Shown here one piece after another: positions 1-64,000 of a stretch of 64,000 nt of DNA. The DNA lies in the NCBI GenBank assembly GCA_002280725.1, contig NCEM01000007.1:1-64000 (forward strand), written 5' to 3'. The notes beneath the pieces are model-generated. The model was not told the origin of the DNA. It saw only the letters and a list, made by a program, of their open reading frames with translations, and did not search any database. The position numbers and the translations under genes are program-made. Position 1 is the first letter of the stretch. Each line of letters begins with the position of its first letter. This DNA comes from Alphaproteobacteria bacterium 32-64-14 (GTDB lineage: Bacteria; Pseudomonadota; Alphaproteobacteria; Caulobacterales; Hyphomonadaceae).

Positions 1-355
1 TCGGCTGGAATGACACCGTTGGTGGTGCGCGATTGTGAGCACGGCCGGCGCTGCGCGCGCATCGCTTCGCGATGCCTATCGACAGGCTCAGGATGAGGCT
101 TTCACATACGTTGTCATCCCGGCCGTAGCGTAGCGAGGCCCGGGATCCACTGGGAGGTTGTCGCGCTGGCGCGGTGGGTCCCTGATAGCGCGTCGGTTTA
201 CCCTGAGCGACGCCGCAGGCGGCGTCGAAGGGCGCTTCCGGGATGACAGGCGAGGTGTGTGGGCGCGACCCGAGAGACCCCCCCGTCTCGCTCGAAAGGG
301 CGAGCGATCCACCACCACTTGCGTTGCAAGTGATGGAGGCAAGAGGCGCCGGCGC
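1..355. repeat. Intergenic repeat/hairpin region downstream of der
   Basis: No convincing gene is seen here; the short ORFs on both strands are shadows of repeat sequence. Three structures stand out: a perfect 7-bp hairpin with a TTC loop at 59-75; an inverted pair GTCATCCCGG (113-122) and CCGGGATGAC (238-247) bracketing about 115 bp; and a 9-bp perfect hairpin at 208-227 inside it. The stretch near 80-95 (GACAGGCTCAGGATGAGG) has the look of dispersed intergenic repeats common in GC-rich proteobacteria. It lies just past the end of der and may also act in transcript termination. That it is multicopy is inferred, since only one copy is in the window. Confidence 0.5.
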
Positions 356-1762
356 CTACTTCTCTTTATCAGCGAAGGGGTTCTTGCCCTGGCGTAGCAC
401 CAGGCGGATGGGGACGCCGGGGAGGTCGAAGGCTTCGCGGAGTTCGTTGAGGAGGTAGCGCTTGTAGGTTTCGGGCATCTCTTCGGCGCGGCTGGCCATC
501 AGCACGAAGGTGGGCGGGCGGGTTTTCATCTGCGCCATGTAGCGCGGCTTGATGCGCTTGCCGTTCGGCGCCGGCGGCGGGTGTTTCTGCGTGACATAGA
601 GCAGCCAGTCGTTGAGGTCGCGCGTCTTGATGCGGGCCGACCAGTCCTTGTGGACCTTGAGGCAGGCGTCCATCAGCTTGTCGAGGTGGCGGCCGGTCGT
701 GCCCGAGACGGGGACGAGTGGCGTGCCCTTGGCGTGCGGCAGGTGGGCTTCGGCCTGATGGTCCATCTCGCGGCGGGCTTCGGACGTGTTGTCGACCGTG
801 TCCCATTTTGTGATCGCGTAGACCAACCCGCGGCCTTCGCGCAGCACGAGATTGGCGATCTGCACATCCTGTTTCTCGAAGGCGTCCTTCGGGTCCATGA
901 CGAGGACGACGACATCGGCGAAGCGGATGGAGTGCGTGGTCTCCATCGTGGAGAGGCGTTCGAGCTTTTCCTGCACCTTGGCGCGCTTGCGCAGGCCGGC
1001 GGTGTCGACGAGGCGGATCTCGCGGTCGCGCCATTTCCACGCGACGGTGACGCTGTCGCGCGTGATGCCGGCTTCGGGGCCGGTGATGAAGCGATCATCG
1101 CCGAGGATGGCGTTGAGCAGCGTCGACTTGCCCGCATTGGGGCGGCCGACGAAGGCGATGCGGATCGGCTTGGTGGGATCGACCGGCGGGGCTTCGGCGT
1201 CTGGATCGAAGGGTTCTTCGGCTTCGGCCATTGCTTCGAGATCGGAAGCGTTCTGGCCTTCGGCGACTTTCTGTTCAGCCTGGCGGAGTTGTTCGTAGAG
1301 ATCGGACATGCCCTCGCCGTGTTCGGCGGAGAGCGGCGCGGGCTCGCCGAGGCCGAGGCGCCAGCCTTCCATGAGGCCTTCATCGCCCTGCTTGCCTTCG
1401 CACTTGTTGGCGGCGAGCAGCACAGGCTTGTCTGACTTGCGCAGGAGCTGCGCGAAGCGTTCGTCGAGCGGCGTGACGCCGGCGCGCGCGTCGTACAGGA
1501 AGATGCAGATGTCCGCTTCCTTGATCGCGATCTCGGTCTGGCGGCGCATGCGCGTTTCCAGCGAACTATCGTTCACATCCTCGAAGCCGGCTGTGTCGAT
1601 AAGTTTCAGATCGATGTCGCCAAGCCGGCCCACGGCCTCCTTGCGATCTCGCGTCACACCCGGTTGGTCGTCAACGATTGCGATCTTGCGCCCTGCGAGG
1701 CGGTTGAACAGCGTGGACTTTCCGACATTCGGGCGACCGACGATGGCCACCGTCAGCGTCAT
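356..1762 (-). CDS. der: Ribosome biogenesis GTPase Der (EngA)
   Basis: 468 aa, normal for Der, an essential double-GTPase that assists maturation of the 50S subunit in the cytoplasm. Two complete G domains are visible: the first with GRPNVGKST near residues 9-17, DTAGF and NKCE; the second near residue 206 with GRPNAGKST, DTAGL and TKWD. A C-terminal KH-like region rich in basic residues follows (about 360-468). The acidic linker between the domains (EAMAEAEEPFDPDAEAPP) is as expected. The start lies 27 nt after the stop of bamB on the same strand, the common bamB-der arrangement. Identification is firm. Confidence 0.97.
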   Translation of the reverse strand: MTLTVAIVGRPNVGKSTLFNRLAGRKIAIVDDQPGVTRDRKEAVGRLGDIDLKLIDTAGFEDVNDSSLETRMRRQTEIAIKEADICIFLYDARAGVTPLDERFAQLLRKSDKPVLLAANKCEGKQGDEGLMEGWRLGLGEPAPLSAEHGEGMSDLYEQLRQAEQKVAEGQNASDLEAMAEAEEPFDPDAEAPPVDPTKPIRIAFVGRPNAGKSTLLNAILGDDRFITGPEAGITRDSVTVAWKWRDREIRLVDTAGLRKRAKVQEKLERLSTMETTHSIRFADVVVLVMDPKDAFEKQDVQIANLVLREGRGLVYAITKWDTVDNTSEARREMDHQAEAHLPHAKGTPLVPVSGTTGRHLDKLMDACLKVHKDWSARIKTRDLNDWLLYVTQKHPPPAPNGKRIKPRYMAQMKTRPPTFVLMASRAEEMPETYKRYLLNELREAFDLPGVPIRLVLRQGKNPFADKEK

Positions 1763-1789
1763 AACAATACTCCAGAGCCGGGAACCGGC

Positions 1790-3112
1790 TTATTTGATCG
1801 CAATCAGCGTTGCGTTGTCGGTGAGCACGAAGATCTTGCCGGCGGCGGCGATGGGCTCGATGTAGATGCCCTGCCCCACCTTCATGTCGGACAGCGTCTC
1901 GCCATTCTGTGGCGAGAGCGCGATGACATCGCCATCCGAAGACGTGACCACGAGGCGGCCATCCGAGAGGAGCGGGCCGGTCCATACGATGCGGTTTTCG
2001 CGGTTGCCGTCCTTGAACTCCGGCAGATCGCGCGTCCAGGCGATCTTGCCGTCGATCTTGTTGAGGCAGGCGACCTTACCGTTGACGCCGACAACGAAGA
2101 GATAGTCGCCGCCGATGACCGGGCCCTGGCGCGAGCCGAAGGTGCGGTTCCAGATGCGGGCGCCGGTGCGCGCGTCGATCGCGGTGAGGATGCCCGAGTG
2201 GCTGGCCGCGTAGACGATGCCGTCCTGGATGGTGGGCTTGCCGGCGATGTCGTTGATCACCGAGAGCGGCGTGTAGCGGCCGGTGGAGGTGAGCGTATCG
2301 GCCCACAGGCGGCGGCCGTTGGCCGGCAGGTAGGCGATCAGCTCGCCCGAGGAATAGCCGACGACGAGGATATCCTGCGTGACGGCGGGGCTGGGCGAGG
2401 ACAGGACGCGCGCGGATTCGGCGATGGCCTGGTCATTCCACAACACTTCACCGGTGTCGGTGTCGATGGCGTAGAAGTCGTTGTTGGTGGAGGTGAGGTA
2501 GGCGCGCGAGCCGAGGATGGCGGGCGAGGACGACATCGGGCTTTCGGTGGCGCGGCGCCAGATCTCGGCGCCATCGGACAGCTTGAGCGCCGCGACATAG
2601 CCGAAGCCGGAGGCGACGATCAGCTTGTCGCCCGCGATGGCGAGGCCGCCACCGACGGAGAATTCGTCCCAGTGCGGATTGCCGGCCTTGAGGCGAACTT
2701 CCCAGACGCGGCGGCCGTTGGTGACGTCGAAAGCCGTGACCTTCTGCGCGGCGTCGATCACGTAGATACGGCCGTCCTTGACGACGGGAGCGGCGACGAT
2801 GCGCTTCTGTTCGCTGGTGCCCTCGCCGACGCCTGTGCGCCAGTCTTCACGGAAGGCGGTGGCGCCGGCAAGCACGCCCGGGACTTTCGCGGCGTTGAGG
2901 CCGGACTGGGTCCAGTCCGCGTTCGCTTGCCCTGCGGGCAGCGTGATGACGGCGGACGCAAGCGCCGGATCCGGCGTCATGTCTTCCTGGAACGGGTTGA
3001 TGATGATCCGCGCCGCCTTCTCCTCTTCGGAGAGAACGACAGGCGCGTTGCCGCAGGCAGCGAGCACGCCGGCAAGCGGCAGGGCGAGGATCAGGTTACG
3101 CATCACTGACAT
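1790..3112 (-). CDS. bamB: Outer-membrane assembly lipoprotein BamB (PQQ beta-propeller)
   Basis: 440 aa. The N-terminus is a lipoprotein signal with lipobox LAAC, lipidated Cys at residue 20, so the mature protein should be anchored to the outer membrane facing the periplasm. The rest consists of repeated PQQ-like WD propeller blades (motifs such as DGRIYVIDA, TGRRVWEVRL, DGAEIWRR, TGEVLWND, TGARIWNR, DGKIAWTRD). BamB is an accessory subunit of the BAM complex that inserts beta-barrel proteins. It sits between the YfgM-like gene (11-nt gap) and der, the same neighbours as in many proteobacteria, which supports the call. An internal ATG at codon 4 is an alternative start. Confidence 0.93.
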   Translation of the reverse strand: MSVMRNLILALPLAGVLAACGNAPVVLSEEEKAARIIINPFQEDMTPDPALASAVITLPAGQANADWTQSGLNAAKVPGVLAGATAFREDWRTGVGEGTSEQKRIVAAPVVKDGRIYVIDAAQKVTAFDVTNGRRVWEVRLKAGNPHWDEFSVGGGLAIAGDKLIVASGFGYVAALKLSDGAEIWRRATESPMSSSPAILGSRAYLTSTNNDFYAIDTDTGEVLWNDQAIAESARVLSSPSPAVTQDILVVGYSSGELIAYLPANGRRLWADTLTSTGRYTPLSVINDIAGKPTIQDGIVYAASHSGILTAIDARTGARIWNRTFGSRQGPVIGGDYLFVVGVNGKVACLNKIDGKIAWTRDLPEFKDGNRENRIVWTGPLLSDGRLVVTSSDGDVIALSPQNGETLSDMKVGQGIYIEPIAAAGKIFVLTDNATLIAIK

Positions 3113-3123
3113 GTACTGGCCTG

Positions 3124-3867
3124 TTATTGCGGGGCTTGGGCAGGCTGGGCCGGAGCAGGCGCCGGAGCGGGCTGCGCGGGAGCTGTCTGCGTGGGAGCGG
3201 GCGTGGCAGGCGCGTCGAGGTTAACTTCGCGCGCGGGCAAGGTGGCGAGCGCCTGCTGGACGCGGCGCTGCATCGCCTGCGGCGCATCGAGCTTGACCGA
3301 GAGCTGTTCAAACAGGTCGCGGGCGCGTTCGATATCGCCGCCGGCGAGCGCCTTGGAGGCGATCAGTTCGGTGGCGAGACGCGAGACCTGGTTGTCCTTG
3401 TCGATCAGCGGCTTCAGCGTGGCTTCGAGGTCGGCGACCGTGGCGGTGTCGGCCTTGAGGTAGCCGAGCTTCAGGATGGCAAGGTCGCCGAGGATGCCAG
3501 TGTCGGCGGCGGCGGCCTTCTGGAGGTGGCCCTCGATGGCGGCGGTGTCGCCGGTCAGCTGCTTCTCGACGCCGGCGAGCATGTGGCCCGCGAGCACGGC
3601 AAAGCCGGTCTTGTCGTTTTCGAGCTCGGCGAAGCGGGCGCGGGAGGTGGCGAGGTCTCCGGCTTCGCCGGCGACGAAGGCGGCGTCATAGGTCTTGGCG
3701 GCGCGGGCAATCTCGTCTGCACGCATGGCGCGCATGATTTCGAACACGGTGACGCCGATGACCACGACCGCGATCACGCCATAGATGACCCACTGCCAGC
3801 GCTTCCACCAGCTGGCGAGCGTCTCCTCACGGAGGCTCTGGTCGACTTCCTGGAAAATATCGTTCAC
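3124..3867 (-). CDS. YfgM-like membrane-anchored tetratricopeptide protein
   Basis: 247 aa from a GTG start at 3867, chosen because GGAG lies 9 nt upstream and the family usually begins just before the FQEVDQ-type motif; a longer reading begins at 3921. Residues about 2-20 are cytoplasmic and charged, a single transmembrane helix follows (WQWVIYGVIAVVVIGVTVFEIM), then an alpha-helical periplasmic TPR-like region and a Pro/Ala/Gln-rich tail. The family (YfgM in E. coli) works with PpiD at the Sec translocon and is commonly encoded beside bamB and der, as here. The exact role in this organism is inferred. Confidence 0.8.
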   Translation of the reverse strand: MNDIFQEVDQSLREETLASWWKRWQWVIYGVIAVVVIGVTVFEIMRAMRADEIARAAKTYDAAFVAGEAGDLATSRARFAELENDKTGFAVLAGHMLAGVEKQLTGDTAAIEGHLQKAAAADTGILGDLAILKLGYLKADTATVADLEATLKPLIDKDNQVSRLATELIASKALAGGDIERARDLFEQLSVKLDAPQAMQRRVQQALATLPAREVNLDAPATPAPTQTAPAQPAPAPAPAQPAQAPQ

Positions 3868-3959
3868 GCGGTCCCGCTCCGTAAGGTGGGGCAACTTAGC
3901 CGGGAGCGCTTCCCCCGGCAATTCGACTTAGGCGCCCCGCAAAGACTGGGGCGTTGGAA

Positions 3960-4784
3960 TTATGGCTGTTTTTTGAGGGTGTAGGTCTCTTTTTCCCCGG
4001 GGAAGGCGCGGGCCCTTACATCCGAGGCATATCCATCCACAGCCTTGCCGATTTCGGACTTCAGATCGGCATAGCGGCGGACGAATCTGGGGGTCCAGTC
4101 GAACATGCCCAGAAGGTCATCGGTTACGAGAATCTGGCCGTCGCAGGCGGCTGAGGCGCCGATTCCCACGGTTGGGCAGGCAACCTGCTGCGTGATCTGG
4201 GCAGCCAGATCCTCGGCCACGCCCTCGATCACCATGGCGAAGCAGCCGGCCTTGTCGGCGGCGAGGGCTTCGGACATGACGCGGGCGCGCTCGGCCTCGG
4301 TGCGGCCCTTGGCCTTGAAGCCGCCGTCCACGTTCGTCGCCTGCGGACGCAGGCCAACGTGGGCCATGACCGGGATGCCGCGCTCGACCAGGTAGCGGAC
4401 GGTGGCGGCGGCGTATTCGCCGGCCTCGATCTTGACGGCCTGGCAGCCGGTTTCCTTCATCACGCGCGCGGCGTTCATGAAGGCGTGTTCGACACTGGCT
4501 TCGTAGGAGCCGAAGGGCATGTCGACGACGACGACGGCCCTCCTTGATGTCCGCATTACAGCTTGCCCGTGCAGGATCATCATCTCGAGCGTGACGCCGA
4601 CCGTGGTGGGCAGGCCGTGGACGACCATGCCGACGCTATCGCCGACGAGGATCAGGTCTGCCTTTTCATCGAGCAAGGCCGCCATGGGGGCGGTGTAAGC
4701 CGTGAGGCAGACCAGCGGCACGCCGCCCTTGGCCGCCGCGATATCGCGGACGGTCTTGCGGCCTGACTGGACCTGGGCGGACAT
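3960..4784 (-). CDS. panB: 3-methyl-2-oxobutanoate hydroxymethyltransferase (ketopantoate synthesis)
   Basis: 274 aa, the usual PanB length. It transfers a hydroxymethyl group from 5,10-methylenetetrahydrofolate to alpha-ketoisovalerate, the first committed step of pantothenate and coenzyme A synthesis. Visible family motifs include LTAYTAPMAALLDE, LVGDSVGMVVHG (metal-binding Asp), VVVDMPFGSYEAS, AVKIEAG, VMAHVGLRPQ and the C-terminal GIGASAACDGQILV and FVRRYADL. A single (beta/alpha)8 barrel is expected. panC is not adjacent. It lies downstream of the NnrU-like gene with a 110-nt gap, so it may have its own promoter. Confidence 0.96.
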   Translation of the reverse strand: MSAQVQSGRKTVRDIAAAKGGVPLVCLTAYTAPMAALLDEKADLILVGDSVGMVVHGLPTTVGVTLEMMILHGQAVMRTSRRAVVVVDMPFGSYEASVEHAFMNAARVMKETGCQAVKIEAGEYAAATVRYLVERGIPVMAHVGLRPQATNVDGGFKAKGRTEAERARVMSEALAADKAGCFAMVIEGVAEDLAAQITQQVACPTVGIGASAACDGQILVTDDLLGMFDWTPRFVRRYADLKSEIGKAVDGYASDVRARAFPGEKETYTLKKQP

Positions 4785-4894
4785 GGGGAGGCGTCCTTAT
4801 GGGCCGCGCCTCTCTGGCGGGCCTTCTGTTGGCCGGTCCATAGGCCCCAAGGGCCTCTGGCGCAATCAAAAGCGCCAGTTGATGGGCGTTTCGC

Positions 4895-5491
4895 CTAGCG
4901 CAGCAGGACGTTGGCGCCGAACAGGTCTCCGTGGAGTTGGTAAACCAGCAGGAGATACAGGGCGATGCCGACCGCGATGGACAGGAGGTCGCCCAGCACG
5001 TTGGGCGTGGCGGTGGCGGCGCCGACATCGCCGCGGCGCTTCACGGCGATGCGGTCGATCACGCCGAAGACGAGGAAGCTGCCGAACAGGATCACCGAGG
5101 ACAGGTCCCAGTTAACCAGAAGGTGGCCGAGCGCCCACAGCTTTACCGCCGCCAGCATCGGGTGTTTGACCGCCTTCTTGATGAAGCCGACGGGCCGCAT
5201 GTAGGCCGTGACGATGAGGATCATCGCGGGCAGCATCAGCGCCATGGTGACGTGGCGGGTCCATTCGGGCGGGATGCCAAGCTGGATCCAGCCGGGTTTG
5301 ATGTAGGCGTAGCCCCAGACCATGGCGACGAACCCGGCGGCGGTGAGCAGCGAGTAGAGGCCCATGTAGGGGCCCCGCCCTATCCGGGCCGCAAGGCCGC
5401 CCTCGCCGCGTGAGCGGACGGCGCTGAACAGATGGGTTCCGAAGAACAGGACCAGGCCAGCGAAGAAGGCCGTGAAATACCAGATGTCCAT
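4895..5491 (-). CDS. NnrU family integral membrane protein
   Basis: 198 aa from ATG 5491, chosen because GGAGAGCG lies just upstream and the hydrophobic N-terminus MDIWYFTAFFAGLVLFFGTH begins there; the open frame extends further back without a ribosome-binding site. About five to six transmembrane helices are visible, with the conserved pattern FFGTHLFSAVRSRG near residue 18 and LWALGHLLVNWDLSSVILFGSFLVF in the second half. NnrU was first noted beside denitrification genes in Rhodobacter, but the family is wider than denitrification and its reaction is unclear. No nitrite or nitric-oxide reductase genes are nearby, so a denitrification role should not be assumed. Confidence 0.85.
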   Translation of the reverse strand: MDIWYFTAFFAGLVLFFGTHLFSAVRSRGEGGLAARIGRGPYMGLYSLLTAAGFVAMVWGYAYIKPGWIQLGIPPEWTRHVTMALMLPAMILIVTAYMRPVGFIKKAVKHPMLAAVKLWALGHLLVNWDLSSVILFGSFLVFGVIDRIAVKRRGDVGAATATPNVLGDLLSIAVGIALYLLLVYQLHGDLFGANVLLR

Positions 5492-5588
5492 TGCTCGCTC
5501 TCCGCTCCACCCCGCCGGGAACAGAGCAAAGGAGCGCGCCGGACGCAATCGCAAGAATGGGAGCCCACCGCTGCGGCAGGGCGTTCGG

Positions 5589-5972
5589 CTAGCGCTCCTG
5601 CGCCACGAGGGCGAGCGTGAAGAAGGCCGCTCCGGCGGCAAGGGCGGCGACGATCAGGAAGGCCGGATTCGATGGGTCGGGCGCAGCGCCGGCCTGCAGT
5701 GCGTTGGACATCCCACCCCACCAGCCGGTCATCGCCGGGAGATACGGCGCCATATCGAAGATTCCGGCAACGGCCGCGCCGAAACCCGCCATGCCGGCGC
5801 CGTAGACCACCACGCGGCGGACACCAAAGCTGTTGTGCGCCTGCTCCATCACGCGGGCGGTGAAGCCATCGTCACGGATGGCGGCCTCTTCGGCGGCGAA
5901 CATGCGCGCGAGCCCATCATCGCCGGGCTGTTCGCCCCCCTCGGGGGGCCACTCGGGAGGTTGGTTGGACAT
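5589..5972 (-). CDS. Small membrane protein paired with the ECF sigma factor (possible anti-sigma)
   Basis: 127 aa from ATG 5972, preceded by GAGGAG at a 6-nt spacing. The N-terminal half is soluble and charged (LARMFAAEEAAIRDDGFTARVMEQA) and two hydrophobic stretches follow (VVVYGAGMAGFGAAVAGIFDM and AFLIVAALAAGAAFFTLALVA). It begins 25 nt after the stop of the ECF sigma gene. A soluble N-terminus plus membrane helices directly downstream of an ECF sigma factor is the layout of a membrane anti-sigma factor, but no zinc-binding HxxxCxxC motif is seen, so this role is inferred from position only. Confidence 0.7.
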   Translation of the reverse strand: MSNQPPEWPPEGGEQPGDDGLARMFAAEEAAIRDDGFTARVMEQAHNSFGVRRVVVYGAGMAGFGAAVAGIFDMAPYLPAMTGWWGGMSNALQAGAAPDPSNPAFLIVAALAAGAAFFTLALVAQER

Positions 5973-5997
5973 GCCGGACTCCTCGAACATCACTCTC

Positions 5998-6516
5998 TCA
6001 CGCACGCTCGTAGGCGGCCAGCGCCTTCTGTAGTTTCGCCCTGCCCCGCAGCACCCAGGATTTCACCGACCCCAGCGGCGCCTCCATCGCCAGCGCCGCT
6101 TCGGCGTGGCTGAGGCCTGCGCCGAGGCAGAGCGCGATGGCTGCGCGCTCGTTGTCGTCGAGCGCTGCGAGGGCGCGCGTCAGGTCGAGGCGCTCACCCG
6201 TTTCACCGGCGGCGCCGGGATGGTCGTCTTCGCTGGCCTCGAAGACGCGGCCTTTGCGCGTGGCCAGGAACTCGCGATAGGCGATGGCGCAGACCCAGCC
6301 GCGGAAGGACCCGCCACGCCAGCTGGACCGGCGGCGCCAAGCGGTGAGAAACGCCGCCTGTGCGATGTCGTCGCCATCGGAGACGGAGCGCGTCAGGCGC
6401 CGCGACAGGGCGCGGACAGACGCCTGATGGCGGGCGACCAGCTGGCCAAAGGCCTTTTGGTCACCCGCCATCGCGGCTTGCGTCAGGTCCAGATCTTCAG
6501 GGAGGGGACCGGACAC
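5998..6516 (-). CDS. RNA polymerase ECF-type sigma factor
   Basis: 172 aa. Region 2 is visible near residues 15-85 (FGQLVARHQASVRALSRRL, DGDDIAQAAFLTAWRRR, SFRGWVCAIAYREFLATRK) and region 4 near 110-165 (LAALDDNERAAIALCLGAGL SHAEAALAMEAPLGSVKSWV), with the helix-turn-helix that reads the -35 element. There is no region 1 or 3, typical of the ECF group. It follows the DUF6249 gene by 5 nt and precedes the small membrane protein by 25 nt, giving a compact three-gene regulatory unit. ECF subgroup and target genes cannot be read from the sequence alone. Confidence 0.92.
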   Translation of the reverse strand: MSGPLPEDLDLTQAAMAGDQKAFGQLVARHQASVRALSRRLTRSVSDGDDIAQAAFLTAWRRRSSWRGGSFRGWVCAIAYREFLATRKGRVFEASEDDHPGAAGETGERLDLTRALAALDDNERAAIALCLGAGLSHAEAALAMEAPLGSVKSWVLRGRAKLQKALAAYERA

Positions 6517-6521
6517 CTGTA

Positions 6522-6911
6522 TCAGCGCCGCTTGGACTCGTTGGCGAAGAAGTGGAGCCCGAGGAAAGCCAGGCCGATGAAGAGCGGGAATGTTGCGACG
6601 CCATAGAGCCCGCGCGTGACCTCCGGGCCGCCTTCATGCACGCCCTGACCGCTTCCAATGATCGTGGCGAAGGCCGCGAAGCCGGCAGCGATGGAGATGA
6701 AGACAATGCCGCGGCGCAGGTCTGCGATCGGGCTGGAGACGCGGGCCATGGATTCGAGCGCCTCCTGCGTCAGCGGCTGACCCTTCTCGATGGCGAGGCG
6801 GAGGGTCTGGAAGGCCTCCGCGCGCTTCTTCTGGTTGAAGTGCTGCACCAGCCAGACGACCAGGATGATCATCGTGAAGAAGGTGATGGGAATGAAGATC
6901 TCGGCGTTCAT
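6522..6911 (-). CDS. DUF6249-type inner-membrane protein
   Basis: 129 aa. An N-terminal transmembrane helix (PITFFTMIILVVWLVQHF) is followed by an amphipathic charged stretch (NQKKRAEAFQTLRLAIEKGQPLTQEAL) and two further helices (GIVFISIAAGFAAFATIIGS and GVATFPLFIGLAFLGLHFF). This pattern matches the DUF6249 family, whose function is unknown. The start has a near-perfect Shine-Dalgarno AGGAGG 10 nt upstream. It is the first gene of a unit with the ECF sigma factor and its small membrane partner, so it may sense or transmit an envelope signal; that is inference. Confidence 0.8.
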   Translation of the reverse strand: MNAEIFIPITFFTMIILVVWLVQHFNQKKRAEAFQTLRLAIEKGQPLTQEALESMARVSSPIADLRRGIVFISIAAGFAAFATIIGSGQGVHEGGPEVTRGLYGVATFPLFIGLAFLGLHFFANESKRR

Positions 6912-6983
6912 GGGCCTTTGGCCTCCTTCTGACGGGGCGTGGCCCCTTTGGGAGGTTAGAGGGTAGATCGGCCCAAAACGGAT

Positions 6984-7015
6984 GCGGCCCCCGGAAAGAA
7001 ATTTCCGGAGGCCGC
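6984..7015 (-). terminator. Hairpin terminator downstream of the DUF6481 gene
   Basis: Two 14-nt arms (6984-6997 and 7002-7015) pair with one mismatch around a 4-nt loop. Read on the minus strand the hairpin begins 28 nt past the stop of the DUF6481 gene and a short TTTT follows after a few bases. It separates that gene from the ECF sigma unit. Confidence 0.6.
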
Positions 7016-7043
7016 AATCAACTCGATCGACGCTGGGTAAAGC

Positions 7044-7520
7044 CTAGGCGCGGCGGCGTTCGCGGCCGCGTTCCAGGCTCTGGATGTAGCGGCGGTGCTC
7101 CTCGAAGGGATCAACCACGCGCTCTTCCTTGGGCCCGCCGGGCTTGGAGGAGACGCCGCGCGTGTCCTTCTTGGCCTTTGCGGCTTCCTTGACTTCCTTC
7201 TTGCGGGCTTTCCGCTCGGCGCGCTTCTGGGCGTCGACGGACAGCTCGGCGTCGAGGCGCGCCTGCTCGGCGGCGGCAAGAGCCTCGATCCGCGCCTGTT
7301 CGGCGGCGGCGGCGGCTTCCTCGCGGGCCTTGAGCTTGGCCTGGCGCTCTTCTTCGCGCTGGGCGCGAACGGCCTCGGCGCGCTCGCGGCGCTCCGCCTC
7401 ATGGTCAATCAGCGTTTCCGCCTGGACCGTTGGCTTGGGTTTGAATTTTTCGAGAAGGGCTTTCTTAGCGGCAACCGATGCGGCCTGCCGGTCAGAGAAT
7501 GTCGAGTTCTTGGGTTGCAT
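7044..7520 (-). CDS. DUF6481 family protein, highly charged coiled coil
   Basis: 158 aa, almost entirely helical and rich in Ala, Glu, Arg and Lys. The N-terminus (FSDRQAASVAAKKALLEKFKPKP) matches the start typical of DUF6481 proteins, which are widespread in alphaproteobacteria and of unknown function. The middle (about 40-130) is a long AEAVRAQREEERQAKLKAREE-like coiled coil ending in a basic KARKKEVKEAAKAKKD patch. Homologues are often reported as cold- or stress-induced small proteins, but nothing in the sequence fixes a role. A hairpin terminator follows. Confidence 0.82.
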   Translation of the reverse strand: MQPKNSTFSDRQAASVAAKKALLEKFKPKPTVQAETLIDHEAERRERAEAVRAQREEERQAKLKAREEAAAAAEQARIEALAAAEQARLDAELSVDAQKRAERKARKKEVKEAAKAKKDTRGVSSKPGGPKEERVVDPFEEHRRYIQSLERGRERRRA

Positions 7521-7686
7521 CTAGGCTTTCGGAATCAACGCTGAGTCGTTGGGTTCTGGATGTGCGGGGTACATAGAGAGGCTTTGGCGTTTCGTCCATA
7601 CCCTGCGGCATTAAGCGGGTGTCATTCGCAGAAACTTCATATGGGCGGCCAAACAGGGCTGCGACAACCGGGTTGGCGGGGCGCAC
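7492..7686 (-). CDS. Possible small hypothetical protein, doubtful
   Basis: 64 aa from a GTG, overlapping the start of the DUF6481 gene by 29 nt. It has no recognised motif and no hydrophobic segment; its composition (many Pro, Arg, Thr and Asp) is not clearly protein-like. It fills an otherwise empty 188-nt gap, which is the main reason to keep it. It may equally be a chance open frame in the DUF6481 leader. Confidence 0.22.
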   Translation of the reverse strand: MRPANPVVAALFGRPYEVSANDTRLMPQGMDETPKPLYVPRTSRTQRLSVDSESLDATQELDIL

Positions 7687-7708
7687 CCTGCCTGCGCCGC
7701 CGCTGGGC

Positions 7709-8458
7709 CTAGTCGAGGTTGTCGACGAATGCCTTGCGCATCTGGTCCTGCGACATGAATGTCATGCAGCCCGGGTGGGTATCCGACCAGATCGACAGCC
7801 AGACCTTACCGATGCCCATGCGGCCGATGTAGAGCGCGCGCTCGGTGGCGTTGCGCACGTCTTCTGCGGTCTGGTTGTTCAGGCCGTCCGAGTCGAGCAC
7901 CACCGTTCCGGAGATCGTGCGGCTGTAGATGTGGACGCCATAGACGGCGCCGGGCTCGACCTCGCGCATGACCCCGCCGAGGAAGGCGGTGCTGCAGGCA
8001 GACGCACAGCCATCGCCGCGCAGGACGCGCGTGCTGGCGCCATGGTTGCGGATGATGTCGCCCATAAGCACGCCCTGATAGCTGCTGCCGCCGGGCGAGT
8101 TGAACCAGATCTCGTGGATCGGCCCGTACCGCTTGAGCGCGGCATCGAGGTGAGTTGCGGCGTCCTGATCGACGCCGCCATTGGCGATGAGGACGCGGTC
8201 GTTGCCGATCTGACGGAAGGTGAATTCCATCACGTCCGGCACTTCCTGCATCTTGTTGATCGATTCCCAGATCCAGCCGGGCAAGGCGCGCTGGTCACGG
8301 ATACGTTGCTGATACTCGGCAGGTGACTCGTGGGACATCTGGTCGTTGCTGAAACAGATCTTGCCGCCGGACTCGAGCAAGACGCCGCTCTGCGCCGAAG
8401 CGGGCAAAGGAGCCGCCGCCAACAGGCCCGTGACAATCAAGCCTACAAGCCGTTTCAT
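7709..8458 (-). CDS. Secreted ClpP/crotonase-fold protein (COG3904-like)
   Basis: 249 aa with a clear Sec signal peptide (MKRLVGLIVTGLLAAAPLPASAQ), so probably periplasmic. The middle carries a ClpP-like core: IHEIWFNSPGGSSYQGVLMGD (the SPGG turn), then TRVLRGDGCASACSTAFLGG where a nucleophilic Ser is expected, and AVYGVHIYS where the catalytic His may lie. This is the pattern of COG3904 predicted periplasmic proteins. Whether it is a peptidase is unknown. Upstream is a glycine-zipper lipoprotein gene on the same strand (34-nt gap), possibly cotranscribed. Confidence 0.75.
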   Translation of the reverse strand: MKRLVGLIVTGLLAAAPLPASAQSGVLLESGGKICFSNDQMSHESPAEYQQRIRDQRALPGWIWESINKMQEVPDVMEFTFRQIGNDRVLIANGGVDQDAATHLDAALKRYGPIHEIWFNSPGGSSYQGVLMGDIIRNHGASTRVLRGDGCASACSTAFLGGVMREVEPGAVYGVHIYSRTISGTVVLDSDGLNNQTAEDVRNATERALYIGRMGIGKVWLSIWSDTHPGCMTFMSQDQMRKAFVDNLD

Positions 8459-8492
8459 GACTAACCCCTTTGCCCTTCTTCCTCTGTCTCGC

Positions 8493-9032
8493 TTACGCCA
8501 TCTGCCACTGAGCGCCGGCGCTCGACCGGCAGAACTGCGCGTCCTGCGTTTCTTCCTGGCCGTTCACGACCACGAGCTGGCGAACCGTGCGGCACTCGCC
8601 GCCGCCGCCATCGGCGCTGACCTGCAGAAGCGTGGTCTTGCCGGAGACGGATTGCGGGTTGGTCGGGCTGGTCCAGTTGGCGGTCGGCGCAACAGCGGCG
8701 GCTTGCGGCGAGTAGGCCGCGCTGGCGCTGCGCAGCGGCGAGCTGCTCGGCACTTCCTGGTTGAGTACCTGCTGGGTCGTGGCGGCGACACGCTCACGCT
8801 CCGCTTCATCGAGACCGCGGCCGAAGTTCGAGCCGAGCCATCCACCAGCGGCGGCGCCGGCAAGCATGGCGGCGGCGAGCACCGCGCCGTTGTCGTCGCC
8901 GACGAGCAGACCGGCAGCAACTGCGCCGCCGAGGGCGCCCATCGTGCCCCAGAATTCTTCGTTGGATTCGCAAGCCGAAACGGCGAGCGTACCGGCCATC
9001 GCAGCGGCGATCGCTTTTGCAGACGTTTTCAT
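8493..9032 (-). CDS. Glycine-zipper surface lipoprotein
   Basis: 179 aa. The N-terminus has a signal sequence ending in an SAC lipobox (Cys at about residue 20). Residues about 30-75 form a glycine-zipper double-helix segment (GALGGAVAAGLLVGDDNGAVLAAAMLAGAAAGGWLGSNFG), as in Rickettsia 17-kDa antigen-type and RT0821/Lpp0805 surface proteins. The C-terminal part (GECRTVRQLVVVNGQEETQDAQFCR) matches the conserved Cys-containing tail of that group. Probably an outer-membrane lipoprotein of unknown function. It is first in a short minus-strand pair with the ClpP-like gene. Confidence 0.78.
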   Translation of the reverse strand: MKTSAKAIAAAMAGTLAVSACESNEEFWGTMGALGGAVAAGLLVGDDNGAVLAAAMLAGAAAGGWLGSNFGRGLDEAERERVAATTQQVLNQEVPSSSPLRSASAAYSPQAAAVAPTANWTSPTNPQSVSGKTTLLQVSADGGGGECRTVRQLVVVNGQEETQDAQFCRSSAGAQWQMA

Positions 9033-9252
9033 GGTTTTAAACCCCCGAGAGTGATACTTAATCTATGCTGCCGCCATGGTTTTTGGTCAATCGGCGCGAC
9101 GCCTCGAATCTGCGAGAAAATTTCCCCCGCAACGCCGATTTCGCGCACAAAAAGAGCGCAACATTCAGCGGGCGTTCAGGCTGGACGCGCTGAACCGTGC
9201 GTCGAGGCCGTGTTCATCCCCGCGCGCGGCGCACAGCGGAAACTTGACGCGA

Positions 9253-9603
9253 TCAGGCGAACAGCTCGGCGTAGATCGCGGGCTTGAAGCCGAGCGTGAG
9301 CTCTCCACCGCGATCGAGCACCGGACGCTTTACGAGTGTGGGGTGCGCCAGCAGGAGCGCGACGGCTTTCGGCTGATCGACGCCGGCCTTCTCCTTCTCC
9401 GGCAGTTCGCGCCACGTGGCGCTGGCCTTGTTGAGCACCTTCTCCCAACCCGCCCGCTTCACCCAGCCTTCAACCAGCGGCTTCGTCAGCCCATCGGCGC
9501 GGACATCGTGAAACGTATAGGTGACGCCGTGTGCATCGAGCCATTTGCACGCGGCGCGCGTGGTGTCGCAGGACGCAAGACCACAAATTTTCACAGCAGG
9601 CAT
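9253..9603 (-). CDS. ArsC/Spx-family reductase-like protein (YffB type)
   Basis: 116 aa, usual for the family. It begins with KICGLASCDTTRAACKWLDAHG, the thioredoxin-fold N-terminus with a single active-site Cys before DTTR, followed by YTFHDVRADGL, a central helix-rich insert, LVKRPVLDRGG and a C-terminal LTLGFKPAIYAELFA. These are the marks of YffB-like ArsC proteins, thought to be glutathione-dependent thiol reductases; arsenate reduction is not established for YffB members. There are no ars genes nearby, so arsenic detoxification is unlikely. Confidence 0.85.
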   Translation of the reverse strand: MPAVKICGLASCDTTRAACKWLDAHGVTYTFHDVRADGLTKPLVEGWVKRAGWEKVLNKASATWRELPEKEKAGVDQPKAVALLLAHPTLVKRPVLDRGGELTLGFKPAIYAELFA

Positions 9604-9624
9604 CGCGTTATCCCCGATTCCATT

Positions 9625-11070
9625 TCACCCGGCGGGACAATAGCCATTGAGGATGATTGGCTCATACCCGGACAGGGCAGACGAAATCTCGCTGGTGATG
9701 CGATCGTCAGCGATCACGTAGCGGATGATGGCGACGGGATTGCCGCTGAAGCGGGCGCGCCACATCATCGTGTCGAGATCATCCCGGCGCGCGAGGCGTG
9801 CTTCGGCGCGCTTGAACAGATCGGCCTTGCACGTCTCCATCGCCCATTCGGTTGCGTATTGCGCATAGTCGTAGCCATCAATGGTGCGCGGCTCGCCGAG
9901 TTCGACCATGACGTCCGCGATCCTGACAGCGAATTCCTCTGTAGGGGCGATGGCCAGAGCCGCGCGAAGGACGGCAGGGCGGCTCATTGAGAAATCCCCC
10001 GTGCCTGCCCTCGCCTGCGCGATGAAGTCATCGCCGGATAGCGAGGCGAGCGCGCGAGAGGCGCGCACCTGCTCGTAGGAGCCGCCCGCAAAACCAAGCA
10101 ACCCCTTGTCTGACCGGCCGAGGACTGCCTCCGGATCATTCGCGATCGCGCGGATGCGGGCGATGCGGATGGGAGGCGCGGGCTGGCGCGCATCGAAGGC
10201 TGCGAGCATGGCGGCGCGCACATCCGGATGCGACCGGATTGCGATGGCCAGCACGAGCTCTGCGATTGCGTCGGTGCGCGGGTCGGCCCAGGTTTCGACC
10301 GGGCCGCGGAAGAACGGGACAGCGTCCGCCCCTGAAGCCGTCATCTGCGGCGCGAGGCGCGCCAGGGCGCGCAGGTATTGCCAGCCATTATCCTTGTAGC
10401 GTTGCTGCAGTTCCTGCGGGAAGGCCGACAGATTGCCGGCGCGTTTGGCGGCGGCGGCGAGCCATTCGACCTGTTCTTCTTCCCACCAGGCGCCGTCGTT
10501 GGCGAGGATGTCGGCCCATTTGCGCGAGGTGAGCACGGGGCTGTCGTGGTAGGTGATGACTTCGTTCGTGTGTTGACGAAGGTTCAATTCGATGACGCCC
10601 GCGTCAGCGCCATTTGAGATGAGTTGGGCGACCTTGCGGGCGCGCGCGATCTCTCCGACCTCGGCAAGTCCGCTGGCGATGGCGCTGAGCTGGTACCAGT
10701 CAAAGCGCAGGCCGGAGAGCGCCTTGTCGCCGTAAGCAATGAGCGTGGCGCGGTCGGCTTTCTTGCGAGCGGCGTAGATGTAGGAGGAATCCAGCGCGTC
10801 CGGATTCCGCCAGTTTGTGCGCGCGAGATAGAGATCGATCAGTGCCTTGTCGCCTGTGAGCATCGCAGCGTCGATGAAGGCGCGTTTCGTTTCGGCCTCG
10901 TAGTCGCGGCCGACCTTTGGCATCTGGTCCCACAGGAGATCAAGGACGCAGACGTGTGTGGGGGCGGCGGCGCAGGCTTGTCGTTTGGCGTCGTCCTGCG
11001 GAATGGCCGGCGCGGCGGCGATGACGGCCGCCACGGCCAGACCCGCGACTGCCAGCGCTTGCTTCAACAT
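9625..11070 (-). CDS. Secreted protein of unknown function, helical-repeat-like
   Basis: 481 aa from ATG 11070, preceded by GGGAGAGGGG; the open frame runs further upstream but without a ribosome-binding site. The first 25 residues are a signal peptide (LKQALAVAGLAVAAVIAAAPAI). The remainder is Ala-rich and predicted mostly helical, with repeated stretches such as KALIDLYLARTN, GLAEVGEIARARKVAQLI and IADVMVELGEPRTI that look like degenerate TPR/Sel1-type helical pairs. No catalytic motif is recognised. It ends 21 nt before the ArsC-like gene and is divergent from the small lipoprotein gene at 11235. Confidence 0.7.
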   Translation of the reverse strand: MLKQALAVAGLAVAAVIAAAPAIPQDDAKRQACAAAPTHVCVLDLLWDQMPKVGRDYEAETKRAFIDAAMLTGDKALIDLYLARTNWRNPDALDSSYIYAARKKADRATLIAYGDKALSGLRFDWYQLSAIASGLAEVGEIARARKVAQLISNGADAGVIELNLRQHTNEVITYHDSPVLTSRKWADILANDGAWWEEEQVEWLAAAAKRAGNLSAFPQELQQRYKDNGWQYLRALARLAPQMTASGADAVPFFRGPVETWADPRTDAIAELVLAIAIRSHPDVRAAMLAAFDARQPAPPIRIARIRAIANDPEAVLGRSDKGLLGFAGGSYEQVRASRALASLSGDDFIAQARAGTGDFSMSRPAVLRAALAIAPTEEFAVRIADVMVELGEPRTIDGYDYAQYATEWAMETCKADLFKRAEARLARRDDLDTMMWRARFSGNPVAIIRYVIADDRITSEISSALSGYEPIILNGYCPAG

Positions 11071-11234
11071 GCCCCTCTCCCGGTCCCAGAGTCCCGCGGG
11101 GAAGCTAGGCGCCGTCGCGAGGAGCTGCAACCTCTCATGTGTGTTTGGCCATGTGATGGGTCTTGTACGGTTGCTCATGCGATTGCGCAAAGCCGCAGAG
11201 AGGCGCAAGCTGTCGAGAGCAAGGGAGACACACC

Positions 11235-11606
11235 ATGCCGAACACATGGCGCATTGCGGGCCTGAGCGGACTGGCGCTGGCGGGAATGGTCGCACTGGGT
11301 GTTGCGGGCTGCGCCTCGCCGCCGGCGGATACGGCCACGGCGTCAAGCGCGAACGCTTGCATCAACCCCACGCAGATCCGGAAGCAGGAGATCGTCAGCG
11401 ATCAGGAGATCCGCTTCGTGATGGACAATGGCGATGTGTGGATGAACACGCTGAAACGGGAATGCCACGGGCTGAAGTTCGAGGGCGGGTTCACCTGGAC
11501 TGTGCGCGGCACGACCGTGTGTGCGAACGAGCAGATCATCACGGTGCTGAACGCGGGCAACACCTGCACGCTGGGTGAGTTCAGCAGGGCGGCGGCGGCG
11601 GGCTGA
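11235..11606 (+). CDS. Small predicted lipoprotein
   Basis: 123 aa from ATG 11235, chosen for the GGGAGA just upstream and the signal sequence that starts there. The leader ends in a VAGC lipobox (Cys about residue 26). The mature part has four Cys and the phrase IRFVMDNGDVWMNTLKRECHGL, a pattern met in small alphaproteobacterial lipoproteins of unknown function. It is divergent from the 481-aa secreted protein; the 164-nt gap between them probably contains both promoters. Confidence 0.7.
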   Translation: MPNTWRIAGLSGLALAGMVALGVAGCASPPADTATASSANACINPTQIRKQEIVSDQEIRFVMDNGDVWMNTLKRECHGLKFEGGFTWTVRGTTVCANEQIITVLNAGNTCTLGEFSRAAAAG

Positions 11607-11624
11607 TCCTCATCAATCTGATCC

Positions 11625-11876
11625 TCAGGCGTCGCCGGCAGCAGGTTTGGTGTTGGCTTCGAGAAATTCCTCGATCTCGTCGAGCGTGGCCGAGAACTCG
11701 TAGTTCTTGTCGCCGAAGATGATCTTTCGCGTATCTTCATCGCGCAGCATGTAGCCGCCGTGCTGCAGCACTTTGCCGAAAGGCTTCTGCGCCTTCATCA
11801 GATGCAGCCCATAGCGGATCGCGAACCGCTTTACGCGGCGCTCCTGCGAGCTGACTTCGTGTTTGCCTTGGCCCAT
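11625..11876 (-). CDS. Small hypothetical protein
   Basis: 83 aa from ATG 11876; a TTG at 11912 would give 95 aa. Neither start has a strong Shine-Dalgarno. The sequence QERRVKRFAIRYGLHLMKAQ... GGYMLRDEDTRKIIFGDKNYEFSATLDEIEEFLEAN reads like a folded, soluble alpha/beta protein. No signal peptide, no membrane helix and no named domain recognised. It converges on the small lipoprotein gene with an 18-nt gap. Confidence 0.6.
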   Translation of the reverse strand: MGQGKHEVSSQERRVKRFAIRYGLHLMKAQKPFGKVLQHGGYMLRDEDTRKIIFGDKNYEFSATLDEIEEFLEANTKPAAGDA

Positions 11877-11943
11877 GCCGCCCGTATGCGACGGCAGGTG
11901 ATGACTAGGCAAGTGGTTGTGGTGAGGCGGACGTTGTGTGCGC

Positions 11944-12419
11944 TTAGCCGCGCCGCGCCGCGTCGATCCTTGCGACGTCGATCTTCTTCATGGCCATCAT
12001 GGCGGCGAAGGCCCGCTGGGCTTCCGCCCCGCCGGCTTTCATGGCGTCGTTGAGGGTGCGCGGGCTGATCTGCCAGGAGATGCCCCACTTGTCCTTGCAC
12101 CAGCCGCAAGCGCTTTCCTGATCGCCATTGCCGGCGATGGCGTACCAGTAGCGATCGGTTTCGGCCTGGTCCTCGGTCTCGATCTGGAAGGAGAAAGCCT
12201 CGTTGTGCTTGAAGGGGACGGGGCCGCCATTGAGCCCGATGCAGGGGATGCCGAGCACGTTGAACTCGACCACCGGCGGGTCGCCCTTCCTAACGCCCGG
12301 AAAATCGCCGGGCGCGTGCTGCGTGTCGCCAACCGAGCTGCGGGGAAGGTCTGGGCGTAGAAGCGCGCGGCGGCCTCAGCATCGCCTTCATGCCAGAGGC
12401 AGATGGTGTTGTTGTGCGT
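11944..12419 (-). pseudogene. Decayed PhnB/VOC-family gene (frameshift, lost start codon)
   Basis: The two halves of one VOC protein lie in different frames. The N-terminal half reads HNNTICLWHEGDAEAAARFY and the C-terminal half VVEFNVLGIPCIGLNGGPVP ... NGDQESACGWCKDKWGISWQ, typical of the PhnB/3-demethylubiquinone methyltransferase-like VOC group. Continuity is restored by adding one base in the G-run at 12342-12345. In addition, the codon where ATG is expected (12417-12419) is ACG, although AGGGAG sits just upstream. Two independent lesions suggest real decay; a sequencing error could explain only the frameshift. Confidence 0.75.
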
Positions 12420-12486
12420 GACGGCTCCCTTTCACTTCGGCCTGCGGACAAAGAACGGCGCTGTCCGCGTCGCGTTCCCTATCGCG

Positions 12487-15276
12487 CTACTCCCACTCGA
12501 TTATCCGCCTCAACAATTTCTGCCCTTCGCTGTAGATCAACACCACGCTCGCCATCGCCACGCACACCAGCCACTGGTCTAGTGCGAGCGGCGCCGTGCC
12601 GAAGGCGATGTTCAGGAATGGGACGTGGACAACGGCCACCTGCAGCAGCAACGAGAGTGCGACGGCACTCCAGAGCCAAGGGTTTGTGAACAGATACGCG
12701 AACGCACTCGTGGTGTCGGAGCGGGCAGTGAAGCAGGTGAACAGGCTCGTCAAGACGAGTACTGTGAAGCCGGCGGTGCGGGCCGTGGTCAAATCACCAG
12801 TGCCGGCGAACAACCCGCCAGGTAGGTAGAAGTCCATTGTGAGCAACGTCACCAGCGCGATCACTAAACCGGTCTGGATCACACTGGCCCACATGCGTGC
12901 GTCGATCAGCCGATCATTCACCTTGCGCGGCTTGCGAGCCATCAGGTCGTCTGTGGGTGGGTCTAAGCCCATCGCGAGTGCGGGGCCGGAGTCGGTGACG
13001 AGGTTGATCCACAGCAGTTGGGTAGCGAGCAACGGCAACACGACAGCGCCGTCGGCGCCCGTATCGGTGGATTTCAACCCGATAACGCCAGAGCCCACCA
13101 CGCCCAGGAAAACCGTTAGCACCTCGCCAATGTTGGACGACAGCAGGTAGCGCAGGAACTTGCGGATGTTATCTAGGATGGCGCGCCCTTCGTGCACGCC
13201 CCGGACGATGGTGGTAAAGTTGTCGTCGGCCAGGATCATCTTGGCGGCTTCCTTGGTCACTTCGGCGCCGGTCACGCCCATCGCGATGCCGATGTCGGCG
13301 GCCTTCAACGCCGGCGCATCGTTGACGCCGTCACCGGTCATCGCCACGATGTTGCCGTCAGCCTGTAGCGCGTCGACGATGCGCAGTTTGTGCGCCGGCA
13401 CCACCCGGGCGTAGACTGCCGTCTTGCGCACGACATCGGCAAACGCCGCTTCGTCGAGCGCATCGATTTCAGCGCCCGTGAGTGTGAGTGAACCTGCGTC
13501 GACAATTCCGAGGTCTGCTGCAATGCGCGTGGCCGTTTTCGGGTGATCTCCGGTGATCATCACCACCCGGATCCCGGCCCGGCGCGCTTCGCGGATGGCC
13601 ACCGCCGCCTCTTCGCGCGGCGGGTCGATCATGCCGACAGTGCCCACAAACGTCATATCGTGTTCCAGTGCCTCGGCAGCCGCGTGGTCTTCGCCCGGCG
13701 CAAGCGGCCGGTAGGCCACAGCGAGCGTGCGCAGTGCAGCGTCGGTGAGGACATCGACGCCGGCTAGCAACCGGGTCCGCAGCGCCTGGTCCAATTCGAC
13801 GACCTCCAGGCCCACGCGCGCCCGAGTGCAACGGCCGATCAGCACGTCAGGCGCTCCCTTGGTGATCGCGACGAGCGCGTCACCGTGTTCGTGGTCGCGT
13901 TCGATCGTCGTCATCAGCTTGCGCTCGGACGTGAACGGGACCTCTGCAACGCGCTCGAAGCGCCGCTCGCGCCGTTCCGTCACCCCAAGTTTGCGCTCTG
14001 CCACCAGAAACGCTGCCTCAGTGGGGTCGCCGTGGATTTCCCATTCGCCACCCTCCGTCTTGCGCAGATCGGCGTTGCCGGCCAGGCTCCCACCGCTGAG
14101 CACTACGATGGTTTCATCGCGCAGCGGCCCCGCCAGCTTGGCGCCGTCTTCACCGACCTGCCCGACCTGACCTACGGGCGCGTATCCCACCCCGCTAATG
14201 CGGGCGTCGCCCGAGGCTGTCATCACACGCTCGATGGTCATTTCGGAGCGCGTCAGGGTGCCGGTCTTGTCGGAGCAGATGACCGAGGCCGAACCCAACG
14301 TCTCCACCGACGACAGGCTCTTGACGATGGCGTGGTGTCTGGCCATGCGCTGCACGCCGAGCGCGAGCACCACGGCCAGGATGGCGGGGAGCCCTTCGGG
14401 CACCGCGGCCACCGCCAGCGACACACCTAACAGCAGCACGTGCACCACATCGGCGGTGTTGCGGATCTCGGAGATGATCAAGATGGCGCCGACTACCACG
14501 ACGGCGATGGCAATGACCGCCAGGCCCAGAGAGCGCCCGACGCGCGCGACTTCTTTCTCCAGCGGCGTCGGTTCCTCGACTGTCGCCTCTAGGAGCGCCG
14601 CTACCTTGCCCATCTGGGTTTCCATGGCGGTGGCGGTGACCACGGCGCGGCCCGAGCCTTGCGCAACCGCAGTGCCCTTGAAGACCATGTTGACCTGGTC
14701 GCCCAGCGCCGCGGGCTGCGGCAGAGTGGCAATGGCTTTGAGGACGGCTTCGCTCTCTCCCGTCAGGGCGGCCTCCTGCACGCGCAAGGTGGCGGCATGG
14801 AACAGGCGCGCGTCAGCGCCGACGGCATCGCCCTCCGCAAGTACGAGCACGTCGCCGCAGACGATCTCGGCGCTGGGAACGCGCTGCGGCTTGCCGTCTC
14901 GCAGCACGCCCGAAACGGCTTCGGTCATTTTCGCCAGCGCAGCCACTGCGTTCTGTGCCTTCGCTTCCTGCACATGCCCGATCACGCCATTGAGGAGCAC
15001 GACGGCGGCAATGACCATCGCGTCTACGGGCCAGCCCCGCGGCTGAGCACCAATGCCTTCGATCCACCAAGCTACCAGCGCCACTGCCAGTGCCGCCAGC
15101 AGCAGGTAGACCAGCGGGTCTTGGAACTGCGCCAGGACACGCCGCCAAGCCGGTACCCGCGGCGGCGCACGAAGTTCATTGCGCCCGTTTTGCACGAGCC
15201 GGCTCGCGGCTTCTTCCGCACTGAGGCCGGCCTCGACATTCACCCGAAACGCCGCCGCCACAGCGTTTGCATCCAT
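12487..15276 (-). CDS. SERCA-like calcium-translocating P-type ATPase (P2A)
   Basis: 929 aa from ATG 15276; a GTG at 15333 overlapping the upstream stop would add 19 residues, and neither start has a clear ribosome-binding site. It shows the N-terminal cation-ATPase domain, the LTGES actuator loop, PEGLPAILAVVLALG in helix M4, phosphorylation site CSDKTGTLT, and [20 protein letters not shown]. Calcium-site residues known from SERCA are conserved: SSNIGEV in M5 and INLVTDSGPA in M6. It should pump Ca2+ (or a related cation) out of the cytoplasm at ATP cost. It is the last gene of the phosphoketolase run, 53 nt after the P1B ATPase. Confidence 0.9.
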   Translation of the reverse strand: MDANAVAAAFRVNVEAGLSAEEAASRLVQNGRNELRAPPRVPAWRRVLAQFQDPLVYLLLAALAVALVAWWIEGIGAQPRGWPVDAMVIAAVVLLNGVIGHVQEAKAQNAVAALAKMTEAVSGVLRDGKPQRVPSAEIVCGDVLVLAEGDAVGADARLFHAATLRVQEAALTGESEAVLKAIATLPQPAALGDQVNMVFKGTAVAQGSGRAVVTATAMETQMGKVAALLEATVEEPTPLEKEVARVGRSLGLAVIAIAVVVVGAILIISEIRNTADVVHVLLLGVSLAVAAVPEGLPAILAVVLALGVQRMARHHAIVKSLSSVETLGSASVICSDKTGTLTRSEMTIERVMTASGDARISGVGYAPVGQVGQVGEDGAKLAGPLRDETIVVLSGGSLAGNADLRKTEGGEWEIHGDPTEAAFLVAERKLGVTERRERRFERVAEVPFTSERKLMTTIERDHEHGDALVAITKGAPDVLIGRCTRARVGLEVVELDQALRTRLLAGVDVLTDAALRTLAVAYRPLAPGEDHAAAEALEHDMTFVGTVGMIDPPREEAAVAIREARRAGIRVVMITGDHPKTATRIAADLGIVDAGSLTLTGAEIDALDEAAFADVVRKTAVYARVVPAHKLRIVDALQADGNIVAMTGDGVNDAPALKAADIGIAMGVTGAEVTKEAAKMILADDNFTTIVRGVHEGRAILDNIRKFLRYLLSSNIGEVLTVFLGVVGSGVIGLKSTDTGADGAVVLPLLATQLLWINLVTDSGPALAMGLDPPTDDLMARKPRKVNDRLIDARMWASVIQTGLVIALVTLLTMDFYLPGGLFAGTGDLTTARTAGFTVLVLTSLFTCFTARSDTTSAFAYLFTNPWLWSAVALSLLLQVAVVHVPFLNIAFGTAPLALDQWLVCVAMASVVLIYSEGQKLLRRIIEWE

Positions 15277-15329
15277 AACCGACACATCGTCGGCTTCGCC
15301 GGGGCTGACGGCCGCTGCAGTCCTCACAC

Positions 15330-17885
15330 TCACGCCGTGGCTTTCGATGGAATAGGGGCATTGGATGTTGCTGCACTGTGCGGTTGTGCAGTCTGGATGC
15401 CGGTCAACTTGGTGCGCTTCAGCAGCAGAGCATTCACTGCCACTATCAGCGTGCTGCCCGACATCGATAGCGCTGCGACCTCGGGGCTCAGGACAAATGG
15501 ATAAAGGACGCCTGCAGCCAGCGGGAACGCGATCACGTTGTACCCCACCGCCCACCAGAGATTCTGATGCATCTTTCGCAACGTTGCGCGGGACAGCTCA
15601 ATCGCAGCGACAATGTCGTAGGGATCGCTCTTCATAAGTACGACATCGGCACTTTCCATTGCGACGTCGGTGCCGGCTCCGATCGCAAACCCCACGTTCG
15701 CCTGGGTTAGCGCTGGTGCGTCGTTGACGCCATCGCCCACCATGCCCACTCTTTTTCCCGTGGCCTGCAGCTCCTTTACCTTCTCGGCCTTTTGCGCCGG
15801 CAACACGTCTGCCAACACTCTGTCGATACCGAGATCTGCAGCAATGCGCTTTGCGGTTGCCGCGTTGTCGCCCGTCAGCATGACCACTTCGATTTTGCGT
15901 TCGCGCAGTTTTGCAATTGCCGCCTTGGAGGTTGGCCTGATCGCATCCGCGATTGCGATCAAGCCGATCACCCGACCAGCCTCAGACACATGGACTACCG
16001 TGCGACCGTCCCCCTGCAGGCGCGTGGCTTCGGCCTCAAGTGGCCCCAACACCAGATTTTGCGTGTCCATCAGCAACCGGTTGCCCAGATATACGGTTCC
16101 ACCGGCGGTCTCCGCGCGTGCGCCCATCCCATCGAGGCTTTCAAATCCCGTCGGGGCCACGACAGTAAGATGTGCCGCCCGTCGCAAAATTGCCTGGGCT
16201 AACGGATGGTCCGACCCCTGCTCGACGGCCGCGGCAGCGGTCAGCACGACATCGTCGGTGACCCCGTCCGCGGTCACAATCTCTACAACCTCGGGCTGGC
16301 CGACGGTGAGCGTCCCGGTCTTGTCGAAGACAATAACGTTGAGTTTAGTGCATTCTTCCAGCGCCGAGGCGTTCTTGAACAGAATGCCGTTCTTGGCTCC
16401 TAACCCTGTGCTCACCATGACCGCCATTGGCGTCGCTAGTCCCAACGCATCGGGGCAAGCGATTACGAAGACCGTAATTGTCAACGTAACAGCGAACAGT
16501 AGCGACTGTCCGAGTAGCCAGAACCACACAGCAAAGGTCGCAAGACCGATTGCGATCGCGGCGATAACCAGCCATTGCGCGGCCTTGTCCGCCAGGAGCT
16601 GCGCCGGCGCCTTCGAGTTCTGCGCCTCCTGGACCAACTTTACGATCTGTGCCAGCGCCGAGTCCGCGCCGACCTTTGTCGCTTTGTAACGAAAACTGCC
16701 GCTCTTGTTGATGGTGGCGCCAATCACCGGCGCGCCTGGCCCCTTTTGGACGGGCATGGATTCTCCAGTGAGCATGGACTCGTCCACCAGCGATTCACCG
16801 GTCTCCACCGTGCCATCGACCGGAATCTTGTTGCCCGGCCGGATGACGACGGTCTCGCCCGCCAACACCTCAGCCGTTGGAACTTCAATCTCGGCGCCGT
16901 CCCGGATGACGGAAGCCTTCGCCGGCGTGAGATTCATTAGCGCCTTGATGGCGGACGATGCACCCGCACGGGCACGCATCTCCAGCCAGTGGCCAAGCAG
17001 GATGAACACCAGCAAGACTGATACTGCTTCGAAAAACTGCCCGCCACCTTTGAAGAAGAATGTGCTGCCGACGCTGAAGAGATAGCCGGTGCCCACACTC
17101 AAAACGATCAGCGCCGCCATGCCCAGGACACCCTTCCTGAGCGCGCGCCAGGCGGAGACAAAGAATGGCCAACTCGGGTAGAGGATCGCTGCGCTAGCCA
17201 AGAGGAAGAGCCACAAATTGAGCTCCAGCCCGAATGGCGGGCTTGGCGGTTCGAAGAAACCTCCCATCGGGGCGTAGACAAAGATAGGCGCCGTAAAGAT
17301 CAGGCAGATCCAGAAGCGGTTGCGCATGTCGCGAACCATCGTCGCCAGATCGCCGCCGCCGTGGCCCATCTCAAACGCCATGTCCGCTGGCATTGCGGCC
17401 TGCTCTCCCGTTGCCTTAGGGGCCGCGTGACCCTCATGACTCGCTTTGGCAGCGACAGCGGTCGGGACTGCTGCAGGTGTCGCAACAGGGGCTCGAGGAT
17501 CAGGAGGTTGAGCAACCGGAGGCAGTTGGCTTTTGTGCGCTTCCTTTGCCGGAGTAGCGCTAGCGGGCGCGGCTGTGGACGCGGCGGGGCCAGATGTCGA
17601 AGCTGGTCCGGGCGATTCAATCGGTGCATCCGGCTCTGAACGGTTCTTTTTTTGGTCGTCTACCGATGCGTCAGGGGAAGCGTCGGCTTCATTTCCGATT
17701 TGGCGCACGCCCGACTTTATATCGGCGACGGTGAGCCGCGTTTCGTCGTAGCGCACCGTTGCGCTTCCTGCGGCGAAATTGACCGTGACGCTTTCGACGC
17801 CCGGTACTTCGCCGATGCGGGTTTCCACTCCGGACACGCTCAGCACGGAGAGCATGTCCCCTATTTCAATAACGCTCGTTTTCAT
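15330..17885 (-). CDS. CopB-like P1B heavy-metal ATPase with CPD in place of CPC/CPH
   Basis: 851 aa from ATG 17885 with AGGAG upstream. Residues about 1-66 are an HMA-like fold lacking the CxxC metal motif; 67-170 is a Pro/Ala-rich linker with HEGH and MGHGGG. Then come the TM core, [27 protein letters not shown] (the HP locus) and [11 protein letters not shown]. The last helices carry [15 protein letters not shown], closest to copper ATPases of the CopB (P1B-3) type. The intramembrane metal site reads [11 protein letters not shown], so Asp replaces the usual Cys or His (codon 16449-16451). Probably a copper or other soft-metal exporter, substrate uncertain. Confidence 0.88.
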
Positions 17886-17966
17886 TGCGCCTCTCCTTGG
17901 CGATCTCGGCGCTAACGAGACCAAAAGCCGTGCGCACTCGCGTCAACATCGTTCCGAACGCCAGGC

Positions 17967-18560
17967 TCAGACACAGTTCCAAGAGAGAACAGCGTTCTCG
18001 CCGCGGATGTTGTGCCCATAGCCAAGTATGCTGATTGACGCCGTGCTCAGCAGAAAATGCTGCGCATGCCTCGCCAGCAGACCAATCCAGCGCGCACCCA
18101 GGACACGCCCAAACTGTCCATGCGCGAAGAGCGCGACACTTCCTTCAAGGTTCTGGAGCCGGGCGATCACACGGTCAGCGCGCTCGGAAACTTCCAGCGG
18201 AGACTCGCCGTTTGGGCAGCCATCCTCGAATATGTTCCAACCTGGTCGGTCCTTACGGATGTCTGCGGGGCGCCGCCCCTCATAGTCGCCGTAGTTCCAC
18301 TCCACCGCATCTGGCTCAATCTCCGCCGTCTCGCCATAGCCGGCCAATTCACTGGTGCGTCGAGCCCTTAGCAGCGGACTCGTGAATACGCGGCTGAACT
18401 TCACCGCCCGCAGCCGGTCTGCAAGCGCGCGGGCGTCGTGTTCGCCTTGCGCTGTTAGTGGAAGGTCGGTTTGACCGGTGTGTTGACCGGAAAGCGACCA
18501 GGCGGTTTCGCCGTGCCGGATTAGGTAGATGCGCGGAAGTTTTTCCGGCACAGCCGTCAT
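17967..18560 (-). CDS. Histidine phosphatase family protein (phosphoglycerate mutase-like)
   Basis: 197 aa from ATG 18560, which overlaps the phosphoketolase stop as ATGA and has GGAG 9 nt upstream; the frame can be read back to a GTG at 18575. The catalytic RHGE motif is in [19 protein letters not shown], with [16 protein letters not shown], the conserved Glu in [11 protein letters not shown] and the second His in [20 protein letters not shown]. The family dephosphorylates small sugars or nucleotides. Coupling to phosphoketolase suggests a sugar-phosphate substrate, which is inference. Confidence 0.88.
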
Positions 18561-20941
18561 AGCTTCGAACTCCACTGCCAGTCGCGGATCTCCGGCATGT
18601 CCTCGCCGTGCTCCTCGATGTAGAGCTTGTGCTCGATAAGTTTGGTCCGGAACGCTTCCTTGACGGCGGCGCCATCGGGTCCGAGCTGGGGCACACGAGC
18701 GATCACGGCCGCCACGAGGCTAAAGCGGTCGAGCTTGTTCATCACCACGAGGTTGAACGGCGTCGTGATTGTCCCCTCCTCCTGGTATCCATGGACGTGA
18801 AAGTTCGCGTGGTTTGTGCGGCTATAGGTGAGCCTGTGAATCAGCGAGGGATATCCATGATGAGCGAAGACCACGGGCTTGTTTATCGTGAACAGCTCGT
18901 CGAAGTCCTGATTGCTTAGTCCATGTGGGTGGACGCCCGCCGGCTGAAGCTTCATCAGATCCACGACATTGATCACGCGGACTGCTAACTTGGGGAAATG
19001 GGTTCGAAGCAGATCGACGGCCGCCATGGTTTCCAGCGTCGGTACATCGCCGCAGCATGCCATGACGACATCAGGGTCTCCGTCGCTGCTCGCCCAGTCC
19101 CATATCCCGATTCCGGCCGCGCAGTGCTTGATCGCGGCGTCCATGCCAAGCCACTGCGGTGCAGGCTGTTTGCCGGCAACTATGACATTTACGTAGTTCC
19201 GGCTCCGCATGCAGTGGTCCGTCACACAGAGCAACGTGTTAGCATCAGGCGGCAGGTAGATGCGAATGACCTCGGCCCTCTTGTTCACGACGAGGTCGAT
19301 GAAACCGGGATCCTGATGGGTGAAGCCATTCTGATCCTGCCGCCAGACATGCGAGGTGAGCAGATAGTTTAGCGAGGCGATCGGGTGGCGCCAGGGAAGT
19401 CGCCGCGTCACCTCCAACCATTTGGCGTGCTGGTTGAACATCGAATCGACGATGTGAACGAAGGCTTCGTAGCAGGGGAAGAAGCCGTGGCGACCGGTGA
19501 GCAGATAGCCTTCCAGCCATCCCTCGCACTGATGTTCGCTTAGCATCTCCATGACGCGGCCGTCAGGCGCGACGTGATCGTCGAGCGGGGTAATCTCCGC
19601 CGTCGAGGACCGGCTTGTGACTTCGAATACCGCGCCCCAGCGGTTCGACGTCGTCTCGTCGGGGCTGAACACGCGGAAGTTGTCTGGGTTGAGCTTCATC
19701 ACGTCGCGGACGAACTGTCCCTGAACGCGGGTTGCTTCCGCAGTGACAGCTCCGGGGGCCGGCACGTCGACTGCGTAGTCGACGAAGTCCGGCAGCCGCA
19801 GATCGCGCAAAAGGACGCCGCCGTTTGCGTGCGGATTGGCGCTCATGCGGCGCTCGCCCTTTGGGGTAAGCCCCGCTAGATCTGAATTGAGCTTGCCCGC
19901 CGTGTCGAACAGTTCATCCGGGCGATAGCTTTTCAGCCACTCTTCCAACAGCTTCAGATGACCAGGATGGTTCATATCACCCATTGGCACTTGATGGGAG
20001 CGGAACGTACCCTCGGTTGGTTTGCCATCGACGACTTTGGGGCCGGTCCATCCCTTCGGCGAACGCAGGATAATCATCGGCCAGCGCGGCCGCGCGCTAA
20101 ATCCACTCCTCCGGGCGTCGCGTTGAATGCGTTGGATCTCGGCTACAACGGCGTCGAGAGTGGCAGCCATGAGCTGGTGCATCTCCGTCGGATCGTCGCC
20201 TTCGACGAAATGCGGCGTATAACCATACCCACGAAACAGGGCTTCCAATTCGTCACGTGGAATACGGGCCAGAACGGTCGGCCCCGCGATTTTCCAACCG
20301 TTGAGGTGCAGGATGGGCAGCACCGCGCCGTCATGAACTGGATTGAGGAATTTGTTCGAGTGCCAGCTTGTGGCAAGCGGGCCAGTTTCCGCTTCACCAT
20401 CGCCGACGACACAGGCAACGAGGAGGTCCGGGTTATCGAAAGCGGCGCCGAATGCATGAGACAGCGAATAGCCCAGTTCGCCGCCTTCATGGATCGAGCC
20501 TGGAGTCTCCGGGGAGACATGGCTTGGAATGCCGCCGGGAAAGGAGAACTGTTTGAACAGCCGCTTCATGCCTTCGGCATTTTGCGCGACGACAGGATAG
20601 ATTTCGCTGTAAGTTCCTTCCAGGTACGCATTCGCGACCAACGCTGGCCCCCCATGACCGGGACCGGTGATGTTGATGACGTTCAGGTCGTACTTCGCAA
20701 TGATCCGGTTCAGGTGAGCGTAAACAAAATTGAGCCCCGGCGTCGTGCCCCAGTGTCCGACCAACCTCGGCTTGATATGTGCAAGCGACAGCGGCTCTCT
20801 CAGCAGCGGATTGTCGTAAAGATATATCTGCCCGACCGAGAGGTAATTTGCCGCTCGCCAATAGGCGTCCAGCTTACTGAAGTCCTCCTGGGTGACCGAT
20901 GGCAAAGAGGGTTTTGCTCTGGTTTGCATTGTTTCACTCAT
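18557..20941 (-). CDS. xfp: Phosphoketolase (xylulose-5-P/fructose-6-P)
   Basis: 794 aa, the normal length. It is a thiamine-diphosphate enzyme that cleaves xylulose 5-phosphate (and often fructose 6-phosphate) with phosphate to acetyl phosphate plus glyceraldehyde 3-phosphate or erythrose 4-phosphate. Family motifs are plain: [64 protein letters not shown], the ThDP-binding [19 protein letters not shown] and [12 protein letters not shown]. Acetate kinase in the same run would turn the acetyl phosphate into acetate and ATP. Substrate preference cannot be read from the sequence. Confidence 0.97.
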
Positions 20942-21034
20942 TCTATGCGTTCGATCCGGCAGTGCGCATTTGCAGAGCGGGCCAGCGGTTTGGTTGCGGC
21001 GTGAGGCGCAATCGCTGCTTGAGCCATAGCCACA

Positions 21035-22141
21035 TCAGACTCTCCCCTGTGGAGAGTCGGTCGGCGCCACAGACGGCAAACGCTCCGGTAGATCGAGTCT
21101 CGCCACACCGATCCGGTTGTCGGCCATGCCATAGTAGACGTCGAAGCGATCCGGTGATCCGAGATCGTCGCGCCGATCGATGGCCGTTGGAAACACGACG
21201 TTGGCGACGACCCCCTGTCTCTCCTGCGGAGATTCCGGTGTAAGAACCGGCATGGGAGAGCGATAGAGGATTACTTGGGGATCTTCTGCCGAGAGGATCA
21301 TCACCCCGGCCGAGTAGCGCAACTTGCGCACGCCCGCGGAAGCTGGCGCCAGCTCACTGACGCCGTGATAAACGACGAGCCAACCGTGACGGGTCTGGAT
21401 GGGCGGCGTACCGCCACCGATTTTGAGCCGCTCCCAGGGCGCCACGGGGGTGGCCAGCCGGTGATGCGAGCCAAAGTGACGGAGGTGAGACGGCTCGCAA
21501 TCCGCCATCGCCGTCGAGCAGTAGGAGATCCAGATGCTTTCGCGTTGGAGATCCACCAAGCGGGAGGCGGGCTCACGTGCTGTGTCCTCCGGATAGGTTC
21601 CCGAAAAGAGTGGCCGCTGTAGGATCGCCATCGACAGCTGTCCGGATGAATCCGGTATAGCGAGCGGGAAGACACTGGCATCCTTGTTGTCCACGCCTTC
21701 GAACTCGATGCCTTCATAAGGTCGGAAAGTAGCGAGCCCCAGACGCTGCCAGCGGAACAGATCCTCGGAGATCGCCAGGGCGATTCGCGGGCCATTCCGC
21801 GAGTGCGCCGTGTACGTCATCACGTAACGGCGAAGCGGCTCGACAAACGTGATGCGCGGATCCTCGCAGCCGCCGCCGTCCGGCCGCCGCTCATAGTCCG
21901 CCTCAGGCTCCAGGACGATACCGAGGCGCTTGACGCCAACCGGATCGCCCGCGTCATCGAATAGAACCCGCGCAATCCCGATGCGTGAATAATTGCCCTG
22001 AGCAACCAGCCGCGGAAAAAGGTAAAGCTGACCGTCAGGACCACGCACGGCGGCTGGGTTGAGGACGCCTGCGGCCTCTAGTGGGTTTCCTGGCTCTGGT
22101 TCCATGACCAGCCCAAGGCGAAGCAGTTGAAAGTCGCTCAT
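21035..22141 (-). CDS. GH130-family glycosidase/phosphorylase
   Basis: 368 aa. A five-bladed propeller fold is expected. The N-terminal LNPAAVRGPDGQLYLFPRLV, the GGCEDPRITFVEPLRRYVMTY block (DPRI motif), VDNKDASVFPL and KIGGGTPPIQTRHGWLVVYHGV match GH130, whose members are mostly mannoside phosphorylases releasing mannose 1-phosphate. Key acidic residues remain, but phosphorylase versus hydrolase cannot be decided here. Its ATG overlaps the stop of the upstream HAD phosphatase gene (ATGA at 22138-22141), so the two are translated together, and phosphoketolase follows 93 nt on. Confidence 0.85.
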   Translation of the reverse strand: MSDFQLLRLGLVMEPEPGNPLEAAGVLNPAAVRGPDGQLYLFPRLVAQGNYSRIGIARVLFDDAGDPVGVKRLGIVLEPEADYERRPDGGGCEDPRITFVEPLRRYVMTYTAHSRNGPRIALAISEDLFRWQRLGLATFRPYEGIEFEGVDNKDASVFPLAIPDSSGQLSMAILQRPLFSGTYPEDTAREPASRLVDLQRESIWISYCSTAMADCEPSHLRHFGSHHRLATPVAPWERLKIGGGTPPIQTRHGWLVVYHGVSELAPASAGVRKLRYSAGVMILSAEDPQVILYRSPMPVLTPESPQERQGVVANVVFPTAIDRRDDLGSPDRFDVYYGMADNRIGVARLDLPERLPSVAPTDSPQGRV

Positions 22142-22908
22142 CCATAGTCCTCGCCGGGACGTAGGGGCCGACCGAGATCCAAACAGCCTATGATCGCTTC
22201 AGTAACCCGCTTCGTCTCGTTGGGATCCCTCACTCGAATGGAATAAACCCCTGCTTCCTTGGCCGGATAATCATTTCCTCCGGGAAAGATCGCATCCCCA
22301 ACGAACAGCATCTCGTCGATCTTGACGCCAAGAATATCCCGGAGCTTTCGAATCCCATAAGCCTTGTCGATGCCCTTCTTGGTAACGTCCACGGATGTCG
22401 TCCCACCGAGGCGGACGGAAAACTCCGGAATGGATTTGTAGAGCGCTGCCTTCATCTGCACTCGCTTGGCGAAGTCCGGATCCCACTTCCGCTTCTCTTC
22501 CAGAGGCGCATGTTGCCCCAACGCGGAAAAGGTAATCTGACTTCCCCTGTCTTCGATCACGTCTCCCCAAACCCGCTGCCTGCCGAAACCGTTCAGAGCC
22601 TCCAGTGCATCGATGATCGCCTTCTTCTCGGCGCTGCTGAAGTCCTCCGAGTATTGTTTCTTCCAACCGGAATTGAACTTGTAGAATTTCGTTCCGCACG
22701 TCGGCAGAAGCGACAGCTCTCCGAGATTGGCGTCTTTGGGCAGATTTGATAGGAGCTGTTTCTCGAATTGCGGCCAGTCACCGCCGGAAATGACCGCTAC
22801 TTTGACGATGCCGAGAAGATCCCGCAGCAGCGCGGACATTTCATCATCCAGAGGCGATTTGCTCTCTGCGATCGTGCCGTCCAGATCGAACACAACAAGC
22901 CTTTTCAT
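22138..22908 (-). CDS. HAD-superfamily (IIB-type) phosphatase
   Basis: 256 aa from ATG 22908, where the catalytic MKRLVVFDLDGTIAESKSPL (nucleophile D8 and acid D10) begins; the open frame extends upstream but that part is not HAD-like. Motif II is VAVISGGDW, the conserved Lys lies near MKAALYKSI, and the C-terminal EMLFVGDAIFPGGNDYPAKEAG is motif IV. The cap resembles IIB members related to phosphomannomutase and mannosyl-phosphoglycerate phosphatase. Tight coupling to the GH130 gene suggests the two act on the same mannose-type sugar or sugar phosphate, an inference. Confidence 0.83.
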   Translation of the reverse strand: MKRLVVFDLDGTIAESKSPLDDEMSALLRDLLGIVKVAVISGGDWPQFEKQLLSNLPKDANLGELSLLPTCGTKFYKFNSGWKKQYSEDFSSAEKKAIIDALEALNGFGRQRVWGDVIEDRGSQITFSALGQHAPLEEKRKWDPDFAKRVQMKAALYKSIPEFSVRLGGTTSVDVTKKGIDKAYGIRKLRDILGVKIDEMLFVGDAIFPGGNDYPAKEAGVYSIRVRDPNETKRVTEAIIGCLDLGRPLRPGEDYG

Positions 22909-23146
22909 TCGGGCAAACCCCGCCCAAAGAAAAACGCCTTCCATCGCAAGGCAGACTGACCCCTCTTGCCTGTTGGCGCTGCGCTCATCACTGCACTTCC
23001 ATGGCGGCATTGTATTGTTTCTTGCCGGGGGCAACGCAGTCCCGGAATGACCATGTTGGGTTTGAGTATCAGGGTCTCCAGGGACAGCCGGTTATCGACA
23101 GGTCGCATTGGGAACGACGATCCACTGCCATTGCTCGATGCGTCGG

Positions 23147-24409
23147 TCATTGCAGGTTCAGGCGCCCCTCAACGCTTTGCCGAGCGCCAGTGTCGAGGAC
23201 GCGGATGACTGACCTTCCGATCATCAGTTCTTCGTCAGTTCGGATGACGCGGACAGAGACTTGGCTATCGTCGGTCGAAATCAGTTCTGCGTTGTGGGTG
23301 TTTCGGTTCTCGTCCAGCTCAATTCCGAGAAAGCCCAGCTGGTCGCAGATGCGCCACCGCACGAGCGCTGCATTCTCGCCGATGCCCCCTGCGAACACGA
23401 GCGTGTCCAATCCGCCAAGCGCGGCTGCAAAGGAGCCGATCCATTTTTTTGCTTGGTAACAGAAAAGCGCCACGGCCTCCGCCGCGCGAACATCATAGGA
23501 TTCCTGAGCAAGCAGATCGCGCAGATCGGAACTGATCTCGGAAACGCCCAGCAGCCCGGATTCATGGTTCACCATTTTCTCGAATCCGGTGACGCTCATT
23601 TTCTCGGCGCGCATCAGGTACGAGACGACGCCTGGGTCCAAGTCGCCGGAGCGGCTGCTCATCACCAATCCGGCTGCCGGCGTGAAGCCCATGCTGGTAT
23701 CAACGCTCTTGCCATTGCGCACGGCGGCCATGCTCGCACCGTTACCGAGGTGAGCAAGAATCACGCGCCCCTTTCTCGCCGCGGGATCACCCAGGCGCAC
23801 CAGTTCCTCGACAAGGAATTGATAGGACAAGCCGTGGAAGCCGTATCGACGAACGCCCATCGCCTCGTAGCGTCTTGGGATCGGCAACATGCTAGCGACA
23901 CGCGGCATGGTGCGGTGAAACGCCGTGTCAAAGCACGCTACCTGGGGCAATGCCGGATGGCGTCGGCGGAAAACTTCTATCAGGTCGATCTCAAGCGGCA
24001 GATGTTCCGGATCATAGGGCGTGATGCCTCGCAATTGATCGAGCAACTCAGGCGTTATCTCCTCGGGTCCGCTGTGCATCATGCCATGCACGATCCGGTG
24101 ACCGACGGCTCTGACCGATGCGAACAGCGTCTGCGTCTCGAGCCAATCCAGTAAAAACTCTACGGCCGATTTGGAGTCGCCCGCGGCAATTGGGTTACTA
24201 TCCTGCGATACTCCGGAAGCGTCATTGAACGTCAAATTTGTGCCACTCAAGCCGACGCGATCAACTTTCCCTACCAATCGCCTCCGCAGCTGCTCACCCT
24301 CGTCATACAGCGCAAATCGAATGCTCGATGAGCCGCCGTTTATCGCCAGAAGACAGTCGGTCTTGCGGCCGCTCTTTGCGGGTTTGGCCTGGCTCATTTT
24401 TTGCGCCAT
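23147..24409 (-). CDS. ackA: Acetate kinase
   Basis: 420 aa. It converts acetyl phosphate and ADP to acetate and ATP. Conserved segments: LLAINGGSSSIRF near the N-terminus, VGHRIVHG (catalytic Arg region), CFDTAFHRTMP, RRYGFHGLSYQFLVEE, ILAHLGNGASMAAV, DTSMGFTPAAGLVMSSRSGDLDPG and VFAGGIGENAALVR. A second ATG at codon 5 is an alternative start. It is the first gene of the minus-strand run that includes phosphoketolase. No phosphotransacetylase gene is present, which fits direct use of phosphoketolase-derived acetyl phosphate. It is divergent from gnd across the FNR-box region. Confidence 0.96.
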   Translation of the reverse strand: MAQKMSQAKPAKSGRKTDCLLAINGGSSSIRFALYDEGEQLRRRLVGKVDRVGLSGTNLTFNDASGVSQDSNPIAAGDSKSAVEFLLDWLETQTLFASVRAVGHRIVHGMMHSGPEEITPELLDQLRGITPYDPEHLPLEIDLIEVFRRRHPALPQVACFDTAFHRTMPRVASMLPIPRRYEAMGVRRYGFHGLSYQFLVEELVRLGDPAARKGRVILAHLGNGASMAAVRNGKSVDTSMGFTPAAGLVMSSRSGDLDPGVVSYLMRAEKMSVTGFEKMVNHESGLLGVSEISSDLRDLLAQESYDVRAAEAVALFCYQAKKWIGSFAAALGGLDTLVFAGGIGENAALVRWRICDQLGFLGIELDENRNTHNAELISTDDSQVSVRVIRTDEELMIGRSVIRVLDTGARQSVEGRLNLQ

Positions 24410-24886
24410 CGCGTGATACCTGGAACGATGGAACCGGCGCGCGCGATCGGACGCTTACGGCCGTGCTCTGCACACCGTGAAATCCAAGAACTGTTCGTCC
24501 AAAAAAAGGATGGTTGAACCACTCCGGAGTTGTCGAAGGATCGGATCTCGCGCGCTCGATTGGCCCAAAAAAGCCAAGATCCAACCGATCCAGCGCTGAC
24601 GACTGGCTGGCGCGGATGACTGATCCGAACTGCGCCGTCGCCTCGTGCGATAGCTGACAAGTGGAATCCATTTTGCTGATTGGATCGGCGGGTCATTGTG
24701 CTTTTTGTCGGAGCAAACTGCACCGAGCATTGATCTGGATCACCGCTGCGTTGGGGAGACGCCGATAGGTTCGTTTCATGTTGGCCGGTCAGGTGGGCAA
24801 GGCTCGCCCACGATGCCCCCTTCTGGATTGATCGGCAGAGATCACAACCAGTCACATGTCTGGGGCTTGGGACTTGGAGATCCAAA
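24410..24886. promoter_or_regulatory. 477-bp divergent control region between ackA and gnd
   Basis: No gene of acceptable quality is seen in this gap; the ORFs over it have no ribosome-binding sites or protein-like composition. It must contain the promoters for the minus-strand ackA run and for plus-strand gnd. The only clear regulatory motif is the FNR/FixK-type box at 24730-24743. Confidence 0.6.
24730..24743. promoter_or_regulatory. FNR/FixK-type operator TTGAT-N4-ATCAC
   Basis: The site reads TTGATCTGGATCAC, matching the consensus TTGAT-N4-ATCAA at nine of ten half-site positions. It lies 143 nt before the gnd start and about 320 nt before the ackA start. A Crp/Fnr regulator with the matching E-x-x-S-R recognition helix is encoded 2 kb away. 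If it acts as a class II site for gnd, the start point would fall near 24778, where only a weak -10 (around 24766) is seen. Confidence 0.65.
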
Positions 24887-25918
24887 ATGCAGATCGGAAT
24901 TGTGGGAATGGGCCGAATGGGCGCCGGCATCGCGCGCCGGCTGATGCGGGACGGTCACCTGTGCGTGGTCTATGACCGTTCGCCCGGGGCCGTCGCGGAA
25001 TTAGTGGGAGAGGGGGCAAGTGCTGCCGGCAACGTCGAGGATCTCGTGCGGCAACTCCAAACGCCGCGCCGGGTCTGGATCATGCTCCCGGCCGGGCGCG
25101 CAACGGAAGAGATGATTGTCACCGCAAGCGAGTGTCTCAGCCCAGGCGATACGATTATCGATGGCGGCAACACGTTCTACAAGGACGATATCCGACGGGC
25201 CAAAGTGCTGCAAAAAATGGGCATAGACTATATCGATATCGGCACGTCAGGCGGTGTGTGGGGGTTAGAGCGCGGCTTTTGCATGATGGTTGGCGGAGAC
25301 AGGCAATCCGTCGACGCGATCGACCCGATTCTCAAAAGCTTGGCGCCGGGAGCAGGAAGCATTTCGCGGACCAAGCGCATGACCGGCGCAGATCCCAGAC
25401 CCGAGTTGGGCTACATCCATGCAGGCCCAGTTGGCGCCGGGCACTTCGTCAAGATGGTGCACAACGGCATCGAGTACGGTTTGATGCAGGCCTACGCTGA
25501 GGGGTTCGACATCCTGCGCAACAAGGAGTCTAAAAATCTGCCAGAAGAAGAGCGCTTTACCCTGAACATGCCGGACATTGCCGAGGTCTGGCGCCGAGGC
25601 AGCGTAGTCGCATCCTGGCTGCTTGATCTCGGCGCCGCGGCGCTGGCTAAGGATCCGCAGCTGAAGCAGTTCTCAGGCTATGTGCTGGATTCCGGTGAGG
25701 GCCGCTGGACCGTCGAAGCAGCAATCGAGGAGGCGGTGCCTGCGGACGTGCTCACGACCGCTCTCTACGCCCGATTCCGATCCCGGCAAGAGCATACCTT
25801 TGGTGAAAAGATGCTCTCGGCCATGCGCTTTGGCTTTGGCGGACACGTCGAGGGAGCCGAGGTCGCCGACGCCGACGCCGACGCCAAGCCAGACGAACTG
25901 GGTCAGGCGGCGGCGTAG
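24887..25918 (+). CDS. gnd: 6-phosphogluconate dehydrogenase, decarboxylating (short GndA type)
   Basis: 343 aa, the short form of the enzyme, which oxidises 6-phosphogluconate to ribulose 5-phosphate and CO2. The N-terminal [21 protein letters not shown] is the Rossmann nucleotide loop; then [11 protein letters not shown], the substrate loop [42 protein letters not shown] (catalytic Lys and Asn) and a C-terminal helical region with [13 protein letters not shown]. Short forms are often NAD+-dependent. Ribulose 5-phosphate can be converted to xylulose 5-phosphate, the phosphoketolase substrate, linking it to the divergent run. Confidence 0.94.
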
Positions 25919-26201
25919 TAATGAGCGGCGCGTATACCTACATCGGCCAACTGAATATGGAGACTCAACCTTCCAGCGCATCGCTGCTGTCCGGTGTAAG
26001 CATGTCCTCGGTAGTGGCGCTCTCGGCGGCGCTTTGACAGCGGTCCTCTACGGGCCTTTACGTTCCTCAAACCTCGCAGAGAGTATCGGCCCTTGTCCCA
26101 CACGTCGCGCAACTGCCGCCACAAGGCATGCCAACTCAATGAGGCAGGACAGTCGGCTGATGGCCCGCTGGTGGCGACGTCGCCAAAGCTCGGCCCCGAT
26201 G
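25919..26201. other. Gap between gnd and the Crp/Fnr gene
   Basis: 283 bp between convergent genes. A 38-codon reading frame starts with an ATG at 25921, two bases after the gnd stop, but it has no ribosome-binding site and no recognised homology. No clear terminator hairpin with a T-run was found. Confidence 0.4.
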
Positions 26202-26945
26202 TCAGCGGAAGGAAGCGCCGCCGGCGGCGACGTCTTCGAGCTTGGGACGGTTCAGCAGCACAATAACGGTTGCACATTCAAAATATAAGAGACCAGCGCG
26301 ACGCAATCTGGTGAAGCAACGACTGACCGTTTCTGTCGTAAGACCTAAAAAGTCAGCCATGTCTGTGCGCGTCATATGGAAGATGGCCCGAATGCGGCCG
26401 GAGGTATCTTCATTTTTCCCATACGCCAGTTGAAGAACAAAGGTGGCGAGGCGTTCAATGGCAGCTTTGCGGCTAAGAAGAAGCATCTGCCCCTGCGCCG
26501 CTTCCAAGTCGCTAGTAACATGGAGGAGGATCGAGGCTTCCAAAAGCGGACACCGCGACACTTGCTGCCGAAACGCTGCGCGAGGGAAGCGCCACACTTG
26601 AACGGGTTCCAGCGCTTCCACGCTTGAGCTGTAGACCTCCAACGCTGCAAGGCCGATGAAATCACCGGCGGAAAGGAAGCCCACCACGGCTCTACGCCCG
26701 TCAGCAGTCTGTTTGCAGATCCTTACGGATCCGGATTTTATAATCATGACGTGCAGAGCTTCATCGCCGTCAAACTGCAACGTCGCCCCTGCGGAGAAAG
26801 TTCGCACGCCCACTTCTTTAATCAGCGGCGCAAGATCAGCGTGCGGACAGAGTTCACTTGTAAAAGTGGGCCCACCAGGAACCGCAGGGGGCGACGCCAG
26901 AGCCACGCGACAGCGGGTTTGCTCGGAGATTGACCACTTTGTCAT
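26202..26945 (-). CDS. Crp/Fnr-family transcriptional regulator (FixK-like recognition helix)
   Basis: 247 aa. A cyclic-nucleotide-binding-type beta roll spans about 35-150 (VRTFSAGATLQFDGDEALHV, SGSVRICKQTADGRRAVVGFLSAGDFIG), followed by the long dimer helix and a winged helix-turn-helix (MTRTDMADFLGLTTETVSRCFTRLRRAGLL). The recognition helix ETVSR matches FNR/FixK proteins that read TTGAT half-sites. Cysteines are scattered (12, 33, 77, 132 and two near the C-terminus) with no CxxC cluster, so a 4Fe-4S oxygen sensor like E. coli FNR is doubtful. It probably controls the divergent ackA/gnd region. Confidence 0.9.
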   Translation of the reverse strand: MTKWSISEQTRCRVALASPPAVPGGPTFTSELCPHADLAPLIKEVGVRTFSAGATLQFDGDEALHVMIIKSGSVRICKQTADGRRAVVGFLSAGDFIGLAALEVYSSSVEALEPVQVWRFPRAAFRQQVSRCPLLEASILLHVTSDLEAAQGQMLLLSRKAAIERLATFVLQLAYGKNEDTSGRIRAIFHMTRTDMADFLGLTTETVSRCFTRLRRAGLLYFECATVIVLLNRPKLEDVAAGGASFR

Positions 26946-27033
26946 GGGTTGACGCCACTCCAGGGCGCAGATCGGTGATCAAAAAATGACCCACCTCAAC
27001 TAGCGAACGGGGAACCCATGCTTTAGTTCCGGC

Positions 27034-27432
27034 ATGCTAGTGGCCTCGCAGATCAAAGTCGCCGATATCGCGCCCTCCTACGCTCTCGTTCGCCTGGCGT
27101 ATCCGAGCCTCGATCTAGCGGAATGGGTGGAATACGTTCGACGCCAATGCGACGGCGATGACAGCGGTATTCTGTCCGTCGTCTCCTCACGATCAGTCAT
27201 CTTTGGGCTGGCGCCGTGGTGGCTCCGGCCGGGCCTAGAGTTTGCTTCTATCTTGTGGAGCGGTCCGCTCATCGTTGTCGAGCCCGGCGCACAAGGCCGA
27301 ATTCGAGAGATGCTTGCAGCCGAGCTTCTGGAAACCGCTTGGCAGAAAGGCTGCGCATGTATTTACACCGTGCAGCCAGGTGACGTTCCGGGTTCCATCT
27401 CCCTGATGTCGATCACCCCCGAACCGCGGTGA
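27034..27432 (+). CDS. Hypothetical protein, possibly GNAT-like
   Basis: 132 aa, divergent from the Crp/Fnr gene. The sequence ADIAPSYALVRLAYPSLDLAEWVEYVRR followed by a hydrophobic-strand pattern and AQGRIREMLAAELLETAWQKGCACIYTVQ is compatible with an acyltransferase (GNAT) fold, but the acetyl-CoA loop (Q/RxxGxG/A) is not clear. Similar small proteins are seen near Crp/Fnr-controlled low-oxygen genes. No firm function. Confidence 0.55.
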   Translation: MLVASQIKVADIAPSYALVRLAYPSLDLAEWVEYVRRQCDGDDSGILSVVSSRSVIFGLAPWWLRPGLEFASILWSGPLIVVEPGAQGRIREMLAAELLETAWQKGCACIYTVQPGDVPGSISLMSITPEPR

Positions 27433-27690
27433 GCGATCGCTCACAAGGTAGTGTTGTTTTTTGGAACCATCACTAAAGCAGATAACGCAGCCCGCCATTA
27501 GGCGGCACACTCGGCTGTGACTATGGGATCAATCGGCTCGCACCGATGTCGAGATACTGTCGCGCCTACCGCCAGACCGTCACCCTGCTCAGCGAACGGT
27601 GGCAATAGATGTCGATTGAATTTCTAGTGGAGTTTCAGGGCGTTGATGCACTTCGCCGATAGATCGCGAACCGCCCGGAAGAGCCCTGAA
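27433..27690. other. Gap between the low-oxygen block and guaA
   Basis: 258 bp with only tiny reading frames (20 and 17 codons near 27546 and 27609). Nothing recognisable as an RNA gene, operator or insertion-sequence end. It marks the right edge of the accessory block. Confidence 0.4.
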
Positions 27691-29283
27691 TCATTCCCAC
27701 TCGATCGTGCCCGGCGGCTTCGACGTCACGTCATACACCACGCGGCTGACGCCCTTCACTTCGTTGATGATGCGGGTCGCCGTGCGGCCGAGGAAGTTCA
27801 TGTCGAACTGGTAGAAGTCGGCGGTCATGCCGTCGGTCGAGGTGACGGCGCGGAGGGCGAGGACGGACTCGTATGTGCGCGCGTCGCCCATGACGCCGAC
27901 GGAGCGAACGGGGAGAAGGACCGCGAAGGCCTGCCAGATCTTGTCGTAGAGGCCGGCCTTTCGGATTTCGTCGAGATAGATGGCGTCGGCTTTCTGGAGG
28001 ATGGCGACGCGCTCGGGCGTGATCTCGCCGGGGATGCGGATGGCGAGGCCGGGGCCGGGGAATGGGTGGCGGCCAACGAGGGTTTCGGCCATGCCGAGTT
28101 CGCGGCCGAGGGCGCGGACTTCGTCCTTGAACAGTTCGCGCAGCGGCTCGACCAGCTTGAGGTTCATCTTCTCAGGAAGGCCGCCGACATTGTGGTGGGA
28201 CTTGATGGTGACGGAGGGGCCGCCGTCGAAGGAGACGCTTTCGATCACGTCGGGATAGAGCGTGCCCTGGGCGAGGAATTGCGCGCCCTGCACTTTCTTC
28301 GCTTCGGCTTCGAAGATGTCGATGAAGGTCTTGCCGATGAACTTGCGCTTGGTCTCGGGGTCGCTGACGCCGGCGAGGCCGCCCAGGAACTGGTCGCCAG
28401 CATCCACGTGGACGAGCGGGATGTTGTAGTGGCCGCGGAAGAGTTTCACGACTTCTTCGGCTTCGTTGGCGCGCATCAGGCCCGTGTCGACGAAGACGCA
28501 GGTGAGCTGGTCGCCGATGGCTTCGTGGATCAGCACGGCGGCGACGGAGGAATCGACACCGCCGGAGAGGCCGCAGATCACCCTGCCCTTGCCGACCTGG
28601 GCCTTGATCTTGGCGACCTGCTCGGCGCGCAGGGCGGCCATGGTCCAGTCGCCTTTCATGCCGGCGATCTTCTTCACGAAGTTGGAGAGCAGTTTCGCGC
28701 CATCGGGTGTGTGCACCACTTCGGGGTGGAACATGGTGGTGTAGTAGCGGCGCGTCTCGTCCACCGCGATGGCGAAGGGAGCATTCTCGGATGTGCCGAT
28801 GACCTTGAAGCCTTCGGGCAGTTGCGTGACGCGGTCGCCGTGACTCATCCAGACGGGATAGCGCTTGCCGACTTCCCAGAAGCCATCGAACAGCGGCGAG
28901 GCGTGCTTGATCTCGACATCAGCGCGGCCGAACTCCGCCGCGTGGCCGCCTTCAACGACGCCGCCCTGCTGCACGGCCATCGTCTGCTGGCCGTAGCAGA
29001 TGGCGAGGATGGGGACTTTCAGGTCGAAAGCGATCTGCGGGGCGCGGGGGGATTTCTCGCGCGTGACGCTATCGGGGCCGCCGGAGAAGATGATCGCCTT
29101 GGGATTGAACCCGGCTTTGATCACCGCTTCGGCGCGGTTGTAGGGGTGGACCTCGCAGTAGACGCCCATTTCGCGCAGGCGCCGGGCGATCAGCTGTGTG
29201 ACCTGACTGCCGAAATCTATGATCAGCGCACGTTCGTGCGCGTTGGAATCATAGTTGAGGGGTGTGGGGGTGCTGCTCGCCAT
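27691..29283 (-). CDS. guaA: GMP synthase (glutamine-hydrolysing)
   Basis: 530 aa, the usual length. It aminates XMP to GMP with ATP and glutamine. The N-terminal class I amidotransferase domain has the nucleophile in [15 protein letters not shown] and the His/Glu pair in FHPEV. The ATP-pyrophosphatase domain begins with [14 protein letters not shown] (P-loop), and the C-terminal dimer domain contains [13 protein letters not shown] and ends in KPPGTIEWE. guaA, rsmB and guaB are in the same orientation, as in many alphaproteobacteria, but here two extra genes are interposed. Confidence 0.98.
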
Positions 29284-29440
29284 GGCGGAAATAGAAGCGG
29301 TTCGGTCTGTTCGTCAATCCCGAACCCTAGTCACTGACTCGACCACAATTAGTGGCATTGGCAGGATTGATAGCGCCAGTTTCTTGGCACCTGAAGCGCA
29401 TCGCCTCATAGTCAGAATCGGCATTTGGGAAGGGGCCACC

Positions 29441-30130
29441 ATGGGAATGGGATTTATCGCGGACTATCTGAACAATCTTAGCCAACATCATAAAGCGCCT
29501 CACGCGTGGACAACTGCAAAACTTTTTCGTGGGCACAAGTCCGCCGAGTGGTCGTTGCTGCCGTCCGTATTGCGACCCAACAAGTCAGGCATCTCTAAAG
29601 AGGCGGACTTGAGTCGCTGGATACGTAGCGCCGGACCCTTTGTTCAAGAATGGCCGCAAACGGCTATTGAGTGGCTTGCCTTGGCTCAACATCATGGCGT
29701 GCCGACGCTACTTTTGGATTGGACCTATAACCCGCTGGTAGCATTGTACTTCGCCTGTGATTTTGTCGGCGATGGACATGACGAGCCGGATGGCTGCGTG
29801 CTGATGCTCGACGGCGCAAAATTTGAGCGCGATTTCACGCATACAATGCTGATAAATCCATTCCGAGAAGATCGCACTGATGCTGAGTTGCTACCGGTTC
29901 TAGGAGCCAACCGACGGGCAAGGGCGCAATTTGGAGGCATGACGCTACACCCTCCGTCAGCAACGAAAGAAAGCAGCGGGCTTCCGGCGGGAGCCATTCA
30001 GAACAAGTTTGACGTACCTGCAGGCATGAAGACTTCGACGAAGTCGGCGCTACGGGTCTTGGGCATCAGCCCCAGCTACGTATTCGGTGATCTCGATACC
30101 GTAGCCGAGGAATTCAAAAACTACCCTTGA
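29441..30130 (+). CDS. FRG-domain protein
   Basis: 229 aa from ATG 29441, preceded by AAGGGG at a 5-nt spacing; the frame is open to 29255, but that part overlaps guaA and lacks protein-like sequence. The domain signature LFRGHKSAEWSLLPSVLRPN gives the family its name, and EWLALAQHHGVPTLLLDWTYNPLVALYFAC is the second conserved block. FRG domains are of unknown biochemical function and occur in phage, mobile-element and defence-associated proteins. It is on the opposite strand to guaA and rsmB and its base composition is visibly less GC-rich, suggesting insertion. Confidence 0.85.
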   Translation: MGMGFIADYLNNLSQHHKAPHAWTTAKLFRGHKSAEWSLLPSVLRPNKSGISKEADLSRWIRSAGPFVQEWPQTAIEWLALAQHHGVPTLLLDWTYNPLVALYFACDFVGDGHDEPDGCVLMLDGAKFERDFTHTMLINPFREDRTDAELLPVLGANRRARAQFGGMTLHPPSATKESSGLPAGAIQNKFDVPAGMKTSTKSALRVLGISPSYVFGDLDTVAEEFKNYP

Positions 30131-30152
30131 CCGTGAGCTAAACGTTTCGGGA

Positions 30153-31460
30153 TCACCCCACCCTGCGCATCACGGCCATGTAGAAGCCGTCCGTGCCCGC
30201 CGTGCGCGGCGTGAGGCGGACGGAGCCATCGGGGCGGCGGCATTTGCGGACGAGGGCTGCGCCCTTTTCCGTGAGCTGGCCGGATTTGATCGCGGCTTCG
30301 GCGGCGTCTTCGGCTTTGAAGTCGGGGCGGTCGGCGAGGAAGCTGGCGAACTGGTCTTCGTTTTCTTCCATCAGGAAGGAGCATGTGACGTAGACCATGC
30401 GGCCGCCGGGTTTCACGTAGTTGCAGGCCTGTCGCAGGATCATCGCCTGGTCGCCGATGCGCTTTTCGAGTGCGTTGGGCTGGACGCGCCATTTCGCATC
30501 GGGCTTGCGGCGCCATGTGCCGACGCCGGTGCAGGGCGCGTCGATCATCACGAGATCCATCTTGCCTTCGAGATCGTCGAGCGAGGCGTTTTCCTTCGGG
30601 TGGCGCAGCTGCACGTTGCGGATGCCAGCGCGATCCATGCGGGGGATGAGCGCGGAGAGGCGCTTGCCGTCGATGTCGTGGCTGAAGATCTGACCCTTGT
30701 TGTGCATCATCGCGGCCATGGCGATGGTCTTGCCGCCGCCGCCTGCGCAGTAGTCGAGCACCTGCTCTCCCGGTGCGGCGCAGGAAACGGCGGCGGCGAT
30801 TTGGCTGCCCATGTCCTGCACTTCGACCCAGCCTTTGGAATAGGCCGGGATCGCTTCGACGCTTTCGCCGCGTTCGGCTGAATCGGCTGCGGGGATGCGG
30901 AAGCCGTTGACGAGTTCGGGTATTTGCCGGGCTTTCACGCCTTCGAGCGCGCGGCCGGATTTTTCGGGATCGGACTTCAGCGTGTTGACGCGGAGATCGA
31001 TGGGCGCGCGGGCGGCCATCGCCATGCCTTCGGGCACGGCGTCTGGCCCGAAGGCGCGGGCCATGTGGGGCGCGAGCCATTCGGGGAAATCGCCCTGCAC
31101 GTGCGGCGGCGCGCTGGGGTTTGGCGCCATCAGCAGGTTCTCGCGCTCTTGCCCCTGCAGCGGCGGCGGGGCGTGATCGTCCTTGAGCGCTTCCTCGATC
31201 TTGCGCACATCCCAGCCCCAGGCGTGTTTCAGCGCGCCGAGCGCGAGGATGCGCGGGCCGGTGGCTTCCATCGCGTGCTCGATGGAGTTCTTGCGGCGGA
31301 GGGCATCGACAACGAGGCCGGAAATCCATGCGCGGTCGCGCGCGCCGGCGAAGCGGGATTTCTTGCCCCAGTCGCGCACGGCTTCCTTCACCGGCGTGCG
31401 GCGTTCGAGAACGTCGCGCAGGACTTCGATGGCCGCGTGGATTTTTCCGCCGTCACGCAT
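30153..31460 (-). CDS. rsmB: 16S rRNA m5C methyltransferase of the RsmB/NOP2 family
   Basis: 435 aa from ATG 31460, where the helical N-terminal domain begins; the start overlaps the preceding gene's stop by 8 nt. An N-terminal NusB-like region (IHAAIEVLRDVLERRTPVKEAVRDWGKKSRF) is followed by the Rossmann methyltransferase domain: SAM motif LDYCAGGGGKTIAMAA, VMIDAPCTGVGTWRR with the PC catalytic-release Cys, and MVYVTCSFLMEENEDQ with the TC nucleophile. It methylates a cytosine in rRNA using SAM. RsmB is the best guess by position between guaA and guaB; the exact target base is not read from the sequence. Confidence 0.9.
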   Translation of the reverse strand: MRDGGKIHAAIEVLRDVLERRTPVKEAVRDWGKKSRFAGARDRAWISGLVVDALRRKNSIEHAMEATGPRILALGALKHAWGWDVRKIEEALKDDHAPPPLQGQERENLLMAPNPSAPPHVQGDFPEWLAPHMARAFGPDAVPEGMAMAARAPIDLRVNTLKSDPEKSGRALEGVKARQIPELVNGFRIPAADSAERGESVEAIPAYSKGWVEVQDMGSQIAAAVSCAAPGEQVLDYCAGGGGKTIAMAAMMHNKGQIFSHDIDGKRLSALIPRMDRAGIRNVQLRHPKENASLDDLEGKMDLVMIDAPCTGVGTWRRKPDAKWRVQPNALEKRIGDQAMILRQACNYVKPGGRMVYVTCSFLMEENEDQFASFLADRPDFKAEDAAEAAIKSGQLTEKGAALVRKCRRPDGSVRLTPRTAGTDGFYMAVMRRVG

Positions 31461-31797
31461 GGGTCGCCTCCGCGCGTGGCACGATCTTCCAGGGACGCTC
31501 GACGCCATCCCACGCATCATCTCCCCAGAGATGAAGCTCAAGCGCGTCAGGCTTTCCTTCGCTCAGGAACACCAGAGCACCTAGGCCGTGCTGCAGACCG
31601 TCCATCTGGATGATTGCTGACAAGCCGCACGGACCTTTATGCGAAACCTGCGCCTCGCTCACGAGGTCAGTGAACCTGCCGGCCCCTGTGTTTTCGCGAC
31701 CGGTCACCATGAACGCCTCAGGTGGCGGAAAACCAATCCCGCCGAACTCCGCTTCGAAAGCGCGCAGAACTTCCTGCTCCAGTGGCGTGAGCGTCAC
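31453..31797 (-). CDS. Hypothetical protein, translationally coupled to rsmB
   Basis: 114 aa from a GTG at 31797 that overlaps the DUF3088 stop as GTGA. The residues VTLTPLEQEVLRAFEAEFGG ... FMVTGRENTGAGRFTDLVSE ... MDGLQHGLGALVFLSEGKPDALELHLWGDDAWDGVERPW read as a small soluble protein. The pattern is seen in alphaproteobacterial hypothetical proteins, but I do not recognise a domain. It is the middle gene of a coupled triple with DUF3088 and rsmB. Confidence 0.65.
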   Translation of the reverse strand: MTLTPLEQEVLRAFEAEFGGIGFPPPEAFMVTGRENTGAGRFTDLVSEAQVSHKGPCGLSAIIQMDGLQHGLGALVFLSEGKPDALELHLWGDDAWDGVERPWKIVPRAEATHA

Positions 31798-32126
31798 GGG
31801 TGCGGCCCCGCGCCGCCGTGGCGGTGGGCGAGTGCGCGGCCGATGGCGCGGACATCCTGCAGGATGGCGTAGTCGCCGACGATGATGGCGTCGCCGGGCG
31901 CCCGCTCCTTCGGCATCACCAGCATCGGGAGGCCCTGCCAGTCGGGGCCGACGAGATCGATCACTTCCTGGCGCGGACGCGGGAAGCCGATGCGGCGGAC
32001 TTCGATCCGGTCGTTCCAGTGCGGATTGGCGATCAGGGCGCCCTCGAGGGTTGCGCAGTCGTTGCAATACCACTCGAAACCGCCATCGGGGAAAGGCGCG
32101 GCGAGGATGAACAGGGTGTCTTTCAT
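31794..32126 (-). CDS. DUF3088 family protein (thioredoxin-like)
   Basis: 110 aa. Begins MKDTLFILAAPFPDGGFEWYCNDCATLEGALIANP, with the CxxC that marks DUF3088, then FPRPRQEVIDLVGPDWQGLPMLVM. The fold is thought thioredoxin-like and the CxxC suggests redox or metal binding; no activity is established. It ends in a His-rich tail (ALAHRHGGAGPHP). First of the coupled triple leading to rsmB. Confidence 0.82.
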   Translation of the reverse strand: MKDTLFILAAPFPDGGFEWYCNDCATLEGALIANPHWNDRIEVRRIGFPRPRQEVIDLVGPDWQGLPMLVMPKERAPGDAIIVGDYAILQDVRAIGRALAHRHGGAGPHP

Positions 32127-32231
32127 GGCGGTGTCTTAGCCGAGTGGTCGAACTCAGGCTAGACGCAAGCCAACGGTCTATGATGGCGATTGCCGCAGAC
32201 GGGGGCGCCACAGGACAAAGAAGACTGTCGC

Positions 32232-32942
32232 CTACATAGAAAACGCAGACATCGTTACCTTCAAGAACAGCTCAGCACTTGGGAGAAGCAAAAGCACATA
32301 GCCGATAAACGCAAAAATGAGGCAGATCGTTAGCGAAACTCGCTTCGTTACGTCAAAGCGCTCAAAGTTCTCTATGAGCATCGACCGCAAGAGACTTCCG
32401 TACTGCCTCTTGGCTTCCTCCCAATTGCCAGTGCGCTTGACGCTTTCAGTACCTTCGCCATCATTGACCGCGGCGGCAAGAAATCCATCCCACTCGCTGT
32501 CGTAGTACTTCCCATGACGAGTGTGATGCCCCTCGTGTCGAACCGTCCCGTGGATTTCCATGTAGTAGCCGATCGTGAAGTAGTCCAAACCACGCGCTAC
32601 ATAGTCGCGAAGATTTGTCGCCAACCACATCGTGTGAGGCCGCCGCAAGCGAAAGAGCACGTTGGCGGCGCCCAATAATATCAACGCAAAGTAAAAGCAC
32701 CTTAGGCGATCAATGCTCGACAAACCCCAGCTCGATTGGTGCTCACCTGCCAATCTCTCGAACTGAACAAGATTTGCGATGCTATCGTTGAACAGGATTG
32801 CGTAGCCAATAAACGGCACAAGCATCGCGCAACGCGGAAGCCACCCATCCAACAACGGAACGTAGCGCGACCAGCCGTAGTTGTAGCGAAACCCCTGCCA
32901 CCTGGTCAGAAATTGCGACCACAGGGAGAGACGCATCACCAA
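32232..32942 (-). CDS. Integral membrane protein of unknown function
   Basis: 236 aa. Three or four hydrophobic segments are visible (LVPFIGYAILFNDSIANLV, CFYFALILLGAANVLF and SLTICLIFAFIGYVLLLLPSAELFL), with a cytoplasmic-looking middle holding DYFTIGYYMEIHGTVRHEGHHTRHGKYY, a striking His/Tyr-rich stretch. I do not recognise the family. It sits between DUF3088 and guaB, and its codon use is less GC-rich than either neighbour, hinting at recent acquisition. It ends 105 nt before the DUF3088 start. Confidence 0.65.
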   Translation of the reverse strand: MVMRLSLWSQFLTRWQGFRYNYGWSRYVPLLDGWLPRCAMLVPFIGYAILFNDSIANLVQFERLAGEHQSSWGLSSIDRLRCFYFALILLGAANVLFRLRRPHTMWLATNLRDYVARGLDYFTIGYYMEIHGTVRHEGHHTRHGKYYDSEWDGFLAAAVNDGEGTESVKRTGNWEEAKRQYGSLLRSMLIENFERFDVTKRVSLTICLIFAFIGYVLLLLPSAELFLKVTMSAFSM

Positions 32943-32945
32943 TGA

Positions 32946-34526
<1,581 letters not shown>

Positions 34527-34557
34527 CTAGGCCCCTGCCGGGCCGGGATTTTCCTGC

Positions 34558-35223
34558 ATGCCGCTGGGCGTCTACGCTGCCATATTCGACCTCGACGGGG
34601 TGCTGACCTCCACGTCGGCGTGGCACGAACAGAGCTGGGCGGACGCCGCGGAGCGGTTTGGGCTGCCTGTTAGCGAAGCGGCGTTGCGGGCGACGCGCAG
34701 TGTTCCGCGGGCGTCTTCGCTGGCGGCGCTGCTGTCACATGCCGGGGTCGCGATGGACGAGCCGACGCGCAACGCCGTTATGACGTTCAAGAACCAGCGC
34801 TATCAGGAGCTGATTGCCGGGCTGACGGCGGCGGACGCCTTTCCCGGCGCGCGGGATGTGCTGGAAACTTGCCGCAAGCTGGGGCTGCGGACGGCGGTGG
34901 CGTCGGCCAGCCTGAATGCGCAGCAGGTTCTGGAGCGGCTGGGGCTGATCCGGCTGGTGGAGTTCGTGGCGGACCCGCGCGACGCGGCGCCGAAACCGAG
35001 CGCGGAAATCTATGGCCGGTGCTGCGCGGCGCTGAACGTGCTGCCTCAGGCGGCGATCTGCATCGAGGACGGCGCGCCGATGATCGCCAATCTTCGGGCG
35101 GAGGGGCTGTATACGGTGGGTGTCGGGGTTGAGCCGTTGGGCGCGGATGAGCAGGTCGTTACAATTGCGGCGTGGGATGTTGGCGCGGCAGTGGAGCGGC
35201 TGAAGGCTCGCGGGTATCGCTAG
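34558..35223 (+). CDS. Beta-phosphoglucomutase-like HAD hydrolase
   Basis: 221 aa. The catalytic Asp pair is D11 and D13 in AIFDLDGVLTSTSAWHEQSW, the helical cap contains RATRSVPRASSLAALLSHAG (the R-x-x-S/R phosphate-contact region of beta-PGMs), motif II is TAVASAS and motif IV is ICIEDGAPMIANLRAEG. Members interconvert sugar 1- and 6-phosphates or act as phosphatases; which applies here is not decidable. It diverges from guaB and its TAG stop shares the palindrome CTAG with the stop of rlmE on the other strand. Confidence 0.83.
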   Translation: MPLGVYAAIFDLDGVLTSTSAWHEQSWADAAERFGLPVSEAALRATRSVPRASSLAALLSHAGVAMDEPTRNAVMTFKNQRYQELIAGLTAADAFPGARDVLETCRKLGLRTAVASASLNAQQVLERLGLIRLVEFVADPRDAAPKPSAEIYGRCCAALNVLPQAAICIEDGAPMIANLRAEGLYTVGVGVEPLGADEQVVTIAAWDVGAAVERLKARGYR

Positions 35224-35939
35224 CCCTTGAACTTCCGCGCGATCACGAAGGTCTCGGGGCTTTCGGCGCGGCTGGAGGGGGGCTTCCAGTGGCGCACGTC
35301 GTCGAAGTTTGCCTTGAGCACATCGAGCAGGGATTTTTGCGCACCGCCCTGGAAAACCTTGGTGACGAAGTTTCCGCCCTTCGCGAGGTTGGCGATGGCG
35401 AAGTTCGCGGCGACTTCAGCGAGGCCTACGGTGCGGACGTGATCGGTCTGTTTGTGGCCGACCGTGTTGGCGGCCATGTCGGAGAGGACGAGGTTGGGCT
35501 TGTCGCCCAGCGCGGCCATCAGCTTGTCCGTCATGCCGGGCTCGTAGATGTCGGCCTGGAAGATGGTGATGCCGGGGATCGGATCGACGGGCAGAAGATC
35601 GACGCCGACGACCCTTATCGCGCCCTTTTCAAGCAGGACCTGAAGCCAGCCGCCGGGGGCGGAGCCGAGATCGACCACGCGGGCGCCGCGTTTCACGATG
35701 TTGAACTTCTCGTCGATCTCTTTCAGCTTGAACGCGGCGCGGGCGCGATAGCCCTCTTCCTGCGCGCGCAGAACATAGGGATCGCGCAGCTGGCGATCGA
35801 CCCATTCGCGCGAGGACTTCGAGAGCGTCTTCTTACGGACCTTTTCCTTCTGCGCCATCATGCGCCCGCCTGCGGGGCCACGCGAGTCGAGGGGCGCCTT
35901 CCAGCGGCGGCGGCCTTTGTCGTCTTCCTCGACTGTCAT
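35220..35939 (-). CDS. rlmE: 23S rRNA 2'-O-ribose U2552 methyltransferase RlmE (FtsJ)
   Basis: 239 aa. After a basic 45-residue N-terminus the FtsJ core starts at SREWVDRQLRDPYVLRAQEEGYRARAAFKLKEID (catalytic Lys). The SAM motif is VVDLGSAPGGWLQVLLEKGA, the catalytic Asp is in NLVLSDMAANTVGHKQTDH, and the last Lys and Glu are in FVTKVFQGG and SPETFVIARKFKG. It methylates U2552 of 23S rRNA in the A-loop. Its ATG overlaps the ppx stop (ATGA), so the two are coupled, an arrangement common in alphaproteobacteria. Confidence 0.95.
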   Translation of the reverse strand: MTVEEDDKGRRRWKAPLDSRGPAGGRMMAQKEKVRKKTLSKSSREWVDRQLRDPYVLRAQEEGYRARAAFKLKEIDEKFNIVKRGARVVDLGSAPGGWLQVLLEKGAIRVVGVDLLPVDPIPGITIFQADIYEPGMTDKLMAALGDKPNLVLSDMAANTVGHKQTDHVRTVGLAEVAANFAIANLAKGGNFVTKVFQGGAQKSLLDVLKANFDDVRHWKPPSSRAESPETFVIARKFKG

Positions 35940-37099
35940 GATGCGGCCTCCTCATCCTTGGGCGCCAGATCCTTGAGTGTCGGGGCCGTGGAGGGGGGGC
36001 TATCACCTGTGGGGCGCTGACGCGAGCGATTGCGGCGGCGCTGCTGTTGGGGCGGTCGGCCGCCCGAGGTGTTGCCGTGGATGAGCGACAGGATGATGCC
36101 TTCGCGCAGGCCGCGATCACCGACGCTCATCCGGGCGGAGGGCCATGTCGCCCAGACGGCGGCGAGAATCGCGATGCCGGGGACCATCAGGTCTGACCGG
36201 CCGCCGACGAGGCATGGCTCCTTCGCGCGCTCTTCCGGCGTGGCGGCGACGAGGCGTTCCATGGTCGCGGTCAAGCCCGCGTGATCTACCGTGGTTCCAT
36301 CGACCATGGAGCGGATATAGCGCGGCAGGTTGAGATGGACGCCGGCGAGGCTGGTGACTGTGCCCGAGTTGCCGATGACCTGCCCGCGCCCGGCGCGGAA
36401 CAGCGGACCAAACCGGGTTGCTGCGTCGTTGGCGGTGAGCAGGCCCTGCACGTGGGCCAGCATGTCCGCGTACTGTTCCGTGCCCGCGCCCCTGAACATG
36501 TCGGCCAGCGTGACGACGCCGACCGGGAAGGAGGCCCAGCCGAGAATGGGGGGGCGCGACGCGCAGCCGCGCACGCCGCGCTCGGCGGCGGCCTTTGCGT
36601 CGATCCAGCACAGCTCGGTCGAGCCGCCGCCGATGTCGATGACCATCGCGAAATCGTTGGCGGGATCGACCAGATCCAGCGAGCCCAGAAGCGCGAACTT
36701 GGCCTCCTCCTTGGGGGAGATCAGCTCCATCTTCAGGCCGACCTTGCGGCTGACGTCGTTGAGGAAGTCGCGGCCGTTGGCAGCGGCGCGGCAGGCCTGC
36801 GTGGCGATGTAGCGGGCGCGCACGGGCTTGTGTTTCTTTACCTTCTCGGCGCAGCGGCGCAGCGCCTCGATGGCGCGGCCCATGGCGGCCTCGGACAGGA
36901 CGCCGTTCGAGGCGAGACCCTCACCCAGCGTCACGATCTGTGAGAATGAATCGACAACGCGCAGCCCGCCGGACGGCGTGCGCTCGGCGACCAATAGCCT
37001 GCAATTGTTCGTGCCCAGGTCCAGCGCCGCGTAGAGATTCGACGCGCCGCCGGACCGTCCTTGAGGCTTACCGCGCCTCGGACGGGATGGCTTCGCCAT
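35936..37099 (-). CDS. Ppx/GppA phosphatase (exopolyphosphatase or pppGpp phosphatase)
   Basis: 387 aa from ATG 37099, where the recognisable sequence begins. After a basic stretch (PSRPRRGKPQGRSGG), the actin-like ATPase fold starts at YAALDLGTNNCRLLVAE (P1 loop), with FSQIVTLGEGLASNGVLSEAAM, ARYIATQACRAAANG, PKEEAKFALLG and the second phosphate loop VIDIGGGSTELCW. The C-terminus is Arg/Gln-rich. The family hydrolyses polyphosphate or pppGpp; with a RelA/SpoT homologue elsewhere in the window either is possible. It is coupled to rlmE. Confidence 0.9.
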   Translation of the reverse strand: MAKPSRPRRGKPQGRSGGASNLYAALDLGTNNCRLLVAERTPSGGLRVVDSFSQIVTLGEGLASNGVLSEAAMGRAIEALRRCAEKVKKHKPVRARYIATQACRAAANGRDFLNDVSRKVGLKMELISPKEEAKFALLGSLDLVDPANDFAMVIDIGGGSTELCWIDAKAAAERGVRGCASRPPILGWASFPVGVVTLADMFRGAGTEQYADMLAHVQGLLTANDAATRFGPLFRAGRGQVIGNSGTVTSLAGVHLNLPRYIRSMVDGTTVDHAGLTATMERLVAATPEERAKEPCLVGGRSDLMVPGIAILAAVWATWPSARMSVGDRGLREGIILSLIHGNTSGGRPPQQQRRRNRSRQRPTGDSPPSTAPTLKDLAPKDEEAAS

Positions 37100-37313
37100 G
37101 TAGCGATCCGTGATCTTGTTGTGACAGCCATAGCCGGTTCCGCAGGCAATGGCACGGAAGAAGTGTCGTTTACTGTCATGCAAGGTTGCGGAGCCCATTC
37201 TGCTGGGCCTAAGTGCATCTGGCTCTGGCGGGGCTTTTGGCGTTTTCGCGCTGCGAGAAGCGTCATGACCGCTATGGGTGGGGCTGGACATAACCGGGCT
37301 AGGGGCGACGTCG

Positions 37314-37649
37314 ATGATGGACGTGAACAAGGCAGCCAAGTTCGCGATTGGCCAGCAGGTTCGCCACAGGATGTTCCCCTTCCGTGGAATCATTTTCGAT
37401 GTGGACCCCAAATTCGCGAACACGCAGGAATGGTGGGACGCGATCCCTGAAGAGATCCGGCCGGTGAAAGACCAGCCGTTTTACCACCTGCTCGCGGAGA
37501 ATGAGTCGACGTATTACGTGGCTTACGTCTCCGAGCAGAACCTGCTGCCGGACGAAGCGCTGGAGCCGGTGAACCATCCGCAGATCCCGGAAATGTTCGA
37601 GATCGACGACCGCGGCATGTATAAGAAGCGCGCAGCGCAGGCACACTGA
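37314..37649 (+). CDS. hspQ: Heat-shock protein HspQ / hemimethylated-DNA-binding-like protein
   Basis: 111 aa from ATG 37314 (a second ATG follows at 37317), with AGGGG 8 nt upstream. The fold is that of YccV/HspQ: AKFAIGQQVRHRMFPFRGIIFDVDPKF, EWWDAIPEEIRPVKDQPFYHLLAENE, TYYVAYVSEQNLLPD. In E. coli HspQ is a Lon-protease specificity enhancer and is itself a Lon substrate; whether that holds here is not known. Divergent from ppx, with a 214-nt gap that is probably a promoter region. Confidence 0.92.
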   Translation: MMDVNKAAKFAIGQQVRHRMFPFRGIIFDVDPKFANTQEWWDAIPEEIRPVKDQPFYHLLAENESTYYVAYVSEQNLLPDEALEPVNHPQIPEMFEIDDRGMYKKRAAQAH

Positions 37650-37708
37650 CGCTTTCGCTCCCTGCGCCGCAGCGTGACGAATCTCGCGGCGCGTCCTACA
37701 TTCGGGGC

Positions 37709-38560
37709 ATGAGCAACCACATCACCTTGCGGGACGATGACTATGTCATCGATCAGAACTGGAAGGCTTACACGGCCGATGAGCATGCCGTGTGGGATTT
37801 CCTGTATCGTCGGCAGGTCGACATCTTGAAGGACCGGGCCGATCCGGCGATGCTGCGCGGGCTGGAGACGCTGAACCTCAATCGGGGCGGCATTCCAAAT
37901 TTCAGCGAGATCAATGTCGAGCTGAAGGCGCGGACCGGGTTCGAGGTTGTGGCGGTGCCGGGGCTGGTGCCGGATGAGGTGTTCTTCAATCATCTCGCCA
38001 ACCGCCGCTTCCCAGCGGGACAGTTCATCCGCACGCGGGCGCAGCTCGACTACCTGCAGGAGCCCGACATCTTCCATGATGTGTTCGGGCATGTGCCGCT
38101 GCTGACCGATCCGGTGTTCGCGGACTATATGGAGGCGTACGGCAAGGGTGGGCTACGGGCGATACAGTTCGGGCGGCTGAAGAACCTTGCCGCGCTGTAC
38201 TGGTATACGGTCGAGTTCGGGCTGATCGAGACGCCGAAGGGCGTGCGCATTTATGGCGCGGGGATTTCGTCCTCGAAGGACGAGTCGATCTTTGCGCTTG
38301 AAGACCCCTCGCCCAACCGCATCCGGTTTGACCTCGAGCGCGTGATGCGGACTGGCTATCGCATCGACGATTTCCAGCAGACGTACTTCGTCATCCGCTC
38401 GTATGACGACCTGTTCCGCGCGACGGTGGATACAGACTTTGCGCCGCTCTATGGCCGGCTTGGCGACGGGGTGGGGTATGCGGCGGACGATGTGCTGGCT
38501 TCGGACGGTGTGATCACGCGGGGCACGCAGGCATACGCGAAGGCGAAGGCTGGGAGCTAG
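37709..38560 (+). CDS. phhA: Phenylalanine 4-monooxygenase
   Basis: 283 aa, the bacterial monomeric form. It hydroxylates L-phenylalanine to L-tyrosine with tetrahydropterin and O2. The iron site is seen in YLQEPDIFHDVFGHVPLLTDP (the two His) and a Glu in the later ALYWYTVEFGLIET. Preceding sequence RGGIPNFSEINVELKARTGFEVVAVPGLVP is typical of the family. No pterin-carbinolamine dehydratase (phhB) gene lies alongside. Its stop shares the palindrome CTAG with the convergent gene downstream. Confidence 0.96.
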   Translation: MSNHITLRDDDYVIDQNWKAYTADEHAVWDFLYRRQVDILKDRADPAMLRGLETLNLNRGGIPNFSEINVELKARTGFEVVAVPGLVPDEVFFNHLANRRFPAGQFIRTRAQLDYLQEPDIFHDVFGHVPLLTDPVFADYMEAYGKGGLRAIQFGRLKNLAALYWYTVEFGLIETPKGVRIYGAGISSSKDESIFALEDPSPNRIRFDLERVMRTGYRIDDFQQTYFVIRSYDDLFRATVDTDFAPLYGRLGDGVGYAADDVLASDGVITRGTQAYAKAKAGS

Positions 38561-39759
38561 CGGCTAAGCCGCGCCCGGCGACCTTCCTCATGCCAGCGGA
38601 AGGCGTCGTCTACCGAGACGGTCTCCGGCCCCTCGAGCTTCAGGCCTGTGAGAATGTCCGCAATGCGGACTTTGCCATTTTGCACTACGAGCGGCTGCGC
38701 CATTGGCGGAGCAACGAACGGGGCGCCAAACAGGTCGAGATCTTCGCCGCCGAGTATTCTGACCGCAACAGACATGACGATATCGAAAGGTGATTGGCTG
38801 TACGGCTGTTGCCCAACACCATCGGGCACGAAGCTCGCGATGAGCACCTGGCCACCAGCTGGGCATCTCTTGCCTTTCAAGTCAAAGAAGCTCCAAAGTT
38901 CGTTTAAGTCTTTCGCCGCATCATGCTTGCCTCGCTCGACCGCAATTGCGCCGCGCTCATAGCTGGATTGCGAGAGGCTAACGCTGTCACCAGAGGCGCG
39001 ACAGCGCACGATGCGCACCAACGCCAGATCATCCGTGTTGCGGAAGTAGTCCGCAACAGCGAGCGGCCTGCGCAAATCGGTAGCCGGCCGATCGCGCTTG
39101 AGACGAAGACGAGCAAGTAGCGTGTCGTCTTCGTGCCGGACAGGTATAGAGGCCGTCACGGCGCCCGCAGCATCGCGCATCACGATGTAGCGGACCGCCG
39201 GACTAAGCGCGGGTCTGCCGCCGCATGAGTCCGTGCCGTCCAACGACCAGCCTATGGCTGCCGCGTGCCAGAAAGCATTCGAGGCATGCCGGTTGTCGGC
39301 TTCGATTCTCTCGTAGAGCTCAAATCTGTACGCATACGTGATGGGCAGTTCGCGGATATCGGCGAAGCCGAACTTCAAGTCAGTGCCGTCGCCATAGCCA
39401 AAGAAGAGATCAAAGGTCTGCTCGGACGACCCCTTCAGCCGCTCGATCACGCTGGCGGTCAGCAGGCCGGGCTTCGGATCGGTCGTGAAGCAGGGGCCAC
39501 TCAGAATCGCGGCCGGACCCGCTGCTGTCGTTGCAGCATATGCCTCAGGTTCGAGGTACGGATCCGGCGCTCGCGGACAGAGTCGAGGACCGGTGAAGCG
39601 GACATTGACCCAGTCAATCGTCTTGGCCTCGCGAACGAGGCGCGTCAGGCTTGGCTCTACAAGTTCTGACCATGGATTCCAGTCAAGATAGGTGCAAGCT
39701 GCGGCCGGAGCCGGGAGCCCGCAGGCCAGCGCCACCAACATGATTGCCCGTCTCAGCAT
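38557..39759 (-). CDS. Secreted protein of unknown function
   Basis: 400 aa from ATG 39759, where a signal peptide starts (LRRAIMLVALACGLPAPAAAC); the long upstream extension of the frame is antisense to the photolyase and is not protein-like. The mature region has eight or so Cys spread along the chain, a RLVREAKTIDWVNVRFTG motif near the N-terminus resembling secreted proteins annotated only as hypothetical, and no catalytic signature. Composition is more mixed than neighbouring housekeeping genes. Confidence 0.65.
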   Translation of the reverse strand: MLRRAIMLVALACGLPAPAAACTYLDWNPWSELVEPSLTRLVREAKTIDWVNVRFTGPRLCPRAPDPYLEPEAYAATTAAGPAAILSGPCFTTDPKPGLLTASVIERLKGSSEQTFDLFFGYGDGTDLKFGFADIRELPITYAYRFELYERIEADNRHASNAFWHAAAIGWSLDGTDSCGGRPALSPAVRYIVMRDAAGAVTASIPVRHEDDTLLARLRLKRDRPATDLRRPLAVADYFRNTDDLALVRIVRCRASGDSVSLSQSSYERGAIAVERGKHDAAKDLNELWSFFDLKGKRCPAGGQVLIASFVPDGVGQQPYSQSPFDIVMSVAVRILGGEDLDLFGAPFVAPPMAQPLVVQNGKVRIADILTGLKLEGPETVSVDDAFRWHEEGRRARLSR

Positions 39760-39825
39760 TGCACACCCCAAGGTCCAAGCTGTTGAAAACGTACCAGCCG
39801 CGCCTGCTTCGGCCAAATGGCCAGT

Positions 39826-39854
39826 TGATCCACCCCGCTGACTGGCGCGTAGAC
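39826..39854 (+). promoter_or_regulatory. Candidate ECF (RpoE/ChrR-type) promoter upstream of photolyase
   Basis: The hexamer TGATCC (39826-39831) is followed after exactly 18 nt by TAGAC (39850-39854). The singlet-oxygen sigma factor of Rhodobacter uses TGATCC-N18-TAAnA, so the -35 is a full match and the -10 matches partially. The predicted start near 39862 lies about 24 nt before the photolyase start codon. Gene content of the operon fits this regulon. Confidence 0.5.
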
Positions 39855-39885
39855 ACCTCAAAATAACCCCAGACGGCGAGTTGTC

Positions 39886-41337
39886 TTGGCTGAGCGCCCT
39901 GTTCTTTTCTGGTTTCGCGACGACCTGCGGCTTGCGGACAATCCGGGGCTGGCGGCGGCGGTGGCGACGGGGAAGCCGGTTGTCGCCGTCTATGTGCTCG
40001 ACGCGGAGAGCCGCGAGGCGCGGCCGATGGGCGGGGCGAGCAAGTGGTGGCTGGACAAGTCGCTGCGGGCGCTGGCCGAGCGGATCGAAGCCAAGGGCGG
40101 ACGCCTGGCGCTGCGCAGGGGCGCGGCGGATGTGGTGATCCCGGCGCTGGTCAAGGAGACGAAAGCCGAAGGCGTCTACTGGAACAGACGCTATGGCCCG
40201 GCGCGCAAGATCGATGAGCGGATCAAGGCGGCGCTGAAGGGCGATGGCATCGAGGCGCACAGCTATAATGGAGCGCTGCTGGCCGAGCCGTTTACGATCA
40301 AGACCGGGTCGGGCGGCGACTTCAAGGTGTTCACGCCGTTCTGGAAGGCGATGCAGGCCAGCATCGTGATGCCCGCCGCCGCGCCCGAACCGCGCACGCT
40401 GGCCGCGCCGCCGAAGGTGAAGTCGGACGATATCGATGACTGGGGGCTGCATCCGGTGAAGCCCGACTGGTCGGGCGGCCTGGCGAAGGCGTGGACGCCG
40501 GGCGAGATGGCGGCGCGCAAGCGGCTGCGCGATTTTCTCGCCGGGCCGATTCATGGCTACTCAGCCGGCCGCGACCGGCCGGACCAGGACGGGACATCGC
40601 GGCTTTCGCCCTATCTCCATTTTGGCGAGATCAGCCCGCACCAGATCTGGCGCGCGGCTGTGCACGCGGAAGAAACGGGCGATGCGCCGTCGAAGGATGT
40701 CTGGAAATTCCTGTCGGAGATCGCGTGGCGGGATTTCTCGCATCACCTTCTCTATCACGATCCGCAGATGGGCCGGTTGAGCTGGCGGCGGCAGTTCGAC
40801 GGGATCGAGTGGCGCAAGGGCACGAAGGCCGAGCTGGAAGCGTGGAAGCGCGGACGCACGGGCTATCCCATCATCGACGCGGGCATGCGGGAGCTGTGGA
40901 CGACCGGCTTCATGCACAACCGTGTGCGGATGATCGTTGCATCGTTCTTCGCCAAAGACCTGCTGGTGCACTGGCGGCGTGGCGAGGAATGGTTCTGGGA
41001 CACGCTGGTCGACGCGGACGAGGCCAACAACGCCAATGGATGGCAGTGGACGGCGGGAACCGGGGCGGATGCAGCGCCTTACTTCCGTGTGTTCAATCCG
41101 GTTCTACAGGGCGAGAAGTTTGACCCGAATGGCGACTATGTGCGCCAGTGGGCGCCGGAATTGGCTAAGCTGCCGTCCAAGTGGATTCACAAGCCTTCGG
41201 AGGCGCCGGAAAACGTACTGGCGGAGGCCGGCGTAACGCTGGGCGACACCTACCCTGAGCCGATCATCGATCATGACTTCGCGCGCAAGCGGGCGCTTGA
41301 GACGTACAAGACCTCCAGCCAGGACAGCATCGCATGA
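39886..41337 (+). CDS. phrB: Deoxyribodipyrimidine photolyase
   Basis: 483 aa from a TTG start. An N-terminal alpha/beta antenna-binding domain (RPVLFWFRDDLRLADNPGL) precedes the FAD-binding helical domain, with TSRLSPYLHFGEISPHQIW, KFLSEIAWRDFSHHLL, NRVRMIVASFFAKDLLVHWRRGEEWF and DADEANNANGWQWTAGTG. These are the FAD and CPD-lesion-binding segments of class I photolyases, which repair UV-induced cyclobutane dimers using blue light. The last codons overlap the next gene (ATGA), and the four-gene order photolyase, FAD oxidoreductase, DUF1365, CFA synthase suggests a light or singlet-oxygen response unit. Confidence 0.95.
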   Translation: MAERPVLFWFRDDLRLADNPGLAAAVATGKPVVAVYVLDAESREARPMGGASKWWLDKSLRALAERIEAKGGRLALRRGAADVVIPALVKETKAEGVYWNRRYGPARKIDERIKAALKGDGIEAHSYNGALLAEPFTIKTGSGGDFKVFTPFWKAMQASIVMPAAAPEPRTLAAPPKVKSDDIDDWGLHPVKPDWSGGLAKAWTPGEMAARKRLRDFLAGPIHGYSAGRDRPDQDGTSRLSPYLHFGEISPHQIWRAAVHAEETGDAPSKDVWKFLSEIAWRDFSHHLLYHDPQMGRLSWRRQFDGIEWRKGTKAELEAWKRGRTGYPIIDAGMRELWTTGFMHNRVRMIVASFFAKDLLVHWRRGEEWFWDTLVDADEANNANGWQWTAGTGADAAPYFRVFNPVLQGEKFDPNGDYVRQWAPELAKLPSKWIHKPSEAPENVLAEAGVTLGDTYPEPIIDHDFARKRALETYKTSSQDSIA

Positions 41338-42674
41338 GTTCGCGTCGCAAACGTGTTGCGGTTGTTGGCACGGGTGTCGCGGGCCTTGGGGCTGCGTGGG
41401 CCTTGCGCGAGAACGCGGATGTCGTGGTGTACGACAAGGCCGAGCGTTTCGGCGGGCATGCGTGGACGGTGGATATCGACCACACCGGCACGCCGGTGAG
41501 CGTGGATATCGGCTTCATCTGCTTCAACCGGCCGAACTATCCGAACTTCACGCAGTTGCTGAAGCATCTCGACGTGGAGACCGTGTGGACGGACATGAGC
41601 TTTGCCGTCTCCGACCCCGAAGGCTATGAATGGTCTGCGCCGTTCGGGCTCTTTGCGTGGAAGCGGAATGCGCTTGATAGCAATTTCCGCGGGCTGCTGC
41701 GCGAGATCCTGGACTTCAACAAGATTGCTCGCGAGCAGTTGGTGCGCGACGCAGTGCCGGACATGTCGCTTGGCGACTGGTTGGACAGCTATGGTTATTC
41801 CAAGCTATTCCGTGACGCCTATCTGCTGCCGATGAGCGGCGCGATCTGGTCGACGCCGGAGCAGCTGATGCTGGACTATCCCGCGCGCAGCTTCCTGCAG
41901 TTCTTCGACAACCACCGGCTGATGCATTGGGTTCGCCCGATCTGGCGCACGGTCAAGGGCGGGAGCCGCAATTACGTGAGCAAGCTGCTGGCCGATCTTG
42001 CGCCTTCTCTGCGCCCCGGCGCGCAGATCGAGACCATCCGGCCGGCGGGGCACGGGCGCGCGCAGATTGTCGAGCGCAATCAACCGCCGCAGACGTTCGA
42101 CGCCATCATCCTTGCATGCCACGCGGACCAGTCGCGGCAGATGCTGGATGCATCCTTTGAGGAACAGCGTCTGGCGCTGGGGTCCGTTCGCTTCTCGTCC
42201 AATACGGCCTACCTCCATCATGACGCCTCGCTGATGCCCCAGCGGCGCATGGCGTGGGGTGCGTGGAATGTGATGAAGGGGCCTGATGACCGCGTGTGCG
42301 TCACCTACTGGATGAACAGGTTGCAAAAGCTGCCGAAGGACAAGCCCGTGTTCGTGACGCTGAACCCGGTGCGTGAGCCGGCGAAGGACAAAACGTTCGG
42401 CGTCTATGAATTCGACCATCCGATGTATGACGGCCCCTCTGCCGCCGCACGCCGCTCTGTGCAGCGCCTGCAGGGAACCGATGGCGTGTTTTTCGCGGGC
42501 GCTTGGCTGGGCGATGGTTTCCACGAAGCCGGATTGCGCACAGGGCTGGAGGCGGCCTTTGCGCTAGGCGGCGGCGTGCCGTGGCAGGCCACGACAACGT
42601 ACACTCATACGCTGTCGCATTCATCCCATGGCCATCTGGCGCTGCAGCCAGAGCTTATGGCGGCGGCGCCGTGA
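41334..42674 (+). CDS. FAD-dependent oxidoreductase / amine-oxidase-fold protein
   Basis: 446 aa. The N-terminus VAVVGTGVAGLGAAWALRENADVVVYDKAERFGGHAWT is the FAD dinucleotide loop, and the C-terminus VFFAGAWLGDGFHEAGLRTGLEAA is the second flavin motif. Between them, DIDHTGTPVSVDIGFICFNRPNYPNFTQLLKHLDV is typical of the group found beside CFA synthase and DUF1365. In Rhodobacter sphaeroides a flavoprotein of this type has been tied to desaturation steps of methylated furan fatty-acid synthesis; here that is only a candidate role. Coupled by ATGA and GTGA overlaps to both neighbours. Confidence 0.88.
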   Translation: MSSRRKRVAVVGTGVAGLGAAWALRENADVVVYDKAERFGGHAWTVDIDHTGTPVSVDIGFICFNRPNYPNFTQLLKHLDVETVWTDMSFAVSDPEGYEWSAPFGLFAWKRNALDSNFRGLLREILDFNKIAREQLVRDAVPDMSLGDWLDSYGYSKLFRDAYLLPMSGAIWSTPEQLMLDYPARSFLQFFDNHRLMHWVRPIWRTVKGGSRNYVSKLLADLAPSLRPGAQIETIRPAGHGRAQIVERNQPPQTFDAIILACHADQSRQMLDASFEEQRLALGSVRFSSNTAYLHHDASLMPQRRMAWGAWNVMKGPDDRVCVTYWMNRLQKLPKDKPVFVTLNPVREPAKDKTFGVYEFDHPMYDGPSAAARRSVQRLQGTDGVFFAGAWLGDGFHEAGLRTGLEAAFALGGGVPWQATTTYTHTLSHSSHGHLALQPELMAAAP

Positions 42675-43510
42675 CACGCCCTGCCGCGCAGCTCTGGTTT
42701 GGGCGCACGGTTCACCGGCGCGAGAAACCGTTCGTGCGCCGCTTCTCGCACCGCATCGCCATGCTGGAGGTCGACATCGACCGGCTGGCGGAAGCGGACA
42801 GGCTCTCACCGCTGTTCGCGGTGGATCGCGGGGCGCCGGTGTCTTTCCGGCAGACCGACCATGGCGCGCGCAATGCGACGTTGCCGCTCAGGGCATGGGC
42901 GGAGGCGCGCTACGCAGAAGCGGGCGTGCATCTGGAAGGCGGGTCTATCCGCCTTGTCAGCTTCCCGCGCGTTCTGGGGGTTGGCTTCGCGCCGATCTCG
43001 CTGTGGCTCGGCTATGGGCCGGATGAGCGGCTGCGCGGCGTTATCTACGATGTCCACAATACCTTCGGGGAAACCCATTCCTATGTCTGCGCGTTTGATC
43101 CGGCGCAGGTGCACGCCGTGGCGGACAAGGCGTTCTTTGTCTCGCCATTTTTCGGCGTGGATGGCCAGTACCGATTTACCCTGCGGCCGCCAGCCGCTCG
43201 CCTGAAAGGGCGCCAGAGCGGGGAGCAGATGAGCCTTGTGGTTGAAAACATGGGGGCGGATGGCCGGGCGCACGTGGCCAGCCTGACGGTAAAGGCAACT
43301 GCGCTTTCTTCGCCGGCGATTTTGCGCTGGCTGGTTGCGATGCCCATATCTGGGCTTGGCGTGCTGGTCGCGATACACTGGCAGGCGTTCTTGCTGCTGC
43401 TCAAGGGCGCCAAGTATCGCGGTAAACCAGTTCAGCGTGAGCCGCGTACGACACTGATGCGGCGCGAAAACAAGGACGCCGCAAAGGAAGAGCTGAGGAA
43501 ACAGGCATGA
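42671..43510 (+). CDS. DUF1365 family protein
   Basis: 279 aa from a GTG at 42671 that overlaps the preceding stop (GTGA). The beginning LWFGRTVHRREKPFVRRFSHRIAMLEVDID and the middle RLVSFPRVLGVGFAPISLWLGY ... VIYDVHNTFGETHSYVCAF ... KAFFVSPFFGVDGQYRFTL are conserved DUF1365 blocks; the region near residue 215-235 is a hydrophobic helix (ILRWLVAMPISGLGVLVAIHW). Function is unknown. It always travels with FAD oxidoreductase and CFA-type genes in this kind of operon, so it probably acts on membrane lipids. Confidence 0.9.
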   Translation: MTRPAAQLWFGRTVHRREKPFVRRFSHRIAMLEVDIDRLAEADRLSPLFAVDRGAPVSFRQTDHGARNATLPLRAWAEARYAEAGVHLEGGSIRLVSFPRVLGVGFAPISLWLGYGPDERLRGVIYDVHNTFGETHSYVCAFDPAQVHAVADKAFFVSPFFGVDGQYRFTLRPPAARLKGRQSGEQMSLVVENMGADGRAHVASLTVKATALSSPAILRWLVAMPISGLGVLVAIHWQAFLLLLKGAKYRGKPVQREPRTTLMRRENKDAAKEELRKQA

Positions 43511-44748
43511 GCCGCGTCGATAGAATGGTGATCGAGATCAAGGGTCCGCGCGACCTGCGCAATCTCGACCGTATGCCGGCCAGCCTTGGCTTCACGGCGA
43601 TGGTGCTGGCGCGCTTCAAGCGTGGGCGGCTGGACATGTCGTTGCCGGACGGGCGCACGCTGCGCTTTATCGGCAAGGAGCTGGGCCCGGCGGCCGAGAT
43701 GATCGTGCACGACAAGACCTTCGCGCGCGCTGTGGCCGCCCGCGGCGACATCGGCTTTGCCGAAGTGTTCATGGATGGGAAGTTCGACACGCCCGACCTG
43801 CCGACGCTGCTGGAGTATTTCAACGACAACTGGGAAGACCTGGGCACGCTGGCGATCGGCAACACGATTGCGCAGTTCATAACGAACCTGCGCCACGTGC
43901 TGCGCTCGAATACCAAGAAGGGATCCAAGCGCAACATCCTGGCGCACTACGACCTGGGCAACGACTTCTATTCGGCCTGGCTCGATCCGACGATGACCTA
44001 CTCGTCGGCCATCTTCTCCGCTCCTGATCAAACCATGGTCGAGGGGCAGCTTGCGAAGTATCGGGCCATCGCGCGCAATCTCCAGCTGAAACCCGGCGAC
44101 AGCGTTCTTGAGATCGGATCTGGCTGGGGCGGATTTGCGGAGGTCGCTGCAAGAGAGTTCGGCGCCCGCGTGACGTCGATCACGATTTCGGACGCGCAGC
44201 ATGACTATGCCGCCAAGCGCATGAAGGATGCTGGCCTCGAAGGCCAGGTCGAGATCCTGATGAAGGACTATCGCGACCTTTCGGGACAGTATGACGCCGT
44301 CGCCTCCATCGAGATGTTCGAGGCTGTGGGCGAGGAATACTGGCCCGGCTATTTCTCCAAGATCGCCGAGGTGCTGAGGCCTGGCGGACGGGCAGCCCTG
44401 CAGATCATCACGATCGACGAGAAATATTTCGACGAATACCGCCGCCGTGCGGACTTCATCCAGCACTACATCTTCCCGGGCGGGATGCTGCCTTCGCCTG
44501 CGCGGCTGAAGGAAGAAAGCGAACGCGCGGGGCTGCAGTTCGCGGTCGACCAGATGTTCGGCAAGTCCTACGCGCGGACGTTGGACGAATGGGCCAAGCG
44601 GTTCGATGCCGCGTGGGACAGGATCAAGGGCGGGAAGTTCGACGAACAGTTCCGCCGGCTGTGGCTTTACTACCTCGGCTATTGCTCGGCCGGGTTCAGG
44701 ACCGGACGGATCAACGTCGGCCAGTTCGTGCTGACCAAGCCGGCCTGA
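43507..44748 (+). CDS. cfa: Cyclopropane-fatty-acyl-phospholipid synthase family methyltransferase
   Basis: 413 aa. The N-terminal domain (ARFKRGRLDMSLPDGRTLRF) is followed by the SAM methyltransferase fold: GSKRNILAHYDLGNDFYSAWLDPTMTYSSAIF, SAM loop VLEIGSGWGGFAEVAAREFGA, YRDLSGQYDAVASIEMFEAVG and YFSKIAEVLRPGGRAALQ. It methylates unsaturated acyl chains of membrane phospholipids. A standard cyclopropane product is the default reading, but some relatives make methylated unsaturated fatty acids instead, and the operon context leaves both open. It is the last gene of the four-gene operon. Confidence 0.93.
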   Translation: MSRVDRMVIEIKGPRDLRNLDRMPASLGFTAMVLARFKRGRLDMSLPDGRTLRFIGKELGPAAEMIVHDKTFARAVAARGDIGFAEVFMDGKFDTPDLPTLLEYFNDNWEDLGTLAIGNTIAQFITNLRHVLRSNTKKGSKRNILAHYDLGNDFYSAWLDPTMTYSSAIFSAPDQTMVEGQLAKYRAIARNLQLKPGDSVLEIGSGWGGFAEVAAREFGARVTSITISDAQHDYAAKRMKDAGLEGQVEILMKDYRDLSGQYDAVASIEMFEAVGEEYWPGYFSKIAEVLRPGGRAALQIITIDEKYFDEYRRRADFIQHYIFPGGMLPSPARLKEESERAGLQFAVDQMFGKSYARTLDEWAKRFDAAWDRIKGGKFDEQFRRLWLYYLGYCSAGFRTGRINVGQFVLTKPA

Positions 44749-44779
44749 TCAGACCATCGCCTTCTGAAATCCAAGGGAA

Positions 44780-44814
44780 TTTTCGGGGCCGCGGTCGTTT
44801 CGCGGCCTCGAAAA
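44780..44814 (+). terminator. Strong hairpin after cfa, likely terminator
   Basis: 14-nt arms at 44780-44793 and 44801-44814 pair with a single G-T wobble around a 7-nt loop. It begins 32 nt after the cfa stop. There is no long T-run after it, so termination is likely but not certain. Confidence 0.5.
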
Positions 44815-44989
44815 CCGTTAGTGTCCTTGCGATCACATTTTATCGAAAAACGAAAAGGAGAGGTTGGACATTCCGAAAAGGCTGGATATTCAGCCATTAT
44901 AGACTCTGCGGCGGCGTGAACGGCATTCGCGTCTGCAGAGAGAGCCAAGCAAGGGGTCAATCCAATGCAAATGTTCCTGGAGAGACCTC

Positions 44990-47938
44990 ATGCACAGCGG
45001 TCACTACGCCGCCCGCCTATGCCGTTCAGCCGCCCTCGGCGCCCTGCTTGTCGCAGCCGCGCCAGCCATAGCGCAGGTTGCTGAAACACCGGCCCAACCT
45101 GTCGAGACCACCACGCCTCCCGAGACCACCGAAGATGAGGGCGACCGCGTCGTCATCACCGGTTCGCGCATTCCGCGGGACGCTTTCACGTCCAGCGCAC
45201 CGATCCAGGTGATCACGGCGGAAGCCTCGACCCTTGAGGGCCTCGTCGACACGGCGGAGCTCCTGCAGGGCTCCTCGATCGCCACCGGATCGACCCAGTA
45301 CAACAACACGTTCGGCAACTTCGTGATCGAGGGCGGCCCCGGCATCGCCTCCATCTCGCTACGCGGACTTGGCGCGCAGCGCTCGCTGGTGCTTCTCAAC
45401 AACCAGCGCCCCGGCCCGGCCGGTGTTCGCGGACAGGTCGGCGCGTTCGATCTCAACGTGATCCCGGATTCGATCATCAGCCGCGTCGAGATATTGAAGG
45501 ACGGCGCATCCTCGATCTACGGTTCGGACGCCGTTGCGGGTGTCGTGAACATCATCACGCGCACCTCCGTCGACGCGCCTGAGCTGAACGTGCAGTACAA
45601 CGCGACGGAACAGGGCGGCGGAAACACGCTGCAGGTCAACGGCGCGATCGGGTTCGACCTGTTTGGCGGGCAGCTGATGTTTGCCGCGGAATACGAGGAC
45701 CGCGATCCGTTGAAATGGGGCGATCGCCGTAATCTCGCCTGCGCGCAGGACCTTGCCTATGACGCAGCAACGGGCGCACGCATCGACAGGCAAGATCACT
45801 CCATCCTGCGCGGCACGTCGCTGGGCGATTGCTCGACCGGCAACATCTACCACAACACGGTGGTCGATGCAGTGAGCGGCCTGCGGTATGTGCCATCGCC
45901 CGAAGGCGCCACGGTTGGCCCCATCGCGGGCTATCGCCCACGCGCCAACCGTACGTTTGCGAATTCACCAACCGGATACGCCTATTACGAGGACGTGCTG
46001 AACAGCCCGAAATTCCTCGAAGGCGATGCGATCTCGGCCGTGCGGCGTCTGAGCCTTTACGGGCGCGCGGACTTCACGCTGTTCGATGGCATCGACTGGA
46101 CGACCGAGATGGTCGCCACGCGGCGGGAGTTGGAGCACAAGGGCTGGCGTCAGTTCTTCCCGCAAATTGCCAGCGCCAACGGATACGATGTGCCGGGGCC
46201 GTATACGGCGGGACCGGGCTTCGCGCTTGCGCCGCAGGGCTTCCGCCTGACGCAGCCGGTGACCATCTGGCCGGCCGATCTCGAGAACACGGTGGACTAC
46301 TATTACCTTCGCAGCGGGCTGGAGGGCGAGTTCCTCGTGCCGGGCTGGACGTGGACGATCAACGCCTCCCACTCGCTGTCGGACGCCGAATACTCCGGCA
46401 ACGAGATTATGAAGGAAACGGCGGGCGACTGGAACTTCGTCAGCCCTTCCGACGGCCTCTATCACGGCCCGGCCTACAACCCATTTGACCCGGCTTTCCT
46501 GTCGGGCAACTGGTCGCAAGCGACATATGACATCCTCACGGCGGTTCCGGTCGGCGCCACGACCTATGAGCAGACCACCGTGCAAGGCGTTCTTGCGGGC
46601 GACATCTTCGAGCTGCCTGCCGGCCCGCTTGGCGTTGCCGTCGGCGCGGAATGGCGGACGTTCAAGATCGACGACACGCCCGATCCGCGCGAACAGCGTG
46701 ACGAGTTCTGGAGCTCCAGTTCGGCGCAGATCACGCGCGGCAAGGATACGGTGCAGGAACTGTTCATTGAAACCAACGTGCCGCTGCTGAAAGGTCTGCC
46801 ATTCATCGAGGAGCTGACGCTCGATGGATCGGCGCGCACCTTCGACTACGACAGCTATGGGTCGGACAGCGTCTGGAAGGCCGGCCTCAACTGGCAGGTC
46901 ATTCCCTCGGTCCGCGTTCGCGGCACGCAGGGCACATCGTACCGCGCGCCTGCGCTGTACGAGTTGTTCATCGGAAACCTCACCGGCTTCCAGGTTCAGA
47001 CGGCGATCGACCCGTGCATCGACTGGGGAAACTCGTCCAACGTCAATATCCGGACGAACTGCGCGGCAGATGGCATTCCGGCGAACTACACCGGCCTGGG
47101 CGGCTCATCGGCGACGGTGATTACCGGGGGCGGCGCCGGCCTGCTCGAAGCGGAGACATCCGAAGCGCGCACGCTGGGCTTCATCTGGACGCCGGACTTC
47201 GTGGATATCAGCATCGCGATCGACTACTTCGATATCGCCATCAACAACCAAGTGGCCAAGCTGGGACCGCAGTCGATCATGCGGGGCTGCTATGGCGCGC
47301 CGGTGTTCCCGAATGCGTTCTGCACGCTGTTCCAGCGGAATCCGGGCAACGCGCCGGTTGACGCCTACGCCGTTGCGACGATCAACGACTCCTACATCAA
47401 CGTGAACAGCCAATCGACGCGCGGCATCGATATCACGCTCCGCTATGAGCATGAGTTCGACTTCGGCGACCTGTCGATCGACCTGTTGGCGACGCACACG
47501 ATGGAGGATGTGACGAACCTGTTCGATCCCAACATCGCATCGGGATTCGAGACCAACGACTTCAGCGGCTCGATCGGCGATCCGGAATGGGTGGCCGATG
47601 CGGCGATCCAGCTGCGCAGCGGCGACTACACCTATTCGTGGTTCGTCGACTATATCGGCGCGACCGATAACGAGGTGTTCTTCGGCGATCTGCAGCCGTA
47701 CTTTGGCAAGACCTCGCGGATCATCAACTCGATCGATCCGTGGCTGTCGCACGACGTGTCGGTGCGGTGGCGCGGCGATCAGCTGACTGTAACAGGCGGC
47801 ATCTCGAACATGTTCAACGCGCAACCACCGGTGATCTCGAATGGTGGCGGACAGCGTCTCCAGAACTACGCCCTGGCCGCCACGCAGTATGACCTGCGTG
47901 GCCGGACGCTCTTCGTAAGGCTCGGCTACGAGTTCTAG
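44990..47938 (+). CDS. TonB-dependent outer-membrane receptor
   Basis: 982 aa from ATG 44990 with GGAGAG upstream. A signal peptide ends at AAAPAIA, the plug domain follows (RVVITGSRIPRDAF, NQRPGPAGVRGQVG, SIISRVEILKDGASSIYGSDAVAGVVNIITR), then the 22-strand barrel ending in RTLFVRLGYEF with a terminal Phe. Receptors of this TonB group are abundant in Caulobacterales and Sphingomonadales and import siderophores, polysaccharide pieces or cofactors; substrate is not deducible. No TonB or ABC genes are adjacent. The last strand is complete, so the gene is intact. Confidence 0.96.
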   Translation: MHSGHYAARLCRSAALGALLVAAAPAIAQVAETPAQPVETTTPPETTEDEGDRVVITGSRIPRDAFTSSAPIQVITAEASTLEGLVDTAELLQGSSIATGSTQYNNTFGNFVIEGGPGIASISLRGLGAQRSLVLLNNQRPGPAGVRGQVGAFDLNVIPDSIISRVEILKDGASSIYGSDAVAGVVNIITRTSVDAPELNVQYNATEQGGGNTLQVNGAIGFDLFGGQLMFAAEYEDRDPLKWGDRRNLACAQDLAYDAATGARIDRQDHSILRGTSLGDCSTGNIYHNTVVDAVSGLRYVPSPEGATVGPIAGYRPRANRTFANSPTGYAYYEDVLNSPKFLEGDAISAVRRLSLYGRADFTLFDGIDWTTEMVATRRELEHKGWRQFFPQIASANGYDVPGPYTAGPGFALAPQGFRLTQPVTIWPADLENTVDYYYLRSGLEGEFLVPGWTWTINASHSLSDAEYSGNEIMKETAGDWNFVSPSDGLYHGPAYNPFDPAFLSGNWSQATYDILTAVPVGATTYEQTTVQGVLAGDIFELPAGPLGVAVGAEWRTFKIDDTPDPREQRDEFWSSSSAQITRGKDTVQELFIETNVPLLKGLPFIEELTLDGSARTFDYDSYGSDSVWKAGLNWQVIPSVRVRGTQGTSYRAPALYELFIGNLTGFQVQTAIDPCIDWGNSSNVNIRTNCAADGIPANYTGLGGSSATVITGGGAGLLEAETSEARTLGFIWTPDFVDISIAIDYFDIAINNQVAKLGPQSIMRGCYGAPVFPNAFCTLFQRNPGNAPVDAYAVATINDSYINVNSQSTRGIDITLRYEHEFDFGDLSIDLLATHTMEDVTNLFDPNIASGFETNDFSGSIGDPEWVADAAIQLRSGDYTYSWFVDYIGATDNEVFFGDLQPYFGKTSRIINSIDPWLSHDVSVRWRGDQLTVTGGISNMFNAQPPVISNGGGQRLQNYALAATQYDLRGRTLFVRLGYEF

Positions 47939-47947
47939 AATCGGAAC

Positions 47948-47971
47948 GGGGCGGATCAGATGATCCGCCCC
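47948..47971 (+). terminator. GC-rich hairpin after the TonB receptor gene
   Basis: Ten-nt arms (47948-47957 and 47962-47971) pair perfectly with a 4-nt loop, 9 nt after the TonB receptor stop. It is followed by a C/T-mixed stretch rather than a T-run, so it is a plausible but not textbook terminator. Confidence 0.55.
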
Positions 47972-47984
47972 GCTGTCCTTGCGC

Positions 47985-48398
47985 GCAGCGTATCTGGAAT
48001 TGTCGATACCGTTGCTGGCAGACCTGCCGCCAGCCAAGGCCGTGGAGCTGTCACTCTCCGGCCGTTACACGGACGTCGCTTCCTATGGCGGCGACTCGAC
48101 GTGGAAGGCTGGTCTCAGCTGGGCCGTGACCGACGACTTCCGCGTTCGTGCAAGCCAGGGCCCGTCATTCCGGGCGCCGAGCCTATACGAGCTTTATCTC
48201 GCCGGGCAGATTTTGTCCTTCGCGCAGAATGATGACCCATGCGCGCAATGGAGCGCCAAGCTGGCGGCGAACACGATCGCGCAGCGGATAGCCAACAACT
48301 GTGCGGCTGACCCGAAATTCCCGGGCGGCATCGGGCCGACGCAGCTGTCGACGGGCGGCATCACCGCCACCGTCTACACCAGCGGCGGCTATGCCTGA
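47985..48398 (+). pseudogene. Fragment of a second TonB-dependent receptor
   Basis: About 137 codons in frame that read AAYLELSIPLLADLPPAKAV ... SGRYTDVASYGGDSTWKAGLSWAVTDDFRVRASQGPSFRAPSLYELYLAG and end with TGGITATVYTSGGYA. This is the middle barrel region of a TonB receptor and parallels residues about 585-710 of the upstream intact receptor, but the two are clearly divergent in sequence, so it is not a recent copy. Signal peptide, plug and the whole C-terminal half are missing, and no ribosome-binding site precedes it. It begins directly after the hairpin of the intact gene. Confidence 0.85.
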
Positions 48399-48401
48399 CG
48401 C

Positions 48402-48707
48402 CTAACGTCGCGTGGGCCCATAAGGCTCGCACGCAAGGCCGTCACCATCGGCATCGAGTTCGCGGCGGTAGCCGGGTTCGCCCGCGCGGATATTGGCGCG
48501 GCCATCCATGAAGGCTTCGCGGCACGTTCCATAGAACGTGGTGCGCGGGCTGAGCCCGCCCATGAGCGAGCGTTGCTCGGGCGGCTGCAGGCTGTCGAGC
48601 GCGAGATAGGCCCCGCCGCCCAGCGCTGCGCCAAGCACCAGCAGGCCGGCGGCGCCGCGCATATCGCGCAGCCATCTGGACATTTCGGGATCGCGCGCAA
48701 CGGCCAT
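48402..48707 (-). CDS. Small membrane-anchored protein with excalibur calcium-binding-like motif
   Basis: 101 aa from ATG 48707; ATG 48683 is an alternative, and neither has a strong ribosome-binding site. One hydrophobic helix (GAAGLLVLGAALGGGAYLAL) is followed by TTFYGTCREAFMDGRANIRAGEPGYRRELDADGDGLACEPY, an excalibur-type motif (DADGDGxACE) that resembles a calcium-binding EF-hand half-site. Presumably anchored in the inner membrane with the motif outside. It follows the next gene upstream by 5 nt. Confidence 0.8.
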   Translation of the reverse strand: MAVARDPEMSRWLRDMRGAAGLLVLGAALGGGAYLALDSLQPPEQRSLMGGLSPRTTFYGTCREAFMDGRANIRAGEPGYRRELDADGDGLACEPYGPTRR

Positions 48708-48712
48708 GCGCG

Positions 48713-49105
48713 CTAGATCTTCACGTACTTGCCGATGAGGGATCGCGCCTGCTCGACCCACTCAGCCGGCACGATCGACGGGTCGAGCACCAGCGCGACG
48801 CCGCCGGCGACAGCCATGACGAGAACAAGCTGCACGAACAAACCGCCCTTGCGCCCTTCGCGCTCGCCGGGGCGCTTGTAGGGCTTCTTCGCATTTCCAC
48901 CGGGCAGCAGGGATGTGGTGTGCTGGGCGAGCGCCTGCCGCTCGGCCTTCACCGCGCGCTCTTCGTCCGACTCGCGCTGGACGGCCTTGCGTGGCTTCGG
49001 CGGCTTTCCGACCTGGTTCGACGCGGCCTGGAACTGCGCGCGCAGGTCCGACATGCGGGTCTTGTACCCGGGCCCTTCCAGCTTCCTGCGAGTTTGCTGC
49101 ATCAT
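48713..49105 (-). CDS. Hypothetical membrane-anchored protein
   Basis: 130 aa from ATG 49105, with GGGG just upstream (ATG 49102 is adjacent). The N-terminal 80 residues are charged and Lys/Arg/Gln-rich (DLRAQFQAASNQVGKPPKPRKAVQRESDEERAV), then a single transmembrane helix (LFVQLVLVMAVAGGVALVL) and a short tail. No known domain recognised. It sits just past the era operon and an inverted repeat (49133-49152), and is transcribed the same way. Confidence 0.6.
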   Translation of the reverse strand: MMQQTRRKLEGPGYKTRMSDLRAQFQAASNQVGKPPKPRKAVQRESDEERAVKAERQALAQHTTSLLPGGNAKKPYKRPGEREGRKGGLFVQLVLVMAVAGGVALVLDPSIVPAEWVEQARSLIGKYVKI

Positions 49106-49132
49106 GAGCCCCAAGGCGCGCCGCACCTCATG

Positions 49133-49152
49133 CTTAGCTCAAATTAGCTAAG
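49133..49152. repeat. Perfect 7-bp inverted repeat CTTAGCT/AGCTAAG
   Basis: CTTAGCT and AGCTAAG flank a 6-nt AT-rich loop. It lies between the era stop at 49202 and the start of the small gene at 49105. The stem is too AT-rich for a strong terminator, and it could be an operator; function unknown. Confidence 0.45.
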
Positions 49153-49201
49153 GGCGGCTCGCCAGGAACGATGCAATTTCGGGGGCAGCCGCAGGAGTGC
49201 G

Positions 49202-50140
49202 TTAAGCGTCGAAGTCGAGGCCGATGGCGCTGAAGCGTTCGCGATTGTCCTGCCAGCGCTCGGACACTTTCACGCGCAGGAACAGATGGACAGGCTTGCC
49301 GAGGATGTCGGACAGCTCCTTGCGGGCGGCCGTGCCGATATCCTTGATGGTCTGGCCGCCCTTGCCCAGCACGATGCTGCGATGGCCTTCGCGGGAGACA
49401 TGGATCATCTGGTCGACCTTGATCGAACCGTTCTTGTATTTTTCCCAGGTCTCGGTCTCGACCGTGAGCTGGTAGGGAATTTCCTGGTGCAGGCGAAGCA
49501 TCAGCTTCTCGCGCGTGATCTCTGCCGCAAGCATGCGGACGGGGATATCGGCGGACTGGTCTTCCGGAAAAAGGTACGGGCCTTCGGGCATGCGTGAGGC
49601 GAGCATGTCGGCAAGCTGGCCGACGCCATCGCCCTTGAGGCCGGAGATCATCACCACATCGGAATAGACGCCGGTGTCGAAGAGCGTCTGCGTCGCAGCG
49701 AGCAACGCGCTGCGATCGACCAGATCGATCTTGTTGAGCGCGAGGATGGCCTTAACGCCGAGTTCCTTGAGACGCGCGATGATCGCCTCGTCTTCCGCAG
49801 GGCCTTCGTATTCCCCTGCCCCTTCGGGCTGCGTCGCGGCGCCGGTCCAGTGGCGCGCGTCGATCAGATGGACGATGGCGTCAGCATCGCCCGCGCCTTC
49901 CCAGGCCGATTTCACCATGGCGCGGTCAAGCCGCCCCTTGGGTGAGAAGATGCCGGGCGTGTCGACAAGCACGACTTGCGATTGGCCGTGCATCATCACG
50001 CCCCGGATCGGGAAGCGCGTCGTCTGCACCTTGTGGGTGACGATCGAGACCTTCGAGCCAACCAGCTTGTTGACCAGTGTGGATTTGCCTGCATTCGGCG
50101 CGCCGATGATGGCGGCAAAGCCCGCGCGTGTGTCGCTCAT
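49202..50140 (-). CDS. era: GTPase Era
   Basis: 312 aa. The G domain starts at AGFAAIIGAPNAGKSTLVNKLVG, followed by the Era-specific VTHKVQTTRFPIRGVM, VDTPGIF, and NKIDLVD. The C-terminal KH domain includes EGHRSIVLGKGGQTIKDIG and binds the 3' end of 16S rRNA during 30S assembly. The gene overlaps rnc by 4 nt (ATGA), as in many proteobacteria. It is the last gene of the large minus-strand run. The recO gene that often follows is not present here. Confidence 0.97.
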   Translation of the reverse strand: MSDTRAGFAAIIGAPNAGKSTLVNKLVGSKVSIVTHKVQTTRFPIRGVMMHGQSQVVLVDTPGIFSPKGRLDRAMVKSAWEGAGDADAIVHLIDARHWTGAATQPEGAGEYEGPAEDEAIIARLKELGVKAILALNKIDLVDRSALLAATQTLFDTGVYSDVVMISGLKGDGVGQLADMLASRMPEGPYLFPEDQSADIPVRMLAAEITREKLMLRLHQEIPYQLTVETETWEKYKNGSIKVDQMIHVSREGHRSIVLGKGGQTIKDIGTAARKELSDILGKPVHLFLRVKVSERWQDNRERFSAIGLDFDA

Positions 50141-50901
50141 GTCGTAACTCCGGATATGGTCTCCAGCATCGCCCGCGCGGCTTCGCGCTCGGCATGCTGC
50201 TTGGATGGGCCGCTGGCGGAAACGGGCGCGTGGCCGGCAACCAGAACAGTGACGGTGAAGATCGGGCCGTGATCGGGGCCTGTGCGGCCGTCATGGCGAT
50301 AGGTGGGCGCAGCAAGGCCAGACCCTTGGGCCCATTCCTGCAGTGCAGACTTGGGATCGCGCGGCGCCTCGCTGTTGGCTTTCAGCAGGTCGGCCCAGTG
50401 TTTGAGCACGAACTTCTCGGCCTTCTTGAGCCCGCCATCGAGATACACAGCGCCGAGCACGGCTTCAGCGGCGTTCGCCAGCAGGGATGGCTTGGCGGCG
50501 CCGCCATTGGCGCGTTCGGACTTGTCGACGATCAGATAGTCGCCGAGGCCAAGAGCTGCGCCAACCGTTGCACACGCGGCGCGGCTGACGATGGCATTCA
50601 GGCGCGGCGCGAGTTCGCCTTCGCGCGCAGTCGGGAAGCGCAGCATCAGCGCTTCGACGATCACGAGACCGAGCACGCGATCGCCCAGGAATTCGAGACG
50701 CTCATTGCTCCATTCGGCGGACTTGCCTTGGGCGGCGCTGCGATGGGTCATCGCGCGGTGGAGCAGCTTTGCATCCTTGAACGCATAATCGATTGCGGCT
50801 TCGCAGGCGGCCTGCTGCTCGGCGGTCAAGCTTGGCGGCCCCTCGCCGCGCGTGCGGTTCTTGCGGCGTTTGCCGGTGTGGCTGGAGTTGGGGCGGGTCA
50901 C
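50137..50901 (-). CDS. rnc: Ribonuclease III
   Basis: 254 aa from a GTG at 50901 overlapping the acpS stop (GTGA). A basic N-terminal extension ([15 protein letters not shown]) precedes the endonuclease domain: [32 protein letters not shown] is the signature motif with the catalytic acidic residues. The double-stranded-RNA-binding domain follows ([21 protein letters not shown] ... [17 protein letters not shown]). It processes rRNA precursors and structured RNAs. The lepB gene that often sits between acpS and rnc is not here. Confidence 0.96.
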
Positions 50902-51320
50902 GCCAGGGCCGCCGATTGGGCCGTAGGCAAGGCTTCGATGACCACCTGCGCCTGCGCGTAAGGGTATTCATCGGTGATGGTGAGATGGATAACGCAGGTC
51001 ATCCCCGGCGGCGTGAGTTTTTCGAGGCGCAGGGCCGCGCCGCCCGTGAGCGCGAAGGTGGGCTTGCCGCTGGGCAGGTTGACCACGCCCATGTGCTGCC
51101 AGTGGACGCCGCGGCGTGGAACGCCGGTGCCCAGCGCCTTGGCGCAAGCCTCTTTGGCGGCGAAGCGTTTGGCGTAGGTGGGCGCGCGCTGGGCGCGGCG
51201 GTCGGCGGTGTAGCGTTCGACTTCGGTGAAGACACGGTGCGTGAAGCGGTCGCCGAACTCGGCGATCGATTTCTCGATCCTACGGATGTCGCACATGTCC
51301 TGACCGATGCCGATGATCAT
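50898..51320 (-). CDS. acpS: Holo-[acyl-carrier-protein] synthase
   Basis: 140 aa. It transfers 4'-phosphopantetheine from CoA to acyl carrier protein. Family motifs [34 protein letters not shown] (Mg-binding Asp) and [17 protein letters not shown] (Glu) are intact, with [21 protein letters not shown] after. The start overlaps the pdxJ stop and its stop overlaps rnc, so translation is tightly coupled. Confidence 0.96.
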
Positions 51321-52069
51321 GCGTGACCTCGCGCGGCGTCGATCTCGTGGCGCATGCGTCTCACGGCGGCGTCCAGACCGACGAACAACGCCTCGCCCAT
51401 GATGAAGTGGCCGATGTTAAGCTCGCGCACTTCGGGGATCGCCGCGACGGGGCGGACGGTGTCGTAGGTGAGCCCGTGGCCGACGTGGATTTCGATGCCA
51501 CGTTCGGCGCCGTGGGCGGAAGCTTCGCGCAGGCGGTTCAGCTCGTCTTCGGCGCCGGCCTTGTCGCCCGCGAACACCAGCTCGACATACTTGCCCGTGT
51601 GCAGCTCGACCACAGGCGCGCCGATAGCCTCAGCGACGGCGACCTGGACGATGCTGGGCTCGATGAAGAGCGAGACGCGGATGCCGGCGTCGCGCAGGCG
51701 CGTGACGAAGGGCGCGACCTGATTGTGCAGGCGCGCGACATCGAGGCCGCCTTCGGTCGTGCGCTCCTCACGCCGCTCCGGCACGAGGCAGGCGGCGTGG
51801 GGTTTGTAGTCGAGCGCGATGGCGAGCATCTCGTCGGTCGTCGCCATTTCGAGATTGATGGGCAGGTTCATAGCGCCACGCACAGCGGCAAGGTCCGCGT
51901 CCCGGATGTGGCGGCGATCTTCGCGCAGGTGGATGGTGATGCCGTCTGCGCCAGCGGCATGCGCGATGGCGGCGGCCTTGGCCGGATCGGGGTGGGCGCC
52001 GCCGCGCGCGTTGCGGATAGTCGCAACGTGATCGATGTTCACTCCAAGACGGGCGCGCGTCAGCGTCAT
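51317..52069 (-). CDS. pdxJ: Pyridoxine 5'-phosphate synthase
   Basis: 250 aa. It condenses 1-deoxyxylulose 5-phosphate with 3-amino-2-oxopropyl phosphate to make pyridoxine 5'-phosphate (vitamin B6). Clear motifs are [17 protein letters not shown] near the N-terminus, [37 protein letters not shown] and the C-terminal [32 protein letters not shown]. Length and motifs are standard. Overlaps pyrE by 4 nt (ATGA). Confidence 0.98.
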
Positions 52070-52650
52070 TTGAGGCCCCGGCTGCCCGGCTTGATGGCGG
52101 GGATGGCGGCGAGTTCAGGCGGCAGGGCGTTGGCGTCGTAGTCGGGGAAATCGACAGCGGCGAGCGAGACGAGCTTCAGCCCGCCGACATCGGCCTTGCC
52201 GTTCGAGCGATCTACCACGCAGGCTGCGCCGATGACGTTCGCGCCGGCCGCCTTCAGCGCTTCCTGCGTCTCGCGCATGGAGATGCCGGTGGTGACGATG
52301 TCTTCCACGATGATCACGCGGTCTTCGGGTGAGACGGTGAAGCCACGGCGAAGGCTCATCACCCCACCCTCGCGCTCGGTGTAGAGCGAGCGGCAGCCGA
52401 GCGCGCGGGCTGTTTCATAACCGGGGATCAGGCCGCCGACTGCAGGGCCGACGACGACATCTATCTTGCCGAACTCGGCTTCCAGCTTGCGGGCCAGCGC
52501 GCCGCACAGCCGCTCGGTCGTCTTCGGATGCGAGAAGACCAGCGCCTTCTGCAGGAAGACGGGGCTGCGCCGGCCGGAGGACAGGATGAAATGCCCCTCC
52601 AGCAGGGCGCCAACCTTGCGGAACTCGTCGAGAACGTCTTGCGTGTTCAT
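52066..52650 (-). CDS. pyrE: Orotate phosphoribosyltransferase
   Basis: 194 aa. It joins orotate to PRPP in pyrimidine synthesis. The N-terminal [23 protein letters not shown], the glutamate/arginine segment [16 protein letters not shown] and the PRPP loop [21 protein letters not shown] are diagnostic; [18 protein letters not shown] is the second phosphate contact. It leads the coupled block pyrE-pdxJ-acpS-rnc-era. Confidence 0.97.
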
Positions 52651-52708
52651 GTCTGTCCTGGCCGGGCGGTCGATTTCCAGCGAGCCCTACAACCCTTCGG
52701 CGCGCGGC

Positions 52709-53092
52709 TCAATCGACACAGAGGGTCGGCGTCGCCACACCGTCTTCAACACGCGAATTGCAGCCACAGGGATTACTGTTCACGGCGCATTTGCCCGTGA
52801 CGGCTTCACCCTGCCGTGCGCCCTGCGACGGGTCGGCGTAGCAGTTGCCCTGGCACTGGTCGCTATCGGTGCAGGATTTCCCGGCGTCGGAGAAATTGAG
52901 CACGCACGCGGCCTTCTGCATGCGGCAGATCGGCGCCCAGTCGCCCTTCTGGACGAGGCAGCCCGCCTGATCGCTGGCCGGAACCAGCTTGACCGGGGCG
53001 GCCGGCTGATCCGCCGCAGGCGTGGCAGGCGTCATGGGGGCGCAGGCCGAAACGACCAGAGCAAACAGAGCAGCGAGCAGACGCATCGTCAT
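52709..53092 (-). CDS. Small Cys-rich lipoprotein
   Basis: 127 aa. The leader ends in a VSAC lipobox (Cys about residue 17). The mature protein has ten or so Cys, arranged as AGCLVQKGDWAPICRMQKAACVLNFSDAGKSCTDSDQCQGNCY ... CAVNSNPCGCNSRV, a secreted disulphide-rich pattern. Its start overlaps the rsh stop (ATGA), so it is translationally coupled to rsh and is probably made with it. Function unknown. Confidence 0.75.
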   Translation of the reverse strand: MTMRLLAALFALVVSACAPMTPATPAADQPAAPVKLVPASDQAGCLVQKGDWAPICRMQKAACVLNFSDAGKSCTDSDQCQGNCYADPSQGARQGEAVTGKCAVNSNPCGCNSRVEDGVATPTLCVD

Positions 53093-55326
53093 CCCTTTAC
53101 GCGATCAGCCGAATCCACGACCGCCAGCGCGCGCAGCGCGGCGACGATCTGCGTGAGGCGCTTGTTGTCCTCGACTTCGACGTCGAATTCGAAGTCGAAG
53201 AAATCCGGTGTGCGCTTCAGCGTCTTCACGTTGATGATGTTGCCCTGGGCATCGGAGACGGTCTTGGCCAGCAGCGCGAGCGCGCCGCGACGGTTGGCCG
53301 TGGTGACATGGATACGGCCGACGGCCAGCGCGTCGCTGTCGCCCTTTGGCTTCCAGCGCAGATCGAGCCAGCGATCGGACTGGGTTTCGTATTCGGCGAG
53401 GCGGGCGCAGTCGATGACGTGGACCTCGATGCCCTTCTCGGGGATAAGCACGCCGACGATGCGATCACCTGGCAGCGGCGAGCAGCATTCGGCAAGATGC
53501 ATGGTGACGCCGGCGGTCATCTCTCCGCCGGCGACGAGGCTGGGCCCTTCGGCATCATGCGATGCCATGGCGTGGCGGCCGGGATCATCGAGGCCTGGGA
53601 AGGCCTTCTCCAGCATCTCCGCGGTTGAGACGCGGCCACGGCCGATGGCTTCGGACAGGGCGTCGACCCTTTCGAAGCCGGCACGCTCGGCCATTTCGGC
53701 CTGGTCGACTTCCACGGGATCGAGACCGATGCGGCGCAGGGCGTGCTCGATGAGACGCTCGCCGATGGCGATGAACTCGCCACGTTCTGCGGTGCGGGTA
53801 AGCCTGCGGATGGCGGAGCGCGCGCGGCCGGTGACGGCGAGGCTTTCCCAATGCGGCTGGGCAGCGGGCCTTGCGCCGCGCAGGACTTCGATGGTGTCGC
53901 CATTTTCCAGCACGGTGCGCAGCGGACGCTCCTGTCCGTTGATGCGCGCGCCGATCGTGGTGTCGCCGATCTCGGTGTGGACAGCGTAGGCGAAATCGAG
54001 CGGCGTGGCGCCGGCAGGGAGACGCACGAGCGTTCCCTTCGGCGTGAAGACGAACACGCTGTCGCGGTACATCTGCAGCTTGGCATGCTCGAGGAATTCC
54101 TCGGGCGAGCCGCCGTGCTTCAGCATGTCCGCGAATTCAGTGAGTTCGGCTTCGGCGTCGAGACCGGCTTCGCGCGCGGCTTCCGCGTCGAAGCCGTATT
54201 GCGAGTTCTTGTAGCTCCAGTGCGCAGCAACGCCGCGCTCGGCCACCGCCTCCATATCGCGCGTGCGGATCTGCAGCTCGACGCGGCGATTGCCCGGTCC
54301 GAGGAAGGTGGTGTGGAGCGAACGGTAGCCGTTGGGCTTGGGAACGGAGATGTAGTCCTTGAACTTCTCCGACAGCGCCGCCCACTGCTGGTGCGCGGCG
54401 CCGAGCGCGCGGTAGCACTCCTCTGTCGTGCTCACGATCAGGCGGAAGGCGAACACGTCGCCCAGATCCTTGAACGAGATCGACTTGGTTTCGAGCTTCC
54501 GCCAGATCGAATAGGGCCGCTTCATCCTGCCTTCGAGGTCGCCACGCACCCCGCGCGTGAGCATCACCGTGTCGATGTCGGAGCGGATGCGGTCGAGCAC
54601 CGAGCTGTCGTCGGAGACCAACTCCTCGAGACGCTTCGTGATGGCCGAATAGGCGACGGGGTTCACCTGCTTGAACGCGAGGTCTTCCAACTCGCCCGCG
54701 AAGATCGAGAGGCCGACGCGGCGGGCGAGGGGCGCGTAGATGTCCAGCGTCTCACGCGAGACGCGCAGGCGCGATTCCTCCGTCGGCATGAACTCGATCG
54801 TGCGCATGTTGTGCAGGCGATCGGCCAGCTTCACGAGCAGGACGCGGATATCCTTGGTGGTGGCGAGGATGAACTTCTGGAAGTTCTCCGCCTGGATAAG
54901 GGCGCGTGGGGAGTTGTTGCCGGTGACCTTGGGAAGCTTGGTGACGCCCTCCACCAGATCGGCCACTTCCTTGCCGAACAGATCCCGGATGTCGTCGGTC
55001 GACACTTCCGTGTCCTCGACCACATCATGCAGCAGGCCGGCGATGATGGTCGACTGGTCGAGCTTGAGGTCGGTGAGCAGGCCCGCGACGGAGACGGGGT
55101 GCGCGAAGTACGGGTCACCTGAATGGCGCAGCTGCTGGCCGTGCTTCATGACGGCGTAGACGTACGCCTTGTTGAGTTCGTCCTCGCTCGCGTCTGGCTG
55201 ATACGCCTTTACGCGGTCGACGAGCTCGTTCTGACGGAGGAATTTCCGGCCGCGCGGTTTTGCGGCGGCAGGGGCAGGCGCCGGTTCAGATTTCTTGAAG
55301 GGGGCGACGTTACCCGATTGCCCCAT
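53089..55326 (-). CDS. rsh: Bifunctional (p)ppGpp synthetase/hydrolase (RelA/SpoT homologue)
   Basis: 745 aa. The HD hydrolase domain is at about 50-200 (RHSGDPYFAHPVSVAGLL, GLLHDVVEDTEVSTDDI, LADRLHNMRTIEFM), the synthetase at about 245-370 (VFAFRLIVSTTEECYRALG, SVPKPNGYRSLHTTFLG), then the TGS domain (FVFTPKGTLVRLPAGATPLDFAYAVH), a helical linker and an ACT domain near the C-terminus. Both catalytic halves keep their signature residues, so it should make and destroy (p)ppGpp and control the stringent response. It follows rpoZ in the same order as in many alphaproteobacteria. Confidence 0.97.
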   Translation of the reverse strand: MGQSGNVAPFKKSEPAPAPAAAKPRGRKFLRQNELVDRVKAYQPDASEDELNKAYVYAVMKHGQQLRHSGDPYFAHPVSVAGLLTDLKLDQSTIIAGLLHDVVEDTEVSTDDIRDLFGKEVADLVEGVTKLPKVTGNNSPRALIQAENFQKFILATTKDIRVLLVKLADRLHNMRTIEFMPTEESRLRVSRETLDIYAPLARRVGLSIFAGELEDLAFKQVNPVAYSAITKRLEELVSDDSSVLDRIRSDIDTVMLTRGVRGDLEGRMKRPYSIWRKLETKSISFKDLGDVFAFRLIVSTTEECYRALGAAHQQWAALSEKFKDYISVPKPNGYRSLHTTFLGPGNRRVELQIRTRDMEAVAERGVAAHWSYKNSQYGFDAEAAREAGLDAEAELTEFADMLKHGGSPEEFLEHAKLQMYRDSVFVFTPKGTLVRLPAGATPLDFAYAVHTEIGDTTIGARINGQERPLRTVLENGDTIEVLRGARPAAQPHWESLAVTGRARSAIRRLTRTAERGEFIAIGERLIEHALRRIGLDPVEVDQAEMAERAGFERVDALSEAIGRGRVSTAEMLEKAFPGLDDPGRHAMASHDAEGPSLVAGGEMTAGVTMHLAECCSPLPGDRIVGVLIPEKGIEVHVIDCARLAEYETQSDRWLDLRWKPKGDSDALAVGRIHVTTANRRGALALLAKTVSDAQGNIINVKTLKRTPDFFDFEFDVEVEDNKRLTQIVAALRALAVVDSADRVKG

Positions 55327-55338
55327 AAGCCTCGCCTC

Positions 55339-55689
55339 TTAGAAACGCTCTTCGCGCGCCGACTCCAGCTCGACCTGATAGGCCTTGAGAACTTCTTCTT
55401 CCGAAGAAGCGGGAGCAGCGGCAAGCGCGCGCTTGTCGGCTTCTTTCTCGGCTTCCTCGCCCGGACGCACTTCCTGCAACTCGGCCACCAGGCTGTCGCG
55501 GATGGTTTCGAGGTCGATCGTCTCGTCCGCGATTTCGCGAAGGGCCACGACCGGATCCTTGTCGTTGTCGCGATCGATGGTGATCGGGGCGCCCTGACGG
55601 ATTACGCGCGCGCGATGCGCAGCAAGGAGAACCAGCTGGAAGCGGTTCGGAACCTTTTCCACGCAGTCTTCAACCGTCACGCGGGCCAT
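55339..55689 (-). CDS. rpoZ: RNA polymerase omega subunit
   Basis: 116 aa, usual for alphaproteobacteria. The sequence [30 protein letters not shown] is the omega signature, with the C-terminal part charged and helical. Omega helps assembly of core polymerase and in proteobacteria contributes to ppGpp binding. The gene is the first of the minus-strand run, 12 nt before rsh. Confidence 0.97.
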
Positions 55690-55878
55690 GCGTCTCTCCT
55701 TTGGGAACCGCCCTCCCTACAGGAAAGGGTTCGCGGGCGCAACATAGGCTTTCAACGGGATTCTGGCCAGTTTTTTGAGCGTTTTGCTGCGATCCGGCCA
55801 CCCTGCCCCGTGCAGGGCCCTCCGGAACACGCGCCTATTTGACCCGGCCGCCACGCCCAGTGCAGGAAGGCCGGGACG

Positions 55879-56562
55879 GTGAGGCTTGGAGATTTGTTGC
55901 CAAAGGCGATGGCCGCAGCCCCAGCGGAAGCCCCGCTCGATTGCCCGCTTTGCCCGCGGCTGGTGAAATTCCGGCAGGCCAACCAGCGCGCCCGCCCGGA
56001 CTGGTTCAACGCGCCCGTACCCTGGTTTGGCGACACGTCGGGGCGGCTGCTGAGCGTCGGACCGGCTCACGGGCTTCAGGGCGCGAACAGGACCGGGCGG
56101 CCGTTCACTGGGGATTACGCAGGTGACCTGCTCTATTCGACGCTGGCGAAGTTCGGCCTGTCGATCGGGACTTTCATAAGCGGGTCGGATGAAGAGTTGG
56201 CGTTGAGGGACACCCTGATTTCGAGCGCGTTGCGCTGCGTGCCGCCGGAAAACAAGCCGACCGGGGCGGAGATCGTCACCTGCCGGCAATTCCTGATCAG
56301 CCGGATGGCGCAATTGCCGAACCTTAGGGTGATCCTGGCGCTCGGGCGGATTGCGCATGACAGCACGGTACGCGCGCTCGACGGCAGGCCATCTACAGCC
56401 GTGTTCGGCCATGGCCGGCGCCACACCCTGACCTCGCCGGCTGGCCCAGCGGTGCTTCACGACAGCTATCACTGCACCCGCTACAACACGAATACAGGAC
56501 GGCTTACTGTGGAGATGTTTCATTCTGTGTTCGCCGCCATCGCCAAAGACCTTGAAGGTTGA
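55879..56562 (+). CDS. Family 5 uracil-DNA glycosylase (UDGb)
   Basis: 227 aa from a GTG; an in-frame ATG at 55909 is an alternative. Four Cys near the N-terminus (CPLCPRLVKF and later CVPPENKPTGAEIVTC) would hold a 4Fe-4S cluster. The motif VGPAHGLQGANRTGRPFTGDYAGDLLY is close to the UDGb active-site motif, and VLHDSYHCTRYNTNTGRL near the end corresponds to motif 3. Such enzymes remove uracil and some deaminated purines from DNA. It diverges from rpoZ. Confidence 0.9.
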   Translation: MRLGDLLPKAMAAAPAEAPLDCPLCPRLVKFRQANQRARPDWFNAPVPWFGDTSGRLLSVGPAHGLQGANRTGRPFTGDYAGDLLYSTLAKFGLSIGTFISGSDEELALRDTLISSALRCVPPENKPTGAEIVTCRQFLISRMAQLPNLRVILALGRIAHDSTVRALDGRPSTAVFGHGRRHTLTSPAGPAVLHDSYHCTRYNTNTGRLTVEMFHSVFAAIAKDLEG

Positions 56563-56619
56563 GGGACCTTGATGCCTGAAGTGGCTTTGCCATCTCTCTG
56601 TTTTGGATAGAGTGGCGGT

Positions 56620-57072
56620 ATGGAACCGATCGAACGCGATCTTGCGGAGCGGAAAGCCGAGCTGAAAAGGCTGGCGATCGAGCTTCAGCGTCTTGAGGAA
56701 GCGCCCGCCCGCCGCGGGACAGCGACCTATCGCGAGAAGAATCGGGACATCGCCAGCCTGCGCCAGCGAATCGACGTGGTGAAGTTCGGCATCGGCGAGA
56801 CCGAGGAAATTATCGCCGAGCACCGCCGCCACGTGCGCGACCGCGAAAACAATGTACGTCCGGTGAAGCCGGATACCTCGTTGCGCCGGGCGTTGAGCGA
56901 CAAGGAGCGCAAGCGCATTGCGACGGACTATCGCCGGAAGATCCTCGCCCAGATGCGGGTTTACGGTCCCGAGTTCGACCCACGCACGCTGAAGGTGCAT
57001 GTCGAGCGTGTGACGGACCTGCACGGCCATGCGATCTGCGGCTACACGATCAGCGCGCCCGACGAGGCCTGA
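56620..57072 (+). CDS. Hypothetical coiled-coil protein
   Basis: 150 aa. The first 90 residues are highly charged and helical (LAERKAELKRLAIELQRLEE, IASLRQRIDVVKFGIGETEEIIAEHRR), predicted coiled coil; the last 60 (KERKRIATDYRRKILAQMRVYG ... HVERVTDLHGHAICGYTIS) look folded. No signal or membrane segment and no known domain. It is 57 nt after the glycosylase gene, with no link implied by sequence. Confidence 0.65.
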   Translation: MEPIERDLAERKAELKRLAIELQRLEEAPARRGTATYREKNRDIASLRQRIDVVKFGIGETEEIIAEHRRHVRDRENNVRPVKPDTSLRRALSDKERKRIATDYRRKILAQMRVYGPEFDPRTLKVHVERVTDLHGHAICGYTISAPDEA

Positions 57073-57136
57073 GGGCCTGGGCCCTGTAAAACCGCTGGAC
57101 CCCCAGAGACGGACTTGCTACCTGCGCCAGCGGCTC

Positions 57137-57210
57137 GCGGGTATAGCTCAATGGTAGAGCAGCAGCCTTCCAAGCTGAATACGAGGGTTCGATTCCCTCT
57201 ACCCGCTCCA
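57137..57210 (+). tRNA. tRNA-Gly (anticodon TCC)
   Basis: A full cloverleaf folds: acceptor GCGGGTA pairs with TACCCGC, the D arm is GCTC/GAGC with GG in the loop, the anticodon loop CTTCCAA holds TCC at 57169-57171, the T arm carries GGTTCGATTCC, and CCA is encoded (57208-57210). The first pair of the anticodon stem is a G-A mismatch, as seen in related glycine tRNAs. Confidence 0.97.
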
Positions 57211-57482
57211 GTCTCCTCAAATGAAGATCCAGATCGCGCGAGGTAAAGCGCAAGGCGAGCGTGTCCGGTGCTGAGGCTTTCCTAGCATTCGTGCGGGCTG
57301 GCTTAACCATTGGGCGGCCGGCGCTCAGTCTTTCTTAGGGATAATAGCGTACGAATTGTCGCAGGGAGACGCACTGCACCTGCAGCCTCGCTTCCGCCCT
57401 ATGGGTGGGGATTCGGCGAAGGACTGGGGGCACTGCGTTCCGCACCGGCAAAAGGCCGGGCGGGGATCAAGGGCTGGAAGCG
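57211..57482. other. Gap between tRNA-Gly and the histidine kinase
   Basis: 272 bp without a recognised gene. The reading frames on both strands look like shadow sequence; no T-rich terminator is obvious. Confidence 0.4.
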
Positions 57483-59117
57483 ATGTCGCCGACTGAAATG
57501 CAGAACGTCGATCCCATCTTCTTGGAAGCAATCGAGAACCTGCCCGACGGCATTTCGATTTTCGACCGCAACGGCGTGCCGATGCTGCACAACCGGATGT
57601 CGGAGAAGCGCTTTCCCCACCTGTATGAGGCCTTCGCAAACGGCGCCAAGCACTATCGCGAGGCGATGGAGTATTCGATCCGGCAGTCGCGCCCCGATTT
57701 TACCGATGGCCAGGTGGCCGAACAGGTCGAGCATTTCAACAACCTCACTGAGACCGGCGAGACCTACGAGACCAAGACCAACGACAACCGGATCGTGCAG
57801 ATCACCTATCGTCCGATGGCGGACGGCCGGAAGGTCGCCATCTCGGTCGACGTGACCGAGCTTCGCCAGCGCGAGCGCGAGCTGAAGAAGGCGCAGGCTG
57901 CGGCCATCGCCGCCTCCAACGCGAAGTCCGCCTTCCTTGCCAACATGAGCCATGAGATCCGCACGCCGTTGAACGGCATTCTCGGCATGGCGCAGGTGCT
58001 GGAGATGGGCGGCCTTTCCGACGAGCAGCGCGAGCAGGTACAGACCATTCTCGACAGCGGCCGCAACCTTATGGCGCTGCTGAACGACGTGCTCGACCTG
58101 TCGAAGATCGAAGCGGGCAAGATCGCGATCGTGAAGGCGGACACCGATCTTACGCACACGCTGCGCCGGCTGCATCGCCTGTGGAAACCGAAGGCGGAAG
58201 AAGCCGGCCTCGAATTCTACCTGTCGCTGGACGCGGACCTGCCGCAGGTTCTAAATTTCGACGCTGTGCGCGTGCGCCAATGCGTTTCCAACCTGATTTC
58301 AAACGCCATCAAGTTCACCAAGCAGGGCCGGGTCGAGGTGTTCGTGACGGCGCGCCGCATGCCCGACGGGCAGAACCTGGTGAGGGTTCGCGTGTCCGAC
58401 ACCGGCATTGGCATGGACGAGGCGACCACGGCGCGTTTGTTCAGCCCTTTCACGCAAGCTGACGACTCCACGTCGCGCAAGTATGGCGGAACGGGCCTTG
58501 GCCTCTCCATCACGCGCAAGCTGGCGGAACTCATGGGCGGCGAAGCCAATGTGCGCTCCGAACCCGGCCGTGGATCGGAATTCACCTTCAGCTTCCTTGC
58601 AGGCGAAGCAGCGCCCCAGCACCGCGTCGTCAGCGAGGGCGTGCCGCTGAGCGAAGACGAAGCCCGCAATACGCTCAAGGGTCAGAACCTGCGCCTGCTG
58701 CTGGTCGATGATCACCCGATCAATCGCCAGGTGGTGTCGCTGTTCCTGCGCCCCTTCAACATGCGGATTGTCGAAGCGACCAACGGCTTGGAGGCGCTGG
58801 AGGCGCTGCGCCGCGAGACGTTCGATTTGGTCTGCCTCGACGTGCACATGCCGGTCATGGACGGCACGCAGACCATCGCCGCCATTCGCGACTCGGATGA
58901 GGCGTGGGCGAACATCCCGGTCATCGCGCTGACGGCGGACGCCATGACGGGCGACAAGGAGCGCTATCTGGGCATGGGCATGGACGGCTATCTGTCCAAG
59001 CCAATTGCGGAACGCGACCTGGTCACCGAGATCACGCGCGTCTGCGGCATGACGGCCGAACGGCTGATCGCGGCGCGCAACGCCAAGGTTGCCGCATCGG
59101 AAGCCAAGGCAGCCTGA
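57483..59117 (+). CDS. Hybrid sensor histidine kinase (PAS, HisKA, HATPase, REC)
   Basis: 544 aa from ATG 57483 with GGAAGCG upstream. A PAS-like domain (about 10-125) replaces a membrane sensor; there are no transmembrane helices, so it is cytoplasmic. HisKA follows with the phospho-acceptor His157 in FLANMSHEIRTPLNGILGMAQ, the ATPase domain has SNLISNAIKFT (N box), DTGIGM (G1) and GGTGLGLSITRKL (G2), and a C-terminal receiver has VDDHPIN and phospho-acceptor Asp in LVCLDVHMPVMDGTQTIAAI. No partner regulator or phosphotransferase is adjacent, so its target is unknown. Confidence 0.94.
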   Translation: MSPTEMQNVDPIFLEAIENLPDGISIFDRNGVPMLHNRMSEKRFPHLYEAFANGAKHYREAMEYSIRQSRPDFTDGQVAEQVEHFNNLTETGETYETKTNDNRIVQITYRPMADGRKVAISVDVTELRQRERELKKAQAAAIAASNAKSAFLANMSHEIRTPLNGILGMAQVLEMGGLSDEQREQVQTILDSGRNLMALLNDVLDLSKIEAGKIAIVKADTDLTHTLRRLHRLWKPKAEEAGLEFYLSLDADLPQVLNFDAVRVRQCVSNLISNAIKFTKQGRVEVFVTARRMPDGQNLVRVRVSDTGIGMDEATTARLFSPFTQADDSTSRKYGGTGLGLSITRKLAELMGGEANVRSEPGRGSEFTFSFLAGEAAPQHRVVSEGVPLSEDEARNTLKGQNLRLLLVDDHPINRQVVSLFLRPFNMRIVEATNGLEALEALRRETFDLVCLDVHMPVMDGTQTIAAIRDSDEAWANIPVIALTADAMTGDKERYLGMGMDGYLSKPIAERDLVTEITRVCGMTAERLIAARNAKVAASEAKAA

Positions 59118-59270
59118 CCTTCCTGCAACGCTATCGCCTTCGTTACCGCCGGCGCTGGAAAAATCGCTGGCGCTTTCCCTATCCGTAAGGTGATCTCCCT
59201 TCCAAGCCGCCTGAGCGCGGCGCCGCATGTGCGGACCCCCAACACGCTGGGGACCCAAGGGAGAGACGTC

Positions 59271-59825
59271 ATGAAGATTGCAACTCTGCTGGCTTCGGCC
59301 GCAGTCGCCGTGAGCCTGGCGGGCGCAGCGAGCGCCCAGCAAGGCGGAGCCGCCCCGGCAACGCCGCCAGCCGCCACCTGGCCCAAGGCTGAATACGTTT
59401 CCATTCCGATGGAGATCGCCGTCAACAAGCCAGCCGCTGACGTCTGGGCCAAGGTCGGCGGCTATTGCGACATCTCGAAATGGATCGCAGCCGGCCGAGA
59501 CGTGCCGTGCGTGATCACGTCGGGCAAAGGCGAAGTCGGCACCGTGCGCACCATCGCCGGCCGCGTCGTTGAAGTGATGACCGCCAAGAGCGAGTTCGGC
59601 TACGGCTATGCCCAGCCTGCAGTCGAGGGCAAGTGGTACGACACCTATCACGGCTTCCTCGAAGTGCGGCCGGTGAACGCTACGTCGTCGAAGATCGTCT
59701 ACACGCTGATGCTCGACGTTGCGAACAAGGCCGATCAGGCAGCGAAAGACGCAGACGTTGCAGGTCGCCGGAAGCAGTTCGAAGCGGCGCTCGCCAACAT
59801 GAAGAAGATCGCTGAAGGCGGCTGA
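59271..59825 (+). CDS. Secreted SRPBCC-fold protein
   Basis: 184 aa from ATG 59271 with GGGAGA upstream. A signal peptide (KIATLLASAAVAVSLAGAASA) precedes a START/Bet v1-like domain: VSIPMEIAVNKPAADVWAKVGGYCDISKWI, VPCVITSGKGEVGTVRTIAGRVVEVMTAKSEFGYGYAQP and VYTLMLDVANKADQA. This fold binds hydrophobic ligands; its ligand here is unknown. A strong terminator follows. Confidence 0.82.
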   Translation: MKIATLLASAAVAVSLAGAASAQQGGAAPATPPAATWPKAEYVSIPMEIAVNKPAADVWAKVGGYCDISKWIAAGRDVPCVITSGKGEVGTVRTIAGRVVEVMTAKSEFGYGYAQPAVEGKWYDTYHGFLEVRPVNATSSKIVYTLMLDVANKADQAAKDADVAGRRKQFEAALANMKKIAEGG

Positions 59826-59852
59826 TTGTTTCCAGCCTGAAAGACACGATGC

Positions 59853-59890
59853 GGCCCGCCGGTTCACACCGGCGGGCCGTTTTCGTTTTT
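59853..59890 (+). terminator. Rho-independent terminator after the SRPBCC gene
   Basis: Perfect 10-bp GC-rich arms (59853-59862 and 59869-59878) with a 6-nt loop, followed by GT then a T-rich run. It is 27 nt after the SRPBCC stop. It also sits at the end of the convergent AsmA-like gene, whose stop lies at 59889. Confidence 0.88.
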
Positions 59891-62800
59891 ACTGAATCGC
59901 CGGCTTGGCAGGGGCAGCCGGAAGCATTGCATCGGGCGCAGGTGGCGACTCGGTCGGGTTCTCGAAGATGCGCCGCAGCACGCCGGGCGTGAACGCGGCG
60001 ACCGGGTTGATGGAGACGCGGGCGCGCGCAAACGTGCCGCGCACCGAATAGGTCGGCGCGAACATGCCCTCGCCCTGACGCGAGACAAACAGGTCGCCGA
60101 TGACAGGCAGCCCGCCAAGCAGCGAGTTCACGCCGAAGGACGGCACCAGAACGCCATCAAGTGACAGCTCACCCGTTTCCGGCGAGATCCATCCGCGCGC
60201 CGTGATGCCCATGGCAGGGCCGGACGCGCGCATGCCCGGCGCATCGATGCGACCACCGGTAATGCGCACGGGCGCGTGCACCTCGGTGAACAGCACGCCA
60301 TCGCCCGAGAGAACGTCCGCCAGCCCTTGAAGGGACGCCAGCGAGAATATCTGCGCGAGGAGCGGGGCATCCTTCAGGCGCACATCGGTCATGGTCACGG
60401 TTGCGTCGCCGTCGGCGCCGATGAATGTGCCATCGATCGCGAGCTTGCCGCCGATGAGATAGTCGGCCTTGACAAGCACGCGCGCAGCAAAGCCCGCATC
60501 ATCTGCGCGCAGCGAGATGTTGCGCTTTTCCCCACTCGTACTGATGCCCACATTGACGTACTTGTCGCGCGAGATCTGGCCCGAGATCGACCCGCTGCGC
60601 GGCCCCTCGCCATCCACTGACAGCGCGATGCGGGCGTTCGATATCGTGGCGTCTTCGCGGACGATGAGCTTGTCGGCATTGAGCTGAAGCTCGTGCACCG
60701 GCCCCGCATCGCCCGGTCCGCCCATCGCGGGTTTCGTGGCAGCCGCGCCCGACATGTCGAGCATCTGGTCCATCCACGGACTGGCGTCGAAGAAAGGCCC
60801 TGAAAGCGCGGCGCGATAGCTGCCATCCTGGCGGCGCGTGACGCGGCCGTGCACGTCCAGCGTCCCGCGCGAGAACAGGCGCTCGATGTCGACGCCCTGC
60901 ACAGTACCGCCCGCATCCATCTGCGCGACTGCGCTCAGCTCCAGCCCGTCGGCATTGATGTCGCCGGCGAACACGGCGCCGTTGCCATCCTTTCCATACC
61001 GGAACGAGCCTTTGGCCGGCGCATCGAACGGTTTACGCCAGCCGACCTCGGCGATATCGACCTGAGCGTGTTCCAGATCGACCGTTGCAGTGACGGAGTC
61101 GAAGTTACGGCCGCCCGGGCCGGATGCGCGCAGTTCAAGCTCGGCCTCGCCCTGCATGAAGTTGCGCGCGGCAAGGCCGAAAGCGTTGAGCAGGTCAGGC
61201 GTCGCGCGGGCACGGGCCACGAGTTCGGCCTTTCCATCGCCGCCCTTCACTGTTTCGCGCCATTCGAACGTGACGGGCGCGGGGCCGAACTTGCCCTGCC
61301 CTTCCATTGCAATGCCATCCTGCGTCAGCTCGAAGCTCAACACGCCCTCGGCAAGTCCGAAGTCTCCCGCGATATCGGGAACGACGACCGTGTTGAAGCC
61401 GCCCTTGATGCTGTAGGTTATGTCTTCTTCCTTCAGCTCCTCGACCATCGGCGTGACGACGTGAACGCTGATGCTGCCAACGCCCGAGATCTGGCCGATC
61501 TGCAGGTCGTAGCGCGAGTCCACATCGAGCTTGCTCTCGTCGACCACGCGCAGGAGATCGTTGAGCGCACCACGGCCGAGCACGGTAACGTCCATCGCCG
61601 CGCCGGCGGGCGCGAATTGCGGCAGCACGACCTTTGCCTGCTCGATCTCCCAGGTCCGCAGACGGCCGCCCGTCACGTCGATGGAAATGCTGTTGCCCTT
61701 GAGATGCCCGACACCTGAGACATCGGTGGCCGGCGGGAAGTCGGGCAGGAATTTCACGGTTGCTTGCTCGACATTGAAGTCGAGCGATAAGGTCTCGTCG
61801 GGCAGGAATCCCTTGGAGCCGGCGCCCGGCGGCCAGTCGAACGTGAACACCGCGCCGTTGATCCTGGCCGCGGGAATGTTCTGCTTCACCCAGTCGCGCG
61901 CGTAGTAGCCCGTATGGACCGGCCAGAAAGCAATGACGTCCTGCGGCGTGAAGTCGCCTTCGGATGCGGCCTGGCCTTTCACGCCGACGGCAAGCGTCTC
62001 ACCCTCACCCTCGAACCAGATCTCACCAGAGCCGGATGCCGTCATGGCGCCGGTTCCGGCCTTGAGGTCGGAGATGACGACGCGCGTGCGATCGGCGGAA
62101 AGCTGCCCTGTGATGTCGACCGCCTTGAGCTGCATCGGCGCTTCAAAGAAGGGCGTCAGCGACATTGTGAAGGCATCGCTCGTCAGTGCGAAATCAGTCG
62201 GCAGGGTCGCGTCGCCCGCCATCATGGCGCGGGCGTCGAGCGAGCCTGCGAAATCGCCGGAGACGCGGTCGCTGTCGACGTTGAGTGACTCGAGCGTCAC
62301 GAATTTGGTGGCGGGGTCGTAGGACGCAGAGAAGGACAGATCGCGGACGGCGACGTTTTCTTCGCCAAGCTTCACCGATCCGGCGACGCCAGAGAGAGCA
62401 AGCTGCGTGTTGAGCAGGCCGCTGCGTTCGGTTGCGGTCACCGCAAAGGTTGCGCTGGCGGGCCTTGCGGATGTGAAGGCGTCGCCCGAGTACCCAAACA
62501 TCTGCGCGATAGACATCGGATCGACGCCCTCAAGCGTCAGCTGTCCGGCGGCGCGCTCAACCTGACCGTCCGATTCAAGCGCGATGCGCACCATGTTCGG
62601 CTCGCCTTCGCGCGCGCCCGCCAGACGCACATCCATTTCCAGCGAGACGCCCTCGCGCGTGGCTTTCCATTTTCCGTTGACCGGATCGGCGCCCCAGGTC
62701 GTGCCTGTCTTCTGGTCGATGACATCGAGGTGGAAGTTCGCGAGTTCGACCTGCTCGAACGATCCGGCGGCGATCAGGGCGCGGATTGGCGTTGCGAGCG

Positions 62801-63281
62801 TCGCCCAGTTGATGTCGCGGACGGGATCGAAAGGCTTGTCGCTGGCGTCGGGCTCGCGCGCGATCTCGATATCGGCAAGCGTCCACACGCCCTCCTTGCT
62901 GCGCAGGACCGTGGCCTGCCCTTTCTCCAGACGCAGCTGCCGTGTCTTTACCTGGAAGGCGAGCAGTGAGCCGGCATCGAGGGCGAGCATGGCGCGCTCG
63001 GCCCGGAAGGCCGCCTTGCCGTCTGCATCCATCGCCGTGAAGCCGTGGGCGACGGCCTCGACCCGGCCGCGATCGCGGACCCATTCGAGGCCCAGCTTCT
63101 CGATCTTCACCGCCCGGCCGCCGCGCGCTTCGGCCAGGGATTGTTCCACTTGCGGACGGATAAACTCGAGATCGATCGGCCCCTGGGACAGGCGCCACGC
63201 AAGGAACCCCGCACCTGCCAGGATCAGGAAGGTGAAGAACGCCAGGATTTCGAGGACCAGGATCTTGGCCGAAACCTTCAC
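59889..63281 (-). CDS. Large AsmA/YhdP-family (DUF3971-like) membrane-anchored protein
   Basis: 1130 aa. A single N-terminal transmembrane helix (ILVLEILAFFTFLILAGAGFLAW) is followed by a long beta-rich periplasmic chain of repeated strand pairs such as ELSAVAQMDAGGTVQGVDIER and GQISGVGSISVHVVTPMVEEL. The middle segment YYARDWVKQNIPAARINGAVFTF and the C-terminal PEGTELSLDG-like and LGGLPVIGDLFVSRQGEGMFAPTYSVRGTF blocks match DUF3971/AsmA-like proteins thought to carry phospholipids to the outer membrane. It is on the minus strand, head-to-head with the peroxiredoxin gene. Confidence 0.88.
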   Translation of the reverse strand: MKVSAKILVLEILAFFTFLILAGAGFLAWRLSQGPIDLEFIRPQVEQSLAEARGGRAVKIEKLGLEWVRDRGRVEAVAHGFTAMDADGKAAFRAERAMLALDAGSLLAFQVKTRQLRLEKGQATVLRSKEGVWTLADIEIAREPDASDKPFDPVRDINWATLATPIRALIAAGSFEQVELANFHLDVIDQKTGTTWGADPVNGKWKATREGVSLEMDVRLAGAREGEPNMVRIALESDGQVERAAGQLTLEGVDPMSIAQMFGYSGDAFTSARPASATFAVTATERSGLLNTQLALSGVAGSVKLGEENVAVRDLSFSASYDPATKFVTLESLNVDSDRVSGDFAGSLDARAMMAGDATLPTDFALTSDAFTMSLTPFFEAPMQLKAVDITGQLSADRTRVVISDLKAGTGAMTASGSGEIWFEGEGETLAVGVKGQAASEGDFTPQDVIAFWPVHTGYYARDWVKQNIPAARINGAVFTFDWPPGAGSKGFLPDETLSLDFNVEQATVKFLPDFPPATDVSGVGHLKGNSISIDVTGGRLRTWEIEQAKVVLPQFAPAGAAMDVTVLGRGALNDLLRVVDESKLDVDSRYDLQIGQISGVGSISVHVVTPMVEELKEEDITYSIKGGFNTVVVPDIAGDFGLAEGVLSFELTQDGIAMEGQGKFGPAPVTFEWRETVKGGDGKAELVARARATPDLLNAFGLAARNFMQGEAELELRASGPGGRNFDSVTATVDLEHAQVDIAEVGWRKPFDAPAKGSFRYGKDGNGAVFAGDINADGLELSAVAQMDAGGTVQGVDIERLFSRGTLDVHGRVTRRQDGSYRAALSGPFFDASPWMDQMLDMSGAAATKPAMGGPGDAGPVHELQLNADKLIVREDATISNARIALSVDGEGPRSGSISGQISRDKYVNVGISTSGEKRNISLRADDAGFAARVLVKADYLIGGKLAIDGTFIGADGDATVTMTDVRLKDAPLLAQIFSLASLQGLADVLSGDGVLFTEVHAPVRITGGRIDAPGMRASGPAMGITARGWISPETGELSLDGVLVPSFGVNSLLGGLPVIGDLFVSRQGEGMFAPTYSVRGTFARARVSINPVAAFTPGVLRRIFENPTESPPAPDAMLPAAPAKPAIQ

Positions 63282-63402
63282 GGCATCGCCCCCGGACGCC
63301 GGAATAGCGTCTCGCGCGCAGCGGCCGTGCGCCGCTTCACCCGGGGGAGTGGACGAAGGTGAAAGTCCATGGTCCCTGACACCACAAAAACACGGACAGA
63401 TT

Positions 63403-63876
63403 GTGTCACAGCCACTCCAAGCCGGCGACCCGGCCCCAGCATTTCAACTGCCTGCCACGCCTCGGGGGCAGGCAAGCCTCAAGGACTACGCGGGCAAGTC
63501 CCTGATCCTGTTCTTCTATCCGAAGGATGATACCGACGCCTGTACGCGGGAAGCCATAGCTTTCAGCGGCATGCAGTCGCGCTTTACGCGACGTGGCGCC
63601 ACCCTGCTGGGCATCTCCCGGGACAGTCTGGCCGACCACAAGGCATTCATCGCCAAGCACAAGCTGAAGGTGAAGCTGGGGTCTGACGAGGACGGAAAGG
63701 TCTGCAATGCCTTTGGCGTCTGGCAGGAGAAGCAGCTCTACGGCAACCGCTTCATGGGGATTGTCAGATCCACGTTTCTGATCGGCCCGGACGGGATGAT
63801 CCAGCGCGTGTGGCGTAACGTCCGGGTGCCCGGACATGCCGAAGCAGTAATCGAGGCGCTGATAGCTATTGGTTAA
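63403..63876 (+). CDS. bcp: Bcp-type peroxiredoxin (thiol peroxidase)
   Basis: 157 aa from GTG 63403; no better start is seen and the ribosome-binding site is weak. The catalytic PKDDTDACTREAIAFSGM places the peroxidatic Cys at residue 47. Further AhpC/TSA-fold blocks are LLGISRDSLADHKAFIAKHKLKVKLGSDEDGKV and RSTFLIGPDGMIQRVWR. The resolving Cys usual in the atypical 2-Cys Bcp form is not at the standard position, so it may be a 1-Cys type. It reduces peroxides with a thioredoxin-like donor. Confidence 0.93.
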   Translation: MSQPLQAGDPAPAFQLPATPRGQASLKDYAGKSLILFFYPKDDTDACTREAIAFSGMQSRFTRRGATLLGISRDSLADHKAFIAKHKLKVKLGSDEDGKVCNAFGVWQEKQLYGNRFMGIVRSTFLIGPDGMIQRVWRNVRVPGHAEAVIEALIAIG

Positions 63877-63961
63877 CCATATCGGCGCCATTTTCATTGG
63901 GTTTACGATAGCGTCGTCGACCTGCATTGCGCAGGCGAAAAAGGTGCCCTGAGGGGTTCGC

Positions 63962-64000
63962 GTGCGCGAATTTCTGAGTTATCCATGTGACCGCCGGGCA
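63962..64000 (+). CDS. First codons of a gene cut by the window end
   Basis: A GTG at 63962 with GAGGGG at a 5-nt spacing opens a frame VREFLSYPCDRRA that continues past the end. Too short to identify; the ribosome-binding site is the reason to call it. Confidence 0.55.
   Translation, partial: MREFLSYPCDRRA

Follow-up and report, generated by a model that had tools for sequence, protein, structure and literature searches.

The locus lies in a window of 64,000 nt (the whole stretch of DNA that was analysed) and centres on a non-coding gap of 477 bp (24410..24886), from which ackA (acetate kinase, 23147..24409, minus strand) and gnd (6-phosphogluconate dehydrogenase of the gnd_rel type, 24887..25918, plus strand) diverge. 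From 24409 down to 12487, the minus strand carries, in order, ackA, a HAD-IIB hydrolase (22138..22908, an inferred start, with the longest ORF reaching 23034), a GH130 family protein (21035..22141), the phosphoketolase xfp (18557..20941), a histidine phosphatase superfamily protein (17967..18575), a heavy-metal (copper-type) P-type ATPase (15330..17924) and a cation P-type ATPase (12487..15555, with an uncertain start and 12487-15300 scanned). Their order and spacing suggest a single operon running from ackA to the cation ATPase, to which the heavy-metal ATPase would belong by its spacing and the cation ATPase probably belongs as well. Beyond gnd, a gene for a Crp/Fnr-family regulator (26202..26945) returns to the minus strand. 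The four tested ORFs that run through the ackA-gnd gap have codon scores of -0.24 to -0.27 per codon, in contrast to +0.13 for ackA and +0.22 for gnd. An earlier, sequence-only reading had singled this gap out as the block's one long promoter region, a description that is broadly right: the other gaps measure 283 bp (between the convergent gnd and regulator genes), 88 bp (regulator to ORF 27034), 93 bp (xfp to the GH130 gene) and about 238 bp (ackA to the likely HAD start at 22908, itself inferred).

Within the gap, positions 24730..24743 hold the 14-mer TTGATCTGGATCAC, a FixK/FNR-like box (neither box nor gap is assigned a strand). As the same reading had stated, it is one base away from TTGAT-N4-ATCAA, the final A being C. 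It matches 9/10 of the specified bases of that pattern, and 7/8 of the FixK2 motif TTGA/C-N6-T/GCAA. Among the 26 FixK2 boxes in Table 2 of PMC9104804, three deviate at an outermost base, and none shows this particular change. A best match of at least 9/10 arose in 2.1% of simulated ackA-gnd gaps (3000 Markov-1 simulations), and the window as a whole holds 28 matches with at most two mismatches, against 12.1 expected. The gap also contains, at 24828-24845, a second pair of the same half-sites, arranged as TTGATC-N6-GATCAC rather than with N2. A further 9/10 box, CTGATCCTCATCAA, lies at 11603-11616, at the end of the plus-strand ORF 11163-11606 and inside a short direct repeat (CTGATCCTCA twice).

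The regulator gene lies 1.5-2.2 kb from the box, and the proposal that a matching Crp/Fnr gene is close by holds good. Its product exceeds the cut-offs of PF00027, PF13545 and PF00325, combining a cNMP-binding-type sensor with a Crp helix-turn-helix, and its best solved relative is FixK2 (4i2o, 7e-22). An E-x-x-S-R recognition helix, read as ETVSR at residue 205, aligns with 4i2o and is common to both proteins. Cysteines occur only at residues 12, 33, 77, 132, 210 and 224, so that the N-terminal cysteine cluster of the iron-sulfur oxygen sensor FNR is absent; the protein is described here as FixK-like. The NCBIfam FixK equivalog model gives it 113 bits, below the cut-off of 300 bits, a model that is evidently narrow because none of the 61 genomes searched, the window's own included, passes that threshold. 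At 1e-25, the same model matches only this protein in its own genome. HTH_Crp_2 has five matches there, three of them over cut-off, and the ETVSR helix occurs in none besides the regulator. Since the genome is 95.5% complete, a further Crp-family protein may be missing from it.

The regulator may also act on its own gene. In the 88-bp gap before it, a weaker candidate box, TTGAGGTGGGTCAT (26986..26999, minus strand), matches 7/8 of TTGA-N6-TCAA, its first base lying at position -54 relative to that gene; a 7/8 match was reached in 2.7% of simulations of this gap. With the stricter 10-base motif, the best match is 7/10, which occurred in 17% of simulations and is not unusual. The same gap holds a second 7/8 match to TTGA-N6-TCAA, TTGACGCCACTCCA, at 26949-26962, directly before the gene. 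The loci of the regulator's relatives are rich in the symmetric box: 19 homologues of 37-47% identity, several of them from one genus, are surrounded by 15 TTGAY-N4-RTCAA boxes, against one control match in 67,971 bases. At least one box is present in 11 of these 19 loci and none in the other eight, and in four of the 19 a box lies between -43 and -73 relative to the called start.

These features have to be weighed against the explanation that the box is a chance match, one look-alike among many without a regulatory role. Much of the genome-wide evidence favours it. The own genome contains one perfect TTGAT-N4-ATCAA and 78 sites with at most one mismatch in 3.86 Mb, or about one per 50 kb, against seven for the reversed pattern. 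That excess does not look regulatory, because 42 of 50 examined near-copies lie in coding sequence, in proportion to coding DNA; the eight non-coding ones compare with 13.5% non-coding sequence in the DNA examined. These 50 were taken in contig order, none from the window's contig, and were classed by a crude script based on ORFs and codon scores; the remaining 28 include the window's own site. Symmetric TTGAY-N4-RTCAA boxes number four, against four for the reversed control, without enrichment. The sequence-only reading had proposed that its site would be refuted if such sites were no commoner in promoters than in coding sequence and, as there is no promoter enrichment genome-wide, that test goes against the site at the scale of the genome. 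Such sites being about equally frequent inside genes and in front of them, the function of the box is unproven. The box itself is real; given the figure of 2.1% and the mostly coding near-copies, its presence in this gap is mildly unusual and not striking.

By the same motif counts, near-copies and symmetric boxes, no FixK/FNR regulon is detectable in this genome, and a genome-wide FixK regulon was rejected as an explanation. Nor was there a match to ccoN at 0.001 in the 95.5% of the genome that is represented. Those non-coding near-copies that could be named precede a DUF2855 gene and coaE-dnaQ, which are presumably not typical FixK targets. The genome's single perfect TTGAT-N4-ATCAA (C43:75677-75690) is found 64 bp before the DUF2855 gene. 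Across 120 genomes of the order, nine, this one included, show no excess of boxes over control, and one genome of the same genus has 18 boxes against two (excess figures counted by eye from a table).

Comparison with related loci adds to the case for chance. The closest operon found, in a Hyphomicrobiales metagenome-assembled genome (L051), has the order ackA-HAD-GH130-xfp-phosphatase at 67-85% identity; it is also the closest ackA operon, at 79%, and the scanned kilobase upstream of its ackA contains no box above 7/10. The best regulator homologues in the L051 genome are 30-33% identical, so this single case would also agree with box and regulator having been gained together. Over 77 of 80 ackA loci (L081, L115 and L119 were left out, as their matches begin at or near a contig end), matches of at least 8/10 precede ackA in 14, against 11 of 77 in the coding control and 10.8% of shuffles, which is little or no enrichment. 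All 80 loci together, spanning 822,570 bases, yield 33 matches of 9 or 10, five of them perfect and all five in L127 and L129. L127 (Rhodanobacter sp. T12-5) has perfect boxes before xfp and an FNR-like gene, and L129 (MAG DX2.bin11) has a perfect box after ackA, with a cation ATPase gene on its other side. However, the gene order differs in both, their ackA products are 45-47% identical to that of the window, and the two cases are anecdotal because most of the 33 matches are unconnected with xfp and ackA. The perfect boxes form clusters at L127:11732-12673, beside xfp, and at L129:1458 and 6187, around pha/pta-like and ackA genes.

Set against chance are the low proportion of simulated gaps that do as well, the FixK-type gene adjoining the site, and the fact that the same types of gene are FixK targets elsewhere. 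According to Table 2 of PMC9104804, FixK2 of Bradyrhizobium diazoefficiens controls bll2518-bll2517, a phosphoketolase-acetate kinase operon with a putative FixK2 box (TTGACCTCACGCAA) at -89 and a drop in expression of about 10-fold without fixK2; the acetate kinase product is named there an 'acetate/propionate family kinase'. PMC6515984 also lists bll2518 where it tabulates gene and protein expression at low oxygen. For Rhodopseudomonas palustris, PMC3050613 gives the phosphoketolase Rpal_1869 as a putative FixK target, a link like the one proposed for the window, although the effects of a fixK mutation reported there are mixed between conditions. The arrangement is thus of an already known kind, a FixK-type regulator with a box at a phosphoketolase/acetate kinase operon, and its regulatory logic is already in print (PMC9104804, Table 2). 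There are differences nonetheless. In B. diazoefficiens, FixK2 regulates globally, xfp comes first and the box lies at -89; the window's box is at -157 relative to gnd and -334 relative to ackA, in a genome that shows no regulon. For Caulobacterales, PMC4999443 describes a FixK regulon confined to redox genes, cco, cyd and hemN among them. The FixK-like protein and FNR-like box resemble the present ones, and the proteins of the window and of its genus score similar FixK-model bits, but those cco targets contrast with a genome that has no ccoN match. A literature search found nothing on the ackA-gnd/FixK arrangement of the window itself. On this balance, chance falls somewhat short of an even probability, and is nearly as likely as a local FixK-type operator.

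The positions just given also bear on which genes a functional box would serve. The 26 FixK2 boxes of Table 2 in PMC9104804 span -22 to -287, a range that includes the distance to gnd and excludes that to ackA. The suggestion that one site drives both arms is consequently weak, and is unsupported on the ackA side because -334 falls beyond this range. A real site might instead act on gnd only, or on a different promoter within the gap, with ackA using an unrelated promoter of its own. The distances favour this version, yet no strong promoter accompanies it on either side: a spacing of -41.5 would place the gnd start at 24778 with a -10 hexamer of TAGGTT (3/6), class II-spaced hexamers reach 3/6 at best, the ackA side is no better, and a promoter scan of both sides of the gap found none. 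We regard it as rather unlikely, noting that it is a sub-case of the local-operator reading and that the odds of the two overlap. Binding by a different Crp-family protein is very improbable: the right half of the box, GTGATC after the base change, is presumably CRP-like and a second Crp-family protein is encoded on contig C57 of the same genome, but the helix of that protein, VIHVNR, is of another type, and only the window's regulator has ETVSR among the five HTH_Crp_2 matches.

Several signs point, with moderate strength, to a foreign origin of the block. Its G+C content ranges from 0.56 to 0.63 between 17 and 28 kb (11 steps of one kb), compared with 0.615-0.673 at 8 to 17 kb and 0.564-0.681 at 28 to 32 kb. 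AckA has relatives in only two of 14 other genomes of the genus, at 44 and 46% identity, and the closest operon found is the Hyphomicrobiales one of L051. For the regulator, a foreign origin is likewise only moderately suggested. Its codon score is near zero, and in a search of 299 genomes of the order at 1e-30 its matches outside its own family are confined to a single other one. Divergence of a resident regulator gene is also possible, since a FixK-model match at 1e-25 occurs in 12 of the 14 other genomes of the genus. As a separate observation, the GH130 protein sits within the phosphoketolase-acetate kinase operon; in a sample of 385 genomes of the class its only match at 1e-60 is in its own genome, yet L051 has a counterpart at 85% identity. 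The two P-type ATPases (12487-17924) follow the block, and related genes lie near ackA or xfp in several other phyla (for example L064, L072 and L085). The regulator, too, matches its own genome alone among the 385 of the class, at 1e-48, and a plasmid search with it returned 1002 records, all below 60% identity and at 35-41% among the 15 matches listed. These searches yielded no near-identical block with which the gap could be footprinted.

The sequence-only reading is thus supported in part. In its favour are the FixK/FNR-type regulator near the box, the box-rich loci of its homologues and the known class of FixK2 target; a genome-wide regulon, a box upstream of ackA in L051 and the control of both arms find no support. 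We consider it an even chance that the box is a modest local operator of the FixK-type regulator encoded at 26202-26945. Box and regulator would then form a small local circuit of the phosphoketolase/acetate kinase block. As oxygen falls (a signal suggested by the regulator's family), a dimer of the regulator would bind TTGATCTGGATCAC and raise transcription of gnd. Less certainly, the same protein may act on the ackA-HAD-GH130-xfp-phosphatase-ATPase genes, and the weaker box at 26986-26999 could let it tune its own gene.

We further speculate, as an unlikely extension of this local-operator reading, that a phosphoketolase/acetate kinase/P-type ATPase block was transferred together with its own FixK-type regulator, and that the two sites, in the ackA-gnd gap and in the regulator's own promoter, constitute a private switch in a genome where neither a FixK regulon is visible nor a cbb3 oxidase gene detected. 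A regulator of low-oxygen responses that is usually global would here work privately. Otherwise, the locus adds one more possible FixK box at an already known class of target. If the private switch is real, the block would illustrate in compact form a low-oxygen regulator whose action is confined to the metabolic genes around it, and would show a way of coupling acetyl-phosphate metabolism to oxygen where no global regulon is involved.
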